A DNA stretch of 59,319 nt from Planctomycetaceae bacterium. GTDB lineage: Bacteria; Planctomycetota; Planctomycetia; Planctomycetales; Planctomycetaceae. The notes beneath the pieces were generated by a model. That model was given only the letters and a program-made list of their open reading frames with translations. It ran no database searches and was not told the origin of the DNA. Within the stretch, counting starts at the first letter, position 1. The number at the start of each line of letters is the position of its first letter. The stretch is from positions 1-59,319 of the forward strand of contig JAKFVC010000020.1 in NCBI GenBank assembly GCA_021732415.1, in the 5' to 3' direction. The position numbers and the translations under genes are program-made. This document shows, piece after piece, positions 1-59,319 of the stretch.

Positions 1-101
1 GACGCTGCCCATAAATCCTTAACAACTTACTTAACGTAGACACTTGTCAGCGCTAAACCCGAAAATATTTGAATTAAACCCTTGACTCCAATCACAGTCG
101 C

Positions 102-130
102 TCTCCCCGGAGTACCAGGGCGAGGGGAGC
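102..130. repeat. 29-bp repeat, left copy; inverted copy ends the window
   Basis: This 29-bp G/C-rich block is the exact reverse complement of 59291-59319 at the other edge. The arm itself is a partial palindrome (CTCCCC...GGGGAG). The rest of 1-221 holds nothing I can identify. Confidence 0.9.
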
Positions 131-221
131 CAAAATTAATCTCTTTTCAAGTCGCAACTCTACGACCAACGATTCTTCGAACATACCCCTAGTCTACTCC
201 ACACTGGCCACCGATTCAGCC

Positions 222-1136
222 TCACATGAGTTCCGAGTTGATAAAGCTCAACAAAAATGGTCCCAGAATGACCAGAACCGTCGAGGCCATGATCAAAATG
301 GCCGGCAACAGCATGTTGACGCCCGCTTCGCCCGCCATCGTTTCGGCTCGTTGAGTGCGTTTCATCCGCAAGACTTCCGCCTGCGTCCGGAAAATTTTGG
401 CCAGCGGCGTGCCTAATTGCTCGCCCTGGATGATCGAACCGATAATACCGGTGATCTCGTCATCACTGAGGCGGTCGCGCATCGCTTCGAGGGCATTGGT
501 GCGGCTCTTGCCCATGTTCATCTCGGACATGACGCGGCCGAATTCCATCCCGACGGGGTGAAACCGAAACTCCTGAACCCCCTGTTTCATCGCCTGCATG
601 AATGTCGCCCCGGCTTCCATTAACAGGGTCAACAAGTCCAGCATGAACGGCATTCGGCGTTTGATCATCAGCAAGCGATACCGGGCCCGATTGGCCAACT
701 GCCGCCGCAGGATATAGACCGTCAATGCAGTGAAAACCGATGCCAGCACGATCCCGGGCATCTCCATGACATTCAAGCTGAAGTAGAAGATCGCCGGCGA
801 AATCAACATGGCCTGGACTTCCAATTTGGCGAGGTACTCGGCTGCGGTCCAGTATCGCGGCAGGCCGGCCGCCTGGATTTCACGGTGCATCTCGAACAGC
901 GTGGACTTGAATGCCCCGCGATTGAACTGGGCGAGGAAATGAATCAACGGCTGAAACAAACGATACACGATGTCGATCTTGCGGAGCTCGTTGATCCGAT
1001 TTACGTCATACCGCCACTCGAGGTCCTGCTCGGCGTCATCGGAATGCAGCGTATTGGTAACCGTCCGCGACAAGACAAAGAACGCCGCCGCCAGGCAAGC
1101 ACTCGCGAGAATCGCCGGTAGGAGGTTTGGTGACAT
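222..1136 (-). CDS. TadC-like type II secretion F-domain membrane protein
   Basis: Inner-membrane platform protein of a Tad/Flp-type pilus assembly machine. The 304 residues start with a membrane segment (about 5-24), have two more near 108-145, a T2SSF cytoplasmic domain from about 160 to 270 (containing GEQLGTPLAKIF and a basic stretch after it) and a final hydrophobic helix at about 277-300. This topology and length fit TadC. It lies downstream of a second F-domain gene on the same strand, as tadB-tadC usually do, but the gap is about 400 bp and filled with inverted repeats. No TadA/CpaF ATPase, secretin or pilin lies in the window, so the rest of the machine must be elsewhere. Confidence 0.85.
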   Translation of the reverse strand: MSPNLLPAILASACLAAAFFVLSRTVTNTLHSDDAEQDLEWRYDVNRINELRKIDIVYRLFQPLIHFLAQFNRGAFKSTLFEMHREIQAAGLPRYWTAAEYLAKLEVQAMLISPAIFYFSLNVMEMPGIVLASVFTALTVYILRRQLANRARYRLLMIKRRMPFMLDLLTLLMEAGATFMQAMKQGVQEFRFHPVGMEFGRVMSEMNMGKSRTNALEAMRDRLSDDEITGIIGSIIQGEQLGTPLAKIFRTQAEVLRMKRTQRAETMAGEAGVNMLLPAILIMASTVLVILGPFLLSFINSELM

Positions 1137-1270
1137 GATTTACGATCAGAACTCCGCGGTGTTAATCGAGTCCGAATTCCGTGCGAAACAACTCCGCCGA
1201 ACTGCGTTATCTGTATCCGTTTTTTCGATTATTACAGGTCACCAAACATCCCATTGATCACGAACGTGTG

Positions 1271-1371
1271 GACCACGAATCACACAACTAACACGAATGG
1301 AAATCCTGAAAAGGCATGCAAGGGAACAGCGTCCCCCTTCCACATTCGTGTTATTCGAATTATTCGTGGTC
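1271..1371. repeat. Imperfect inverted repeat with GACCACGAAT / ATTCGTGGTC ends
   Basis: Outer arms are at 1271-1280 and 1362-1371. Inner arms around ACACGAATGG (1291-1300) and CATTCGTGTT (1343-1352) are also complementary. It is non-coding and lies between the two Tad genes. Confidence 0.75.
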
Positions 1372-1403
1372 AAAAATCCTTGATCATTTATGACTGAAAA
1401 ATG

Positions 1404-1475
1404 TGACGACAGAAAAATCCTGATATATCGATTTGACCGAACGTCTCGCGCTCCGTATCTATTTTTCTGTCGTCA
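1404..1475. repeat. Dyad element with TGACGACAGAAAAAT arms
   Basis: A perfect 15-bp inverted repeat (1404-1418 and 1461-1475) flanks a 42-nt AT-richer spacer. The core ACAGAAAAAT is shared with the element at 17853-17930. It lies between the TadB- and TadC-like genes. Confidence 0.85.
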
Positions 1476-1542
1476 TCTCATTCTGTCAGCAAATCTTCTA
1501 CGAAAATTCTGATTTCGCTTTTGGATCGTCGAACAGCTTCCA

Positions 1543-2388
1543 TCAAATATCTGGGCTCAAAATCTGTCGAGCCCACAGATAGGCGACGACATTAAAAATA
1601 ATCGCGGCACTGAGAATCAGTTGCCCGGGCAACGTCGTAAAGAGCTTTTCGGTATTCACTGGATCGACCACAAAGTAATACAGCAACAGAATGAACACTG
1701 GCGCCAATGCCATGTAAACGGCCGACGTCCGGGCCTGGGCCGTCTCGGAACGTACCTTGCGTTCGACGCGCTGCATTTCGAGCACGGAATGGGCGATGCG
1801 TTCCACCGTTTCGTTCAACCGCCCACCGCTTTCACGACTGGCCAGCATGGCTGCCGAGAACAGCGCGAAATTCTCGCTGTTCAATCGATCGCGGGTTTCG
1901 ACCAGACATTGTTCGAGCGGCTTGCCCATCGTGAATTCGCCCACGATCTGGCGAAACTCCTGGCAGATGGGATGCGGACATTGATCGGCGAGGATCTTCA
2001 GCGATTGCCCCAATGACAGCCCGGCCCGGATCGCACTGGACAGGGCCACCATCGAGTCTGCCAGTTGATCTTCAATCCGTTCGCGACGACTTTCGGCCAT
2101 TCTGCCTACGATATACCACGGGCCACCGACCAGCAGACCGGCCGACAACAGACCGAATATCGGCATGTCAAGAATCAACCAGAAGGCCAGGAAGGTGGAG
2201 AGCACCAGGATCGACCAGGCAACCAGCCATTTGCGCAAGTGGCGACTGGAAACTCTCATCCGGCGCAACTTGGCCCGAAAGTCGGCCTCCATCGAGGACA
2301 ACGCGCGGTCGTACCACGTGTCCCCCGCATAGGCGAACAAGGCCACGGCACTCCCCATCAGACCGCAGCCCGCAAATATCCATGCCAT
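1543..2388 (-). CDS. TadB-like type II secretion F-domain membrane protein
   Basis: A 281-residue F-domain protein paralogous to the TadC-like gene downstream; both are platform proteins of a Tad/Flp pilus secretion machine. Hydrophobic segments lie at about 3-20, 55-72, 78-95 and near the C-terminus (about 225-270). The T2SSF domain lies between, with SSAIRAGLSLGQSLKILADQ and the typical ESGGRLNETVERIA motif, which matches the conserved F-domain pattern 'GG.L...l..la'. The start ATG follows a weak AGGATC. The dyad elements separating it from the downstream partner make tight co-transcription uncertain. Confidence 0.85.
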   Translation of the reverse strand: MAWIFAGCGLMGSAVALFAYAGDTWYDRALSSMEADFRAKLRRMRVSSRHLRKWLVAWSILVLSTFLAFWLILDMPIFGLLSAGLLVGGPWYIVGRMAESRRERIEDQLADSMVALSSAIRAGLSLGQSLKILADQCPHPICQEFRQIVGEFTMGKPLEQCLVETRDRLNSENFALFSAAMLASRESGGRLNETVERIAHSVLEMQRVERKVRSETAQARTSAVYMALAPVFILLLYYFVVDPVNTEKLFTTLPGQLILSAAIIFNVVAYLWARQILSPDI

Positions 2389-2464
2389 GCGTTTGATCCT
2401 GGTCTTCTTCGTGGCCGTCTTTTGTCGCTATTATTCAGGGATTTGCCACCAGCAACAGTACGAG

Positions 2465-2545
2465 GGTGTGAGAGTGCCAGGGTACGAGGGTGAAGACCGA
2501 CTGCGCTGCTACTCCGTGACTCTCACACGCTCATACTCTCACACC
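2465..2545. repeat. Imperfect inverted repeat rich in GTGAGAGT
   Basis: Arms GGTGTGAGAGT (2465-2475) and ACTCTCACACC (2535-2545) are perfectly complementary over 11 bp. They sit in the 218-bp gap between the SIS gene's 3' end and the TadB-like gene's start, with a shorter ACTCTCACAC repeat inside. No gene is visible. Confidence 0.65.
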
Positions 2546-2606
2546 AAGTTGATCTCGCAAACAGAGAGCTTTTACGATCGACCGTTTGCATATCAGTGCC
2601 GCCTCG

Positions 2607-3218
2607 CTACTTCACCGCATGCCGTCCCACCTTGTTGATCCGGCCATGAATATCATTCAAAATCCAGTGAAAAGCCACCAGATGGATCGATTCCACCATC
2701 CCCATGTCATCCAGCGGCACGTGCAGATTCTTCTTGCCGAGCGACTTCAGCTTGCCACCCTCATAGCCGGTGATCCCCCAAGTCTTCAACCCATGCGTAT
2801 TCGCCCATTCGACCGCACTCAGGATGTTCGGACTGTTACCACTGCCACTGATGGCGATCAGCAAATCACCCTTCGAGCCGAAATTCTTCAATTGCTCAAC
2901 AAACACGCGGTCGAATCCCTCGTCATTTCCCCACGCGAGGATATACGGGGTGTTATCGGTCAGGCTCATCACCTTCAGTCGCTTGATGCCCTCTTTGGTG
3001 AAATCTTCGCGGCGCAGCGTGCTCTTACCCAGATCTTCGCAAAAATGGGACGAGTTCGAACCGCTCCCCCCGTTACCGCAGATGAACACGAACTTCCCGT
3101 GTTCGTAAGCTTCAAAAATGTCGTCGGCGAGGCCTTCAATCTGCGACAGGTCCAAACGATCGAACTCGGCAGCGCAACGCTTCAAATAATCGCGGGGATT
3201 CAATTCCGTACCCAACAT
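2607..3218 (-). CDS. SIS-domain sugar isomerase, GmhA-like
   Basis: Cytoplasmic sugar-phosphate isomerase/binding fold. The 203 residues are about the length of sedoheptulose-7-phosphate isomerase (GmhA, about 190). The phosphate-binding loops are visible: GNGGSGSN at 48-55 and ISGSGNS at 123-129. The second fits the GmhA-type 'SGNS' pattern. A C-terminal helical segment with the [13 protein letters not shown] pattern resembles the GmhA end. AAGGA lies 8 nt before the ATG. No heptose pathway genes (gmhB, hldE) are adjacent, so the substrate is not established; a GmhA-like role is the best guess. Confidence 0.88.
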
Positions 3219-3318
3219 GAGGGCGATCCTTCTCTAAAACTGATAGCTCGTGGTGGTGTCTCAGGGTCTGAGAAATGGCAGCAGCCTGCATGGTAACAAA
3301 CTGGCGGGAGGAGCGGCA

Positions 3319-3385
3319 AATCGAATAGGGAAGATTGAAGGGTGAGGGGGGAAGGATGAAGGGTGAAGGGTGAGAGGTGAAAAAA
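3319..3385 (+). repeat. Purine-rich imperfect tandem repeat (GAAGGGTGA units)
   Basis: A run of G/A-rich units close to GAAGGGTGA is repeated several times in the divergent intergenic region between the SIS and ATPase genes. It is strongly strand-asymmetric (almost no C), so it could form non-B DNA. It lies in the upstream region of both genes. Confidence 0.7.
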
Positions 3386-3504
3386 TGCGCGACTACCAGT
3401 CTGGGGAGAACTCTGGCGAGTTCTGCTACATGCTCAGTACAATTCGTCACGGTCGAGCCGCTACTGGCTACACCCACGTTTGACTTCTTGTCTGTCGAGG
3501 CTTC

Positions 3505-4464
3505 ATGTCCACATCGGTTGAAATTGACGGCGTGCGTTTGTTCCTGGGGCATCCCGACACATCGGACGGAGAATGGATTGGTCAACGGGAGGTTCTGAAG
3601 CAACTGTTGGCCTGCTGGCTGGTGGTGGATGACCGCGACCTGCCCCTCGCCCCGCGCCTGGTCGGTCCGCCCGGTATCGGCAAGACAACCCTGGCCATGG
3701 CCGGCGCCAAGCTGCGCAAGCAGGAACTCTACATCTTCCAATGCACGGCCGACACACGTCCCGAGGATCTGCTGGTCACCCCGGTCCTGGCCGAAAGCGG
3801 TAAGATTGTCTATCACGCCTCATCGATGGTGACCGCCATGATTCGTGGGGGCATCTGCCTGCTGGACGAAGGCAACCGCATGAACGAGAAGTCGTGGGCG
3901 AGTCTCGCCCCCCTGCTCGACCATCGCCGCTATGTCGAATCGATCGTCGCCGGCATCACCATTCCGGCCCATCGCGACTTCCGCTGTGCCGTGACGATGA
4001 ACATCGATGAATCCACCTTTGAAATCCCCGACTACATCCTCAGCCGCCTGCAGCCGACCTTGCAATTGGGATTCCCCAGCAAGCAGGAAGAGTTCGCGAT
4101 CCTCAAGTACCACCTGCCGTTTGTGGAAGCCGACTTAATCAACTTGACGGTCGAGTTCCTCCAGCGAGCCCACGGCTTGAAGCTCGACTTCTCAACCCGT
4201 GACGGCATCAACCTCTTGCGGTACGCGGTCAAGCGGATGTTGCAGGACAAAGAGCACCCGATCTCTAAGGACAAAGTCTGGCAGGAAGCCCTGTTCCGCT
4301 GCCTGGGCGAGGAGGCCCTGGACCTCGACCATCTCGCCCGCCGACGCAACCAGTCACTGGGCGGCAGCGCGATCCCCATGGGCCTGGGCGATTTCTTCTT
4401 CGATCCGAACGACCCGTTGCATCCTGATTTTGATGACGACGAAGATGAAGATGAGGACGATTGA
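3505..4464 (+). CDS. MoxR/CbbQ-type AAA+ ATPase with acidic tail
   Basis: AAA+ chaperone-like ATPase, 319 residues. Walker A is GPPGIGKTT (54-62). Walker B is ICLLDEGNR (117-125). A sensor-1 TMN with N166 and a likely arginine finger in SRLQPTL (R181) follow. The pre-sensor layout (EDLL after the first core strand, long insert before sensor 1) is that of MoxR-like proteins, which remodel or insert cofactors into partner proteins with a VWA domain. The last ten residues are almost all Asp/Glu ([10 protein letters not shown]). No VWA-domain gene is adjacent; the nearest, at 6604-8919, is on the other strand. The specific client is unknown. Confidence 0.88.
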
Positions 4465-4573
4465 TTCGGCCGACCCACGGCACGCGAGATCAACCCATTA
4501 GAATGTCGACGTCCTGTATTTTTCGCGGCGAAGGAGAATTCGACGTCTTGCGAGGGTGAGGCATCAGTCGGAC

Positions 4574-4642
4574 CTGTAGCCTGACTCTCTGAGTCGGGTG
4601 CAGGCAGGCGAAGACAACCCGACTCGGACAGTCAGGCTACAG
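4574..4642. repeat. CCGACTC dyad element, copy 1
   Basis: Arms 4574-4599 and 4617-4642 are inverted, with one mismatch. The left arm is itself a hairpin, CCGACTC-like stem with a TCT loop. This copy lies 110 nt after the ATPase stop, the most distant of the family. Confidence 0.9.
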
Positions 4643-5005
4643 TATCTCTATCGAGATTCTCTGGTGATCTCCGCCTCCCACTGTCGCAATGACCGCATCC
4701 AACATCCCGGTCGCTTCACGAAGACTAGATGACTTATCTGAATGCTTTGGGGAGGTGTGTGCCTCAAACTTTGACGTCATGTCATTTGCACGCATTCCGT
4801 GCGATTAGTATCACCCGACACGTTCTGCTAAATGTGTACTCTAAACGAACTTGCTGTGAGTAATCCATTAAAGTCGGCTTGAGACTTGAGGGGATACATT
4901 GTTAGGATCACCGGCGTCGATGCCGAGTTCTCCGGCGTTTTATTTTCTTGGTTCGGGCGTTTCTTTTCTCTTCCCGAATTCTTGTATCCCAGCAGGAGAA
5001 GCAGA
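4643..5005 (+). other. Intergenic region upstream of the DUF1559 gene
   Basis: No convincing gene, RNA or repeat is visible in these 363 bases. They presumably hold the promoter and leader of the pseudopilin gene. An in-frame open stretch from 4886 to the chosen start is treated as leader because the start at 5006 has a better ribosome site and gives a normal prepilin leader. Confidence 0.5.
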
Positions 5006-6061
5006 GTGCCAAAGCACACCTGGTCGCGTCCGCGCGGATTTACGCTGATTGAATTGCTGGTGGTGATCGCCATCATTGCGGTGCTGATTGCTCTGCTGCT
5101 GCCGGCCGTGCAGCAGGCTCGGGAAGCAGCCCGGCGGTCTCAGTGCCGGAGCAACCTGAAGCAAATCGGCCTGGCACTTCACAACTATCACGATACCTTC
5201 CGCACGTTTCCGGGCGGTTTGACCAAGCAAGTTGGCACCAACTGGAGTGCCTATGCCAGTCACTTTACGATGTTGCTGCCGTATGTTGATCAGGCAAACC
5301 TGTACAATATCTACAACAGCAACGTGCCCTGGAGTCAGCAACCGGGTGCCACGGTGAGTTCGAAGTCGATCCCGGTCTATCTCTGTCCCTCGGCTGCACA
5401 TAGCAATCCGCTCGATTGCTCGGCGATTAACACGGCATTTGGTGGCGCCTTACCGGTCTTCGCGGCTGGTAGCCTGGGGGCGACCGACTATATCCTCTCG
5501 AAGGGGCCGAATGATTCCTGGTGCCTGTATAACTCACCCACGCCCGTACCCAGCAGCCAGTTGGGGATGTTCGACCTGGTTCATCACACGCGGCTGAGTG
5601 ACGTGACCGATGGGGCCAGCAACACGATGGCGGTCGGTGAAGGGACGGGCGGCTCGAAGTGGACGGTTTGCACGGGGATTGGCTGTACGACGCCCGCCAC
5701 GCCCGGCGTCGCGTATCAGGGCTGGATCCAGGCGAACTTCAACACGAAATACGTGGCCAACGCCTTCGGGGCGGCCATGCCCAGATCCACCAGCATTTTT
5801 GGATCGACGATTGAACGTCAAAACAAGAATCCGGTGACCGAAAGCCTCTACGGTGACCTCAATTCCGCCGATGACAATAATTGCAATGACAGTCTGAACG
5901 GTGGCGTCAGCACGACCAGCAATTTTCGCAGCGATCATGTCGGCGGCGGCAATTTCCTGTTCGGCGACGGAGCCGTCCGATTCCTCAGCGAGAACATCGA
6001 TCAGACGCAGTACAAGCAGCTCTCGACGATCCGCGGCGGTGAAGTTGTGGGGATGCCGTAA
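5006..6061 (+). CDS. DUF1559 type II pseudopilin-like protein
   Basis: One of the pilin-like surface or periplasmic proteins that are greatly expanded in planctomycetes; their exact role is unknown. The GTG at 5006 is preceded 7 nt upstream by AGGAG. It gives a ten-residue basic leader, then the prepilin peptidase site between G11 and F12 (RGFTLIE), with the +5 glutamate at E16 and a long hydrophobic helix. The DUF1559 N-terminal pattern [15 protein letters not shown] follows directly. The C-terminus has the family's end motif [16 protein letters not shown]. The length (351) is normal. The gene appears monocistronic. Confidence 0.92.
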
Positions 6062-6210
6062 GCTTGGAATTCTTGAGCGGAATGTCCTCCGATGTCCGCG
6101 TTACACGGGCAAGAATTCACACGAGTTCGTCCACAATACGTCAAGAATTCTCGCGAATTCTTCTACACTTCGATTACATGGCGCCTCTCGCCTTATCGGA
6201 AACACTGGTC

Positions 6211-6522
6211 ATGCTGCGTCTGGTCCTCGTTGGTTGTCTCACGGCAGTTTTGTGTTTTTCAAGTTTGGCGTGTCGCCGTTCGGACGCACCCGTGGTGTCG
6301 CCTGAAGCCATAGAAAAACTCAGGGTCGAAATGCTGGTGAAGCTGAAAGATCCCGATCCCCGCGCGAGAATTCTCGCCGCGCGGTTTCTCGGTGGCCAGG
6401 GCGAGAAGGGCAAAGAGGCGATTCCGCAATTGCGAGAATTGACCACGGATAAGGATCCGGAAGTCAGGGCGGTAGCGAAGGTGGCGCTGGAGAGGCTCGA
6501 GGGGACGGGGCAGTCGAAGTAG
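6211..6522 (+). CDS. Small HEAT-repeat lipoprotein-like protein
   Basis: With the start at 6211 the product is 103 residues: a hydrophobic signal (MLRLVLVGCLTAVLCFSSLA), a cysteine at about 21 that could be lipidated although the lipobox is not canonical, then one to two HEAT/PBS-lyase-type helical repeats (PRARILAARFLGG... and EVRAVAKVALERL). Such short HEAT lipoproteins are common in planctomycetes and have no assigned function. An upstream in-frame ATG (6178) is possible but would bury the signal. The open frame extends further upstream to 6064 without a plausible signal. Confidence 0.7.
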   Translation: MLRLVLVGCLTAVLCFSSLACRRSDAPVVSPEAIEKLRVEMLVKLKDPDPRARILAARFLGGQGEKGKEAIPQLRELTTDKDPEVRAVAKVALERLEGTGQSK

Positions 6523-6541
6523 GAATCCGCTGCAAGCCAAC

Positions 6542-6583
6542 AAAAAAGGCAGGTGAGCCCCATCAATTAAGAACTCACCTGCC
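6542..6583 (-). terminator. Intrinsic terminator of the VIT/VWA gene
   Basis: A perfect 10-bp inverted repeat (GGCAGGTGAG, 6548-6557, with 6574-6583) is followed on the minus strand by six T residues. It lies 21 nt beyond the stop of the minus-strand gene and between convergent genes. Confidence 0.85.
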
Positions 6584-6603
6584 ACATGGTCGTTGCGGTT
6601 TGC

Positions 6604-8919
6604 TCAATTCACTTCTTCATCGGGCGGATCAATCTGATAAGTCTCGTTACCCAGATTGACGAGTACCGGTTCGGTGAAGGCCAGATACTTCGACATGTGC
6701 TGTCCGTGCTTGGTCGCCAGTTCGAAGTATTCCTTGCTGAACTGTTTGACGCGCTGGGCCTTCTTTTCCTGTTCCGGCGTCACGCTGGAATCACGCCATT
6801 GATTCTCGCGGCGATAGAACGTCTTCTGACCGATGTTCTGGACGCCTGCCGCAACCTGAGTATTTCCATCCGCGTCCTCGTAGAGCGCCGCCTTGCTGGA
6901 CGAGTTCACGCCGCCGTAGGCACCACGTCGGGCTAGGTCATCTTTGGCTTTCCCCGATGTCGGCTCGGCGGCCGCCGCTGCGGGTGTTGCTGCGGCTTGC
7001 AGACGGCCTTTAGCAGCCCGTTGAGAGAAGCCAGACTGGCCTCCCACATTCTGCCGCAGTTGCTTTTCAACCTTGTCCAGCGCCACCCCGGCATTGGCAG
7101 CCTGTGCAGTCAAATTGGTTCGTTCATCTGCCAGGAACGAGGTGTAAGGAGTCAGGATTCCATGCTTCAGCGAGAGCTGCACCAACTCGTCAATCAGTTC
7201 CTTGTTGTGACCACGCAGATCGAGCTCATCAATGATCTCACCGATCCGTCGTGTCGCCCAGAGTTTTTCGACATAGCCGTGAGTCTCATTCGAAGATTGC
7301 GAGACGAGCGTCGCAGGGAAAGCGAAGCTACGTTTCTCGCCCCCAATGGAGCCAGTCAGCGTCACTTTGGCCGTGCCGTTCGCCTTGTAGCGGCCGACCA
7401 TCACGATTTGCTCGCCCTGGAACAAGTCGGTCAATTGCTTCGGATAGGCTCGCGAAATCGCCGCGCCGGATTCAGCCCCCAGAGGCTGGTCGAACTCCCA
7501 CGCCAGCGCCAGATCGGTCAGCAGGGGCGAGCCGATCTTGTTGTAGAGGATCGCCACTTGCGACTCGATATTCTCGTTCGGTTTCACATACACCGATTGC
7601 CCACGCAGATCACGCGACACGCGGTCGAGCAACCGGCTGTTGACGTCATAACCGACACCAAAGCTGAAGACTCGTGCCCCCACGGTATTGGCCAGGCCCG
7701 CGTTCTTGGCGATGTTCATCTCGTTGGTCTCACCAATCGTCGGCAAGCCGTCGGTGAGGAACAGCACATAGTTCGGCCGCGACTTGTCTGCGAGCATTTT
7801 CAGAGCCGTTTGCAGGGCTCCGTCGATATTGGTCCCGCCGCCGGCGAACAGTCCCTCGGCATACCCGACCGCCGCCTTGACTGTCGCTTCATCCGCACGC
7901 TGCAGTTCCGGACGGAAGGCTTCGACCCCCGAGTCATACGCCACAATATTGAACGTATCGCTGGGCCGCAGTTGCCGCACGACAAACTTCAGGGCTTCGC
8001 GAGCCTGTTCGATCTTCGCACCGCTCATGCTGCCTGATTTGTCCACGACCACAACAACGGTCTTGTCGACCTTGTTCTCCATCGCCGATTTCACTTCGGG
8101 ACTGGCGAGGAGCAGGAAGTAACCATCCTCGGTCGGGCTGGGGCGGTAGCTGACGACATTCATCCCGACGAGACCGTTCTGCGTGCCATACAACAGCCGA
8201 AAGTCATCCGGAGCATACACGTTGGTCAGTGACAACTTGCAGACAGCTCGGTTGGAATCGGGACGTTCGATATCAATGCGGTGGCTGGGGCTGTGTATCG
8301 TCTTGATGGCGTCACCCGCCTCAATTCGCACGGTGACCTCGAGCTTGTCGATCGGTCGGGTAGAAAACTTGTTCGTCCCCAATGGCAGGCTGAGATCGAT
8401 GAGTCCGCTATCTTTCACCAGGAGTTGTGAGTAACGGATCTCAACTTTACGAGTTGCCTTGGCGGGAATGGGGAAGACGCTCGTTTGATAGAGCCCCTGG
8501 CCCATGTATTCCAGCAACGCGGGGTCTCGCTGGCGGCGGACGGTTTCTTCGTAGATCCGCCGGGCTTCATCCTTGGGGAGCAATTTTCCGGGAAGTTCCT
8601 TGCCATCGACCAGCAGGGTCAATCCCGAGATCGTGGCAGAATCAGGCAGCGGAAAGAACAGCGAAGCTTCAATCGTCTGGCTGCCGACATTCTCAAAGAC
8701 CTGCGAGATCTGCACCTGTGCGGCTTGATCGCGGACTTGCGCCTGCATTTCGACCGATTGAATGCGGTATTCGGTCACGCGTGGTGCGGGCACTGTGGGC
8801 CGCGGAATCGGTCGTGGCGGGTGAGGCGGATTGATAATGATGACCTGTGCCGAGACTGGCGTCGCCAGCAGGCAGAGGGCCATAGCCAACCCGGTCAAAA
8901 AAGCAGAAATGCGGCGCAT
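6604..8919 (-). CDS. Exported VIT and VWA domain protein
   Basis: 771-residue exported protein. A signal peptide (1-24, ending VSAQ) is followed by a proline-rich linker, a VIT domain (about 48-170, as in inter-alpha-trypsin inhibitor heavy chains) and a von Willebrand A domain beginning near 287. Its metal-ion site DKSGS (D293, S295, S297) is intact, so divalent-cation-dependent ligand binding is expected. The C-terminal third has an Ala-rich segment and no recognised domain. It probably works outside the inner membrane in protein-protein adhesion. The ATG has GAGAGG 6 nt upstream. A strong terminator follows, consistent with a single-gene transcript. Confidence 0.92.
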   Translation of the reverse strand: MRRISAFLTGLAMALCLLATPVSAQVIIINPPHPPRPIPRPTVPAPRVTEYRIQSVEMQAQVRDQAAQVQISQVFENVGSQTIEASLFFPLPDSATISGLTLLVDGKELPGKLLPKDEARRIYEETVRRQRDPALLEYMGQGLYQTSVFPIPAKATRKVEIRYSQLLVKDSGLIDLSLPLGTNKFSTRPIDKLEVTVRIEAGDAIKTIHSPSHRIDIERPDSNRAVCKLSLTNVYAPDDFRLLYGTQNGLVGMNVVSYRPSPTEDGYFLLLASPEVKSAMENKVDKTVVVVVDKSGSMSGAKIEQAREALKFVVRQLRPSDTFNIVAYDSGVEAFRPELQRADEATVKAAVGYAEGLFAGGGTNIDGALQTALKMLADKSRPNYVLFLTDGLPTIGETNEMNIAKNAGLANTVGARVFSFGVGYDVNSRLLDRVSRDLRGQSVYVKPNENIESQVAILYNKIGSPLLTDLALAWEFDQPLGAESGAAISRAYPKQLTDLFQGEQIVMVGRYKANGTAKVTLTGSIGGEKRSFAFPATLVSQSSNETHGYVEKLWATRRIGEIIDELDLRGHNKELIDELVQLSLKHGILTPYTSFLADERTNLTAQAANAGVALDKVEKQLRQNVGGQSGFSQRAAKGRLQAAATPAAAAAEPTSGKAKDDLARRGAYGGVNSSSKAALYEDADGNTQVAAGVQNIGQKTFYRRENQWRDSSVTPEQEKKAQRVKQFSKEYFELATKHGQHMSKYLAFTEPVLVNLGNETYQIDPPDEEVN

Positions 8920-9126
8920 GATGAGCCTCTCGTTGGCGGACAGAAATCAATTCACTCCACGGGGCGAATGCCTCTCTCTAGTAGTTTCCACGAAGTCCGG
9001 GTCATGTGTCGAATTATTTTCAAATTCTCCACGCCACGCTCCGCCTCCCCCTCAGTAGCGATCTTCGATAAGCTGAGAACCAGCATTCAGAGATTCCTAC
9101 CGCAGCAGAATGGTTAAGGCCGGTAA

Positions 9127-10041
9127 ATGGCGATAGTTGAGTTGCAGCAAGTGGTGGCCACGGAGAGCTCAGGCCGGCTGGATCAAGTCGTCCGGGATCT
9201 CACGGGCCGTTCGCGCTCCGAGATTCGAGGGATGTTCCATCACCAATGCGTTCGTCTGAATGGTGAGGTTTGCAGCGAACCAGGCACCCAGGTGAAGCTG
9301 GGGGACGCGATCGTCGTCCGCCACGATCCCCATACCCGCTATCACGAACCGCCCCCCGATCGAGCCAACTCGGCATTTCGCACGGTGTTCGAAGACGAGC
9401 ATTTGATCGTGGTCGACAAGGCCGCGGCGATCCTCACCGTGCCAACCGATCACGGGGAAAAGAACACCCTGCTGGGTGCGTTGAATGTCTACCTGGCGCG
9501 ACGTCGCGGCCGGGCCACGGTCGTGCATCGCCTGGATCGAGGGACCTCAGGACTGTTGGTATTCGCCAAAAATCCGCGGATTGCCAATGAACTCATTTCG
9601 CAATTTCGCGTTCACAAGGCAGAGCGCGAATACGCCGCAATCGTCGCGGGCGTCCTGCAAGAGCCGACCGGAACGTTTTCCACCCGCATGGGGACAACCA
9701 AAAGCTTGCAGCGATATTCCACCGAGGACGAAGACGAGGGGGAAATCGCCATCACGCACTACAGGGTCGAACGTTTGCTGACATCAGCGACCTACGTCCG
9801 AGTCCGCCTGGAAACCGGCCGCCGCAACCAGATTCGCGTCCATTTTGCGGATGCGGATCACCCCGTGCTGGGAGACGAACGGTATCGGACCGACCTGTCC
9901 TATCATCCCGGCTGGCGAGCAAATCGGCTGGCTCTCCACGCGGCGATCCTGGGTTTCGACCATCCGCGGACGAAGGAGTCGTTGCGATTTGAATCGCCGC
10001 TGCCGGATGAGTTCGAGCGGTTTTTATCGAAGCAGCGGTAA
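9127..10041 (+). CDS. RluA-family pseudouridine synthase
   Basis: Isomerises uridine to pseudouridine in structured RNA (rRNA or tRNA). An S4 RNA-binding domain covers about 15-65 (RLDQVVRDLTG...). The catalytic motif HRLDRGTSGL is at 134-143 with catalytic Asp137. The late motif GRRNQIRVHF with GHPVLGDERY-like DHPVLGDERY is intact. At 304 residues it is a normal RluA/RluD length. Which RNA position it modifies cannot be told. The next gene starts 19 nt after its stop on the same strand, so the two are probably co-transcribed. Confidence 0.93.
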   Translation: MAIVELQQVVATESSGRLDQVVRDLTGRSRSEIRGMFHHQCVRLNGEVCSEPGTQVKLGDAIVVRHDPHTRYHEPPPDRANSAFRTVFEDEHLIVVDKAAAILTVPTDHGEKNTLLGALNVYLARRRGRATVVHRLDRGTSGLLVFAKNPRIANELISQFRVHKAEREYAAIVAGVLQEPTGTFSTRMGTTKSLQRYSTEDEDEGEIAITHYRVERLLTSATYVRVRLETGRRNQIRVHFADADHPVLGDERYRTDLSYHPGWRANRLALHAAILGFDHPRTKESLRFESPLPDEFERFLSKQR

Positions 10042-10060
10042 CGGCAATTGGAGCGAAGTC

Positions 10061-10783
10061 GTGTCGCTTAAATACGCTTGCATCATGGTGATCGCGGCCG
10101 CGCTGTACGGCATTCTTGCAGTGTCTATGTTGGAAACTCTATTTCCGATGTTAAGTCCGGTGCTGCTGTATGCCGCCCTCTCGTTCTTGTGGATGGCGGC
10201 GCTCTACACGGGTATAGGATCGCCCCGGCTGCTGAAGAACAGTTCCGGCAGGCGAGGAATTGGAAGTTGGATGATTTTTTGCCCTTATTTCCTGCTCAAC
10301 GAATATCTGCTTTGGATTCATCGCAACATCGGTCGCGAATTGGCATTTGTCGAAATCTGTCCGAACCTGTTTTTGGGACGAAAGCTCACGGCTCAGGAGG
10401 CAACCTACGGAATTGACAATTTCGATTGGGTGGCAGATCTCGATCTGGCGGCTGAACTGAGTGAAGTCTTACCCCTGAGAAACCTTCCGGGGTATCGTTC
10501 TCTTCCCCTGCTGGATGCGACCGCCCCCACCCCCCAACAAATGGACGACGCAATTAACTGGCTAAAGCAGGCAACTGCGGATGGAGCGGTTTACGTTCAT
10601 TGCGCTTTAGGACACGGACGCAGTGCTTGTATTGTCGTCGCATATCTGATTGCTACAGAATTAGTTAGCACTCCAGAAGGGGGCGTGCAGCGACTGCAAG
10701 AGTTGCGTTGTGGGGTGCGCCTGAATTCCGATCAACTGAAGGCTGTGAGGCGCTTTCAAGAAGGATGTAAATCTGCCGCCTGA
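10061..10783 (+). CDS. Membrane-anchored dual-specificity (tyrosine) phosphatase-like protein
   Basis: 240 residues from the GTG at 10061, which has GGAG 7 nt upstream. The N-terminal part has three hydrophobic segments (about 8-27, 32-50 and 68-87). The C-terminal part is a dual-specificity phosphatase domain with the P-loop HCALGHGRS (180-188), nucleophile Cys181 and Arg187, and a candidate general acid Asp152 in LLDATAP. The fold is PTP/DSP, so it probably removes phosphate from a protein, lipid or small molecule at the inner face of the membrane. Phosphatidylglycerophosphate phosphatases of the PTPMT1 type share this layout, which is one possible role. It probably shares a transcript with the RluA gene. 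Confidence 0.85.
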   Translation: MSLKYACIMVIAAALYGILAVSMLETLFPMLSPVLLYAALSFLWMAALYTGIGSPRLLKNSSGRRGIGSWMIFCPYFLLNEYLLWIHRNIGRELAFVEICPNLFLGRKLTAQEATYGIDNFDWVADLDLAAELSEVLPLRNLPGYRSLPLLDATAPTPQQMDDAINWLKQATADGAVYVHCALGHGRSACIVVAYLIATELVSTPEGGVQRLQELRCGVRLNSDQLKAVRRFQEGCKSAA

Positions 10784-10956
10784 ATTGGTTTGGGTCGCCA
10801 TGTGTAATTCGCAATCTGATCCGCAGAAATCAGCGTGAATGCGGATTTTTCGCAAACCGATCCTTTTCAGACGTCGGCTAAGCCGATAGACTACGGGTTG
10901 AAGAGGTCCTGATTGAGGACTTCCAAATTGTTTGTGCAGGAAGCTTTGAGGACGAA
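10784..10956 (+). promoter_or_regulatory. Intergenic leader before the small basic gene
   Basis: 173 bases with no other gene visible. A short hairpin-like sequence (GTCCT...AGGAC, near 10902-10916) precedes the ribosome site by about 35 nt. The region presumably contains the promoter of the 32-residue gene, but I cannot identify promoter boxes. Confidence 0.35.
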
Positions 10957-11055
10957 ATGGCTAAGCCACACCGAGTGATCAAGAAAGCAAATAAGGGACA
11001 ACGTCCCGCGAATTCCAAGGCTCGGAAGGCCAAAGCCCACAAGGTCAAGACCTGA
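10957..11055 (+). CDS. Very basic 32-residue protein
   Basis: A short gene. The ATG at 10957 has GAGGA 4 nt upstream and the reading frame ends in TGA at 11053-11055. The product has 32 residues: about a third are Lys or Arg, with no acidic residue and no aromatic residue. It begins MAKPHRVIKKANKG and ends HKVKT. Composition and size resemble small ribosome-associated proteins such as bTHX or bL36-class peptides, but the sequence does not match one I recognise. A strong intrinsic terminator begins 45 nt after the stop, supporting a separate, well-defined transcription unit. Confidence 0.75.
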   Translation: MAKPHRVIKKANKGQRPANSKARKAKAHKVKT

Positions 11056-11099
11056 TCTGCTGAGCTTGTAACGAGTTACGGCGAATTAATGCTGAATTT

Positions 11100-11138
11100 A
11101 AAACCGCGTGCTCTGCTGTTGGCAGGGCGCGCGGTTTT
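11100..11138 (+). terminator. Intrinsic terminator after the small basic gene
   Basis: An AAAACCGCG / CGCGGTTTT stem, extended by seven more pairs including two G-U, closes a short loop and ends in a T-run. It terminates the 10957-11055 gene. Confidence 0.88.
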
Positions 11139-11175
11139 ATGCTGCGCCTCGTCATTTATCTGGTACAGTAGGGTG

Positions 11176-11194
11176 GCACTGGCTGTGCCAGTGC
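11176..11194. repeat. Solitary CACTGGC half-element
   Basis: A 19-bp perfect hairpin: stem GCACTGGC, loop TGT, stem GCCAGTGC. The same mini-hairpin occurs twice, as a dyad, at 53475-53544. Here only one arm is present, in the gap before the GTPase gene. Confidence 0.8.
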
Positions 11195-11252
11195 TTCGCC
11201 AGATAGGGCATCGACCCAAAATCTAAGTTTGACAAAGTTCTAGGACCTCACC

Positions 11253-13085
11253 ATGTCTGTGCCGGAACTCCTGCAGCTTGAGTTGCTGGCGCAGGTCGAT
11301 GACCTTCTGGAGCGGCTCAACTCCTGGTTGGAGATTGACTCCAACTGGGAGCCGTTGCAGGCTAGCCGGGCGTTGCTGCGGCGTGTCGTCTTTCGCGTTG
11401 AATCATTGCGCGTGCGCCTGGAAGCCCCGCTGGTTGTCGCCACATTCGGCGGCACCGGAACTGGCAAGAGTGCCCTGATCAATGCGCTGGTCGGTCGCGA
11501 ATGCACGGCCAGCGGACGACAGCGGCCGACGACGACTCGTCCGATTCTCGTCGCCCATCCGTTGACGGAGCTGGAACCGCTGGGATTGCCACTGGAAGCG
11601 TTTGAAATCACGCTGGTCGATGCGCCTGCCTTGCGCGATATCGTCATCGTTGACTGTCCCGATCCCGATACCAACGAGGCCGAAACGGCGGGCAGCAATC
11701 TCGAACGACTGCGTCAGATGCTGCCGCATTGCGATGTTCTGCTCTACACATCGACACAACAAAAATACCGCTCGGCACGGGTTGTTCAAGAGTTGTCTCA
11801 GGCCGCGGCGGGATGCCGGTTGATCTTCGTGCAGACTCATGCGGATCTGGATGAAGATATCCGCGACGACTGGCGAAGTCTGCTGGCCGACCACTACGAA
11901 GTCCCCGATGTCTTCTTCGTGGACTCGTTGCGAGCCTTGCGGGAACAAGCGGCAGGACAGCGGCCCAGCGGCGATTTTTCGCGGCTGCTTGATCTGCTGT
12001 CTCGTGAATTGGGAACGGCGCAGCGCACGCAGGTGCGTCGGGCCAATCTGCTGGATCTCGTGCAGGCGGCGCTCGATCACTGCCGGAAATCGCTGGCCGA
12101 TCATGAACTACGACTGGTGGAACTCGAAGATGAACTCGAACGGCAGCGGCAGCGCATGCTGGCCACGATGACCGTGCGGCTGCGAGACGAACTCCTGGCA
12201 AGTCGCAATCTGTGGGAGCGCCGGCTGCTCGGTGAGGTGGCTCAGATCTGGGGCTTCAGCCCGTTCTCGTCGGTCTTGCGGCTGTATAACAGCCTGGGGA
12301 CCTTGCTGGCATCGGCCACCTTAGTCCGAGCCCGCAGTTCAGCCCAGTTGGCGATTCTCGGCGCCATGCAGGGCGTGCAGTGGCTGAATTCGCGCCGGGT
12401 TGAGCAAGAGAGCGAAGACCGGATGCAGCAACTGGCAACCTTGGGGCTCGACGACCACGTGTTGCGAGAAGCTCAGTTGGTCTTGTCGGGATACGTCCAT
12501 TCGGCCCGGTTTGATTCGCGGATCCTGCAAGTCTCCGATCTGAAACATCTGCGACACGAGGCGGCTCGCGTGGAAAGTCAATTCCTGGGTGATGCCGGTC
12601 GCTCGGTCGAAGAGATTATCTCGACTCTCGCCCGCCGCCAGTCAGGCTGGTTCCGCCGTGCCTGTTACGAAGTCCTGTGGCTCGCGTTTGTGAGTTACCT
12701 CATCTTCCGCATCGGCAAGAATTTCTTCTGGGATTCGGTCTTCTTGAAGACGCCGATTCTGACGATGGAATTCTACATCGCGGCCGGGGTCTTCCTCGTC
12801 CTCTGGTCGGGTCTCTTGCTGATGATGTTTACGCGGGGCTTGCGGCGAGGATTGAACCAAAAGATCAATGAACTCGCGGTCGAACTGGCCCAGAGCCGGC
12901 TCGGATCGGGCCTGTTCCCGCAGTTGGAAACAGCATGCCGCGACGCCCATCATGTCTGCCGGCAACTCGAACACCTGGCCCTCACCACCAACGAGATTCG
13001 CCGCCACATCGCCGTCAGCCCGGGATTAGGTGCTGCTCGCGGAGTTGATCCGGAGAAGGCCTTGGCCGTTGCAACGGGGAGATAG
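11253..13085 (+). CDS. Membrane-associated P-loop GTPase
   Basis: 610-residue GTPase of the TRAFAC/dynamin-Era type. G1 is GGTGTGKS (66-73). G2 is the TTT of RPTTTRP (91-97). G3 is DCPDPD (134-139), where the usual DxxG is DCPD. A G4-like QTHADLD (194-200) has THAD in place of NKxD, so base specificity may be relaxed. A long helical middle (about 280-470) precedes two membrane segments (about 472-488 and 506-525). The arrangement GTPase, helices, paired membrane segments recalls bacterial dynamin-like or YcjX-type membrane-remodelling GTPases. It is not in an obvious operon. Function unknown. Confidence 0.85.
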   Translation: MSVPELLQLELLAQVDDLLERLNSWLEIDSNWEPLQASRALLRRVVFRVESLRVRLEAPLVVATFGGTGTGKSALINALVGRECTASGRQRPTTTRPILVAHPLTELEPLGLPLEAFEITLVDAPALRDIVIVDCPDPDTNEAETAGSNLERLRQMLPHCDVLLYTSTQQKYRSARVVQELSQAAAGCRLIFVQTHADLDEDIRDDWRSLLADHYEVPDVFFVDSLRALREQAAGQRPSGDFSRLLDLLSRELGTAQRTQVRRANLLDLVQAALDHCRKSLADHELRLVELEDELERQRQRMLATMTVRLRDELLASRNLWERRLLGEVAQIWGFSPFSSVLRLYNSLGTLLASATLVRARSSAQLAILGAMQGVQWLNSRRVEQESEDRMQQLATLGLDDHVLREAQLVLSGYVHSARFDSRILQVSDLKHLRHEAARVESQFLGDAGRSVEEIISTLARRQSGWFRRACYEVLWLAFVSYLIFRIGKNFFWDSVFLKTPILTMEFYIAAGVFLVLWSGLLLMMFTRGLRRGLNQKINELAVELAQSRLGSGLFPQLETACRDAHHVCRQLEHLALTTNEIRRHIAVSPGLGAARGVDPEKALAVATGR

Positions 13086-13183
13086 CGATCCCCGACTCTT
13101 CATAAGCACTTCCGACGAGCCCCCGATCGCATTAGAATCTGTTGATTGGTTATTGCCGTTGGAAACTTGGTTGAGGGCGTGTG

Positions 13184-16100
13184 ATGCTGCGGACTGATCA
13201 TCGTGCGAGCTGGATGTTGGTCGTCGGAGTTGTCCTCGGGGAAATTGCGCTGCCCGCGTGGTCTCAAGCCGAGACGACTCTACCGCCGGCTGCCACGCGG
13301 CCGGTCGACTTTGTGAAGGACATCCAGCCGCTGTTTGCCCAGCATTGCTACAAGTGCCACGGGCCTGACAAGCAGCTCAGCGGCTTGCGGCTCGATCTGA
13401 AGAAGTCGGCTCTGGAAGGGGGCGACTCGGGGAAAGTGGTCGAGGTCAAACAGAGTGCCACCAGTCCCTTGATCGAGTACATCGCAGGCGTTGATCCCGA
13501 TCGAATTATGCCTCCCAAAGGCGAACGGCTGACTGCGGAACAAGTGGGCCTGGTCCGAGCCTGGATCGATCAAGGAACCGTCTGGCCCGATGACGCGCCT
13601 GGTAATTTGCTCAAGAAGTCTGAGCATTGGGCCTTTCAACCGGTGAAACGCTCGTCCCCACCGACGACGACCAATCCAGCGTGGATCAAGAATCCGATTG
13701 ATGGGTTTGTTCTCGCGAAGCTGGAACATGAAGGAATCGCGCCGGCTCCGGAAGCCGATCGGTCGACGCTCATTCGACGGCTGTATCTGGATTTATTGGG
13801 ATTGATTCCCTCGCCCGCCGAGATTGACGATTTCATCCAGGATCAGGATCCGCAGGCTTACGAACATCTGGTCGACCGGATTCTCAAGTCACCTCATTTC
13901 GGTGAGCGTTGGGGACGGCATTGGCTTGATCTGGCGCGCTATGCGGACAGTGACGGCTATGAGAAAGACACCCCGCGGCCATTCGCGTATCGGTATCGCG
14001 ACTGGGTCATCGATGCCATCAATCGCGACCTACCATTCGATGAATTTACCGTCGAGCAGCTCGCGGGGGACTTGCTGCCGAATGCAACGATGGACCAGCG
14101 GATGGCGGCTGGCTTCCATCGCAATACGCTGACCAACAAAGAGGGCGGAGCCGACCAGGAAGAGTTCCGCGTGGCGGCGACCGTGGATCGGGTCAATACG
14201 CTCGGCTCGGTCTGGCTGGGGCTGACTGTGGGCTGTGCCCAGTGTCATACCCACAAGTACGATCAGATCACGCAGCGGGAGTATTTCCAATTGTTTGCCT
14301 ACCTGAATTCGATTCAGGAAGTCGAGATGCCCGCTCCGACGCCTGATGAAGCGGCAACGGTGGCGACCGCCAAGGCGAAATTTGATCTCGAGCACGCTCC
14401 GTTTGCAGCCGCCCTCGCCAAGTTTGAGCAAGAACAACTACCGGGCCGGCAAGCGGCGTGGGAGCAATCGCTGGCAGGGAACTCTGCCGTTGATTGGACG
14501 GTGCTCGTGCCGGTCAGCGTGGTGTCCCAGCAGGGAGCGAAATTCACGCAACTTCCCGACGGATCATCGCTGGTATCCGGAGCGAATCCAGAAACGGACC
14601 TCTACACCATTACGGCGAAGACTCCGGCCGCGGCCATCACGGGATTCCGGCTGGAAGTCCTGCCCGATGACAAGCTGCCCGCCAAGGGCCCCGGTCGCAC
14701 GCCGCATGGGAATTTCGTACTGTCCGAATTCAGCGTCACGGCATCCACGAGTTCCACTGAACCGGGCAAGCCGGTCGCTCTGAAGAACGCTCAAGCTGAC
14801 TTCGAGCAGGGCAACGACGGTAAGAAAGTTGCCTTCCCGATTTCGGCCGTATTGGATGGAAAGACGGATACCGGTTGGGCAGTCGCGGATAAGTATGGAG
14901 TGCCGCACATTGCAGTGTTTGAATGCGAAACGCCACTCACCGGTGAGCAGACACTCGTGGTTAAACTGGACCAGCAACACGGTCTCAAGCACACGATCGG
15001 CAAGTTTCGACTGTCAGTGACACCACAGGCACCGCCGTTGAAGTTGACCCCCATGCCTGACACGGTGATCGCCGCCTTGAAACGGCCCTCGGCTGAGCGG
15101 AGCGACGCGCAGAAGGTGGACATCACCAACTATTTTAAGACGATCGATCCCGACTATTCCAAGCTTCAAAACGAGGCTGTCGCGCATCTCAAGAGCGCAC
15201 CGCTCGATCCGGCCACGAAGGCTCAAACAGTCAATGAACTGGCGACTCCGCGGGCCACGACAATTCTCGTGCGTGGTGACTTCCTGCGGAAAGGAGACCC
15301 GGTCCAGCCTGGGACTCTGCTGGTGCTGCATGCTCTTCCTTCGTCTGCAGCAACAACACGCCTGGACCTCGCGAAATGGATCGTCGATCCCGCCAATCCG
15401 CTGACCAGTCGAGTCACCGTCAACCTGTGGTGGCAATATCTGTTTGGTCGCGGACTCGTCGCGACCGTTGAGGATTTCGGCGTGCGAGGCGAGTTGCCGT
15501 CCCATCCGGAGTTGCTCGACTGGCTGGCTGCGGAATTGCTAGCTCGGAAATGGAGTCGCAAGGAACTCGTCAAGCTGATCGTGAGTTCGGCCACCTACCG
15601 CCAGTCGTCGCGGAATCGTCCTGAATTGCACGAACGCGACCCCAAGAACATCTGGTTGTCGCATCAAAACCGCTTCCGCCTGGAGGCCGAAGCCGTCCGC
15701 GATCTGAACCTCACCGCGAGCGGCCTGTTGAACCGTCGTGTCGGTGGACCAAGCGTCCGTCCACCGCTGCCGCCGGGGGTTGCAGAACTGGGTTACGCGG
15801 GCAGCGTCCGCTGGCCCGAAAGCATCGGTGCCGACAAGTACCGCCGCGGTCTCTACATCTTCTTTCAGCGGACCGTTCCCTATCCGATGTTGATGTCGTT
15901 CGATGCTCCGGACTCGAACAGCGCCTGCGTGCGCCGCGAACGGTCCAACACGCCGTTACAGGCGCTGACTTTGTTGAACGATCCGGTCTTTTTCGAGTGT
16001 GCCCAAGCGTTGGGTCGGCGTGCCGTCACCGAGCAAAAGTCGGGGGGCCAGGACCGTGTCAACTACCTGTTCCGACTCTGCCTCGGCCGAATTCCCACCT

Positions 16101-16285
16101 CGGCCGAGACCGCGCGATTGTGGCAATTGCACGAGGAGCTCAAGGGGCAGATCGCCGCAGAGACTGGTGCTGCCGAGAAACTCGCGGGCGCGAAGCCGTT
16201 ACCTGGCGACGAACTCGAAACGGCAACCAGCGTGACCCTCAGCCGGATCTTGCTCAATCTCGACGAGTTCGTGGTGCGCGAGTGA
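13184..16285 (+). CDS. Planctomycete cytochrome with DUF1549 and DUF1553 domains
   Basis: Exported protein of about 1033 residues. A signal peptide ends near 29. A planctomycete cytochrome C domain carries the haem motif CYKCH (about 55-59) with KCHGPD. DUF1549 follows at about 160-360, with the second CxxCH, CAQCH, in GCAQCHTHKYD (about 350). A beta-rich insert covers about 480-630, and DUF1553 about 735-1010. The family is periplasmic and probably redox-active, often tied to polysaccharide use with a DUF1501 partner. Here the next gene is convergent, so no DUF1501 partner is adjacent. The ATG 13184 is preferred over the GTG 13181 because GAGGG lies 6 nt upstream. Confidence 0.92.
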   Translation: MLRTDHRASWMLVVGVVLGEIALPAWSQAETTLPPAATRPVDFVKDIQPLFAQHCYKCHGPDKQLSGLRLDLKKSALEGGDSGKVVEVKQSATSPLIEYIAGVDPDRIMPPKGERLTAEQVGLVRAWIDQGTVWPDDAPGNLLKKSEHWAFQPVKRSSPPTTTNPAWIKNPIDGFVLAKLEHEGIAPAPEADRSTLIRRLYLDLLGLIPSPAEIDDFIQDQDPQAYEHLVDRILKSPHFGERWGRHWLDLARYADSDGYEKDTPRPFAYRYRDWVIDAINRDLPFDEFTVEQLAGDLLPNATMDQRMAAGFHRNTLTNKEGGADQEEFRVAATVDRVNTLGSVWLGLTVGCAQCHTHKYDQITQREYFQLFAYLNSIQEVEMPAPTPDEAATVATAKAKFDLEHAPFAAALAKFEQEQLPGRQAAWEQSLAGNSAVDWTVLVPVSVVSQQGAKFTQLPDGSSLVSGANPETDLYTITAKTPAAAITGFRLEVLPDDKLPAKGPGRTPHGNFVLSEFSVTASTSSTEPGKPVALKNAQADFEQGNDGKKVAFPISAVLDGKTDTGWAVADKYGVPHIAVFECETPLTGEQTLVVKLDQQHGLKHTIGKFRLSVTPQAPPLKLTPMPDTVIAALKRPSAERSDAQKVDITNYFKTIDPDYSKLQNEAVAHLKSAPLDPATKAQTVNELATPRATTILVRGDFLRKGDPVQPGTLLVLHALPSSAATTRLDLAKWIVDPANPLTSRVTVNLWWQYLFGRGLVATVEDFGVRGELPSHPELLDWLAAELLARKWSRKELVKLIVSSATYRQSSRNRPELHERDPKNIWLSHQNRFRLEAEAVRDLNLTASGLLNRRVGGPSVRPPLPPGVAELGYAGSVRWPESIGADKYRRGLYIFFQRTVPYPMLMSFDAPDSNSACVRRERSNTPLQALTLLNDPVFFECAQALGRRAVTEQKSGGQDRVNYLFRLCLGRIPTSAETARLWQLHEELKGQIAAETGAAEKLAGAKPLPGDELETATSVTLSRILLNLDEFVVRE

Positions 16286-16332
16286 CGGCACCGAGTTTAA
16301 GAAGTCTGATCCATTTCGAGATTCGAGTCGAT

Positions 16333-16414
16333 GGGAGGGTGAGGCTCCTGCCGAACCGCATAGTCTGGCGAGGGCCGATAAACGCTTGCGGTTCGGCAGG
16401 AGCCTCACCCTCCC
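16333..16414. repeat. GGGAGGGTGAGGCTCC dyad element
   Basis: Perfect 28-bp inverted repeat (16333-16360 and 16387-16414) in the gap between convergent genes, 47 nt after the cytochrome stop. The same family, nested around another repeat, occurs at 31121-31246. Confidence 0.92.
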
Positions 16415-16486
16415 GTGACGTCGAAGTATCCTTCACGGCATTGCCCGGAGGGACGCCCCTCGATTGTCCGACTCTACAACCACCGA

Positions 16487-17329
16487 TTAGGCCTTCGGCG
16501 TCGTATTCCGCGAGATCTGTTCCAGCAGTCCGTACATCCGATCGTCCTTGGGAGGCTGTGAATCCTGCCCCGAGTGAATCGGATAGGTCGGCTGCACTTT
16601 GGCCTCGCCGCAAATGACGGTCAGCAGATTGGAAACCAGCCGCGCACGTTCCCCTTCGCCCAGCCCCAGTCCTTTGGCTTCCAGTTGATGAATGGCTTCG
16701 TAAACGATTTCTACGGCCCCTTCCACCACAATTTTCCGGGCATCCACCAGGGCCTGAGCCTGCTGGCGTACCAGCATCGATTGGGCGATTTCCGGAGCGT
16801 AGCTCAGGTCGGACAGCTCAAACGCCAGGACCTCGGTACCCGCTGCATCCACCTTGGTCTGCAGCAAGGCCACCATTTCCGCACCAATCGCTTGGGCTTC
16901 GGCCTTTAAGCTGTGTCCGTCAGGCGATTCGTAGGGATACTTCGAAGCCACCTGCTTCAGCACGGCCATCGACTGCGTCTTCACGAAACCATGTGCATCC
17001 TGGATCTCCAGGGCAACCTTCTTGGAGTTGACGTAACGGTAGGTGACCACCGCCGCAATCACGATGGGATTGCCGTTACCATCGGCGACGGTGGTCCGAG
17101 CCAGTTCCAGCGTCTGCCGTTTCAGGGTAACCGTATGCAACTGTCGGCCCCAGATCATGCGAAAATACACTCCCGGATCGACCAGCAATTCCGAGAATTT
17201 GCCCCAATAGAGAATGACCTTCTCTTCCTGAGGGTGCACAATCACAAAACTAGTGATTGCCGTGATGAATGCGACAAAGCCAAACAACAGCGTGCCTAGA
17301 AATACGATGACGCCAATTGCTTCTGCCAT
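16487..17329 (-). CDS. SPFH/Band 7 domain membrane protein
   Basis: 280 residues from the ATG at 17329, which has GGAGA upstream; an earlier in-frame ATG would add 38 residues with no signal. One N-terminal membrane helix (about 5-30) is followed by a Band 7 domain with HPQEEKVILYWGKF, a conserved GKF...VDPGVYF entry and VAAVVTYRYV. A coiled helical region follows (about 180-240, QAQALVDARKIVVEGAVEIV) and a short polar tail. SPFH proteins form ring-like membrane scaffolds (stomatin, HflK/C type) that recruit proteases. No NfeD partner is adjacent. Its own upstream neighbour on this strand is the small HTH-like gene. Confidence 0.9.
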   Translation of the reverse strand: MAEAIGVIVFLGTLLFGFVAFITAITSFVIVHPQEEKVILYWGKFSELLVDPGVYFRMIWGRQLHTVTLKRQTLELARTTVADGNGNPIVIAAVVTYRYVNSKKVALEIQDAHGFVKTQSMAVLKQVASKYPYESPDGHSLKAEAQAIGAEMVALLQTKVDAAGTEVLAFELSDLSYAPEIAQSMLVRQQAQALVDARKIVVEGAVEIVYEAIHQLEAKGLGLGEGERARLVSNLLTVICGEAKVQPTYPIHSGQDSQPPKDDRMYGLLEQISRNTTPKA

Positions 17330-17485
17330 GTTTCGTCTCTCCAGATTGAAGGGAGCAGAACCCGCCAAGAGTTCTGGCCGCGTCGGTAACAATCCCCGAA
17401 GTCTTGGCGACTTCGGCTGCCTTGGAAACGGAAGCGGAAGCAACTTGGATCAACGGAATTGAGCAAAACGGAATAGCCGGCCCCC

Positions 17486-17773
17486 TTACGATCCAAACGG
17501 CCGCGGTGGCTGTTGCCCCGGTTTCGGCGGCAAGGGCTTCGCAATGGGCGCTGGCTTGGCAATGGGTGCTGACGGCGGGGTCGACTTGCCCGAGGATTCA
17601 GGGATTGTCTTTCGCACGCGCCGAAGTTTGACGATCTCGTCCGGGGCGATCAGAAATTTCCCCTTCCGGAAGACCGCTCGAATTTTTCCCAAGTCGATCA
17701 GCGCGCGAATTTCTGCTTCCGGAATCCCGAACTCGGCCGAGACTTCACTGAGCGTCTTGGTGGGGAGCGGCAT
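17486..17773 (-). CDS. Small HTH/excisionase-like protein with Pro-rich tail
   Basis: 95 residues. The first half (TLSEVSAEFGIPEAEIRALIDLGKI, then VFRKGKFLIAPDEIVKLRR) reads as a winged helix-turn-helix of the MerR/excisionase type, with an R-x-G-K-F wing. The second half (about 58-95) is low complexity and rich in Pro, Ala and Lys (PAPIAKP repeats). It is 156 bp upstream of the SPFH gene on the same strand. It may regulate DNA or be a small adaptor; no target can be named. The 5' side carries the dyad element 17853-17930. Confidence 0.7.
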   Translation of the reverse strand: MPLPTKTLSEVSAEFGIPEAEIRALIDLGKIRAVFRKGKFLIAPDEIVKLRRVRKTIPESSGKSTPPSAPIAKPAPIAKPLPPKPGQQPPRPFGS

Positions 17774-17852
17774 ATCTATCGATCCTTTGCAGAATGAAAT
17801 GTTTTAACATCCGCGAGCCGATTTGCTTGGCACCCGACGGAGAGTTGCTATT

Positions 17853-17930
17853 TCTGACAGAAAAATGAAGACGAGGTCGAAGGCTGGATCGCTGATTCCT
17901 ATTTTTCTGTCCCAACATTTTTCTGTCAGA
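17853..17930. repeat. Dyad element with TCTGACAGAAAAATG arms
   Basis: Perfect 15-bp inverted repeat (17853-17867 and 17916-17930), with an additional ATTTTTCTGT copy at 17901-17910. It shares the ACAGAAAAAT core with 1404-1475. It lies in a 427-base gap between divergent genes (17774-18200) in which no other feature is seen. Confidence 0.88.
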
Positions 17931-18200
17931 ACAGAATCTGAATACTCAGCAGAAATTTGGTCGACCACCTGATCCTCACCCTATGTTACGACAGAGCTCG
18001 CGGCATTCAAATCTGGAATTCCTATTTTGGTGCTCTAAGGGAGCGCGCTCGTGTCATTGGGAATCGGGAGACAGATGTTTCCAGCATTTCCCGGGGCGAT
18101 GATTGCTCCCCTTCGCCGTTCAAACTATAGTGACGAATCGCATCCATTCGAGGATGCTGTGGTGTTGATATTACCCTCTCCTGCGGAGAAAGATCCCAAA

Positions 18201-18920
18201 ATGTCGCTGCCGGCCTGGTTCGAGGAACTGAAGAAGTTTGATACGCCAACGATTTGCAATGCCATCGAGCTATTCGATGTGCGTCCGCGCAATGTCGGCT
18301 TTATGAATGACACGATCAAAGCCAGCTTTCCCAAGATGCCCCCGATGGTCGGCTATGCGGTGACCTCGACCTTCCGCAGCATGGCTCCCCCGCGCGGTGG
18401 CGATGTGTATGCCAGCATGAGCGACCAGGTCGCTTCGTACGCCAAGCTGCCCGGCCCCGCGGTCATGGTCTATCAGGACCTCGATGTCCCCATCGTGTCG
18501 GCCACCTTCGGCGAAGTCATGTGCTCCACCTACAAGGCGTTTGGTGCCGCCGGCTTGATTACCTCGGGCGGCGGTCGCGATCTAGATCAGGTCGAGGCGC
18601 TGGGCTTCCCGACTTTCACCACGGGCGCGATTTGCTCGCACGGTTATTGCCACACCCTGGCAGTCAACATCCCGGTGGTCGTGGGTGGAATCTGCATTTA
18701 CCCCGGCGACTTGATTCATGGGGACCTGAATGGTGTCTCCACGATCCCCGCGGAAATCGCATCGGAAGTCCCCGGCGTCTGCCGCGAATTGATGACCGCG
18801 GAACAGATCATTCTGGACTACTTGAAGTCGCCGAACATCACCCCCGAAGGATTTGGTGAAGCTCGTAAAGCGTGCGGCGCAATGATGGCCGCAACCGGCA
18901 AGCGATTGACGAAGAAGTAA
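18201..18920 (+). CDS. RraA-family protein
   Basis: 239 residues from ATG 18201, with GGAG about 12 nt upstream; an upstream in-frame stretch from 18051 is likely leader. Family: RraA-like / 4-hydroxy-4-methyl-2-oxoglutarate aldolase (the 'dimethylmenaquinone methyltransferase' family of older annotation). The conserved GGGRDLDQ loop and the [15 protein letters not shown] motif, with the metal-ligand and active-site acidic residues, are intact. It may act as a divalent metal-dependent oxaloacetate decarboxylase/aldolase or as an RNase E inhibitor. The presence of the catalytic RD motif favours an enzyme. A strong terminator follows. Confidence 0.85.
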
Positions 18921-18950
18921 TTCTTGCACAGCGGTCAACGACACAAAACA

Positions 18951-18997
18951 AACAGCCTGGCGTCGCAAGCAATCGCGACGCCAGGCTGTTCTTATTT
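18951..18997 (+). terminator. Intrinsic terminator of the RraA-like gene, bidirectional
   Basis: A perfect 16-bp inverted repeat (AACAGCCTGGCGTCGC at 18951-18966 with 18975-18990) is followed by CTTATTT. It lies between convergent genes, so the minus-strand S41 protease gene may use the other side. Confidence 0.88.
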
Positions 18998-19015
18998 GAT
19001 CGCTCTCGAAAGGAA

Positions 19016-20482
19016 TCAGGCCGATCGAGAGTTCAGCATCCGCAGACTTTTCAGAATGAATTCGTATTCAAACAGCAAAACGTATCCTGCGTTACGCGAG
19101 CTGCGTTCAATCTGAGCCGCTTTCTTCTCTTCGGGCTTCTTTTCTTCTGACTTCTTCTCTTCGGGCTTCTGGTCGGGAGCTTTTTCCTCACCCTTACCGC
19201 TCAATTGAGCATCGATATACTCCAGGGCCTTTTGCATCTGGCGATCGACGAAGTCACTCTCCGGCGGCCCCTTGTCGCTCAGCACATCGCGTGCGTGACG
19301 ATAGTCATCGTACTTCTTGAGCTCTTCAAACGGCAGAACGATGCGGTAGCCTTCGTCCGGCATGACGCCCCAGTCATCCGTGTCTTTCGCACCCGGAAAA
19401 CGATGGATGTTTTTGCCATTCGGGCGATGGTAGCTGGCTGTCGTCAGCTTTAAGGCCGACTTCCCCTGTTCCATCTCAATGACATTTTGCACGCTTCCCT
19501 TACCGAAAGTACGGTCACCAACAATGACCGCGCGTTTGTTATCCTGCAGACAGGCACTGACGATCTCGCTGGCGGATGCACTGTGGCCATTCACCAGGAC
19601 GACCATTGGGAAGCCCGAGAACGTATCGGGCTTCTGGGCCTTCCATTCTCGCTCTTCCGTATTACGACCCTTCGTGCTGACGATCTTGCCTTCTTCGACA
19701 AACAGATCAGACACTTCAGTCGCCGCCGACAGCAGGCCGCCCGGATTGAATCGCAGGTCGAGGATCAGCGCCTTCATCCCCGCGGTCTTCAGCGAGGTCA
19801 GCGCCTCTTTCAATTCCTTGACGGTATCGCGACCGAACGATGAGACCCGGACGTAGCCGATTTTCTTCTCGGCATTCAGCATGTATTCCCAAGTGCCATC
19901 GGGCTTGTAGCGATCACCCAAAACACTGGTCACGTGAATCACTTCACGCATCACCGTCAGTTCTTCAATCGCGGTCCCACCGACATGCAGGATCCCCAGC
20001 TTGACCGCCACGCCGGCCTTCCCCTTCAAGCGTTTGACGGCCATCGGAAGGTCGTAGCCCTGCGTCGATTCACCTTCAATTTGCATGATGAGATCGCCGG
20101 CACGGATCCCTGCCTTATAGGCCGGACCGCCGGGGAAAGGCGTCTGCACGAGCAGTCGATTTTGCGGATCGAGGCCCACCTGGATCCCGACTCCGCTGAA
20201 TTCCTGCTCGACCTGAGAATTGAAGCGTGACAGATCATCCGGACTGATGTAATTCGAATACGGATCGAGTCGTTCCAGCATCCCGCGCAACGCCGCTTCG
20301 ACAAGCTCGCGCTTGCTGACGTCTTTTACGTAGAAGCGATCAATCTGATCGAACGAATCGATCAGTAATCGCATCGACTCGTAGAGTTCTTCCTCTTGCG
20401 AAGCTGCCCGCACGGGGGAAGTGGTCCAGCCCAGACACACGGACGCAGCCAATATGGCCACGATGAATCTCGCACGCAGCAT
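19016..20482 (-). CDS. S41-family C-terminal processing protease
   Basis: 488-residue exported serine protease of the CtpA/Prc type. A signal peptide runs to about 26. The PDZ domain lies at about 90-170. The catalytic region contains GHSASASEI with the predicted nucleophile Ser303 and GKGSVQ with the general base Lys328; the 25-residue spacing matches known family members. It cleaves C-terminal parts of periplasmic substrates. The last 60 residues are Lys/Glu rich (EEKKSEEKKPEEKK), encoded by short repeats. GGGAG lies 7 nt before the ATG. The dyad element 20619-20686 separates it from the M3 peptidase gene upstream on the same strand. Confidence 0.93.
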   Translation of the reverse strand: MLRARFIVAILAASVCLGWTTSPVRAASQEEELYESMRLLIDSFDQIDRFYVKDVSKRELVEAALRGMLERLDPYSNYISPDDLSRFNSQVEQEFSGVGIQVGLDPQNRLLVQTPFPGGPAYKAGIRAGDLIMQIEGESTQGYDLPMAVKRLKGKAGVAVKLGILHVGGTAIEELTVMREVIHVTSVLGDRYKPDGTWEYMLNAEKKIGYVRVSSFGRDTVKELKEALTSLKTAGMKALILDLRFNPGGLLSAATEVSDLFVEEGKIVSTKGRNTEEREWKAQKPDTFSGFPMVVLVNGHSASASEIVSACLQDNKRAVIVGDRTFGKGSVQNVIEMEQGKSALKLTTASYHRPNGKNIHRFPGAKDTDDWGVMPDEGYRIVLPFEELKKYDDYRHARDVLSDKGPPESDFVDRQMQKALEYIDAQLSGKGEEKAPDQKPEEKKSEEKKPEEKKAAQIERSSRNAGYVLLFEYEFILKSLRMLNSRSA

Positions 20483-20618
20483 CGTTTGCTCCCTGGAGGT
20501 ACGCCGATTTCAAGAATCCTAACCTGTTTGATTCTAGGAGTTATCGGCAAACCGAGCAAGCTGTTTTGGGACTAACCTCCATTGACCGGACCAAGCAAGA
20601 GCGAGGCGACAGCCGAGC

Positions 20619-20686
20619 CTGTAGCCTGACTCTCTGAGTCGGGAGCATTCAACGAGGAGTACCCGACTCGGAGAGTCAGGCTACAG
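20619..20686. repeat. CCGACTC dyad element, copy 2
   Basis: Arms 20619-20643 and 20662-20686, each with a mini-hairpin. It ends 5 nt from the stop codon of the minus-strand M3 gene. Confidence 0.92.
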
Positions 20687-20691
20687 ATTCC

Positions 20692-22518
20692 CTACTTCTT
20701 CGCCTCCACGAGCTTCAAGAACCGGTTCACTCGGCTTTCGACAACATCGAGACTCTTGTTCCAGAAATCGGCGGTTGTCAGATCATAACCGAGGGTCGAC
20801 TGCACAGCCTCTTCGGCATCTCGACACCCGGTCGCCACCAACAATTGACGGTATTTCTCGGGGAAATTGTCTGATTTACCGCCGGCCTCTTTCGCCAGGG
20901 CATAGGCACCCAACGACAGCAGATACCCAAACGTGTACGGGAAGTTGTAGAAGGGCAGACCACTGATATAGAAGTGCAGCTTCGAAACCCAGAAGCGGCC
21001 GTTGTAGCCGTCATCGGCCAGGGCACCGCAATAGGCTTCACGCTGCGCGGCGACCATCAATTCCGACAACCGGCTGGCACTGACTTCACCGTTCGCCCGT
21101 TCCGCATGAAAATTGTTTTCGAAGATGAATCGGCAATGGATATTCATCAAGAAGGCCATCGCATCCGACAGCATATTATCCAGCAACCCGATTTGCTCAT
21201 CGGCCGATTCGCACTGTGCCAGGCGTTCTTCCGCCAGGACGCATTCGGCAAACGTCGACGCCGTTTCGGCGAGGTTCATGGGATAATCCTGCAGGACCAG
21301 CGGCTGATCACGCAGGACCCATGAATGATACGCGTGACCGAGTTCGTGCGCCAGCGTGGACATGCTGTCCTCGCTGTTGGTGTAGGTCATGAAGATGCGC
21401 GACTCGCCCTTGCCCGGGAAGCCGGTGCAGAAACCGCCCTGGCGTTTTCCCGAACGATTCTCGCCCTCGACCCAGCGTTGCTCGGCGGCCATCTTGGCGA
21501 AGTCGCCGAAGTCGGGGCTGAATCCAGTAAACGTGCGGACGATGTGCGAGATTGCTTCGTCGTACGGAATCTCTTCGCTCTTGCCTGGGGCCTTGGCCAC
21601 CGGATACGGGGCACTCTGGTCGAACCACGATAGTTGCTTCACCCCCAGAGCTTCAGCCTTCTTTTCGCAATATTTTTGTAACATTCCCTTGCGCTTGGAG
21701 ATCGCATCCCACATCGCGTTGAGGGTCTCGCGGGTCATGCGATTGTGCCGCAACGGCAAATCAAGATGATCCTTGACGCCCAGCCGGCGATAGATTGCCA
21801 AACGGGTTCCTGACAGATGATTCAACGCGTCGGCACACGAATCTTCAATCTTTCCCCACGCTTTATCCGCCGCATAGAAGTTGTTTTCTCGAGCAAAGCG
21901 GTCGGGCATATCGAATCGCACTTGCCCGACCGATTTTTCGACGAGATCACCCTTCTCCATCACAGTGATCCGCAATTCGCCCGACAGCCGGTCATAGAGC
22001 CGGCCCCAGGCGTGAATGCCGTCCACGGCAAGGTCTGCCGCGAGCAGTTCCTGCTCCTTTGGCAATCGAAATGCCGCATTTTTGCGGTGCGATTTCAGAA
22101 AATATTCGACCTTCAGCAGTGCCGGATGTGCCGCCACGAACTGCGCGAAATCAGCATCGCTGGCCGCCTTCAAAGCAAAGTCGATGTTAGTCGAAACACG
22201 CTCCCGCTGCGGGTCGAGGGCTGACAAGGTTGCCTCTAACTGCTGGTACGATTTGTTGTTGGCATCCTCCGCCGCATAGCAGCCGATGAGTGCCCGCAGA
22301 TCGATCGAACGAGTCTCGACGCGTTCGTATTCTGTGAGAAACTCCACCCAGAACGAAACCGAGGCGCTCGCACCGCCGACAGCCGGCAACTGGTCCGATT
22401 GCTTCGCCAGCCGATCCAGATCTTCCCGGTACTTGCCAAACAGGGTCTGGAATTCGGGGGTACTCGGATGCGGCAGTAACGAGATCAGATCCCACTTTTG
22501 CGAATAGCTGGCGGACAT
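20692..22518 (-). CDS. M3-family oligoendopeptidase (PepF-like)
   Basis: Cytoplasmic zinc metallopeptidase that degrades short peptides. The 608 residues match the oligoendopeptidase F size. The zinc motif HELGH is at 391-395, with a downstream glutamate in ETASTFAE (about 418-425) as third ligand. The N-terminal half is the helical lid typical of family M3. AAGG lies 9 nt before the ATG. The upstream region on this strand contains the dyad repeat 22568-22702. Confidence 0.93.
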   Translation of the reverse strand: MSASYSQKWDLISLLPHPSTPEFQTLFGKYREDLDRLAKQSDQLPAVGGASASVSFWVEFLTEYERVETRSIDLRALIGCYAAEDANNKSYQQLEATLSALDPQRERVSTNIDFALKAASDADFAQFVAAHPALLKVEYFLKSHRKNAAFRLPKEQELLAADLAVDGIHAWGRLYDRLSGELRITVMEKGDLVEKSVGQVRFDMPDRFARENNFYAADKAWGKIEDSCADALNHLSGTRLAIYRRLGVKDHLDLPLRHNRMTRETLNAMWDAISKRKGMLQKYCEKKAEALGVKQLSWFDQSAPYPVAKAPGKSEEIPYDEAISHIVRTFTGFSPDFGDFAKMAAEQRWVEGENRSGKRQGGFCTGFPGKGESRIFMTYTNSEDSMSTLAHELGHAYHSWVLRDQPLVLQDYPMNLAETASTFAECVLAEERLAQCESADEQIGLLDNMLSDAMAFLMNIHCRFIFENNFHAERANGEVSASRLSELMVAAQREAYCGALADDGYNGRFWVSKLHFYISGLPFYNFPYTFGYLLSLGAYALAKEAGGKSDNFPEKYRQLLVATGCRDAEEAVQSTLGYDLTTADFWNKSLDVVESRVNRFLKLVEAKK

Positions 22519-22567
22519 ATTGGACTACCTTGTGGCCATTGCCTGCACCGCAGGCGTTCCTCAATTT

Positions 22568-22702
22568 GGACTGCGGTGATTCATCACCGCTTTCAAATTC
22601 CGGCTGAAGTGCCGGACCAACTGACGAGCCCCCTGGAGAAATTGCTCGCCAGAATATATTTCGTCTCTAAAATTGGAAAGCGGTGATGAATCACCGCAGT
22701 CC
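22568..22702. repeat. GCGGTGAT dyad element
   Basis: Perfect 27-bp inverted repeat (22568-22594 and 22676-22702). Each arm contains a palindrome GCGGTGA...TCACCGC, 7 bp with a 4-nt loop. It ends 12 nt from the stop of the DUF1080 gene. Confidence 0.92.
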
Positions 22703-22714
22703 GAATTAGATCGC

Positions 22715-23482
22715 TTACTTCGGAGCTTCCACAACCTGCGCCGGAATCTCTCGCAACCAGATATTGCGGTAACGAATCGGATTGCCGTGGAATTGCAGTT
22801 GAATTGGCAACCGGTCTGCGTGCTTGCCGTAAGCCGGTGCCTTATCGTAGAACGTGCCGCCGAGCAACTCGGAATGGTTCTGCACGAGCACGCCGTTCTG
22901 CAGCACGGTCAGATAGGCCGGCTTGGTGACTTTGCCTTCCTCATCGAACTTCGGTGCCGAGAACACAATATCGTACGTCTGCCATTCACCAGGCTTGCGG
23001 CAGGCATTCACCAGCGGCGGAAACTGCTTGTAAATCGCGCCACATTGGCCGTCGAAATAGGTCTTGTTGTCGAAGGAATCGAGGATCTGCACTTCATAGG
23101 TCCCCATGAAGTAGATACCGCTGTTCCCACGCCCTTGCCCATCGCCCTTCACTTCCGACGGCGTGGCAAATTCCAGATGCAACTGGCAGCTAGAAAAATT
23201 TTCCTTGGTGGTGATACTGCCGCCATCGGCGATCGCCTGGCTCTCTTCAATTTTCCACTTATCGCCACCATTCCATTGCGACAAGTCCTTGCCGTCGAAC
23301 AACACGATGGCATCAGACGGAGGGCCACCTGCTTGCCCCGGATCAATGACCTTGGGCTCAGCCCACATGATGCCGCTGACATACTCAGTCACAAAGGCCC
23401 CCTCGACGGTATAAGCGGAACAGAGTCCCAACAAAATACAGAGCACCCCGGCTCGCCCACTTTTTCCCAAGCTGATACGCAT
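22715..23482 (-). CDS. DUF1080 (3-keto-disaccharide hydrolase-like) secreted protein
   Basis: 255 residues from ATG 23482, which has GGAG upstream; an in-frame extension to 23605 lacks one. A signal peptide (about 1-29) leads into a single DUF1080 lectin-like jelly-roll domain: [12 protein letters not shown] at its start, [18 protein letters not shown] in the middle and [20 protein letters not shown] at its end. The last is the hallmark end motif. The family binds or hydrolyses sugars or 3-keto-sugars in the periplasm. Planctomycetes encode many paralogues. Confidence 0.92.
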
Positions 23483-23688
23483 CGCATGATCTCCGAATGG
23501 CAACCCGATAGACGCAGGGGTTTTCAATGCTTCCTGCGTGAGACGCAAATATAGCAGGCTGTCGGCAACCCGGCCACACAACGACCGTAGGATGGGCACT
23601 GCCACTCGTGTTACAGGACGGAATTGCCTAGAATCTGCACCGAGACCTTAACCCAGCTCCATCCTTCGACGATTCACGAATTCACGTC

Positions 23689-26600
23689 ATGACCTTTTTC
23701 CGTTTGCTACTGCGGACAGTTCAATATCACCGTCAATCCAGCATTGCAGTGTTGCTGGGTGTGGTCATTGCGACGGCCGTGATCTGCGGCGCGCTGATCG
23801 TGGGTGACTCAGTCCGCGAGAGCCTCCGCCTGATGACCCTCGCGCGGCTCGGGCAGATTGATCACGCATTGCAGAGCCCCCGCTTCTTTCGTGAAGACCT
23901 CGCGACCGACTTAAGCAAGCTGCCGCAGTTTCAACAGGATTTCGCCGAGGCCGCGCCGGCCATCTCGCTGGTCTGCGGATTGCAGCATGCCGCGGGTGCG
24001 AAGGGTGGAGTCACTCCCGGTACCGGCGCGGACGTGACACGAGCCGGCAAAATCAATCTGTTTGGGATTGATGATCGCTTCTGGAAGCTCACCGACCATG
24101 CCGAATATGTTCCACCCGTCGGCACCGAGGTCGTTCTCTCGCACCGTGTCGCCGAACAATTGGCAGTGCAAGTGGGGGATGATGTCTCGCTGTGGCTGGA
24201 GATTCCCAACTCGGTGCCACGAGAATCGCTGCTCGGCAAACGCGAAGCGGGAACTCTGCAACTGACACTCACCGTGAAGGCCATCCTGCCGGAAGCACTC
24301 GGGCTGGGAAGACTGGGACTGCGACCGAATCAGCAATTGCCGGCGAATGCATTCGTCGCGTTGAAGACGTTGCAGGATGCTCTCAAACTGAACGAAGTCA
24401 AACCCTCGTTCCGAGATCGCACGGGTGGTCCGGCCCGCGTCAATACGTTGTTTGTCGCCGGGCGAACCGATAAAGGCCACGCAGCAACAGGCTCCGAACA
24501 TCTCACGACGATGCTCTCCTCGACACTGCAAATGCGAGATCTCGACTTGCGCATTGTGGATCATGAACAGCGCGGCTATTTCGCGTTGGAGAGCTTCCGC
24601 ATGATCATTGAGGATCAGATCGCCAACCGGGCTCTGGAGATGGCTGAAGAACAGAACATCGCCACCTCGCCCGCTTATGCCTATGTCGCCAACGAAATGA
24701 GTACGGCAAAGTCCGACAAGACATTTTCCATGTACTCGGTCATTGCGGGGCTGGATTTTCAGGACAAGCCACCGTTCGGCCCTTATGAGTACCTCGGTCC
24801 CGCCCCTAAGATCCCGCTAGCCGAAGACGAGATCGTTATCAACGAATGGCTAGCCGAAGATCTGCAGGCAAAACTGGGTGATACCGTGAAGGTGAAGTAC
24901 CATCTGGTCGGCTCGCGCGGTGAGATCCCCGAAGTCACCAAGGACTTCAAGCTGGTCGGCATCCTGAAGTTTGAGGAACACTCGCTGGCCCGCGATCGTG
25001 GGGTGACCCCCGAGGTCAAAGGCATCACCGATGTGAAGACGCTCGACAAATGGGACGCGCCCTTCCCCATGGATAGCGCGCGAATCACGGACCGCGACCA
25101 TGCTTACTGGAATCAGTATAAAGCGACCCCGAAGGCCTTCGTGAGTCTCGCCACCGCCCAGAAGTTGTGGCGTAGCCGCTACGGCAAGCTGACGTCGGTG
25201 CGCATCGCGCGTCTTCCCGGCCAGAAGGGGGCAATGGTCGAACGTATCGCCAGCAGTTTTTTACTGGAAAGCCTGCCCCTCGATCAACTCGGCTTGGCCT
25301 TCGTTCCCGTCAAAGCACTTGGATTACAGGCGGCTGGCGGGACGACCGATTTCGGTGGACTGTTCATCGGGTTTAGTCTCTTCCTGATCGCATCGGCTGC
25401 CATTCTGGTCCGATTACTGTTCAAGCTGGGCATCGAGCGCCGTGCGTCCGAGGTGGGCTTGCTGCAAGCGGTTGGCTTCGCTCCGCAGCGCGTCGCGCGC
25501 CTGCTGTTCCTGGAAGGGCTATTAATCGTTGTGGTCGGCTCACTATTTGGGTTGGCGGCAGGCATCGGATATGCCTCGTTGATGATTTACGGCTTGAAAA
25601 CGTGGTGGGTGAAGGCCATCGGCACGAAGTTCCTTGTGGTCTCGGTGCAGCCGTTGAGTCTCGTACTGGGCTTTGTCATCTCGTTCGCCGTGGCTGCCTT
25701 TTCGGTCTGGCGCGCGTTTGGACAGTTGCAGGCCGTCTCGGTTCGTGGCTTGCTCGGCGGACAGGCTCATCCTGAAGTCTCATTAAATACGGCGACGCAA
25801 GCCAGTCGGCGTTCCGCCCGACGATTCTTGATCAGCAGCGTCCTCTCCGTGCTGTTGATCGTGGGGAGTGTGCTGGGATTAGTTCCGGATACCCAGGGCC
25901 TGGGACCGTTGTCATGGCGGACAGTCGCCTTCTTCCTCGGCGGCATGAGTAGCCTTGTCGCCGGTCTATCGGCGCTGGCCTGGTGGTTGGATCGAGATCA
26001 CGGACAGGCCGTACGCGGGAGCGGTCTGTACGGGTTGGCTCGCCTCAGCTTAAGGAATGCCAGCCGCAATCGCTCGCGCAGTGTGTTGACAGTCTGGTTG
26101 ATCGCTTCGGCCACATTCCTGATCGTCGCAGTCGCCGCCGGGCAACGCAACCCGGCGAAGGAAACACCAGAGAAATTCTCCGGCAATGGCGGCTTTACGT
26201 TGGTCGCCGAAAGTTCGCAGCCGATCATGTTTGATCTCAATACGGCCGCTGGACGTGCCAAACTCAATCTCACCGATCCGGCTGCAGAAGCCATCTGGAA
26301 AGAGGCTCAACCGAAAATCTATCCCTTCCGAGTGAAGCCCGGTGACGAAGCCAGTTGCCTCAACGTGTTCCAATCGCAGTTACCCACGGTACTCGGTGCA
26401 CCGCGCGACTTGATTGAACGCGGCGGTTTCCGTTTCGTTGGGATGAGCCAGTCGAACCCGTGGACCGCCCTCGACGAAAAGTTGGAGTCGGGTGCAGTAC
26501 CGGTACTGGGTGACATGAATACGTTGATGTATAGCCTGCATAAGGGCGTCGGGGTAAAGCTGGGTGTGCCCAACGACCAGGAAGCTCAACATCATCTGCA

Positions 26601-27213
26601 GATTGCCGGCATGTTCGATGGGGCCGTGTTCCAGGGAGTCCTCGTCGCCTCCGAAGAGCGCTTCCTGGAAATCTTCCCCGAGCAGGCTGGCTTCCAGTAC
26701 TTCTTAATCGAAGTCGCCCCGGAACACGCGGCAAAACTTTCCACATTGCTGGAGACTCGACTGGAACCCTTTGGCTTTGATGCCGAACGTGTTGCCGATC
26801 GCCTGGCCGACTTCTTGTCCGTTCAAAACACCTACTTGTCGACGTTCCAAACACTGGGTGGCCTGGGCCTGTTACTGGGAACCTTAGGTCTTGGAGCGGT
26901 CATGCTGCGTAACGTTCTGGAACGGCGTTCCGAGATCGCACTCTTGAAATCGATTGGCTTCACCGCCAGGCAAACTGCTATTCTCGTACTCAGCGAGAAT
27001 ACCGTGTTGCTGCTGTGGGGCTTGGTGGTGGGGACGGTTTCGGCCCTGCTGGCGATGTTGCCCCATCTCCTCAGCATCGGGACCGACTTCCCGTGGGGCA
27101 ACGCCACACTGATGTTGATTGCCGTCGCCGTTGTTGGGACTTTGGCGGCCTCGGTTGCGGTTCGTTCTGCAGTCAGATTGCCGACGTTAGAAACGTTGCG
27201 GCGCGAGATCTAA
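23689..27213 (+). CDS. Giant FtsX-type ABC transporter permease
   Basis: 1174-residue inner-membrane protein. One N-terminal helix (about 17-38) is followed by a very large periplasmic region (about 40-545), a FtsX core with three helices near 555-685 (LFIGFSLFLIASAAILVRLL, GLLIVVVGSLFGLAAGIGYA), further helices at about 710-810, a second periplasmic region and a C-terminal FtsX-like set (about 1055-1170). This matches the MacB/LolE class, which use mechanotransmission to move substrates or lipoproteins outside the membrane. No ABC ATPase gene lies next to it, so a distant ATPase must be used. It starts on ATG. Confidence 0.9.
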   Translation: MTFFRLLLRTVQYHRQSSIAVLLGVVIATAVICGALIVGDSVRESLRLMTLARLGQIDHALQSPRFFREDLATDLSKLPQFQQDFAEAAPAISLVCGLQHAAGAKGGVTPGTGADVTRAGKINLFGIDDRFWKLTDHAEYVPPVGTEVVLSHRVAEQLAVQVGDDVSLWLEIPNSVPRESLLGKREAGTLQLTLTVKAILPEALGLGRLGLRPNQQLPANAFVALKTLQDALKLNEVKPSFRDRTGGPARVNTLFVAGRTDKGHAATGSEHLTTMLSSTLQMRDLDLRIVDHEQRGYFALESFRMIIEDQIANRALEMAEEQNIATSPAYAYVANEMSTAKSDKTFSMYSVIAGLDFQDKPPFGPYEYLGPAPKIPLAEDEIVINEWLAEDLQAKLGDTVKVKYHLVGSRGEIPEVTKDFKLVGILKFEEHSLARDRGVTPEVKGITDVKTLDKWDAPFPMDSARITDRDHAYWNQYKATPKAFVSLATAQKLWRSRYGKLTSVRIARLPGQKGAMVERIASSFLLESLPLDQLGLAFVPVKALGLQAAGGTTDFGGLFIGFSLFLIASAAILVRLLFKLGIERRASEVGLLQAVGFAPQRVARLLFLEGLLIVVVGSLFGLAAGIGYASLMIYGLKTWWVKAIGTKFLVVSVQPLSLVLGFVISFAVAAFSVWRAFGQLQAVSVRGLLGGQAHPEVSLNTATQASRRSARRFLISSVLSVLLIVGSVLGLVPDTQGLGPLSWRTVAFFLGGMSSLVAGLSALAWWLDRDHGQAVRGSGLYGLARLSLRNASRNRSRSVLTVWLIASATFLIVAVAAGQRNPAKETPEKFSGNGGFTLVAESSQPIMFDLNTAAGRAKLNLTDPAAEAIWKEAQPKIYPFRVKPGDEASCLNVFQSQLPTVLGAPRDLIERGGFRFVGMSQSNPWTALDEKLESGAVPVLGDMNTLMYSLHKGVGVKLGVPNDQEAQHHLQIAGMFDGAVFQGVLVASEERFLEIFPEQAGFQYFLIEVAPEHAAKLSTLLETRLEPFGFDAERVADRLADFLSVQNTYLSTFQTLGGLGLLLGTLGLGAVMLRNVLERRSEIALLKSIGFTARQTAILVLSENTVLLLWGLVVGTVSALLAMLPHLLSIGTDFPWGNATLMLIAVAVVGTLAASVAVRSAVRLPTLETLRREI

Positions 27214-27285
27214 TGGCCGTTCAACGTCCCGCCCCGTAATTATTTAACGGCGCCGGAAGCTCGCCTACGAAGACACTTTGAAACG

Positions 27286-28752
27286 CTAACGCGGCCGATC
27301 AATCTGGTACTCATTCCAGCGCAATGAAACCAGATCGTGAACCGCTTGCGTCATCAGTGTCGGTGCGGGCCAAGTTCGGGAAAAACCTTCGCTTGGCAAC
27401 TTGCGTGTTGCATCCAGTCCCAACTTCGAGCCAATGCCGGGAATGGGTGTCGCATGGTCTGCGGGGGAACTTGGGCCCTCGCCGAGGATCACGTCGCGGC
27501 TAGGATGCAAGCTGCTGGCCACGTTGAACCAGACGTCGTTCCAGTTGTCGAGGGCTACGTCGGCATCCACGATCACGATCAGCTTGCTGAACATTGTCAG
27601 TTGATGTCCCCACAAGGCGTGCAGAACTTTCCGCACTTGTTGGGCGTAGGTTTTATGAATGCTCACCAGGCAGATCTGGTCGTTGGCCGTTTCCTGCAGC
27701 AGCCGGAAATCGACCAGCTCGGGGATCGTCAGCCTCAATAACGGCAACGACAACTTGGAATACATCCGCAGCAGTGCCGAGTCCTCCATCGGCGGCCGGC
27801 CCGGTACGTTCTGTGCGAGGACCGGATTGCCGCGGTGGGTCAGCGTCGTGATATGGAACACGGGGACATCCATCGGAGCACTGTAGCTCCCCGTGTGCTG
27901 ACCATACGAGCCGCCTCGAGACGGTCCTTCCTGCGCATCGATATAACCTTCCAGGACGATCTCAGCCCCGGCGGGGATCTCCAAGTCCACTTGGCGACCG
28001 CGGACCACTTCTAACGCCTTACCCCGTAGACAGCCACCGAATGCCAGAGGATCGGTCTGGGGTGGTAGCGGGGCCTTCGTCAAGAACTGCCATGTGGGAT
28101 CGCCGCCGAATGCCACGGCTAACGGCAGATGCGAGCCCAATTGACGATGCTCGTGCAACAATTGAAAGGCGGCATGATGCGGGTGCCAGTGGACTCCCAG
28201 GCTGCTGCGATCGAGGATCTGAAACGGGATCGACTCGACAGACCGATCGCCACTTTGCGGATGCTTGCTGAGAACCACGCCTCCGTGCAGAAAGCGGCCC
28301 GCGTCGTCCGGCCACGCCTGCAGCGCGGGCAGTTCACGCAGGTCGATGTCGCGACCGACTTTGACCACTTGCTGACACAGCCCCGTCTTCACCGGCACCG
28401 GCTTCCACGGTGAGTTCCCCGCGGCATTGCCCACGATCTTCAGCTTCTGAAACCACGACTCGGGAGCCTCCGGCCGTTGCGAGCCCATCAGGCGTTCGTG
28501 AAGCTCATCCCAGGACTTCACCCCCAGCGCCCGATAGATGCGGCGCTCTTGTCCCAACAGATTCACAACCAGCGGCAAGGGGCAACCGCGAATCCGCTCG
28601 AACATCAGCGCGGGACCACCGCCGGGTTGCTTGCAGACGCGATCCACGATCTCGGTCACTTCCAGATGCGGATCCACTTCGGCGGAGACCCGGCGCAGCT
28701 CACCATCATCTTGCAGATGCGAGATAAAGTCCGGCAGATTATCGTACGGCAT
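27286..28752 (-). CDS. UbiD-family decarboxylase
   Basis: 488 residues from ATG 28752 (CGGAG 8 nt upstream; the open frame extends to 28827). UbiD enzymes use prenylated FMN to decarboxylate aromatic or unsaturated acids; in organisms with the futalosine pathway a UbiD-like enzyme acts in menaquinone biosynthesis. The family signature EGYIDAQEG...YGQHTGSY and the following NVPGRPPMEDS are present. No UbiX or menaquinone genes lie nearby, so the exact pathway is not fixed. The length agrees with MqnL/UbiD proteins. Confidence 0.9.
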   Translation of the reverse strand: MPYDNLPDFISHLQDDGELRRVSAEVDPHLEVTEIVDRVCKQPGGGPALMFERIRGCPLPLVVNLLGQERRIYRALGVKSWDELHERLMGSQRPEAPESWFQKLKIVGNAAGNSPWKPVPVKTGLCQQVVKVGRDIDLRELPALQAWPDDAGRFLHGGVVLSKHPQSGDRSVESIPFQILDRSSLGVHWHPHHAAFQLLHEHRQLGSHLPLAVAFGGDPTWQFLTKAPLPPQTDPLAFGGCLRGKALEVVRGRQVDLEIPAGAEIVLEGYIDAQEGPSRGGSYGQHTGSYSAPMDVPVFHITTLTHRGNPVLAQNVPGRPPMEDSALLRMYSKLSLPLLRLTIPELVDFRLLQETANDQICLVSIHKTYAQQVRKVLHALWGHQLTMFSKLIVIVDADVALDNWNDVWFNVASSLHPSRDVILGEGPSSPADHATPIPGIGSKLGLDATRKLPSEGFSRTWPAPTLMTQAVHDLVSLRWNEYQIDRPR

Positions 28753-28881
28753 AAAGCAAGCTCCGGGCGACTCAATGAGGACCCATCTTCCTCTGTCATC
28801 CAATTTCAGAGAAGACTCACGAGTCACCGGAGGGCATGGTATCGGGACCAGTCGTTACACAACAAGCGAGGATTGAGAGAC

Positions 28882-29102
28882 GTGGGGAAATGACGAATGA
28901 CGAAGCCAGAATGACGATGAATGACCAAACCCCAATGACCAATCCGAGCAGTGCATGTCGAAGGTTCCCACGTTCCAACGATGTGCTACGATCATCACTC
29001 GATCTGCTACGATCATCACTGCGAACTCAATGACTTCCAGCTTGGTCATTCGACATTGGTCATTCATTCGTCATTCTGGTTTCGTCATTCGTCATTCCCA
29101 CC
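28882..29102. repeat. Large inverted repeat with GACGAATGA arms and an internal tandem repeat
   Basis: Arms 28882-28930 and 29054-29102 are imperfectly inverted over about 49 bp, built from short ATGACGAATG/CATTCGTCAT units. Inside, the 16-mer TGCTACGATCATCACT occurs twice in direct orientation (28984-28999 and 29005-29020). No protein-coding evidence was found in the 28753-29426 gap. Confidence 0.8.
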
Positions 29103-29426
29103 TTGCTTGCGGCAGATCCCTTCACCCACACTTCAACTCTCTTCGTGACACTCAACGCCCTCCCCAGCTTGCGTGGATTGAAGCGGTCTCCAAAAACTGT
29201 CTGAACGATCTTGAAAATCTATCCATTTACCGCTTGCACATGCATCATGATCGGCGCACAATGAGCGACCATCTGCGACTGCTCTTCGGGCCGATTGAGC
29301 ACTCACACTGACTACGACTTGTGGGATCACATGATGATCAGCGCGTGAGCTGCTGATCGTGGGCAAGGTCTGAATTGTGCGACTTCCACAGGATCGGATT
29401 CAAGGCTCTTTCAAGGGATTCAATTG

Positions 29427-29627
29427 ATGCGAATCTACACGCGTGGCGAGAACCAAAGTCTGGTCATTGATCATGAGATCGTTGTCACAGTCTTGGCCAT
29501 TTATCCCGATCACGTCAGGGTCAGGATTCACTCTCCTCGCAATGAACCGGCCACTTGGGATGCAGATCTCTTCCTGCCGGAAGATGTCTCGCTCGAGTCG
29601 GCTGAGCTGGAACTGACAATCAACTGA
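29427..29627 (+). CDS. csrA: Divergent CsrA-family RNA-binding protein
   Basis: 66 residues from ATG 29427, with AAGGG upstream. The CsrA beta-sandwich is recognisable: RIYTRGENQSLVIDHEIVVT, then VLAIYPDHVRVRIHSPRNEP. Thr5 and Arg6 of the first strand are kept, but the usual Leu4 is Tyr and the conserved arginine of the 'V.R.EI' segment (R44 in E. coli) aligns with Trp. That arginine contacts the GGA of the RNA target. The C-terminal tail (PEDVSLESAELELTIN) is acidic and unlike CsrA. It lies 28 bp upstream of the LutB-like gene, possibly co-transcribed. Confidence 0.75.
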   Translation: MRIYTRGENQSLVIDHEIVVTVLAIYPDHVRVRIHSPRNEPATWDADLFLPEDVSLESAELELTIN

Positions 29628-29655
29628 TTGAAGTTCGCAAACCGAAGTTCCCGCT

Positions 29656-31110
29656 ATGGCCACATCTCCCTACGCGGTGCATGAGCACCACGAATTCGTG
29701 GCCGCCAGCCGCGAAGCGCTGAACTCGCCCAATTTGCAGACGGCCCTCAATCGTCTGGGTGAGACCCTCGCGGCAGGCAACCGGGCTGCCTTCGAGAAAC
29801 TGCCTGGGTCCTCGTTGCTGCGCGACAAAGCGCGAGCGATCAAAGACCATACGCTGGCGCACCTTGATCAATACATCGAGGAGCTCGAACGTGCAGTCAT
29901 CGCGCGCGGGGGCCATGTCCATTTCGCGGTCGATGCCGCCGATGCTCAGCAGATCGTGGCGTCGATTGCGCGACAGTATGGCGTGAAACGTATTGTCAAA
30001 TCTAAGTCGATGGTTACGGAAGAAATCCACCTCAACCATTACCTTGAGCAACAGGGATTCGAAGTCACCGAAACCGACTTCGGTGAATACATCATTCAGT
30101 TAGCAGGCGAACGGCCTTCGCACCTCGTGGCTCCCGTCGTGCATAAGACAGTGGAAGAAGTTGCCGAGGTCATGAACCGGCGACTCAACAGCAATACTCC
30201 CGCCGACGCCAAGGCACTGGCTGGTCTGGCCCGCGAAAAATTGCGAGCCAAATTTGCCGAGTCAGAGATGGGCATCACCGGTGGCAATTTCCTGGTCGCC
30301 GAAACGGGCACCGTGGTGATGATCACCAACGAAGGCAACGGCCGGCTCACCACGGCTGTCCCGCCGATCCACGTCGCACTCGTCGGCATCGAGAAGCTCA
30401 TCCCGAAGCTGTCGGATCTGCCGATCTTTTTGAAAGTCTTAGCTCGTGCCGCGACCGGACAGAAGTTGTCCATCTATACCTCGATCATGACGGGCCCCAG
30501 ACGTCCCGGTGAGGCAGATGGTCCAGAACAGTTCCATCTCGTGCTGCTCGACAACGGGCGGACGAAGATCCTCGGCAGCCCGATGCGGGAAAGTTTATTC
30601 TGCATTCGCTGCGGAGCCTGCCTGAATGTGTGCCCGGTCTATCGCAAGATTGGTGGCCATGCCTACGGCGGCATCTACTCCGGCCCCATCGGTGCGGTCC
30701 TGACACCGCTCTTCGATGGTCTGAAAGAAAACTACCATCAACCGCACGCCTCATCACTCTGTGGAGCCTGCCTGGCGGCCTGCCCCGTCAAAATTCAGAT
30801 CCCGGAATTGCTCGTTCGCAACCGAGCCGCCATGCATGACAATCATCATGTGCATTGGGCCGAGGAAAGCATCTATAAACTCTGGAGCAGGTGGATGCGC
30901 TCTTCCTTCTGGTATGGCTGGCTGACCTGGTCCGCATCACGTGTGCTGTCCAAGCTGGCCCGCAGTGGCTGGATGAAGCGTCTGCCTGGGCCACTCGCTG
31001 GCTGGACCGCCAGCCGAGATTTTCCGACGCCCGCCGCGAAGCGTTTCAGAGACCTGTGGCGTGAAGGCCTGGCAGATGAACCGATCGTGCCAGTCGGCGT
31101 GAATGAATAG
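29656..31110 (+). CDS. LutB-like iron-sulfur protein with LUD domain
   Basis: 484 residues. The LUD domain occupies about 65-300. Two ferredoxin-type 4Fe-4S motifs follow: CIRCGACLNVCP (about 316-327) and CGACLAACP (about 368-376). This is the layout of LutB/LldF, a subunit of the L-lactate utilisation complex that passes electrons to the chain. The usual partners LutA (cysteine-rich) and LutC (second LUD protein) are absent here. It is preceded closely by the CsrA-like gene and followed 10 nt after its stop by a dyad repeat. Confidence 0.9.
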   Translation: MATSPYAVHEHHEFVAASREALNSPNLQTALNRLGETLAAGNRAAFEKLPGSSLLRDKARAIKDHTLAHLDQYIEELERAVIARGGHVHFAVDAADAQQIVASIARQYGVKRIVKSKSMVTEEIHLNHYLEQQGFEVTETDFGEYIIQLAGERPSHLVAPVVHKTVEEVAEVMNRRLNSNTPADAKALAGLAREKLRAKFAESEMGITGGNFLVAETGTVVMITNEGNGRLTTAVPPIHVALVGIEKLIPKLSDLPIFLKVLARAATGQKLSIYTSIMTGPRRPGEADGPEQFHLVLLDNGRTKILGSPMRESLFCIRCGACLNVCPVYRKIGGHAYGGIYSGPIGAVLTPLFDGLKENYHQPHASSLCGACLAACPVKIQIPELLVRNRAAMHDNHHVHWAEESIYKLWSRWMRSSFWYGWLTWSASRVLSKLARSGWMKRLPGPLAGWTASRDFPTPAAKRFRDLWREGLADEPIVPVGVNE

Positions 31111-31120
31111 AGAAGCAAAT

Positions 31121-31246
31121 GGGAGGGCGAGGCTCCCGCCGAGCCTAAGGAGACCGCAGGTCGGCGTCCGCCGGAGGCCCGTTTGATGCCTCCGGCGGAC
31201 GCCGAGCTAAAGCTCGTGTTAGGCTCGGCGGGAGCCTCGCCCTCCC
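31121..31246. repeat. Nested dyad element: GGGAGGGCGAGGCTCC family around a second inverted repeat
   Basis: Outer perfect 27-bp arms are 31121-31147 and 31220-31246. Nested inside is a different perfect 18-bp inverted repeat (31161-31178 and 31188-31205). It lies between convergent genes, 10 nt after the LutB stop and 26 nt from the stop of the minus-strand gene. Confidence 0.92.
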
Positions 31247-31272
31247 ATATTGCCATAGGCGGACAACGACAC

Positions 31273-32022
31273 TCATCGAGTCGGCTTGAACCCTAACACG
31301 ACATACTCAAAAATCGTGTGCCCGCTGCGTTCTTTGCGCATGCGCTCCGCACACTTCACCAAGCCCTCTTTCGCCGCGTACTTGGTCCCAAACGTCGCAT
31401 CGCCCCACGTCAACTGAATGATGACCACGCTCTTGGGAGGGGGCAGCGTCTTGAACCAATCGAACAACCGGCGATCAAACTCCGCAGGACTCTCGGCTCG
31501 AAACGATGTCGAGGAGGACGGCGGGAAGCTCACCCGCAGCACGCTGCTATCATCAATGTGAATCTGCCAGACATCGCAGGTCCGCCGCAGTTCCGACAGC
31601 GTCGCAAGTTGATGCACGACATCCGCAGCCTTGGGCGAAGGCAGTCCCGCCAGCAGCTTGCGCAGGCGGTCAACCTCTTCTTCGGACTTGCTGTTCAACG
31701 CCTTGCGAATCGTTTCTTCCGGCAGCTTGAGCATCTCCGCGGCGAGTTTTGAAACCTGATCGCGATCACCCAGTGCGGACTTCAAAGAAACACTCAACGA
31801 CAACCGTTCGCGCTCGATCTCGCCTTGCAGGCGCGCCAACTCGGCCCGGTCCGCGGCAAGCTGTGCGGCGGAGGTCGCTACGGCTTTTTCGGCCGCCTCG
31901 GTACGTACCACCTGCTTCTTAGAAACTTCCTGAATCTGCATGAACTGCGCGAACAGCACGATCAACAGCAGATCGAGCAGTGGAATCAACTGCAGCGTAA
32001 TCCGACGGCGTGCGCGGCTCAT
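31273..32022 (-). CDS. ExbD/TolR-like membrane protein with coiled coil and extra domain
   Basis: 249 residues. The N-terminal segment ITLQLIPLLDLLLIVLFAQF (about 8-28) is a single membrane helix with the Pro-Leu-Leu-Asp pattern of the ExbD/TolR stator subunit, with Asp17 as candidate proton site. A coiled coil follows (about 35-85), then an alpha/beta domain of about 130 residues with no name I recognise. Its ATG overlaps the stop of the upstream MotA/ExbB-like gene by 4 bp, so the two are translated together. Together they probably form a proton-driven motor. Confidence 0.8.
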   Translation of the reverse strand: MSRARRRITLQLIPLLDLLLIVLFAQFMQIQEVSKKQVVRTEAAEKAVATSAAQLAADRAELARLQGEIERERLSLSVSLKSALGDRDQVSKLAAEMLKLPEETIRKALNSKSEEEVDRLRKLLAGLPSPKAADVVHQLATLSELRRTCDVWQIHIDDSSVLRVSFPPSSSTSFRAESPAEFDRRLFDWFKTLPPPKSVVIIQLTWGDATFGTKYAAKEGLVKCAERMRKERSGHTIFEYVVLGFKPTR

Positions 32023-32723
32023 GCACTTTCGCCCCCCGTCGCGGCGGGCGTCGCGAGAACGCGCTTGACCCGGAACATCGTATCACGCACGAGGCGGCGA
32101 TCTTCGGAAAGCCGATCGAAAGACGTTTCCATCAGGCTATTGAGAGCCATCAACGTGATGGCAGCACTCAGCCCGGCAAACGTGGCCCAGATCGATTCGC
32201 CAAATCGTGTGACCAGCAGTTGGACGGCATCAGCACCCGGTTCACCGCGGAGCACGACACCAATCGCAATGATGGTCCCGAGGATCCCCGCGATCGGATA
32301 GGCCTCGATCATCGTCCGACAAAAGTTGTAGCCGGTTTCAAATCCCATGGATTGGAGATAGGTTCGCTTCTCGTCGAGGATATGAATCCGCTGCGACAAG
32401 CCCACCCGATCGGCTTTCCGGTCAGGTTTTTCCAGGACTTCATTGATATCGGCGAGGAACGCTTCAATCTGATCGCACAGGTGACTGTTGCGATCCAGCA
32501 CGCTGCGGAACCGGACATCTCGCGTGAACGAATCCAGGGCCGAAGCAATGTTGCGGATGTCTCGTCGATACCACCCCCACAGCACAAAAAAGTACAAGAG
32601 GTGAATGAGGAACAAAATGCCAATCGCCGGCGCCGCGAGTCGCGATACCGTCGAGAGAATCAGAGTGATCTGATCCGCAGGAATGATCGGTAACTGAGCG
32701 ACAAGCGGGTTCGGCGACAACAT
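32019..32723 (-). CDS. MotA/TolQ/ExbB-like proton channel protein
   Basis: 234 residues. A first membrane helix covers about 28-52 (AAPAIGILFLIHLLYFFVLW). Two further helices at about 137-158 (AYPIAGILGTIIAIGVVL) and 176-197 (IWATFAGLSAAITLMALNSL) resemble TolQ/ExbB. The conserved Pro and Gly (AYPIAGILGT) and the small/polar helix-helix residues are present. This subunit would make the ion channel; the downstream ExbD-like gene overlaps it by 4 bp. GAGG lies 7 nt before the ATG. No TonB or Pal gene is nearby. Confidence 0.82.
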   Translation of the reverse strand: MLSPNPLVAQLPIIPADQITLILSTVSRLAAPAIGILFLIHLLYFFVLWGWYRRDIRNIASALDSFTRDVRFRSVLDRNSHLCDQIEAFLADINEVLEKPDRKADRVGLSQRIHILDEKRTYLQSMGFETGYNFCRTMIEAYPIAGILGTIIAIGVVLRGEPGADAVQLLVTRFGESIWATFAGLSAAITLMALNSLMETSFDRLSEDRRLVRDTMFRVKRVLATPAATGGESA

Positions 32724-32756
32724 CGGCGTTCCTCAACGACTATTTTGCCTTCGACT

Positions 32757-34454
32757 TTACTTACGCAACAACGCCAGGATTTCGTTGACCACATCGCTGA
32801 TCTTGATCCGGCGCTGCTCCAGCGAATCGCGATCGCGAATGGTGACCGTTTGAGTCTCCAGCGTATCACCATCCACCGTGAGGCAATAGGGTGTACCGAT
32901 TTCGTCCTGGCGACGATACCGGCGGCCGATGGCTCCTTGTTGATCGAATGCGGTCGCAATACCGGCCGCCTTCAATTCGCGGTAGATGTCGGCCGCAATC
33001 TCGGGCATGCCCTGCTTCTTAATCAACGGGAAGACGGCCACCTTGATCGGAGCCAGCCGCGGATGCAATCGCAACACAACACGCGTCTGCATCTCGCCCT
33101 TCTCGTCAGGCTGTTGATCTTCGTAGTAGGCTTCACACAGGAACGCCAGCGTCGTGCGGTCTGCACCAGCGGCCGGTTCGATCACATGCGGAGTGAAGCG
33201 TTCGCGGGTCTGATCGTTGAAGTACTGGAGATCTTTTCCACTACCGCGATACTTGGGCACGCCGTCCGCATTGAGTTCGACTTCCAGGCCGTTCGCACCC
33301 TTGCGCAGCTTACCTTCCATGTGCGATCGCAGGTCGAAGTCGCCGCGATGGGCCACTCCTTCCAATTCGCCGTACGAGCCGGGCTCGCAGAACGGAAAAG
33401 CGTATTCGATATCAGCAGTGCCGACCGAATAGTGAGCCAACTCCTCTTGCGTATGATCACGCAAAATTAGCTTGTCCGACTTGATGCCTAGATTGAGGTA
33501 CCAGTTGTACCGGCGTTGGCGCCAGTACTGATACCACTGCGGCGATTCATCGGGATGACAGAAGAACTCCATCTCCATCTGTTCGAATTCACGTGACCGG
33601 AACGTGAAGTTTCGCGGTGTGATTTCATTTCGAAAACTCTTGCCGACCTGAGCGATTCCAAACGGAAACTTCACGCGGCTGCTATCGAGCACGTTCTTGA
33701 AATTGACGAACATTCCCTGAGCGGTCTCGGGACGCAGGAACGCCGTTCCTTCATCCCCAGCAAGAGCTCCAATGGTCGTCTTGAACATCAGATTGAATTC
33801 GCGCGGTTCGGTCAGTGTGCCGACTTCCTTCGCATCGGGAGCCAGTACGCTCGCCAGCGCGTCAGAATCGGTAATGGGTCGCAGGCCTTCGAGCGGAGTC
33901 TCCGGCGTATAGGGCTGTGTGATTGTCATTCCGGCCAGCGCGTACGGCAATCCCCCATGCGAGCCCGTTCCCCACGTGATTTGCTCGGCCTGATTCTTAC
34001 GCAGATTGAAATGATCGAGTCCCCGCTGTTGGACGTGCGCGAGACCATCATCACCCGACTGATCGGTCGTGATAAAGACTCTCTTGTCACGGAACGAAGC
34101 CCAGCGGCCCTTGAGATGGTCGAACCGGTAGCGCTTCTTCGTCTCACGGCAGTCAGCCATGTAGTCATGAAACAGATCGTAGTGGCCCGAGCACTTCCAC
34201 ACTTGGGGGTGCATCACGAGCGACGTGTCGATGCCGACCATGGAGAACGTCTGGGGAGCACCGGCGGGGACGGCCAGTTCGTCGTGCATGGTGATCATGT
34301 CACGCCACCAGGCCTCTTTGACGTTGCGCTTCAGCTCGACACCCAGCGGTCCGTAGTCCCAGAATCCGTTCAAGCCTCCGTAAATCTCGGAAGACTGAAA
34401 CATGAATCCTCGCCGCTTACACAGCGAGACCAACTTCTCCATCGTGTTTTCCAT
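32757..34454 (-). CDS. glyQS: Glycyl-tRNA synthetase, single-chain class II
   Basis: 565 residues from ATG 34454; the open frame continues upstream to 34634 but those residues have no homologous appearance. It charges tRNA-Gly. Class II motif 2 is intact (GKSFRNEITPR, then EFEQMEMEFF) and motif 3 is the GADRTTL of EPAAGADRTTL, typical of the dimeric (alpha2) eukaryotic/archaeal-type enzyme. A C-terminal anticodon-binding domain follows at about 460-560. It is followed on the same strand, 33 bp on, by the ExbB-like gene. A terminator-like hairpin lies upstream. Confidence 0.95.
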   Translation of the reverse strand: MENTMEKLVSLCKRRGFMFQSSEIYGGLNGFWDYGPLGVELKRNVKEAWWRDMITMHDELAVPAGAPQTFSMVGIDTSLVMHPQVWKCSGHYDLFHDYMADCRETKKRYRFDHLKGRWASFRDKRVFITTDQSGDDGLAHVQQRGLDHFNLRKNQAEQITWGTGSHGGLPYALAGMTITQPYTPETPLEGLRPITDSDALASVLAPDAKEVGTLTEPREFNLMFKTTIGALAGDEGTAFLRPETAQGMFVNFKNVLDSSRVKFPFGIAQVGKSFRNEITPRNFTFRSREFEQMEMEFFCHPDESPQWYQYWRQRRYNWYLNLGIKSDKLILRDHTQEELAHYSVGTADIEYAFPFCEPGSYGELEGVAHRGDFDLRSHMEGKLRKGANGLEVELNADGVPKYRGSGKDLQYFNDQTRERFTPHVIEPAAGADRTTLAFLCEAYYEDQQPDEKGEMQTRVVLRLHPRLAPIKVAVFPLIKKQGMPEIAADIYRELKAAGIATAFDQQGAIGRRYRRQDEIGTPYCLTVDGDTLETQTVTIRDRDSLEQRRIKISDVVNEILALLRK

Positions 34455-34671
34455 GACGACCGCGCTACCTTCAGTTGGGGCCGGCAGTGGTGTGTGCCGG
34501 CGGGGATCGAAAAACTTCTCTAAGCTGTCGCCGAAATGCTCGACGCAGTTACAACTTACTCCATTTTGGAGACATTCTTGACGGGGATGTTCGGGCTCAC
34601 CCGTGAAATTGTCAAGATCGATACCGGAACGCATTGCGAGATATGAAGTTCTGGCGAACCTCTGGAAAGCC

Positions 34672-34705
34672 TAACAGCCCGATGCGTTGAAGCACCGGGC
34701 TGTTA
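34672..34705 (-). terminator. Hairpin downstream of the SRP RNA gene
   Basis: TAACAGCCCG (34672-34681) pairs with CGGGCTGTTA (34696-34705). On the minus strand it lies about 50 nt past the SRP RNA and before glyQS. The tail is weak (GGCTTT). Confidence 0.6.
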
Positions 34706-34754
34706 AACTTTGGATCGACCAACTGTTTCTTACCGACTGATTTGTCAGAGGAGC

Positions 34755-34858
34755 GAAAGACTGCCTCCTCACACACAAAAGCTCGCGTTGCTTAGGGCTG
34801 CTTGGTTTCCCACCTGACCCGGTTCACAAGGGCCCCTTGTGCTCGGAGGCAGACTTTC
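34755..34858 (-). ncRNA. ffs: Signal recognition particle RNA (small bacterial type)
   Basis: About 104 nt read on the minus strand. The ends pair over 14 bp with one mismatch (34845-34858 with 34755-34768). The apical domain IV at 34795-34820 reads GGGTCAGGTG, a GAAA tetraloop, then CCAAGCAGCCC. This matches the universal GGTCAGGT...AAGCAGCC internal loops bound by Ffh. Compared with the common CC-GGAA-GG tip it is GG-GAAA-CC. This RNA targets membrane and secreted proteins to the translocon. The exact ends are uncertain by a few bases. Confidence 0.9.
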
Positions 34859-35153
34859 GATCCCCAATGACACATCGTCACCGGAAAGTCGGCCAGACGA
34901 GGTATTATGAGCGCTTTTTCCCGTTGGTCAAGGAACAAACAGCAGAATGTCTGCGTTGGTGGCAGACATATCTCGGTAATCGTCAGATAGTTCTGGCTCA
35001 GGACTGCAAACTCTGTGATTTCACTGGAGATCGGCCCTACATCACGATTTCTTGATCCAACGGCGGCCATTGAACGTTCCATCTGCCATCTACAATAGCC
35101 CCGATTTCGGCGACAATTGGTTGATGCGAATGACCTAACTGAGGAGCCACGTC
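34859..35153. other. Intergenic region between SRP RNA and the zinc-ribbon gene
   Basis: 295 bases. It should contain the SRP RNA promoter (minus strand) and the promoter of the 35154 gene. Short open frames overlapping the SRP RNA look random and are not called. Confidence 0.4.
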
Positions 35154-35612
35154 ATGCGAGATGAAGAGCGAATCAATCCAGGACACGGCGAAATTCGACT
35201 GTTTGCCCGCGTCGTCGGACCGATCATGGTCGTGGTCGGAGTGATCTTCCTAGCCATCGGAATGATCAGCTTTTTCTCGTCGTTTGGCTCGTTTGAGCCA
35301 CCCCGCTACTTCTGGTGCTGTTTTGTCGGCATGCCGCTGATAGCACTCGGCGCGTCATTGACGCAGTTTGCGTTCCTGGGCTCGATCGCGCGCTACATCG
35401 CCGGCGAAACGGCTCCGGTCCAGAAGGACACATTCAATTACGTGGCGCAAGGCATCCGGCCGGGTGTGAAAGACCTGGTTCAAGCCGTCCGCGAAGGATT
35501 GACCGAGGAATCGTCCGATGTACCTGCTGGCGACAAGAAATTCTGTTCCAATTGCGGGCAGGCCGCGACCTTACAAGCCAATTTCTGCTCTGGGTGCGGA
35601 CAGAAGCTCTAA
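35154..35612 (+). CDS. Membrane protein with C-terminal zinc ribbon
   Basis: 152 residues. Two membrane helices lie at about 19-43 and 54-78. The C-terminus is a double-CxxC zinc ribbon: CSNCGQ (about 130-135), then CSGCGQKL at the end. The N-terminal and linker regions show no known domain. Zinc-ribbon membrane proteins of this size are often scaffold or sensor proteins; no function can be assigned. GAGGAG lies 7 nt before the ATG. Confidence 0.78.
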   Translation: MRDEERINPGHGEIRLFARVVGPIMVVVGVIFLAIGMISFFSSFGSFEPPRYFWCCFVGMPLIALGASLTQFAFLGSIARYIAGETAPVQKDTFNYVAQGIRPGVKDLVQAVREGLTEESSDVPAGDKKFCSNCGQAATLQANFCSGCGQKL

Positions 35613-35761
35613 TCTGCATACGGCTGGCTGTTTCTGCGAGACTGACTATAATCGAATGCTGAAGAATTGATGAACCCGTGCGTCCAGACGTTTGATCAGG
35701 GCGGTACGTCGGAGTTCGTCGTCGATTGTTCTCGTGGATTTTTGGGAGTAGCAGACCGAGG

Positions 35762-37216
35762 ATGGCCAAGGATTTCTTAAAAGACGCGAAGGATTTTTAC
35801 GACGTGATCGTCATCGGTAGCGGCTTGGCCGGCCTGACGTCAGCGAACATTCTGGCCCGCAATGGCCACTCCGTCCTGTTGCTCGAGCACCATTACCAGC
35901 TCGGCGGCATGGCCACCTGGTTCAAACGCCAGAACGGCCATATTTTTGATATCTCGCTGCATGGCTTCCCCATCGGGATGATCAAGAGCTGCCGCAAGTA
36001 CTGGACGACGGAAATTGCCGATTCCATCGTGCAACTGAAGGGAATCCGGTTCGAGAATCCGCAGTTCTCGCTCCGAACGTCTTTCAATCGCGAAGACTTC
36101 ACCCGGCTGCTGATCGAGAAATTCAACATCAGCCAGGAAACCGTCACAAAGTTCTTCGATGCTGCCCGCAGCATGAATTTCTTCGACGACCAGTCAAAGA
36201 CAACACGTCAACTGTTCGAGGAATTCTTCCCCGGCCGCGACGATGTCGTTCGCCTGCTGATGGAACCCATCACCTACGCGAATGGTTCAACCCTCGACGA
36301 CCCTGCGATCACCTACGGCATCGTGTTCTCCAACTTCATGAGCAAGGGTGTCTTCACATTTGAGGGCGGCACCGATCACCTCGTCAAGCTGATGAAGGCC
36401 GAGATGGAGAAGAACGGCGTCGATATCCGGATCCGCTCGCTGGTCGAGAAAATCGAAATCAGCCCCGATCGCAAGGTCACCGGAGTCGTGGTCAACGGCA
36501 AGCGAATCGGCTGCCGGACTGTGATCTCCAACGCGAACCTCAAGACGACCATCTTCCAGCTGGCGGGCGAACAGCACTTCGACCGCAAGTTCATCGAAGA
36601 TTCTCAAGCCGTCCGCTTGAACAACAGTAGTTGCCAGGTCTATATGGCCTTGAAGCCGGGCCTGGAATTCGATGACCTGGGCGACCTATTGTTCCATTCC
36701 GAGCACCGCGGTTTTGATGCGGAGGCTCTCTGCAGCCGGCACATCAGCAGCCGGACGTTCTCGTTCTACTATCCGCGAACCCGACCGGGCAGCGATCGCT
36801 ACATGATCGTCTCGTCGACCAATGCGCATTACAAGGATTGGGGCCCACTCTCGGAACCCGAATACGAAGCATCCAAGAACGACCTGATCGAATCCACGCT
36901 GCAATGTCTGGAGCAGCGTTACATCCCCGACATCCGAGCCAAGCTCGATCACGTTGAAGCCTCCACCCCGCGGACTTTCGAGCACTATACGCGCCACCAG
37001 CAGGGAGCCTCATTCGGCACCAAGTTTGAAGGCCTGGGGGTCAGCCGCGCCCTGCCCGAGCAGGTCAACGGTCTGTTCCACGCGGGGTCAGTCGGCATCA
37101 TCATGTCCGGGTGGCTGGGGGCGGTCAATTACGGTGTGATCGTCGCGAACGATGCGGACAAGCTGTTGACTCCGCCGTCGATGGTCACCCCGCCTCCTGC
37201 TTTGTCGCCGGCATAG
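35762..37216 (+). CDS. FAD-dependent phytoene desaturase/isomerase-like oxidoreductase
   Basis: 484 residues from ATG 35762; an earlier in-frame TTG at 35726 is less likely. The Rossmann motif [20 protein letters not shown] binds the FAD dinucleotide, followed by an acidic-helix partner and GGMAT. The C-terminal [22 protein letters not shown] resembles the FAD-binding end of the CrtI/CrtISO family, which desaturate or isomerise carotenoids or retinoids. No other carotenoid gene (crtB, crtY) is adjacent, so the substrate is open. A nested dyad repeat begins 17 nt after its stop. Confidence 0.9.
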
Positions 37217-37233
37217 CGTGCGTATCGCGGGAC

Positions 37234-37436
37234 GGGTCTCCAGGCCCGTCCGTCCCGCTGGCATGTAACACCAGACGATGCTGAGAACACATTAACTCCC
37301 TCGAAAACCCCAGCACGAAGTGCGTTGTCTGGTCTTCCTTCGTGTCCTTCGTGACCTGCTGTAAAATTGTTTTGGAACAGAAGGTCACGAAGGACACAAA
37401 GAAATGCGACAGAGGGGACGGACGGGCCTGGAGACC
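37234..37436. repeat. Nested dyad element: GGTCTCCAGGCC family around a second inverted repeat
   Basis: Outer perfect 23-bp arms are 37234-37256 and 37414-37436. Inner different perfect arms are TGTCCTTCGTGACCT at 37343-37357 and its complement at 37381-37395. It begins 17 nt after the oxidoreductase stop. The remaining 37437-37666 shows no other feature. Confidence 0.9.
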
Positions 37437-37666
37437 CGCCCCACGCTACGCGGCGACCTTCCCTCGCGCATGAAACGACTGACTTCATGGAAAATTCAGC
37501 ATCCGCAACGGATAATGCACCAGTCTAGCCTCACCCGGCTCAATGATTGCCAGTGACAGGCAGTGAAACCGATTTCTGGCGAGCCCCACAAAATCGACCT
37601 TGTGTACGAACCAACGGCCCCGGCCGATGATTCGCGAACCACAACTTCGAGTATGGATGCACGAAC

Positions 37667-38359
37667 ATGCACGACGACGACGAACCTGACTTCAAGCCCG
37701 ACGAAGCCGACCCCGATCTCCCCGAGAAGCCCAAAGAGGGCGAGCCTCGGCAGGCGGGCGGAGGGACGTTTCACCAGGAACTGCAGCACTCGATGGTGGC
37801 CGCCCGCGTTCCCGAAGCAGTCGGCATGGGTACGTTCTGCACGGGAGCCATCGTGCTCACCGGGCCGCACGAATTCGTGCTCGACTTCGTCCTGCGGATG
37901 TCGCCGCCACACCGCATCGCGCAACGCGTGGTGATGGCCCCGAACGTCGTGGGATTGTTCTTGCGAGCGTTGAAAGAGAATCTCGACAAGTACCGCCAGA
38001 ACTTCGGGCCCCCAGCGACTCTGCCGCCTCCCCCACCCGGGATGAAGCCACCCCCGATTTCGGAAGTCTACGAGCAATTAAAACTGCCCGAAGAAATCAT
38101 GAGCGGCACGTACGCGAACGCCGTGATGATCGTCCATTCTCCGGCCGAGTTCTGCTTCGACTTCGTGACCAGCTTCTATCCCAAATCGGCGGTCTCAGCG
38201 CGGGTCTATCTGGCGGTGCCGCACGTCACGCAGTTGTATGATTCACTCAGTCGCTCGTATGAACAATACGCGCAACGGGCTCAACAGAATCAGCAACCCA
38301 AGCCCCCGGAAAATCCGCCGCCCGCCGGTCCGGGCGGGAATACGTGGCAGATTCCGTAA
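37667..38359 (+). CDS. Tandem DUF3467 protein
   Basis: 230 residues. It begins with an acidic low-complexity head (DDDEPDFKPDEADPDLPEK). Two DUF3467-like copies follow: about 50-115 (TGAIVLTGPHEFVLDFVLR ... VVGLFLRALKENLDKYRQNFG) and about 145-205 (NAVMIVHSPAEFCFDFVTSF ... LYDSLSRSYEQYAQ). The linker and tail are proline-rich. DUF3467 is usually a single domain of about 90 residues of unknown function. The stop is followed 5 nt later by a CCGACTC dyad that runs up to the next gene's ribosome site. Confidence 0.8.
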   Translation: MHDDDEPDFKPDEADPDLPEKPKEGEPRQAGGGTFHQELQHSMVAARVPEAVGMGTFCTGAIVLTGPHEFVLDFVLRMSPPHRIAQRVVMAPNVVGLFLRALKENLDKYRQNFGPPATLPPPPPGMKPPPISEVYEQLKLPEEIMSGTYANAVMIVHSPAEFCFDFVTSFYPKSAVSARVYLAVPHVTQLYDSLSRSYEQYAQRAQQNQQPKPPENPPPAGPGGNTWQIP

Positions 38360-38363
38360 GGAC

Positions 38364-38430
38364 GTAGCCCGACTCTCTGAGTCGGGTGCATTCGACCAGA
38401 GAAAACACCCGACTCAGAGAGTCGGGCTAC
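38364..38430. repeat. CCGACTC dyad element, copy 3 (perfect)
   Basis: Perfect 25-bp inverted repeat (38364-38388 and 38406-38430). Each arm contains the 19-bp mini-hairpin CCCGACTC-loop-GAGTCGGG. It lies 5 nt after the DUF3467 stop; the GGGGAG of the next gene is directly adjacent at its end. Confidence 0.95.
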
Positions 38431-38441
38431 GGGGAGCACTC

Positions 38442-39221
38442 ATGACGCGGCCAGACTGGCAACTGCCGCGTGGAGTCTCTCGGGCGTTGTGGGAATACAC
38501 TCAACAACCCCACATCGCGACCGGCTACGACCAGTCAATCGCGAACTCCGCCCTATCCCGCTATGACACCCAAGTCTTGCACGAGCACTTCCCCCACCCG
38601 GGGCGACTTGTCGATCTCGGCTGCGGCACTGGCCGGCACGCGCTGGAATTTGCTGCGAGGGGAATTGATGTCCTCGGGGTGGATCTCTCGCGTGAGATGT
38701 TGATCCAACTGCAGGGTAAAGCACGTAGTGCCGGGATCGATGTCGCCACACTCCGCGCCAATCTCTGTGATCTCGACGGCATCCCGGATGCGTCGTTCGA
38801 CGGCGCGATTTTGATGTATGCGACCCTGGGGATGATCCCGGCCGCCGCAGATCGAGCTCGTGTGTTAGACCAAACCCGACGCATACTGAAACCGGGAGGA
38901 CGCTTCGCTCTGCACGTCCACAATCTGTGGTTCAACCTGTTCGATGCCCAAGGCAGGACATGGCTCTGGAAGGACCGTTGGCAGCGGTGGTTCCAAGGCC
39001 AGCCCGGCGGTGACCGAGTCGTCCACGATCGCGGCATCCCCAATTTTCAAATGCACGTTTTTTCGCGCCGCGAGATCGCCAACTTGTTGACCACGGCAGG
39101 TTTCACAATTGAACATTGGCAACCGTTGAATGCCACTGCGTCCGGTCCGCTATTGTCATCCTGGATGCTTGGTGGCGTGAGGGCCAACGGCTGGATCATC
39201 GTGGCCCGGGCGGACATTTGA
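38442..39221 (+). CDS. Class I SAM-dependent methyltransferase
   Basis: 259 residues from ATG 38442 with GGGGAG 5 nt upstream. Motif I is LVDLGCGTGRHALEFAARG (about 56-74), followed by a SAM-binding acidic residue in VLGVDLS. The later motif GGRFALHVHNLWF resembles UbiE/Coq5-type small-molecule methyltransferases. It is translated directly after the DUF3467 gene across a dyad repeat. Its substrate is unknown. The next gene is convergent and ends 14 bp away. Confidence 0.88.
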   Translation: MTRPDWQLPRGVSRALWEYTQQPHIATGYDQSIANSALSRYDTQVLHEHFPHPGRLVDLGCGTGRHALEFAARGIDVLGVDLSREMLIQLQGKARSAGIDVATLRANLCDLDGIPDASFDGAILMYATLGMIPAAADRARVLDQTRRILKPGGRFALHVHNLWFNLFDAQGRTWLWKDRWQRWFQGQPGGDRVVHDRGIPNFQMHVFSRREIANLLTTAGFTIEHWQPLNATASGPLLSSWMLGGVRANGWIIVARADI

Positions 39222-39235
39222 AGGCCACTCGCATT

Positions 39236-40549
39236 CTACGACTCAAGATGTGGCTCCGATCTGCCCGCTTCTGAATCGATTCCCAACCACAGCAGCCCAC
39301 CCAGGGCACAGACCACGCAAGCGACAGAAATCGCCGCTGGCCAGCCAAATTCTTTGGCGAGATACGGGGTAAAAATCGGAGCCAGCAGCCCCCCGGCATT
39401 GCCACCCGTATTCAAGAAGGCACAGGCCATGCCACCCGTTTTCTTCTCGAGTGTCGGTGCGGTCGTCCAGAAGATGCCCTCGCACAAACCCAGTGATCCC
39501 AGCGCCAACGCGAAGTACAGCACGATCTGTTGAGGGTCGGTGGTCGTGACTCCCAGTAACGCAAACAACGCGCTCGCTCCCATGCCGGTCAGCGCCATCA
39601 CGCGGCAGCCTCGGCGGTGGCCGAACCGGTGGCAGAGCCAATCCGAATACCAGCCCCCGAACCCCATGCCGACCGCCATCGCGATCAATACCGTAAACGT
39701 GGCCCGTCGACTTTCATCGGTTGGGAGTTTGAGAACATCATCGAAGTAGTAACCCAGCCAGTAGAAAAACAAATACTGGAAATAGCTAAGTGCTGCGTAA
39801 CTGAGCGTCAGCAACAGCAATTGAACGTTGCCGAACAGGCGTAAGATATCCCGGATACTGGCCGTCGAACGGGCGGGGACGCGATCATTGACGTGAACTA
39901 AATTGCGTTCGGCGTCGTTCGTCCAACTGTGTTCATTCACATCATCCGCGGCCAGCGAGGTCCAGACGACCGAGAAGGCCATCATCGTCAAGCCGCAACA
40001 GACAAACGCCGCGGGCCAGTCGACTTGATCCATCAACCAGCCGAACAGCGGGTAGCATGTCGCGACACCGACCAACGCCCCCGCCGTCGCCAAACCATTC
40101 GCCGTCGAACGTTCCTTGAAGGGCAACCACAAAGAAACACTGCGAGCCGCCGCGGGATGTAACGCCACACTCAAAGCTCCCGCCAATCCACGGATGAAAA
40201 TCAGCGGGATCAGCATGGCAGCCAGCGACAATTTCAAGTAACCCAGCAGGCCGGTCAGAATCACACAGCCACCCATCCCCAGACCCAACCCGGCCAGGGC
40301 CCGCTTCGGCCCGACTCGATCGATCACCCAGCCCCCGGGCAGCATGCCGCAGGTGTAAACAAACAGGAACGTGGAATAGACCCAGCCCATTTGCTCTTTG
40401 GAAATCTCGCCCGATTTTATGAACCGCTCGCTACCAACAACAGAAATATTGTTGCGGTTGAAGTGGCCGAGGAACGTAAAGCCCATCAGCAGGACGACGA
40501 TCAGCCAGCGGACATTCGTCGGTTGAGACTCACGCAGGGTCGAGGACAT
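39236..40549 (-). CDS. MFS transporter, organic-anion/sugar-acid symporter type
   Basis: 437 residues from ATG 40549 (an in-frame extension reaches 40600). About twelve membrane helices. The N-terminus FLGHFNRNNISVV and the loop GGWVIDRVGPKRALAGLGLG fit the anion:cation symporter (ACS) family of MFS, which moves hexuronates, tartrate or similar acids with protons. It is the last gene of the minus-strand cluster, downstream of the enolase-superfamily enzyme, with a dyad between them, so a shared substrate is plausible. Confidence 0.88.
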   Translation of the reverse strand: MSSTLRESQPTNVRWLIVVLLMGFTFLGHFNRNNISVVGSERFIKSGEISKEQMGWVYSTFLFVYTCGMLPGGWVIDRVGPKRALAGLGLGMGGCVILTGLLGYLKLSLAAMLIPLIFIRGLAGALSVALHPAAARSVSLWLPFKERSTANGLATAGALVGVATCYPLFGWLMDQVDWPAAFVCCGLTMMAFSVVWTSLAADDVNEHSWTNDAERNLVHVNDRVPARSTASIRDILRLFGNVQLLLLTLSYAALSYFQYLFFYWLGYYFDDVLKLPTDESRRATFTVLIAMAVGMGFGGWYSDWLCHRFGHRRGCRVMALTGMGASALFALLGVTTTDPQQIVLYFALALGSLGLCEGIFWTTAPTLEKKTGGMACAFLNTGGNAGGLLAPIFTPYLAKEFGWPAAISVACVVCALGGLLWLGIDSEAGRSEPHLES

Positions 40550-40654
40550 ATCAGCTATCCCATTGAAAAGCAGGCCTGCAAAACCGAGCGAGAAACTCAC
40601 TGTAGCCGAACGTAGGTTCGGCTTCCAGCCTGTCGTTCTTAATGTGGGGCGTCA

Positions 40655-40737
40655 GCCGAACCTGTAGCCTGACTCTCTGAGTCGGGAGCATTTCGACGAG
40701 GAGTACCCGACTCGGAGAGTCGGGCTACAGGTTCGGC
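40655..40737. repeat. CCGACTC dyad element, copy 4 (extended arms)
   Basis: Arms of 32 bp (40655-40686 and 40706-40737) with a few mismatches, extended at the outside by GCCGAAC / GTTCGGC. It ends 9 nt from the stop of the minus-strand enolase-superfamily gene. Confidence 0.92.
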
Positions 40738-40746
40738 AGAGCCTCA

Positions 40747-41904
40747 CTACCCCATCCGGAACTTCTTCGCGATCTCCGGCGGAAACTCATACCCGATCCC
40801 CGGCCGGGTCGGCAAAGAGATCACCCCGTCGCGCACTGGAAACCCGGCATTCTGCAGTTCCTGCCGGAGTGGCGAATCAAACACTTCCGCCGGAGCGAAC
40901 TCAATAAACGGAGTAATCGGCGAATAAGCCGCCAGATGCACGCTGGCTGCTCCCAGGATTTGCGTCGACCAATTCCCCGGGCAGACGATGGCCCCGCGCG
41001 GAAGAGCTAACTCGACGATTCGCTTGGCTTCGGTCAAGCCGCCGCACGTCGTCATGTAAGGCTGCATAACCCCGACGTGGCCGCGGTCCATCATGTCGAG
41101 AAACTCCCACCGCGTGACCGCATGCTCGCCCATCGCTAATGGGATGGATGTCTTCGCAGCGAGCTTGGCATAAGTTTCCGGGACATCGACGGGAAACGGA
41201 GTCTCGAAGAAGTAGACGTCGAATTCTTCCAGCTCACGGCAGACCCGAACCGCGGTGGGCACATCGTTGAAGAGATACCCGACATCCACCATCAAGGTCG
41301 GCTTCGAACCCATCGCTTTTCTAAATCGCCGAGCCAGCTCCACCACATCGGCCGGTGTCGACAACATGGGCTCGACCTTGAAGGCACGATACCCCAAAGC
41401 CGCCAGTTTTTCGGCCCGGGCGACCTGTTGGGAAAACATCGGCTCGCCGCCCCACACGTCTGACACGAGCGTGCAATAGGGCGTGACCTCCACTTTCTGT
41501 CCGACTGGAGTCTGAAAGAAACCTCGCTGCACGCCACCCAGCAACTGCCAGACCGGTTGCTCGAGCATCTGCCCATAGATGTCCCAGATGGCGACGTCCA
41601 ACGCGCCGAGAATGATGATCTCCCAACCCCGCCGGTTGGTGTGCATCAAAGAATCCCAGACATGCTGCCACAGCCGCGCGGGGTGAGTGATCTCCTGCCC
41701 CAGCAACAGGCGGCCGAAGTGCGTGTCAGGTCCTCCCACGGTCGCTTGCACGACTCCCGGCGGGACGCGAAAGACCTCGGAAAAACCACTCAGCCCGCCA
41801 TCCGTATGCACGCGAATGCAGGCCAGAGGTTCGACGCCCCCTTTATCGGGATCTATCTCCGGCCCATCGCCAATGACGAACACTTCGAAACGCGAGATCT
41901 TCAT
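40747..41904 (-). CDS. Enolase-superfamily (mandelate racemase/muconate-type) enzyme with altered active site
   Basis: 385 residues from ATG 41904. Members abstract the alpha-proton of a carboxylate; many dehydrate sugar acids. The barrel metal ligands are visible: Asp in LMVDVGYLF, Glu in YFFETPFPV and Glu in LAMGEHAVTR. The first lysine pair position reads FKVEP (KxE instead of KxK). The usual catalytic histidine in the 'PHxW' segment is Gly here (VCPGNWSTQIL). This suggests a non-standard reaction. It lies between the WD40 gene and an MFS symporter gene. Confidence 0.88.
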   Translation of the reverse strand: MKISRFEVFVIGDGPEIDPDKGGVEPLACIRVHTDGGLSGFSEVFRVPPGVVQATVGGPDTHFGRLLLGQEITHPARLWQHVWDSLMHTNRRGWEIIILGALDVAIWDIYGQMLEQPVWQLLGGVQRGFFQTPVGQKVEVTPYCTLVSDVWGGEPMFSQQVARAEKLAALGYRAFKVEPMLSTPADVVELARRFRKAMGSKPTLMVDVGYLFNDVPTAVRVCRELEEFDVYFFETPFPVDVPETYAKLAAKTSIPLAMGEHAVTRWEFLDMMDRGHVGVMQPYMTTCGGLTEAKRIVELALPRGAIVCPGNWSTQILGAASVHLAAYSPITPFIEFAPAEVFDSPLRQELQNAGFPVRDGVISLPTRPGIGYEFPPEIAKKFRMG

Positions 41905-41923
41905 GGCAGGCCTTGAAAAGAAC

Positions 41924-42012
41924 GTAGGATGGCCGCCCCGGCCGTCGTATGTTCGGCACGGGTTGGGAATGGCAAACCACAACAGAGAAGACGGGCAAGC
42001 TGCCCATCCTAC
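41924..42012. repeat. GTAGGATGG dyad element
   Basis: Outer GTAGGATGG / CCATCCTAC arms with mini-hairpins of 5 bp and 3-nt loops: GGCCG-CCC-CGGCC (41931-41943) and GGGCA-AGC-TGCCC (41993-42005). A solitary left arm recurs at 44764-44786. Together with the two following elements it fills most of the 278-bp gap upstream of the enolase-type gene. Confidence 0.82.
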
Positions 42013-42057
42013 ACGATTTCGTGTGACCTGCCACCAAGCCTAGCAGTCGCAGCATGA

Positions 42058-42154
42058 GGCGTCAGCCGAATCTGTAGCCTGACTCTCTGAGTCGGGAGCA
42101 TTTCGACGAGGAGTACCCGACTCGGAGAGTCAGGCTACAGGCGCGGCTGACGCC
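42058..42154. repeat. CCGACTC dyad element, copy 5 with GGCGTCAGCCG outer arms
   Basis: Core arms are 42072-42096 and 42116-42140. The outer arms GGCGTCAGCCG (42058-42068) and CGGCTGACGCC (42144-42154) extend the dyad. It lies between the WD40 stop and the enolase-type gene. Confidence 0.92.
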
Positions 42155-42170
42155 GCATTCCAGGACGGAC

Positions 42171-42190
42171 GGGCAGGATGCCTATCCTAC
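42171..42190. repeat. Solitary GTAGGATAGG half-element overlapping the WD40 stop
   Basis: On the minus strand it reads GTAGGATAGGCATCCTGCCC. It supplies the last two codons (Val-Gly) and the stop codon of the WD40 gene. It contains a small hairpin, GGCA-GGA-TGCC. Confidence 0.7.
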
Positions 42191-43384
42191 GACGTCGGTC
42201 AATTCCCAAACCGAAATATGCCCGGCAATATCCGCGGCGGCGATCCAACGCTCATCAGGTGATACTGCGAATGCGGAGATCCAGTCCTTAAACTGCCCCC
42301 CCCGAGAGGACCCGATTGCGGCCAGTTCCTTGCCGTCTTCCACCTGACAGACGCGGACAGTGGTGTCGCGGCCGGCCGAGAAGACCCACTTCCCATCCTT
42401 GGAGAACGCCACATCGGTAACGCCGCTCAGGTGGCCGGAAACATCGCGTAGCAGCTTGCCGGTCTCGCGCTCCAGGATGTGGACTTTCCCCGTATCCGTC
42501 TCGCCCCCCTGCCCGGTTGCCAGCAGCTTTCCGTCGGGCGAAATCGCCACCGCAACCAGGCCCACACCGGTAAACTTATTCCACATCTGTGCAGAGCCGT
42601 ACGTTGCTTCTTTCGGATCGAGCTTGGGGAACTGGACCTTCAGCACATCGAGAACTTCGGTCCCGTCATCCGTGTTCCACAACTTGAGGGCCGCTGCGGG
42701 AATATCGAAATCGTCACGCTTATAGCGGTATTCGGAAACGAGAGCACTCCGGCCATCCGCGGTCAGTGCAGTAGCGATGATCCAATTCCAGGGGTGCCCA
42801 CTCCACTTGGCAATCGGCGTCCGTTTTTCGAGATCCCACACGACGATCTGCGCGGCCGCATCGCCGGTGATCAGTCGCGAGCCGTCACCGCTCGCGGCCA
42901 TCGACATGATCCAATCGCGATGGCCTTCTAAGACGTGGGCCGCCGTCAGCGTCTTGACCACGACGCCCGGTTGCTGCCGCACCTCTTCCTTCTTCGTCCG
43001 CTTATATTCCTCCTCTCGGGCCAGTCGGTCGAGCACTACAGTGGCTTCTCCGGAAGGGGGAGCAGCCAAGTTCCAGAGTCGAACCGAGTAATCGAAACTC
43101 GAAGAGATCACCAGCTTACGGGCGGCATCGTAGTGCAGATGGGAGACAACGTTCGTGTGACCATTCAATCGCAGCGTTGGCGAAACATTCGGCGCCTCAG
43201 GCGCCTTCACCCCGGGCTTCTTTTCCGTCGGCAACTCCGGTGGACTTTCGGGAAGGTCCCAAGCGTACATTTCCCCTTCTTGATTCCCCGCGACCAATCG
43301 GCGCGACGAATCCAGAAAGGTGACTGCCGATGGCCAGCCGGGACTCTCCAAGGTCAGTTGATATCGCAGCACGGGCTTTAACAT
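42182..43384 (-). CDS. WD40-repeat beta-propeller protein
   Basis: 400 residues from ATG 43384, which has GAGG upstream. At least seven WD40 repeats, recognisable by segments such as HDA-like pairs and final WD-type pairs (VRLWNLA, IVVWDLE, VSVWEL-like). No signal peptide, so probably cytoplasmic; it is a protein-interaction scaffold. It sits downstream of the DUF1501 and DUF1549/1553 genes, the usual planctomycete order. Its stop lies inside the half-element 42171-42190. Confidence 0.9.
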   Translation of the reverse strand: MLKPVLRYQLTLESPGWPSAVTFLDSSRRLVAGNQEGEMYAWDLPESPPELPTEKKPGVKAPEAPNVSPTLRLNGHTNVVSHLHYDAARKLVISSSFDYSVRLWNLAAPPSGEATVVLDRLAREEEYKRTKKEEVRQQPGVVVKTLTAAHVLEGHRDWIMSMAASGDGSRLITGDAAAQIVVWDLEKRTPIAKWSGHPWNWIIATALTADGRSALVSEYRYKRDDFDIPAAALKLWNTDDGTEVLDVLKVQFPKLDPKEATYGSAQMWNKFTGVGLVAVAISPDGKLLATGQGGETDTGKVHILERETGKLLRDVSGHLSGVTDVAFSKDGKWVFSAGRDTTVRVCQVEDGKELAAIGSSRGGQFKDWISAFAVSPDERWIAAADIAGHISVWELTDVVG

Positions 43385-43400
43385 GGCAGGTTCCTCAACC

Positions 43401-43464
43401 GTAGCCCGACTCTCTGAGTCGGGCTTTCTCAAGTCAAGACACCCGACTCAGAGAGTCGGGCTAC
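43401..43464. repeat. CCGACTC dyad element, copy 6, inside a probable operon
   Basis: Arms 43401-43423 and 43442-43464 are perfect. On the minus strand it starts 3 nt after the DUF1501 stop and ends 16 nt before the WD40 start, overlapping the WD40 ribosome-site region. Confidence 0.95.
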
Positions 43465-43467
43465 GCG

Positions 43468-44733
43468 TCACGCCAGCAAGTCGGTTACCACCTTCGAACC
43501 AAACGGCGCCAGCGGCACCGGCCGCAGTCCCGCCATGTTCTCGGTCGTGGGATCGATCGACAGAGCTTGATAGATCGTCGCGAAGAAATCCCCTTCCGTC
43601 ACCGGGTTGTCTTTCACGTCGTAGCCATCCTCATCCGAGGCTCCGTAAACGGTGCCTCCCTTGATGCCGCAACCCGCCAGGGCCGTGCTCCAGCAGCGGA
43701 TATAGTGATCGCGGCCAGCCCGGTTATTGATCTGCGGCGTCCGACCAATTTCACCCACCCAAACGATGAGGGTTTTCTCCAGCAATCCACGATCTTTCAA
43801 GTCCTTCAGCAACCCGGCCCAGGCATGATCCATCGGGGGCGCGAGACCCTTGTGCCACATGAAATTATCCGCGTGCGAATCGTAGCTGCTTTGGCCAACC
43901 TCGACGAAGGCGACCCCCGATTCGACCAGTTTGCGGGCCATCAAGCAGCGTTTGCCGAATCCGCTGTTGCCGTATTGATCGCGGTACTTTTCCCACTCGG
44001 CATCGACATTGAAAACCGTGCGGGCATTCTGCAAACGCCGGGCTGCTTCGTATGCCTCGCGATGCATCCGGGCGACATCGGTCTTGTATTCCTTCTCAAA
44101 GCGATCCTCGATGAACGACCGCAATTCATGCCGCCGCAGTTCGTTCGCGGGGTCCATGTTGGAGCCCGAAAATGTGGGCAGAGCCCCCTCGGCGCTGAGC
44201 GAAAACGACTGGTATTGCGGCCCCAAAAATCCACTGCCGGAATCTCCATGAGCGAAGATCTTGATAAAACTCGGCAGGTCAGCTTTCGATTGTCCCTGGT
44301 ACTTGGCGACGATCCCCCCGATCTCCGGAAAGCGGACCGTGTTGGACGGTCGGTACCCAGTATGCATCAGATAGATGCCGCCGGGATGATCGACTTCCGA
44401 GGTCCGCATTGACCGGATGACGGCGATCTTATCCATCTGCTGAGCCATCTGCGGCATGAGCTCGCAGATTTGCGTGCCCGGCAGATTCGTCGAAATCGGC
44501 CGGAACAAGCCACCGGTCGGGCGGCCGGGTTTCATATCGAATGTCTCGAACTGGCTGGCGCCGCCATTCATCCACAACAGGATGCAGTGCTTGTTCGCCT
44601 TCTTGACCGTGTCAGCCAGATCGTTGGCGGTGGTCAACCCGCCCCAGTTCATCACCAATCCGCCGGCACCGGCCCCCAGGACACCCTTCATCAAGGCTCG
44701 ACGCGAGAGATGCTGTGGAGAATGACATGGCAT
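43468..44733 (-). CDS. DUF1501 Tat-exported protein
   Basis: 421 residues from ATG 44733, with GAGGGAC upstream. The twin-arginine signal SRRALMKGVLGAGAGG starts near residue 10. The DUF1501 body opens with LLWMNGGASQFETFDMKPG, then ADTHxx-like acidic motifs and VWVGEIGRTPQINNRAGRDH in the C-terminal half, the alkaline-phosphatase-like metal site pattern. The family always accompanies DUF1549/1553 cytochromes, as here (upstream). Function unknown, but a periplasmic hydrolase-like role is commonly inferred. Confidence 0.92.
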   Translation of the reverse strand: MPCHSPQHLSRRALMKGVLGAGAGGLVMNWGGLTTANDLADTVKKANKHCILLWMNGGASQFETFDMKPGRPTGGLFRPISTNLPGTQICELMPQMAQQMDKIAVIRSMRTSEVDHPGGIYLMHTGYRPSNTVRFPEIGGIVAKYQGQSKADLPSFIKIFAHGDSGSGFLGPQYQSFSLSAEGALPTFSGSNMDPANELRRHELRSFIEDRFEKEYKTDVARMHREAYEAARRLQNARTVFNVDAEWEKYRDQYGNSGFGKRCLMARKLVESGVAFVEVGQSSYDSHADNFMWHKGLAPPMDHAWAGLLKDLKDRGLLEKTLIVWVGEIGRTPQINNRAGRDHYIRCWSTALAGCGIKGGTVYGASDEDGYDVKDNPVTEGDFFATIYQALSIDPTTENMAGLRPVPLAPFGSKVVTDLLA

Positions 44734-44763
44734 AATTGAAGTCCCTCGCAACTGGGAGCACTT

Positions 44764-44786
44764 GTAGGATGGCCGCCCCGGCCGTC
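44764..44786. repeat. Solitary GTAGGATGG half-element
   Basis: One arm of the GTAGGATGG family, with the mini-hairpin GGCCG-CCC-CGGCC. It lies 8 nt after the stop of the minus-strand DUF1549/1553 gene and upstream of DUF1501. Confidence 0.8.
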
Positions 44787-44794
44787 TCATTTTT

Positions 44795-46417
44795 CTAGTG
44801 ATTAAATCGAAACTCGCTACTCGTCACCAACGACCACACAACATCATTCCAGCGTGGCGTCTGCCCCTTCTCCACTGTGACAAATTCGGTCAGCTTCACC
44901 ATTTCTTCCGGCAGCGGGCGCCGCGATAGCGTCGCCAGATACAGTCGCTCAACCCGTTGCTCGACTGGAATCGTGGCATCGTTCAACCAATCGACCAGCG
45001 TCCCCTTACCGACTTCAAAAATGCTCGGTAACGGACCGTTGTTGAGAAACAGATGCTCGTGCAGCCCACCCTGAAAATCCCCAGCTCCATTGTTGGGGAT
45101 GCCGAAAAACTGAAACATGTATTCGCGGTGGATGGGATGGAAGCGGTTCTTGCTGGGCTCTTCTTTCGCGTGACGTTCGGACTTCTCATACCACGCCGAC
45201 GTGCGCCACGAATCGATCAATTCTTCGGCGGTCAGCGGTCGAATCCGCCCGGCCTGATGCCACAGCGGCAACGGGACATCTTCGGCACCACGCGACGACA
45301 GCTGGTAGGTCTGGCTGCTCACCAATTCGCGCATATACCATTTCAGATCAAACTGATGCGCCACCAGTTCCCGAGTCAGCGCCTCCAACAATTGCGGACG
45401 CGACGGTTTATTCGAGGGGCTCATATTGTTTACTGGGTGAATCAATCCCCGGCCCATGTACTGAGCCCAGATGCGATTGGCGATCGCCCGGCTGAAGAAC
45501 GGATTGTCCGGCCGCGTAATCCAATCCGCCAGCTGATTCTTGCGAGAGAACAGCGGCTCGGGGGGCTGCTTATTTTCCTCGAACCGCACCTCTTTGAAGT
45601 CCGCAGGAACAGGCGGCTCGGTCAGCACTTCACCCAGCAGGAACTTCGGCTTGACCGGTTCCCCCTTGAGACCCGGCTGCTGATCTTTCGCCTTCCCCGT
45701 AAACAGCAAATCGCCGGTGCTCTTTTCGGCCACGACGAATTTCAGCAAATTTTCTTTTTTCCCGACGGTGACAATCTCCAGCCGCGCGAGGAACGCTGCC
45801 ATCCCGTAAAAATCCTGCTGCGTCCACGACTCGAAGGGATGGTCATGACAGCGAGCACACTGCAGTTGAACCCCGAGAAACGTCTGCGTCAGTGCCTCGT
45901 TGGCATCTTCCGGCTGATTGCGGTACTGCGCGAAATACATCGACGGACCATCGTCCGCACTGTTTCCTTCCGCTCGCAACAACGCTCGGACCCAGCGGTC
46001 ATATGGGACATTCTCGCTGAATTGCCGAGCCAGCCAGGCCTGAATGCCGTCCCGCTTGTCGGTCTCGTAGCCGGGCGGATAACGGCCAAACAGATTCTGG
46101 TCCCAGATATCGGCCTGATGTCGAGCGAACCGGGGATCGCTGAGTAACGACTCAATCAGCCGCGCTCGTTTGTCGGGCTGCACATCATCCAGAAACGCAG
46201 CAGCCGTGTCGTAGGCCGGAATCACGCCAATCAAATCGAGCGACACGCGCCGGAGAAACTCCGCATCGGTGCTCAGCGGAGCAGGCGTGACCTTGGCTTC
46301 CTGCCAGGCCGCCTGCAGGTCCGCATCGATGACATCGCGCAGCCGAGGCTCATCGCCCCAACCCGGTGTTGCGAGCAAACACACCATCAGCCCGGCACAG
46401 ACCAGCACGTGCTTCAT
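44795..46417 (-). CDS. DUF1549/DUF1553 exported protein
   Basis: 540 residues. Signal peptide 1-21 (ends PGWGDE). The DUF1549 domain includes one CxxCH motif, CARCHDH (about 194). DUF1553 follows at about 290-520. It lacks the N-terminal cytochrome domain of the longer relative at 13184, so it is the short type. Its DUF1501 partner is directly downstream, as is standard for planctomycetes. GGGAG lies 10 nt before the ATG. This is the first gene of the minus-strand cluster. Confidence 0.93.
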   Translation of the reverse strand: MKHVLVCAGLMVCLLATPGWGDEPRLRDVIDADLQAAWQEAKVTPAPLSTDAEFLRRVSLDLIGVIPAYDTAAAFLDDVQPDKRARLIESLLSDPRFARHQADIWDQNLFGRYPPGYETDKRDGIQAWLARQFSENVPYDRWVRALLRAEGNSADDGPSMYFAQYRNQPEDANEALTQTFLGVQLQCARCHDHPFESWTQQDFYGMAAFLARLEIVTVGKKENLLKFVVAEKSTGDLLFTGKAKDQQPGLKGEPVKPKFLLGEVLTEPPVPADFKEVRFEENKQPPEPLFSRKNQLADWITRPDNPFFSRAIANRIWAQYMGRGLIHPVNNMSPSNKPSRPQLLEALTRELVAHQFDLKWYMRELVSSQTYQLSSRGAEDVPLPLWHQAGRIRPLTAEELIDSWRTSAWYEKSERHAKEEPSKNRFHPIHREYMFQFFGIPNNGAGDFQGGLHEHLFLNNGPLPSIFEVGKGTLVDWLNDATIPVEQRVERLYLATLSRRPLPEEMVKLTEFVTVEKGQTPRWNDVVWSLVTSSEFRFNH

Positions 46418-46656
46418 ATCACGAAATCTCCCGCCTGCATGGAGCGCACTTCAGACGTCGAGTCGAGACTTGGATTGATTCGCTGGCCCTAAATTACCAG
46501 CAACGGTTCACATTTGGCAACGAAAATCGCCTGACATATCTGTATTGGCCGATGAATGTTAAAAGTTTCGGTGGTGAGACGGTTGGGATGAGGGCAAACT
46601 ATAATGATGTGGTGGTGTCAGCCATTGGTCATTCATTTGAAATTTGAGATCTGAGC
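46418..46656. promoter_or_regulatory. Divergent intergenic region
   Basis: 239 bases between divergent genes. It probably holds both promoters. A decayed ATTGGTCATTCATTTG sequence like part of the 28882-29102 repeat sits at 46624-46639. I could not identify promoter boxes. Confidence 0.4.
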
Positions 46657-48558
46657 ATGCCCGATTGGTCGTATCGCACGGTTTTTCGCCCGATCTTGTT
46701 CCGCATGCCCCCCGCGACGGCGCGTGATTTCACGCTGGGGTGCATGGGGACTCTTGCGCGAATGCCGTGGGGCCCGTCCGTCATCGATTTTATGGGCCAC
46801 ATGCGGACGGATGCCCGCCTGGCATACTCAGTCGGTGGTGTCACATTTCCCACGCGGGTCGGTCTGAGCTCGCGAGTCGATCCCCATCTGCAGGCCAGCG
46901 GCGCGTTTGCGAAGTTTGGAATCGCCTTTTGGGAAATCGGACCGGTCACCATCAATGGCAAGCTCGGCGGCCCGATCCGGCGTCATGACGGAACGGAATC
47001 GCTGGAGTTTCCAGTTCCAGACGAAGGCCCGCGACTCGCGGCGGTCCTCGAGCAACTGCAGCGGCCCAGTCCAATACCACCATTCGTACGATTGCTCGTG
47101 CGGGCCGACTCAACGGGCATCCACGAGGAAAATCCGGAAATCATCGCTCGGCTGGGAACTCGCCCCGCGGCCTATATCCTGCAGCTGGCAAATCCAGATC
47201 AAAGCGTCGCAGAGATTGACCGACTGGCCCAGCAAGCCCGCAGTCATGGTCCACGGATGATTTTGGTCTCGGTTTCGGCGAAGGCCACCGAAGAAGCGGT
47301 GAATGCCGTCGCCCCATTGGCTCAGACTGGGGTCCTCGATGGCGTCTATATCGATGGCGGCTCGTTCAACGCTGAGGGGGCCTATTGCATCGGACAGTCG
47401 TCAGCGGGAGAAATTCCCGAGGCGGTGCGAACCTGGCGAGCGGCCTTGCCGCACGGCGCGACCATCATCACCGATGGAGGGATCCACGATCCACAACGAG
47501 CCTTGGAGCTGATTGATGCCGGCAGCGATCTGGTCACCGTCAGCAGCGGGCTGGTGTTTACCGGCCCCGGCCTCATCAAAAGAATCAACGAAGCGCTGCT
47601 GTACCGCATCCCCGCATCACCCGAGAACCGCCCGCCGCCGGAAGACTTGTCGTGGTTCTGGACCTGCTTGATGGGGATCGGCATGTTCATCGGCGGCGCC
47701 ATGGCGCTGATCATCGCCAGCACGCGGGTCGTGATGCCGTACGACGAAGCCATGGTCGGACTGTCACGCGATGAGATCTGTGCCATCAACCCGCAGTTGA
47801 TCCACTTCATGTCACACGACCGAGCGACTCTGTCGGGCACGATGCTGGCTGTGGGGATCCTGTATCTCGCCCTGTCGCTGTATGGCTCGCGCCGCGGCAT
47901 GCATTGGGCGCGGCGGACGATGATCGTCTCGGCGTCAACAGGATTCTTGAGCTTCTTCCTCTTTCTGGGCTTTGGATACTTCGATCCCTTTCACGCATTC
48001 GTCACGGCCGTCCTGTTTCAACTGCTGATCATGGCCGTCCATTGTGGCTTACCCCGCTATTCGAACCCCGTCGCTCCCGAACTGACCAACGACCGAGCGT
48101 GGCTACTCAGCCAATGGGGCCAGCTGTTCTTCGTGATTCACGGGGCCGTGCTGATCGTCGCCGGATGTGTGATAGCCACAGTCGGAATCTCGTCGGTCTT
48201 CGTGCAGGAGGACCTCGATTTCATGCGGACCACTGCCGATCAACTCTTCGGAGCCCATCCGCGATTGGTGCCGCTGATTGCTCATGATCGAGCCTCATTT
48301 GGAGGAATGCTGATTGCGTGCGGAGTGAGCGTATTGCTCGCGTCGCTGTGGGGCTTTCGCCGGGGTCACGCGTGGTTGTGGTGGGCCCTGATGACGTCCG
48401 GGACGATGGCCTATGTCACGACAATTCTCATCCATTGGCACGTCGGCTACCTGAGCCTCGAACACTTGCTGCCAGCGTATGCGGGGTTGGGATTTCTCTT
48501 CTTAAGCGGCGCGCTATCTCGCGACCATCTCTGCGGCGGAACTTCACGCGTAGCGTGA
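46657..48558 (+). CDS. Dihydroorotate-dehydrogenase-like domain fused to a duplicated membrane domain
   Basis: 633 residues. The N-terminal about 320 residues resemble a dihydroorotate dehydrogenase TIM barrel: VGLSSRVDPHLQASGAFAKF near the start and ATIITDGGIHDPQRALELIDAG with LVTVSSGLVFTGPGLI near the end. The usual FMN and catalytic signature residues are only partly present. The C-terminal half (about 340-630) has about seven to eight membrane helices built from two copies of a module: HFMSHDRATLSGTMLAVGIL (about 388) and LIAHDRASFGGMLIACGVSV (about 545). The fusion is not a standard pyrD. A CCGACTC dyad starts 3 nt after its stop. Confidence 0.82.
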   Translation: MPDWSYRTVFRPILFRMPPATARDFTLGCMGTLARMPWGPSVIDFMGHMRTDARLAYSVGGVTFPTRVGLSSRVDPHLQASGAFAKFGIAFWEIGPVTINGKLGGPIRRHDGTESLEFPVPDEGPRLAAVLEQLQRPSPIPPFVRLLVRADSTGIHEENPEIIARLGTRPAAYILQLANPDQSVAEIDRLAQQARSHGPRMILVSVSAKATEEAVNAVAPLAQTGVLDGVYIDGGSFNAEGAYCIGQSSAGEIPEAVRTWRAALPHGATIITDGGIHDPQRALELIDAGSDLVTVSSGLVFTGPGLIKRINEALLYRIPASPENRPPPEDLSWFWTCLMGIGMFIGGAMALIIASTRVVMPYDEAMVGLSRDEICAINPQLIHFMSHDRATLSGTMLAVGILYLALSLYGSRRGMHWARRTMIVSASTGFLSFFLFLGFGYFDPFHAFVTAVLFQLLIMAVHCGLPRYSNPVAPELTNDRAWLLSQWGQLFFVIHGAVLIVAGCVIATVGISSVFVQEDLDFMRTTADQLFGAHPRLVPLIAHDRASFGGMLIACGVSVLLASLWGFRRGHAWLWWALMTSGTMAYVTTILIHWHVGYLSLEHLLPAYAGLGFLFLSGALSRDHLCGGTSRVA

Positions 48559-48561
48559 ACC

Positions 48562-48625
48562 GTAGCCCGACTCTCTGAGTCGGGTGCTTTAAACGAAGAA
48601 GTCCCGACTCAGAGAGTCGGGCTAC
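48562..48625. repeat. CCGACTC dyad element, copy 7
   Basis: Perfect arms 48562-48584 and 48603-48625. It starts 3 nt after the upstream gene's stop. Confidence 0.95.
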
Positions 48626-48723
48626 GCGTCCGGCTGGCGCCTCACGAGACCTTGTGCCGACGTCTAGCCAGTGTAAACTCTCTGCAGACATCGTCGCTGA
48701 AGCACCCCTGTGGAGAACCTGCC

Positions 48724-49614
48724 ATGTCCTTGAAAACATACCTCACGATCCTTGCATTCCTAGGACTGCCAGCCGTCAACGCCGCCTCGGCCGCTGATCC
48801 AATCAAGCATCGGGTCATGATCGCCGACTATAACCCGGCGCAGGGACACCGCCTGGTCGAGGTCTCTCCCGAAGGCAAAATCACTTGGGAGCACAAAACG
48901 CCTGGTTTCTGCGTTCAATTTCAAGTCCTCAGCAACGGCCACATCGTCTACGGCCACGGCGGCAAGCCGACCGGCGCCCGCGAAATTGATCGAGACGGCA
49001 AGGTAATTTGGAGCTACTCCAGTCCCTCCCCCGAATCGGCCTGTTTCCAACGTCTCGAGAACGGCAATACGCTGGTCGTGGAGACGACTCCGTGCCAGGT
49101 CGTGGAAGTGAACCCCGAGGGCAAAGTTCTCAATAAGGTGTTGTTGCAGACGACCGATCCGAACTTTCATTCACAGATCCGCCGCATTCAACGCCTTCCC
49201 AGCGGCAACACGCTGGCAGCCTTGTCAGGTGAAGGCGTCGCCCGGGAATTCCGCCCCGATGGATCCGTTGCCTGGGAGTACGGCAAACACAAGTGGTTGT
49301 TTCAAGCGCTGAGACTCTCCAACGGCAACACGCTAGTTTCATGCGGCACCGATAACCGTCTCGTCGAAGTGGATCCTCAAGGCAAGATCGTCTGGGACTT
49401 GAAGCCCACCGACATCCCCGAAGTGGGCATGATCTGGACGACCGGTGTCGAAGTGCTGCCGAACGGCAACGTCATGGTCAGCAACTTCATGAACGGCCGC
49501 AAGGAGCCGGGAGCTCACGGGTTTGAGATTACTCGCGATAAGAAAGTCGTCTGGCAGCTAAGAGAGCCAACCTCGCTGAATGGGGTGTGTTTGATTTCGG
49601 TGCTGAAGGATTAG
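48724..49614 (+). CDS. Exported beta-propeller (PQQ-like) protein
   Basis: 296 residues from ATG 48724 with GGAG 8 nt upstream. A signal peptide (about 1-24) precedes a beta-propeller of about six blades. Each blade ends with a pattern like EVSPEGKITWEH, EIDRDGKVIWSY or EVDPQGKIVWDL ('V.P.GKI.W'), typical of PQQ-like or arylsulfotransferase-like propellers. The LSNGHIVYGHG/LPNGNVMVSNF repeats lie between. Probably a periplasmic binding or enzyme-like scaffold. Monocistronic. Confidence 0.85.
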   Translation: MSLKTYLTILAFLGLPAVNAASAADPIKHRVMIADYNPAQGHRLVEVSPEGKITWEHKTPGFCVQFQVLSNGHIVYGHGGKPTGAREIDRDGKVIWSYSSPSPESACFQRLENGNTLVVETTPCQVVEVNPEGKVLNKVLLQTTDPNFHSQIRRIQRLPSGNTLAALSGEGVAREFRPDGSVAWEYGKHKWLFQALRLSNGNTLVSCGTDNRLVEVDPQGKIVWDLKPTDIPEVGMIWTTGVEVLPNGNVMVSNFMNGRKEPGAHGFEITRDKKVVWQLREPTSLNGVCLISVLKD

Positions 49615-49631
49615 CTCGGATCGAGAATGTC

Positions 49632-49705
49632 TGTAGCGGAATCTCGTAAGAGTTCCGCAGGAGTCTCCAGACTTCGGGGCGGAACTCTTACGAAATTCCG
49701 CTACA
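49632..49705. repeat. TGTAGCGGAA dyad element
   Basis: 27-bp arms (49632-49658 and 49679-49705) with one mismatch. Each arm contains a CGGAA...TTCCG hairpin. It lies between convergent genes, 17 nt from one stop and 16 nt from the other. Confidence 0.92.
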
Positions 49706-49721
49706 CCATTATGCAGACTCA

Positions 49722-50879
49722 TTAGCCCAACAACGGATGATGCCGGTCTGTCGCCGGAATCGCCACTCGCCGCCCGCCATCCAAATGAGACCGATACACC
49801 CCCTGCACCATCTCGGTGATCATTCCCGCATTCGCGAGCGGCGACATGGGGACGCGGTTCTGTTCGATGGCCTGAATGAGGTCGGCCGCCATCGTCTGGT
49901 TGCCTCGATGCAGCCAGTCCCGGCTGATGTTTCGCGGCAAATGCTCCGGAGTAAAGTGCCATTCGGGAATAATCGTTTTGTCCCACTGCAGTGCCGCAAT
50001 ATCCGGCAGCATCCCCCCTGCCGGATAAACGTACGCATCACCCGGCTGGCGGAAGCAGACCGTCACCTTCTCGCACTCGACCATTAAACTGTATACCGAG
50101 TCCCACGGCGGCGTAGCCATTTCATTCGGCTGCGACTTCCGAACGTTTGGAGCCGTGCTGGCGGTCGAATCAAAGTAGCCGCGTACACTGTTAGCAAACC
50201 CAAACACGGCGACGATCGAGTCCCCCAGTACCGGACCGACTGGTTCCGATCCCTGTCGAACATCCGCTCGTGTCGCGTCGCGATTCCCTTCCATGACGTG
50301 TCCACTCGCCCATTGCGGCCCACCGGCCATCGTAATCATCAGATCGAACCAGTGAGTCCCATGGACCAGCAGCTCTTCGCCACCGCCACGCTTGTCATCC
50401 TTGGGACGAGCCCGCATCCGTAACAGGCGTCCGAAGTAACCACTGCGAAGTTGGGCGATCGCCTTCTGCACCGCGGGTGATGCTCGCCACTGATGTGCCA
50501 TCTGAAACTTGATCTTGGCTTGATCACAGGCAGTGCGACATTGATCGAAGGTCTCGAGATCGGCAATAAATGGCTTCTCGCAATAGATATGACATCCAGC
50601 CGCCGCCACCGCCTGCACCATCGCGAGGCGATCGGTGACCCACCGCGGCCCAATGCAGACAATGTCGAGCCGTTCCTGAGTCAGCATCTGCCGATAATCG
50701 GCAAATTGCCGTGGCGTCCCCAGCCGCTGCGCCGTCTTCTGACGCCCCGGCTCATTGTCATCGGCCAGGGCCACAATTTCCGCCCGTTCAACACCGACAA
50801 ACGCAGTGTCGAGACCATGGCCATAGTCGCCCTTCCCGGTCGAACCGATCACACCGACTCGATAGGTCTTTTTCATCAT
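49722..50879 (-). CDS. Gfo/Idh/MocA-family oxidoreductase
   Basis: 385 residues. NAD(P)-dependent sugar or inositol dehydrogenase fold. The N-terminal Rossmann motif starts VGVIGSTGKGDYGHG, and the family motif CEKPF (EKP, about 96) is present. AGGAACACTG places a ribosome site 7 nt before the first ATG; a second ATG follows at once. The C-terminal beta domain completes the fold. Substrate unknown. Confidence 0.9.
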   Translation of the reverse strand: MMKKTYRVGVIGSTGKGDYGHGLDTAFVGVERAEIVALADDNEPGRQKTAQRLGTPRQFADYRQMLTQERLDIVCIGPRWVTDRLAMVQAVAAAGCHIYCEKPFIADLETFDQCRTACDQAKIKFQMAHQWRASPAVQKAIAQLRSGYFGRLLRMRARPKDDKRGGGEELLVHGTHWFDLMITMAGGPQWASGHVMEGNRDATRADVRQGSEPVGPVLGDSIVAVFGFANSVRGYFDSTASTAPNVRKSQPNEMATPPWDSVYSLMVECEKVTVCFRQPGDAYVYPAGGMLPDIAALQWDKTIIPEWHFTPEHLPRNISRDWLHRGNQTMAADLIQAIEQNRVPMSPLANAGMITEMVQGVYRSHLDGGRRVAIPATDRHHPLLG

Positions 50880-51073
50880 CAGTGTTCCTGAACCTGGGAG
50901 CGTAGAACTCTTGATGTGTTGATGCGACCCAATTGTGACACACTCGGGGGAAAGTTCCTATACTTCAGACGGAGTAGAAACCCAGAGACACAGAGGACAC
51001 TGAGATTTGTCTGTGGTAATTTCTTTGTGAACTCTGTGTTTCCAGCCTTCATGTGTTTTCTTTCGAGTCGCCC
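50880..51073. other. Intergenic region with a decayed inverted repeat
   Basis: 194 bases. A worn ACACAGAGGACACTGAG / AACTCTGTGTTT inverted pair (about 50987-51045) is visible. It is the upstream region for both neighbouring genes. No promoter boxes could be identified. Confidence 0.4.
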
Positions 51074-51379
51074 ATGACCTCACCATCATCCGAACGTTTG
51101 TTTGAGCTGGGTCAGCTCAAAGCCACGCCCAAAGTCCTGCAGTCGATACACGATAGCGGGCAGGACATCAGCGAATTCTTGAACCGCCATATCCGCGGCG
51201 ATTGGGGTACCCTTTCCGAAGTGGACCGGCTCAATAACGACGCAGCGGTGGCCACGGGAGATCGGCTGTACTCGGTCTACCGGACCGGCAACGGTACCAA
51301 GATCTGGATCATCACCGAGCCCGAAAATGAATCCGGCGAGCGTTTCCTGACCACCGTCGTCCTGCCTTCTGAGTATTGA
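51074..51379 (+). CDS. Conserved small protein of unknown function
   Basis: 101 residues from ATG 51074. The pattern LGQLKATPKVLQ...FLNRHIRGDWGTLSEVDRLNNDAAV...IWIITE...TTVVLPSEY is familiar from short proteins that occur widely on plasmids and integrative elements and have no assigned function. It is likely cytoplasmic. Two further small genes follow within 0.6 kb on the same strand. Confidence 0.75.
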   Translation: MTSPSSERLFELGQLKATPKVLQSIHDSGQDISEFLNRHIRGDWGTLSEVDRLNNDAAVATGDRLYSVYRTGNGTKIWIITEPENESGERFLTTVVLPSEY

Positions 51380-51402
51380 TTCTCGACACGGAGGGAATCC
51401 CG

Positions 51403-51588
51403 ATGCAAACTCTGTGTGAAAGCTGCCAACATCTTCGAGAGGTCGTCACTCCCAAGCGTTCGCGCTTCCTGATGTGCCTGCTGTCCCAAACCGATCCGCG
51501 CTGGTCCAAATATCCGCCGCAGCCAGTCCGGAACTGTGCGGGCTATCAACGCCAAAGTCCAACTGATTCGGAAACCGACCGCTCTTAA
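51403..51588 (+). CDS. Small four-cysteine putative zinc-binding protein
   Basis: 61 residues from ATG 51403, with GGAGG 7-8 nt upstream. Cysteines at 5, 8, about 25 and about 44 (CESC, FLMCLL, RNCAGY) look like a zinc site. The KYPPQPVRNCAGY end is a pattern of short planctomycete proteins. No function is assigned. Confidence 0.65.
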   Translation: MQTLCESCQHLREVVTPKRSRFLMCLLSQTDPRWSKYPPQPVRNCAGYQRQSPTDSETDRS

Positions 51589-51635
51589 ACGACCATTAAA
51601 TAGCAGTCTATCCCCATTCACAATCGGATCGAGCC

Positions 51636-51965
51636 ATGGCCTACGACACACAACTGGCAGAACGGATCCGTCAGGCCCTGAACCGCCAACGGTCGATTCG
51701 CGAACAGCACATGTTCGGTGGCATCTGTTTTCTGTTGAATGGCAATATTCTGGTCGGCGTCTGGAGGGATTCACTGATAGCACGATTGGGTCCAGAAGAG
51801 GCCGCGAAGGCCTTGCGGGAACCTGATGTCAAGCCGTTCGATATCACCGGCCACCCCATGCGCAACTGGGTCATGGTGCGGCCTGCGGGGCTGGAAGATG
51901 ATGAGCAACTGCTCCATTGGATCTCACGTGCGCGGTCCTTTGTCCGCCAGCTTCCGAAGAAGTAA
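51636..51965 (+). CDS. TfoX N-terminal domain protein
   Basis: 109 residues. It matches the TfoX/Sxy N-terminal domain (HMFGGICFLLNGNILVGVWRDSL at about 25-47 and ITGHPMRNWVMVRPAGL at 71-87). In some bacteria Sxy regulates competence, but the single-domain TfoX-N proteins are of unknown function and are widespread. It is the third of three small genes in a row. Confidence 0.82.
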   Translation: MAYDTQLAERIRQALNRQRSIREQHMFGGICFLLNGNILVGVWRDSLIARLGPEEAAKALREPDVKPFDITGHPMRNWVMVRPAGLEDDEQLLHWISRARSFVRQLPKK

Positions 51966-52068
51966 ACATGGCCAGCCCCGCGATTGCATCAACAACAGTT
52001 GATCGATAGACTTGAGTGAATACGTCCAGTGTCGGATCAACACGAACTGAGTCCGGAACCACAGCGAT

Positions 52069-53424
52069 ATGCAATCACCCGCCCCTTTTCATAACGGGTC
52101 TCTGTCTCGCCGGAGTGTGCTGCAGGCAGGGACGTTACTGTTGGGCGGATTGACGCTGAGCAATCTGTTTCGACTGCGGGCTCACGCGGCGGCTAAGGGG
52201 GCCGCAAACACCGACACCTCGATTATCCTGGTGTGGCTCGAAGGGGGACCGAGTCAGCTCGAAACATACGACATGAAGCCGCAGGCACCGGCCGAGTATC
52301 GTGGCGAATTCCGTCCGATCTCCACCTGCATTCCCGGGATGGACGTTTGCGAACTTCTGCCCCATCACACGCGAGTGGCCGATAAGTTCAATCTGATTCG
52401 GTCGATCACTCATGACATCGCCGATCACCCGGGTGCCGCCGGACGATTCTTGACTGGCCGGCGTCCGCAGAATATCAGCGATCCCGTATCGAAGTTTCCC
52501 ACGGTCGAATCACTGGTGGCCAAAGCTCGTGAAAATCGTCGCGTCGGGATCCCCAACTACATTTCGAATGAACGTCGTTTGAAGGGAGGCGGGAGTGCCT
52601 ACCTCGGCCAAGCCGGTGAGCCTTTCGTCGTGTCGGCCGACCCGAATCAACCCGACTTCCAAGTTCAAGACCTGACGCTCAGCGACGAATACGCCAGCCG
52701 ACTCGAAGATCGCCTGAGTCTGCTGCGCGGATTGGATCGGTTGCGGAAAGGACTGGATCTGGCGGGCTCGTCCGCATCCAATGATCGCTACCAACAACAG
52801 GCAGTCGACTTGCTGACGAGCGATAAGACCGCCGCCGCGTTCGATATTCGCCGTGAAGCGGTAGAAACGCGAGATCGCTATGGCCGTAATGAATGGGGCC
52901 AACGAGCCCTGTTGGCGCGGCGGCTGGTCGAAGCGGGTTGCAGTTTCGTAACCGTGCAAATGCAGAAGATCGGCCCCACGTTTACCTGGGATGATCACGG
53001 AGACGGCGGCAGCATTCCCTATTTGATGCGTGCCCGTCTGCCTGCGTTTGATCAGGCGGTCTCGGCGTTGATCTCCGATATTTATGAACGCGGCCTGGAT
53101 AAAAAGGTCATGGTGGTCGTCACGGGAGAATTCGGACGAGCCCCCTTGCTGACCTATCGCCCCAAAGCTCGCTCGGCGGGACGAGACCATTGGCCCAGCG
53201 CGATGTCGGTCCTCGTTTCCGGCGGCGGCATGCGAACCGGGCAGGTGATTGGGTCGACGACATCGAAAAGCGAATACCCCGTCGATCGTCCGCTCGACCC
53301 CAACGACTTGCTGGCGAGTATTTACCGCTTCCTGGGCATCGACACCGAAATCACCTACCCCGACCTCCGCGGGCGACCGATGCCCATCCTGCCCACTGGT
53401 CGAGCAATTCCGGAATTAGGTTGA
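52069..53424 (+). CDS. DUF1501 Tat-exported protein
   Basis: 451 residues. The twin-arginine signal SLSRRSVLQAGTLLLGGL is near residue 11, followed by LVWLEGGPSQLETYDMKP, the DUF1501 start. The C-terminal half has GEFGRAPLLT and SAGRDHWPSAMSVLVSGGGM, a metal-binding pattern. A DUF1549/1553 gene, its usual partner, is not adjacent here. It begins 103 bp after the TfoX-N gene. Confidence 0.92.
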   Translation: MQSPAPFHNGSLSRRSVLQAGTLLLGGLTLSNLFRLRAHAAAKGAANTDTSIILVWLEGGPSQLETYDMKPQAPAEYRGEFRPISTCIPGMDVCELLPHHTRVADKFNLIRSITHDIADHPGAAGRFLTGRRPQNISDPVSKFPTVESLVAKARENRRVGIPNYISNERRLKGGGSAYLGQAGEPFVVSADPNQPDFQVQDLTLSDEYASRLEDRLSLLRGLDRLRKGLDLAGSSASNDRYQQQAVDLLTSDKTAAAFDIRREAVETRDRYGRNEWGQRALLARRLVEAGCSFVTVQMQKIGPTFTWDDHGDGGSIPYLMRARLPAFDQAVSALISDIYERGLDKKVMVVVTGEFGRAPLLTYRPKARSAGRDHWPSAMSVLVSGGGMRTGQVIGSTTSKSEYPVDRPLDPNDLLASIYRFLGIDTEITYPDLRGRPMPILPTGRAIPELG

Positions 53425-53474
53425 GCCGGCCCCGCCCATACCGGTGCCTAGTCCACGCTAAAACTTCGGGGTGG

Positions 53475-53544
53475 GTGCCACTGGCTCTGCCAGTGCCGGT
53501 AGTCTAGCGATTGTCCTGAACAGCACTGGCACAGCCAGTGGCAC
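53475..53544. repeat. CACTGGC dyad element
   Basis: Two mini-hairpin arms, CACTGGC-TCT-GCCAGTG (53479-53495) and CACTGGC-ACA-GCCAGTG (53524-53540), together form a 22-bp inverted repeat with one mismatch. It lies 50 nt after the DUF1501 stop. Confidence 0.9.
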
Positions 53545-53603
53545 AAGAATATTTAGCCTTGAAGATGCACTAGCCCGCCCAACCTTATGAGAAAGCACCC
53601 CTG

Positions 53604-55472
53604 ATGACTTACACCTCGATTCATCGCTTCTCAAACGCAACTCGTTGGTTACGATACCTCGGCGTCGCATTGCTCGCGTGCCAGGTCGTGCCGCCGCTCA
53701 CAGGCCGGGCAACCGCCGCCGAACCTCCGGTCGCAAAACCGTCAATTACGGTCCAGACACCCCTCTCACCGCCAACTTGGGCGCTCCTTGAACGAGAACT
53801 GCTCCGCCAGAATTCGGCCGCCTGCCGTGAGTTCTTCGACAAATACTTCGATGAACGTGGCTGGCTGTTGTGTGTTGAACGCTGGGGCGGGGATGATGGT
53901 CCGGATGATGCCATCGAGAATTTGCTGGATTGGCCTCTCGTGCATGCCTTGGGCGGAGATGCTCACATCCTTGCGATGTATAAGAAGGCCTGGGAGGGAC
54001 ACCTGCGGCAGTACACGTTGGCGAAGACGGTGGATGTTCCATTTGCCCGCGACGGGATGTACTACAAAGAGTTTCCCGTGATGATGGACTGGCTGCACAA
54101 CGGGGAGGGTCTCGTTGTCTTCAATCTGCAGGGACTGTCGGACCCGGCTGATGAGCGCTTCGCACAACGGGTGAAGCGCTTTGCCGGTTTCTATTTGAAT
54201 GAAGACCCAGGTGCGCAGAATTATGACCCCAAGCACAAGATCATCCGCAGCATGTTCAACGGCAGCCGTGGTCCCTTGATGCGCAAGGCGACCGGGCTCG
54301 ATTGGGCCGGGGATCCTATCGAAATCGAAAATCGCTTCCGCCCCAAGCACGGCGAGACCTCCTATGCCCAGATGGTCGAACACTTCAAGGACTACACTGA
54401 AACCGTCGGCGACCATCCGCAGAACATGAAGGCCACTACGCTGGCCTTGAATGCATTCATACTGACTCACGAGGAGAAATATCGCACATGGTTGCTGGAA
54501 TATGTTGACGCCTGGTGCCAACGGATTCTTGCCAACGGCAACATCATTCCCACCAACATTGGAGTGGACGGCAAGATCGGCAGTGATGCAGGCGGCAAAT
54601 GGTATGGTGGCGTTTACGGCTGGGGTTTTACCGTGTTCGATCCCGCCACCAAAAAGATGTCCAGCCGCAATCAGCATCAGGCCGGACTACCGGGTTTCAT
54701 GAATGCGTACCTGTTGACGGGGGATGATCGCTTTCTCAGTCCGTGGCGTAAGCAGATCGAAACGGTCAACGCCAACGGCAAGCTGGTTGACGGCAAGATG
54801 GTCTATCCCCGCATGTTCGGCGATAAGGGCTGGTACGATTTCACTCCCGAGAAATACGCGCTTGGCACCCCCGAACTGGCGTTCTTGTCGATGAAGCCCG
54901 AAGACCTCGCGCGGGTCTCCGCACTCCCCTGGTGGTCCTATTTGAATGGGAAGAATCCCACCTACCCGGAACAGGCCATGCGCAACGACCTGGCTCGGAT
55001 TGGCAAGCAAATTCAAGAGATTCGCAACGATGCGACCACTCCCGACACGCGTCTCGCCGATGACCCGATGGTGTTGAACCCGGCGAGTGTCGAATCGCTG
55101 GTGGAACTGGTGTTCGGCGGTCTGCGTCCCGGCCGCAATGGGTCGGCGTTGTTCTGCCGGCTACGGTATTTCGACCCCGCCGAGCGACGGGCTGGACTAC
55201 CCGAAGACGTGGCCGCGTTGATCGACGAAATGACCGCCGATAGCGTATCCTTGACGTTGGTCAATGTCAGCCAACTAGCCCCCCGCACGGTCATCGTGCA
55301 AGCTGGAGGCTATGCTGAGCATCGCTTCACCGCGGTGAAAATCGGTGATCAGTCTCAACCCCTCGATGGCCCGCATTTGTCGGTCACTCTGGCACCTGGC
55401 GCGGGAACTCGGCTGACGTTGAAGATGACGCGACATTCGTCAACGCCGACAATGGCCTTTCCGTGGCATTGA
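53604..55472 (+). CDS. Large exported protein of unknown function
   Basis: 622 residues. A likely signal peptide (hydrophobic LGVALLACQVVPPL at about 19-32, ending near TAAEP) begins it. The rest is mostly helical with conserved-looking acidic/aromatic segments (VERWGGDDGPDDAIENLLDWP; HNGEGLVVFNLQGLSDP; GGKWYGGVYGWGFTVFDPAT), and the last quarter looks beta-rich. The layout suggests an alpha-toroid-type enzyme such as a polysaccharide lyase or glycosidase, but no family motif is certain. It lies between the DUF1501 and HpcH/HpaI aldolase genes, all on the plus strand. Confidence 0.75.
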   Translation: MTYTSIHRFSNATRWLRYLGVALLACQVVPPLTGRATAAEPPVAKPSITVQTPLSPPTWALLERELLRQNSAACREFFDKYFDERGWLLCVERWGGDDGPDDAIENLLDWPLVHALGGDAHILAMYKKAWEGHLRQYTLAKTVDVPFARDGMYYKEFPVMMDWLHNGEGLVVFNLQGLSDPADERFAQRVKRFAGFYLNEDPGAQNYDPKHKIIRSMFNGSRGPLMRKATGLDWAGDPIEIENRFRPKHGETSYAQMVEHFKDYTETVGDHPQNMKATTLALNAFILTHEEKYRTWLLEYVDAWCQRILANGNIIPTNIGVDGKIGSDAGGKWYGGVYGWGFTVFDPATKKMSSRNQHQAGLPGFMNAYLLTGDDRFLSPWRKQIETVNANGKLVDGKMVYPRMFGDKGWYDFTPEKYALGTPELAFLSMKPEDLARVSALPWWSYLNGKNPTYPEQAMRNDLARIGKQIQEIRNDATTPDTRLADDPMVLNPASVESLVELVFGGLRPGRNGSALFCRLRYFDPAERRAGLPEDVAALIDEMTADSVSLTLVNVSQLAPRTVIVQAGGYAEHRFTAVKIGDQSQPLDGPHLSVTLAPGAGTRLTLKMTRHSSTPTMAFPWH

Positions 55473-55592
55473 GCGACGAAATAGATCGTACAGAAAATCA
55501 GCCGCAGGGCGCTAGCCCCCGGTTAGCGATGCAACTTGAAACTATTAAGAACTGGACGCGACCGCGTGTCGGCTAATCAAACAAGGGACACC

Positions 55593-56354
55593 ATGTTCGA
55601 AAACAAAGTCAAAGAACTCATCAAGCAGAAACGCGGAGTATGGGGCGTCAGTCTGCCCGATGCCTCCGACCTGACGGCAAAGTTGACCGTGGACTCGGGG
55701 ATCGACTTCCTGTGGGTGGACCTCGAACATCGGCCGTTCGAAGTCAATGACGTCCGCTGGGTGCCGATCATTTGCCGGCAGAAGAATTGTGCCTGTGTGG
55801 TGCGTGTCGCGGGACTTGATCCGCAACTCATCAAGAAAGCGCTCGACATCGGTGCGAACTGCATCATGATCCCCCAGGTCAACACGGCCGAAGAGGCCCG
55901 TCTGGCCGTGCAGTATGCGAAGTATCCGCCTCAAGGCTCACGCGGGATCTCTCCGCTGTGGACCGTCTTCATGGACGTATCGTGGGATGACTACCTGCCG
56001 GTCGCCAACGATGAGACCTGCATCATCGTGCAAGTCGAAACCCCTGAAGGCATTCGCAATCTGGAAGAGATTGCCGCGGTCGAAGGAGTCGACATCGTCT
56101 TCGCGGGACCGACCGACCTGTCGGCGTCATTGGGGCATATCGGCAAGGCCAATCATCCGGAAGTGCAGGCATTTCTGGCCGATTTTCCGCGTCGAGTCCA
56201 AAACTGCGGCAAGACGGCCGGCATCACATTCGCCGATCTCGACGCCTGCCAGCGGGCTTACGAACAGGGCTATCGATTCATCTCCTTCGGCAGCATTGTG
56301 GCGCATGGGATGTCTGGTCTGAAGACCCAATTGCAACGATTCCGCGCGTTGTAG
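55593..56354 (+). CDS. HpcH/HpaI-family aldolase
   Basis: 253 residues from ATG 55593 with AAGGGA upstream. Class II pyruvate aldolase family: cleaves 2-keto-3-deoxy acids or related 4-hydroxy-2-oxo acids into pyruvate and an aldehyde. The conserved metal-site and phosphate motifs are visible: LWVDLEHRPF, CIIVQVETPEGIRNLEEI and FAGPTDLSASLG. Its stop codon TAG lies within the first bases of the next dyad repeat. It precedes an MFS transporter gene, so sugar-acid catabolism is a reasonable inference. Confidence 0.9.
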   Translation: MFENKVKELIKQKRGVWGVSLPDASDLTAKLTVDSGIDFLWVDLEHRPFEVNDVRWVPIICRQKNCACVVRVAGLDPQLIKKALDIGANCIMIPQVNTAEEARLAVQYAKYPPQGSRGISPLWTVFMDVSWDDYLPVANDETCIIVQVETPEGIRNLEEIAAVEGVDIVFAGPTDLSASLGHIGKANHPEVQAFLADFPRRVQNCGKTAGITFADLDACQRAYEQGYRFISFGSIVAHGMSGLKTQLQRFRAL

Positions 56355-56559
56355 CCTGACTCTCCAGAGTCGGGCAAATTGCCACAATTGCCGGACCGGG
56401 ATTCGCGGCGTGTCGGCAGTTTTAAGAAGAATGATCTCACGCAAAGGCGCCAAGGCGCAAAGAACGAAGAGATGAATTCTTTGCGTCTTGGCGCCTTTGC
56501 GTGAGATCTTATCTTTTTGATTCATAGATGATGCGCCCGACTCTGGAGAGTCAGGCTAC
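56351..56559. repeat. CCGACTC-family dyad, copy 8, with a second inverted repeat nested inside
   Basis: Outer perfect 25-bp arms are 56351-56375 and 56535-56559. The mini-hairpin has changed to GACTCTCCAGAGTC, still self-complementary. Inside, a 30-bp inverted repeat (56433-56462 and 56479-56508, one mismatch) of unrelated sequence is nested. The left arm's TAG is the aldolase stop codon. Confidence 0.93.
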
Positions 56560-56650
56560 GGCCAAGTATCAGATCGGGGAAGTTTGTTGCGTCCGGTGCA
56601 GCCTCCCGCTATGGTGGTGACAACTTTGGTCACACGAGAGGTCCCGCCTT

Positions 56651-57955
56651 ATGTCTCATCAAACGCCCGCCGATCGTTCCCAAGTCTGGATCTGGTGGGT
56701 CTGCGGACTGTTGCTCCTCGCGAGCACCATCAACTACATGGACCGGCAAACGCTGGCCAATACGTCGGTGCAAATCACCAAAGAGTTTGAGCTGTCCGAG
56801 AAGCAGTATGGAACGCTCGAGACGGCGTTTGGTCTGGCCTTCGCCGTCGGTGCCAGCCTGTTTGGCTTCATCTCGGATCGCACCAATGTGCGCTGGTTGT
56901 ACCCCATCGTGCTGTTGCTCTGGTCGGCGATGGGATTCGCGACCGGTCTGGTGGAAACCTACGCCGGTTTACTGTGGTGCCGTCTGTTGCTCGGATTGTT
57001 CGAAGCCGGACACTGGCCCTGTGCCTTGAAAACGACTCAGCGCCTCCTGCCCCCCGATAAGCGAGCCCTCGGCAACAGCGTCCTGCAAAGCGGCACGGCC
57101 ATTGGTGCGATGGTCACGCCGTTGATCATCAAAACAATGGTCGATCCCAACTCTCGCGGTAGTTGGCGGCCGGCATTTCAGATCGTAGCCGCTGTCGGTG
57201 TAGGCTGGGTCGTCTTATGGTTGTTATCAATCCGCTCGCGCGATTTGCACACGACTTCCGCCCCCCAGACTCCGACGGATCCGAACGACACAACAGAGAA
57301 CTTGTCGAGTGTCGCGTCTGCCGGGCACGTCGTCGGCGCGGGGCGTTCCTTCTTCTCTTTGCTCCCCACTCGCCGCTTCCTGGTGCTGGTCATCGTCGTG
57401 ATTGCGATCAACCTCTGCTGGCACCAGTTTCGAGTCTGGATGATGAAATTCCTCGAGGTCGGCCGCGGCTACAGTCGTGACGATTGCCTCCTGGTCAATT
57501 TCTGGTTCAACGTCATGACCGACATCGGCTGCCTGTCGGCGGGAATTGCATCGGCCTGGCTATGCCGAGTAGGCTGGACGGTTCACGGATCGCGCTGCAT
57601 GGTGTTCGGACTCTGCTCGTTCCTGGTCGCGCTGGGCGGATTGATTCCGTGGATCCCTTCCGGGCCAACCTTGATCTTTATCCTGATGGCAGTGGGAATC
57701 GGATCGCTCGGCTTGTTTCCGTGTTATTACGCGCTCAGCCAGGAAATGTCGACTGCCCATCAGGGCAAGATCACCGGGATGCTCGGCACCATCGCGTGGG
57801 TCTTTCCGTCGATCTGGCATCGCGAGTTCGGGGGGTGGGTTGATCTGCACAAGTCCTATGATGTCGGCATGTGTCTGGCGAGTTTGCTGCCGATATTTGC
57901 GTGGGCGGCCATGTGTTTGCTGTGGCCGAAGAACGTGGACGAAGCAGTGGGATAG
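56651..57955 (+). CDS. MFS transporter of the hexuronate/sugar-acid symporter type
   Basis: 434 residues, about twelve helices. N-terminus INYMDRQTLANTSVQI and the DRTNVRWLYPI loop resemble the ACS (ExuT) family. Hydrophobic segments and the YALSQEMS stretch fit. It is preceded by the aldolase gene and an intervening dyad, so it probably imports the aldolase's substrate or precursor. The next gene is convergent. Confidence 0.9.
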   Translation: MSHQTPADRSQVWIWWVCGLLLLASTINYMDRQTLANTSVQITKEFELSEKQYGTLETAFGLAFAVGASLFGFISDRTNVRWLYPIVLLLWSAMGFATGLVETYAGLLWCRLLLGLFEAGHWPCALKTTQRLLPPDKRALGNSVLQSGTAIGAMVTPLIIKTMVDPNSRGSWRPAFQIVAAVGVGWVVLWLLSIRSRDLHTTSAPQTPTDPNDTTENLSSVASAGHVVGAGRSFFSLLPTRRFLVLVIVVIAINLCWHQFRVWMMKFLEVGRGYSRDDCLLVNFWFNVMTDIGCLSAGIASAWLCRVGWTVHGSRCMVFGLCSFLVALGGLIPWIPSGPTLIFILMAVGIGSLGLFPCYYALSQEMSTAHQGKITGMLGTIAWVFPSIWHREFGGWVDLHKSYDVGMCLASLLPIFAWAAMCLLWPKNVDEAVG

Positions 57956-58000
57956 TGATCGAGTTTCGGCGTGTTGAATTCGGCCAGTCTGGGCTCGCGC

Positions 58001-59260
58001 CTATCTCGCCCCACTATTAACCGTCTTCTTCCAGAACGCAGCCTGCTCAACCATCCCAAGACTCGTATAGAGTTCCACCAACTTCTGGCGAACGGCCGCG
58101 TCTCGCGGATTGCGAGCCGCCTGCACTTCGAGTTCATTAATTAGAACCCTCGCCGATCGTAACTTTTCGTGGAGTGCCAATTCCTCCTTGGCACGTCTTG
58201 CGTTACCCGCTCGGGCATAGGCCTGGCCCAGCAGGTAATGGGCTTCCAGCGATGTCGGATCCTGCTTCAAGGCCTCCTGCAGGCTCTTGATGGCCGACGT
58301 GAACTTCAAATGCGACAGTTGCAGCTTCCCCAAGAGCGTCAGTGCAACAGAATTGGCTGGATCCTTCAGCAAGACCGCGTCGAGCTTCTTCAAGGTGGGG
58401 ATGAATTGGCCCTCCAGATGCAGCACCTGGGCCTCGTTCAGCCATAGCGCCGGGCTTGTGTCCCGATCTACCTGAGGCTGCTTTTCGAATTCACGCCGCG
58501 CGGCGACCGCATCGCCCAGTTGCACGAGCTTTTCGACCAGCTTGCGTCGTACTTCAGTTTCTGCCGGAGACCGATCCAGCAGGTTGCGGTACGCCTCGAC
58601 CATCATTTCCGCCATGCCGCGGTCTTCGTGGACGAAACTCTGCAGTCGCCACGGTTCCGGATCACGCGAGGCCAGTTGACTCCATTCCTCGCAGTACTTG
58701 AGGACATCGTCTGACAGGCCCTGCTCAAACCGGATCAGGGCCGCGGTCTGCAGGGTCTGTACCCGCTGGTCGGACCTCTCCAGAGCCGCGTCGATCAATT
58801 GGCTGGCGACCTCTGGCTGTTGAGCTTTCGCGAATAGTCGCGCGGCATGATTGAGGTCTTCCGTCGAGCAGGATTGATACTCTACGTTCCGCAAGTATTG
58901 ATGAGCTCGCCCGGGCTCTCGGCCTGCGATACATGCGGCGAGGAGTAAGCGTGCCGAATGACTTTCCGGTCCTGAACGACCGATATAACGTTGAAGCAGA
59001 TCGGCCGCAGATGACAGCGTTTCCGAGGTCGCGGCGGCTGTTGGCGGGCTTTGCGGAGACGGTACCGCAATGCTCGTTATCTGACCGCGTGCTTCCGTCA
59101 GCCACGGAGTAGGATCGGGAAACAGATAGGTCCAAGAGAAACATCCGACACCAGCGATGAGGACCAAGCCCGTAATCCAGACCAACAGACGAGCGACCAC
59201 AGTACCTTGGCGAGACTGGATGATCAGACGTCGTAATTCAAGACGTGCTTCATTCTTCAT
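58001..59260 (-). CDS. Membrane-anchored TPR-repeat protein
   Basis: 419 residues from ATG 59260; a GTG-start extension reaches 59287. One membrane helix at about 27-48 (LLVWITGLVLIAGVGCFSW) anchors a periplasmic domain of at least six to eight tetratricopeptide-like repeats, for example SVALTLLGKLQLSHLKFTSA, then AHYLLGQAYARAGN. A protein-interaction scaffold, partner unknown. The ATG is directly preceded by GAGGG with almost no spacing, which leaves the exact start uncertain. Confidence 0.8.
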   Translation of the reverse strand: MKNEARLELRRLIIQSRQGTVVARLLVWITGLVLIAGVGCFSWTYLFPDPTPWLTEARGQITSIAVPSPQSPPTAAATSETLSSAADLLQRYIGRSGPESHSARLLLAACIAGREPGRAHQYLRNVEYQSCSTEDLNHAARLFAKAQQPEVASQLIDAALERSDQRVQTLQTAALIRFEQGLSDDVLKYCEEWSQLASRDPEPWRLQSFVHEDRGMAEMMVEAYRNLLDRSPAETEVRRKLVEKLVQLGDAVAARREFEKQPQVDRDTSPALWLNEAQVLHLEGQFIPTLKKLDAVLLKDPANSVALTLLGKLQLSHLKFTSAIKSLQEALKQDPTSLEAHYLLGQAYARAGNARRAKEELALHEKLRSARVLINELEVQAARNPRDAAVRQKLVELYTSLGMVEQAAFWKKTVNSGAR

Positions 59261-59290
59261 CCCTCTTTCGCCAAAATAATCGCACAACTC

Positions 59291-59319
59291 GCTCCCCTCG
59301 CCCTGGTACTCCGGGGAGA
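59291..59319. repeat. 29-bp repeat, right copy, at the window's last base
   Basis: Exact reverse complement of 102-130. It ends on the final base of the window. Confidence 0.9.

Follow-up and report, generated by a model that had tools for sequence, protein, structure and literature searches.

The DNA analysed here, a window of 59,319 nucleotides, contains eight dyads with the motif CCGACTC, most of them close to a stop codon, and raises the question of what these repeats are and why they lie at the ends of genes. All eight copies reported in the initial annotation are present where it had placed them. The repeat unit is 23 nt long, GTAGCC[C/T]GACTC-loop-GAGTC[G/A]GG, and each copy in the window is a pair of units with their heads facing outward. 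In both orientations, one unit folds into a GTAG head of 4 nt, a stem of 8 bp and a loop of 3 nt, with the GTAG tetranucleotide at the foot of the palindrome. Because every 23-nt REP has a small hairpin to itself, each copy amounts to two hairpins or one long one. The elements are listed below, with distances measured between the outermost base of the REP and the closest called stop:

4576..4640 (4576-4598 +, 4618-4640 -): REPIN, two outward REPs, 111 nt past the stop of gene 3505-4464
20621..20684: REPIN, 7 nt from the stop of gene 20692-22518 (-)
38364..38430: REPIN, 4 nt past the stop of gene 37667-38359
40664..40728: REPIN, 18 nt from the stop of gene 40747-41904 (-), or 9 nt counting its symmetric outer extension, 40655-40737
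42074..42138: REPIN, 43 nt from the stop of gene 42182-43384 (-), or 27 nt counting its imperfect outer extension, 42058-42154
43401..43464: REPIN, 3 nt from the stop of gene 43468-44733 (-)
48562..48625: REPIN, 3 nt past the stop of gene 46657-48558
56351..56559: long-spacer REPIN, 0 nt; the TAG of its GTAG head, 56352-56354, serves as stop codon for called gene 55593-56354
56435..56506: dyad from a different repeat family, CTCACGCAAAGGCGCC type, nested in the spacer of REPIN 56351-56559

The distance tabulation left out 3/47 elements, in which no REP had two or fewer mismatches. The annotation's figure of six copies in eight at 0-9 nt holds with the longer arms, which put 40655-40737 at 9 nt and 42058-42154 at 27 nt. 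These longer arms are not typical. Its statement that no copy lies in a coding region is not fully correct, as the GTAG head of the 56351 copy holds the stop of gene 55593-56354.

To place the window in its genome, we used a 1.66 Mb sample (contigs C1 to C41 of 350, containing 5,200 N). It holds 50 head-out dimers, inverted REP pairs with a short spacer (3-25 nt in 41 of the 50, most commonly 19 nt). The repeats are high in copy number, dispersed and extragenic, with only 2/50 dimers and 5/41 lone units in genes. Genome-wide, the C form has 298 exact matches (147 + 151) and the reversed pattern none (0 + 0). In the sample, the reversed pattern gave 3 matches against 141 real ones for the CCGACTC family (family A); families H and L are given no weight because the same control yielded 30 matches against 68 and 5 against 3, respectively. 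The window is dense in REPINs, with 8 per 59 kb against 42 in the remaining 1.60 Mb, or about fivefold. A symmetric outer extension of at least 8 nt occurs in 1/50 REPINs (the 40655 copy; shuffled partners average 0.23), and we therefore rejected extended arms as a general feature; the 42058 extension falls outside the rule because it has three mismatches close to the head. The base directly 5' of the head is a pyrimidine in 95/100 dimer ends, and the dinucleotides there are CC (27), CT (24), TC (16) and TT (11). CT, the cleavage dinucleotide given in the literature, exceeds the roughly 6 expected from base composition, but as a strict cleavage signature it was rejected, CC being equally common. 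With Rfam at gathering scores the dyads were unmatched, the sole match in the window being the small SRP RNA at 34755-34855. The dyads are GTAG-tagged REPs paired as REPINs, ordinary short mobile repeats of a known class that the annotation had not identified. Hairpins lying directly past stops might instead be unusual Rho-independent terminators, a reading to which we give almost no credence. A run of five or more T within 12 nt past the element occurs in only 1/33 gene-end REPINs, which bears out the annotation's remark that a U-tract is lacking; the elements are also nearly strand-symmetric, and one sequence family recurs at hundreds of sites and brackets a transposase gene. Terminator identity was rejected on the missing T-tracts and the recurrence of one sequence.

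We then asked how closely these elements follow stop codons. Genes were called with our own k-mer caller rather than a published tool (1,010 genes, 79% coding), and elements that were genic or at a sequence edge were set aside: 3/50 dimers and 6/41 lone REPs in family A, 3/40 and 1/28 in family B, and 0/12 and 2/19 in family C. Within 10 nt of a stop lie 25/47 intergenic family A REPINs, compared with 4.5% of random intergenic placements. The annotation had named this test against random positions beforehand, and the REPINs outside the window pass it (20/39 within 10 nt, against the same expected 4.5%). Dimers of families B and C behave alike, with 20/37 and 6/12 within 10 nt. The placement is common to the genome's other REP families and is therefore a property of the class, not of the CCGACTC sequence. 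Thirteen called stops fall inside a family A REP. A repeat-supplied stop was rejected as a full explanation for the proximity, since 30 dimers lie within 20 nt and 23 of these sit 1-18 nt beyond the stop. The placement at stop codons is real and far above chance.

A candidate partner transposase is encoded in the same genome, on contig C21 rather than on the window's contig. This 285-aa ORF (L042), an HUH/Y1 gene, is bracketed by two REP pairs (four family A REPs). The same REPs flank its relatives in congener G077 (L085) and in a MAG titled Rhodopirellula sp. (L114), where 1/4 REPs is degenerate; those around the G077 gene were found with the GTAGCCTGACTC form included in the palindrome scan. 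By eye, the ORF contains PNHVH, FWQ and YIANNP, which correspond to the HUH (NHxH), WQ and YIxxNP motifs of the RAYT family as tabulated in PMC6006769. The NCBIfam model REP_Tyr_transpos (NF047646) matches it at E=2.2e-14 with 53.6 bits, below the curated cut-off of 80, and we therefore call it RAYT-like, by context. Pfam Y1_Tnp (PF01797) scores 22.8 bits on the ORF (cut-off 23) and 23.8 in a genome scan, the shortfall probably being due to a long insertion. A PDB sequence search with L042 gave no match up to E 1. As a control, a family A REP occurs anywhere in about 3.3 kb at 2/12 other Y1 loci, and brackets the gene at neither. Four other REP sequences each bracket a Y1 gene of their own (L043, L040, L031 and L036), so that with L042 5/13 Y1 loci are bracketed; at the other 8/13 no recognisable bracketing REP was found.

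Among 170 genomes of the family, 5/6 with a close RAYT relative belong to the nine that are REP-rich (Fisher p=6.6e-7, with thresholds chosen after seeing the lists and genomes that are not independent). No close RAYT relative was found in 4/9 REP-rich genomes (G022, G078, G110 and G111), and G001 has one while family A REPs are absent. At loci with RAYTs about 58-64% identical (L086-L089), no family A REP was found in the locus sequence searched, some of it at contig ends.

Comparison with congener G077 suggests that the elements move. Of 38 intergenic regions 24 could be aligned. Among 20 stop-bearing orthologous regions compared, at least 6 either carry an element in just one of the two genomes or carry different families. 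The congener lacks the 20621-20684 REPIN at the corresponding site, along with more sequence than the REPIN itself; at 38364-38430 the congener carries a truncated copy and then an unrelated REPIN. The REPINs at 42074-42138, 43401-43464 and 48562-48625 are common to both genomes, and the congener's counterpart of the last has further dyads within its spacer. Occupancy was scored by listed patterns only, so that unlisted dyads, one at 49615 in the genome of the window and one at 57956 in that of the congener, count as none. The dyad at 49615 is GTAG-headed. Together, the occupancy differences at orthologous sites and the bracketed transposase gene support mobility, as far as sequence comparison can indicate it.

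We are highly confident in the combined reading that the dyads are mobile REPINs, most likely served by the RAYT-like L042, and commonest just past stops. Bertels and Rainey reportedly proposed in 2011 that two inverted REPs and a short spacer are a mobile unit served by a RAYT. Here, two inverted REPs, usually about 20 nt apart, would form the non-autonomous mobile element, and by analogy with published enzymes L042 most likely recognises the single-stranded GTAG hairpin and copies or moves the pair. The commonest copies found are those just past stops or in last codons, where GTAG can supply the stop; the reasons for this placement are ones that we infer. Copies at gene ends would be transcribed as strong hairpins that could impede ribosomes or protect the 3' ends of mRNAs, effects reported for E. 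coli REPs.

How could the elements come to lie at stops? They might insert at random and then be selected: copies landing in genes or promoters would disappear, leaving the stretch directly past the stop as the safest place. We regard this as a real possibility, if short of an even chance. Few dimers are genic (2/50, against 83% under random placement) and divergent, promoter-bearing regions are under-used (4/47 vs 33%). Mismatches to the consensus are also as frequent close to stops as at a distance from them (0.87 vs 0.82, p=0.95), and thus give no sign of special upkeep there. However, family A dimers crowd against the stop inside their own intergenic region (median percentile 0.09, p=1.7e-9), which counts against simple avoidance of genes and promoters, because avoidance would spread copies over the downstream strip. 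Moreover, this preference is slight among the genome's lone family A REPs (5/35, p=0.019; within-region p=0.25). Alternatively, insertion itself may be biased, the transposase complex preferring single-stranded or hairpin DNA where transcription units end, or palindromes already there; to this we give the same chance, somewhat short of even. The within-region crowding, seen in families A and B (family C dimers alone, n=6, are not significant), fits such a bias, as do orthologous gene ends that carry different elements in the two congeners (56355, 49615 and partly 38360) and the nesting of 5/14 E-type dyads in REPIN spacers. Against it, no target sequence shared by family A insertions was found beyond pyrimidines, the comparison is based on 20 stop-bearing orthologous regions and one congener, and the nesting estimate (p ~1.5e-8) is overstated because spacers were taken as 20 nt long, which is much too little for family B. 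The placement at gene ends from which the annotation had suggested an insertion preference is upheld, and mobility is supported, but biased insertion and selective survival are not separated by these data.

It is also possible, though improbable in our judgement, that the elements are retained for a function, such as the role at transcript 3' ends that the annotation had offered as its other suggestion: as 3'-end hairpins they may make mRNA more stable, block read-through or adjust how the upstream gene is translated. The four pairs that were folded, of the eight, form stable structures (-23.5 to -33.5 kcal/mol as DNA, z -7.7 to -13.2), and family A dimers, which form the long hairpin, lie within 20 nt of stops far more often than lone REPs (30/47 vs 5/35, p=6e-6). 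In E. coli, REPs less than 16 nt from a stop lower translation, according to Liang 2015 as reported in the RepRanger paper (PMC12306157). But family B shows a weak contrast between dimers and lone REPs (p=0.022) and family C shows none (p=0.72), and in both families lone REPs also lie within 10 nt of stops (6/27 and 6/17, respectively). Divergence is no lower near stops, occupancy changes between congeners as noted above, and 32/33 gene-end REPINs lack a T-tract. A broader reading, which we consider rather unlikely, is that the 3' ends of genes in this lineage are standing sites where various REPIN families, served by separate transposases, insert within a few nt of stops, swap between sister species and nest in spacers, drawn by hairpins or single-stranded DNA there. 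A thin literature search found no match for dyads nested in REPIN spacers or for family swaps at orthologous ends.

For a placement rule already described in E. coli and pseudomonads, these data provide a clean measurement in a genome distant from the proteobacteria. Because one cell holds several REP families and transposases, REPIN insertion versus retention becomes testable, and families with different heads (GTAG vs GTGG) can be compared in one background. Placement past stops is already in print for GTAG REPs (Di Nocera 2013, PMC3733652) and for E. coli REPs (Liang 2015, as cited above). The former paper, which covers Planctomycetes and includes R. baltica among hosts of several families, reports that GTAG REPs lie close to ORF 3' ends (convergent ones <20 bp in the diagrammed genomes), that the TAG of the head is often the stop codon, and that species with several families have repeat-specific REPtrons. 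The CCGACTC family resembles these elements, as the paper describes them, in its GTAG head, short stem and loop, head-out dimers, dispersal, position at ORF 3' ends and stop-supplying TAG. REPINs were described in Pseudomonas fluorescens (Bertels and Rainey 2011, PMC3116915), while here a planctomycete-like genome has five recognised sets of REP and transposase. For E. coli, 260/496 REPs lie within 15 nt of a stop (Liang 2015, as reported in PMC12306157), and in RepRanger's own wider set, as given there, 446/4,072 do; family A is like the former, with 27/47 dimers, or about half, within 15 nt. Unlike those of family A, the REPs of E. coli differ in sequence and carry a bulge in the stem, as outlined in PMC8266576. 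Finally, elements such as ISPpu9 insert into REPs, by the account in PMC8450116, and the present case is similar in that mobile DNA may land in a REP element, but differs in that the dyads found in REPIN spacers are small and unrelated, and that orthologous gene ends carry different families.

All eight dyads in the window are inverted pairs of a 23-nt unit, GTAGCC[C/T]GACTC-NNN-GAGTC[G/A]GG, with GTAG at the outer ends; in the copy at 56351 the loop is 4 nt and the spacer long. A single unit folds into four free bases, an 8-bp stem and a 3-nt loop, and each of the four pairs folded, of the eight, forms a single long hairpin (-23.5 to -33.5 kcal/mol). By its anatomy the unit is a GTAG REP, and the pair is a REPIN. 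The C form of this repeat (family A) has 147 + 151 exact matches in the 350 contigs (9.87 Mb) of the genome, and the C and T forms together have 409; the same search found no exact match to the reversed pattern of the C form. Four REPINs lie within 5 kb at 38364-43464, and the density of family A in the window is about five times that in the remainder of the sample described below.

The genome has 13 matches to Y1_Tnp, the Pfam model of Y1 transposases. One, at L042 on another contig, is a 285-aa ORF flanked by two family A REPINs, which matches NCBIfam REP_Tyr_transpos with an E-value of 2.2e-14, under the curated cut-off. Because one REP (2147-2169 of the locus) sits within the N-terminal part of this ORF as listed, its true start may be later. 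Four further loci carry a Y1 gene bracketed by a REP of its own, and no bracketing REP was recognised at the other eight of the 13.

Other Y1 loci of the genome, with the bracketing REP and its matches in a 0.86 Mb sample
L043: GTGGGACGGG, 68 matches
L040: GTAGGATGGCCG, 18 matches
L031: GTAGCCAGGGGC, 6 matches
L036: GTGGCACAGGTTC, 3 matches

Among relatives of the probable family A transposase (RAYT), that of the congener G077 (L085) is bracketed by family A REPs, as is L114 from a MAG labelled Rhodopirellula sp. (JAAYEH010000701.1), where one of four is degenerate. L091 starts at the end of its contig and shows a variant family A REP on the one side present; none was seen at L086-L089. The transposase's closest named relatives suggest that the genome is that of a planctomycete. 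A same-stem REP-like palindrome, with stems differing from family A, stands on both sides of the gene at 12 of 32 other relatives' loci, in a scan that overlooks imperfect stems. Among 170 family genomes, nine are REP-rich (at least 10 matches) and six have a close RAYT (E below 1e-70), with an overlap of five, leaving four REP-rich genomes without a close RAYT and one close-RAYT genome without a family A REP; these thresholds were chosen after the lists were seen, and related genomes are not independent.

The initial annotation, made from sequence alone, had the dyads hugging stop codons, and this placement is real. We compared placements in 80 stretches of 20 kb, picked by contig number rather than content, plus the window (1.66 Mb), using genes called by a k-mer model and random intergenic placements of equal length as control. 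Within 10 nt of a stop lie 25 of 47 intergenic family A dimers (expected 0.045, p=1.5e-21), and 30 of 47 lie within 20 nt; without the window the counts are 20/39 and 24/39. An earlier, smaller sample pointed the same way. When distances to the stop are ranked within each dimer's own intergenic region, the median dimer stands at the 9th percentile. Start codons show no significant excess of these dimers (2/47 within 10 nt; 6/47 within 20 nt, p=0.17). Lone family A REPs lie within 10 nt of a stop in 5 of 35 cases (p=0.019). The GTGG-headed family B (20/37 dimers and 6/27 lone REPs within 10 nt) and family C (6/12 and 6/17) hug stops too; dimers and lone REPs within 20 nt differ with p=6e-6 (A), 0.022 (B) and 0.72 (C). 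The placement may reflect attraction of REPIN insertions to gene ends, or tolerance of them there.

Family A REPs contain 13 of the called stops, for example at 56352-56354, where the G077 ortholog has three more codons before its stop. This fits a REPIN insertion at 56351 that shortened the gene and provided its stop codon, a direction of change that we infer.

G077 shares about 85% DNA identity with the window's genome, and an alignment was possible for 24 of 38 intergenic regions, of which 20 are faced by a stop and four are divergent; none of the scored families was seen in the divergent four in either genome. Among the 20, elements are common to both genomes at 41905, 43385, 44692 and 48559. 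Occupied in the window's genome only is 20483, and in G077 only 27214, 32724 (a dyad without GTAG head) and 39222. Occupancy is mixed at 38360 and 40550, and families differ at 56355 and 49615. Stretches missing from one genome do not coincide with the elements to the base, so the comparison gives no precise insertion points.

Other repeats and RNA in the window
16286-16486 and 31111-31272 (two convergent intergenic regions): GGGAGGGCGAGGCTCC-family dyads without GTAG head
34755-34855, minus strand: bacterial small SRP RNA (Rfam RF00169)
37227-37444: GTGGGACGGGTC-GGCCCGTC dimer, from a second family of REPs
41905-42181: GTAGGATGG-type dimer adjoining the REPIN at 42074; GTAGGATGGCCG repeats bracket the Y1 gene of L040
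49615-49721: GTAGCGGAATC-type dyad (GTAGCGGAATCTCGTAAGAGTTCCGC), outside the scored pattern list; G077 has an unrelated GTAGCCACG-type REPIN there
56435-56506: CTCACGCAAAGGCGCCAAGGCGCAAAG dyad nested inside a REPIN

Dyads of other families also occur within REPIN spacers: 5 of 14 CTCACGCAAAGGCGCCAAGGCGCAAAG-type dyads in the sample lie in spacers, which come from three families. The GTGGGACGGGTC-GGCCCGTC family, which brackets the Y1 gene of L043, has spacers that are long, at 55-330 nt in the sample, and often contain other dyads.

The base just 5' of the family A head is a pyrimidine in 95 of 100 cases. A cleavage model set out in PMC8266576 has GTAG guiding cleavage at CT and GTGG at CC. 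CT precedes family A heads in 24/100, over base composition yet no more commonly than CC (27); before family B heads TC (51/80) and CC (23/80) are found. Passages of Di Nocera 2013 (PMC3733652) report that Planctomycetes carry GTAG REPs, that these lie close to ORF 3' ends with TAG frequently acting as stop codon, and that REPtrons are repeat-specific; in E. coli, 260 of 496 REPs lie within 15 nt of a stop codon (Liang 2015, as reported in a passage of PMC12306157). Family A REPINs belong to this already known class of element.
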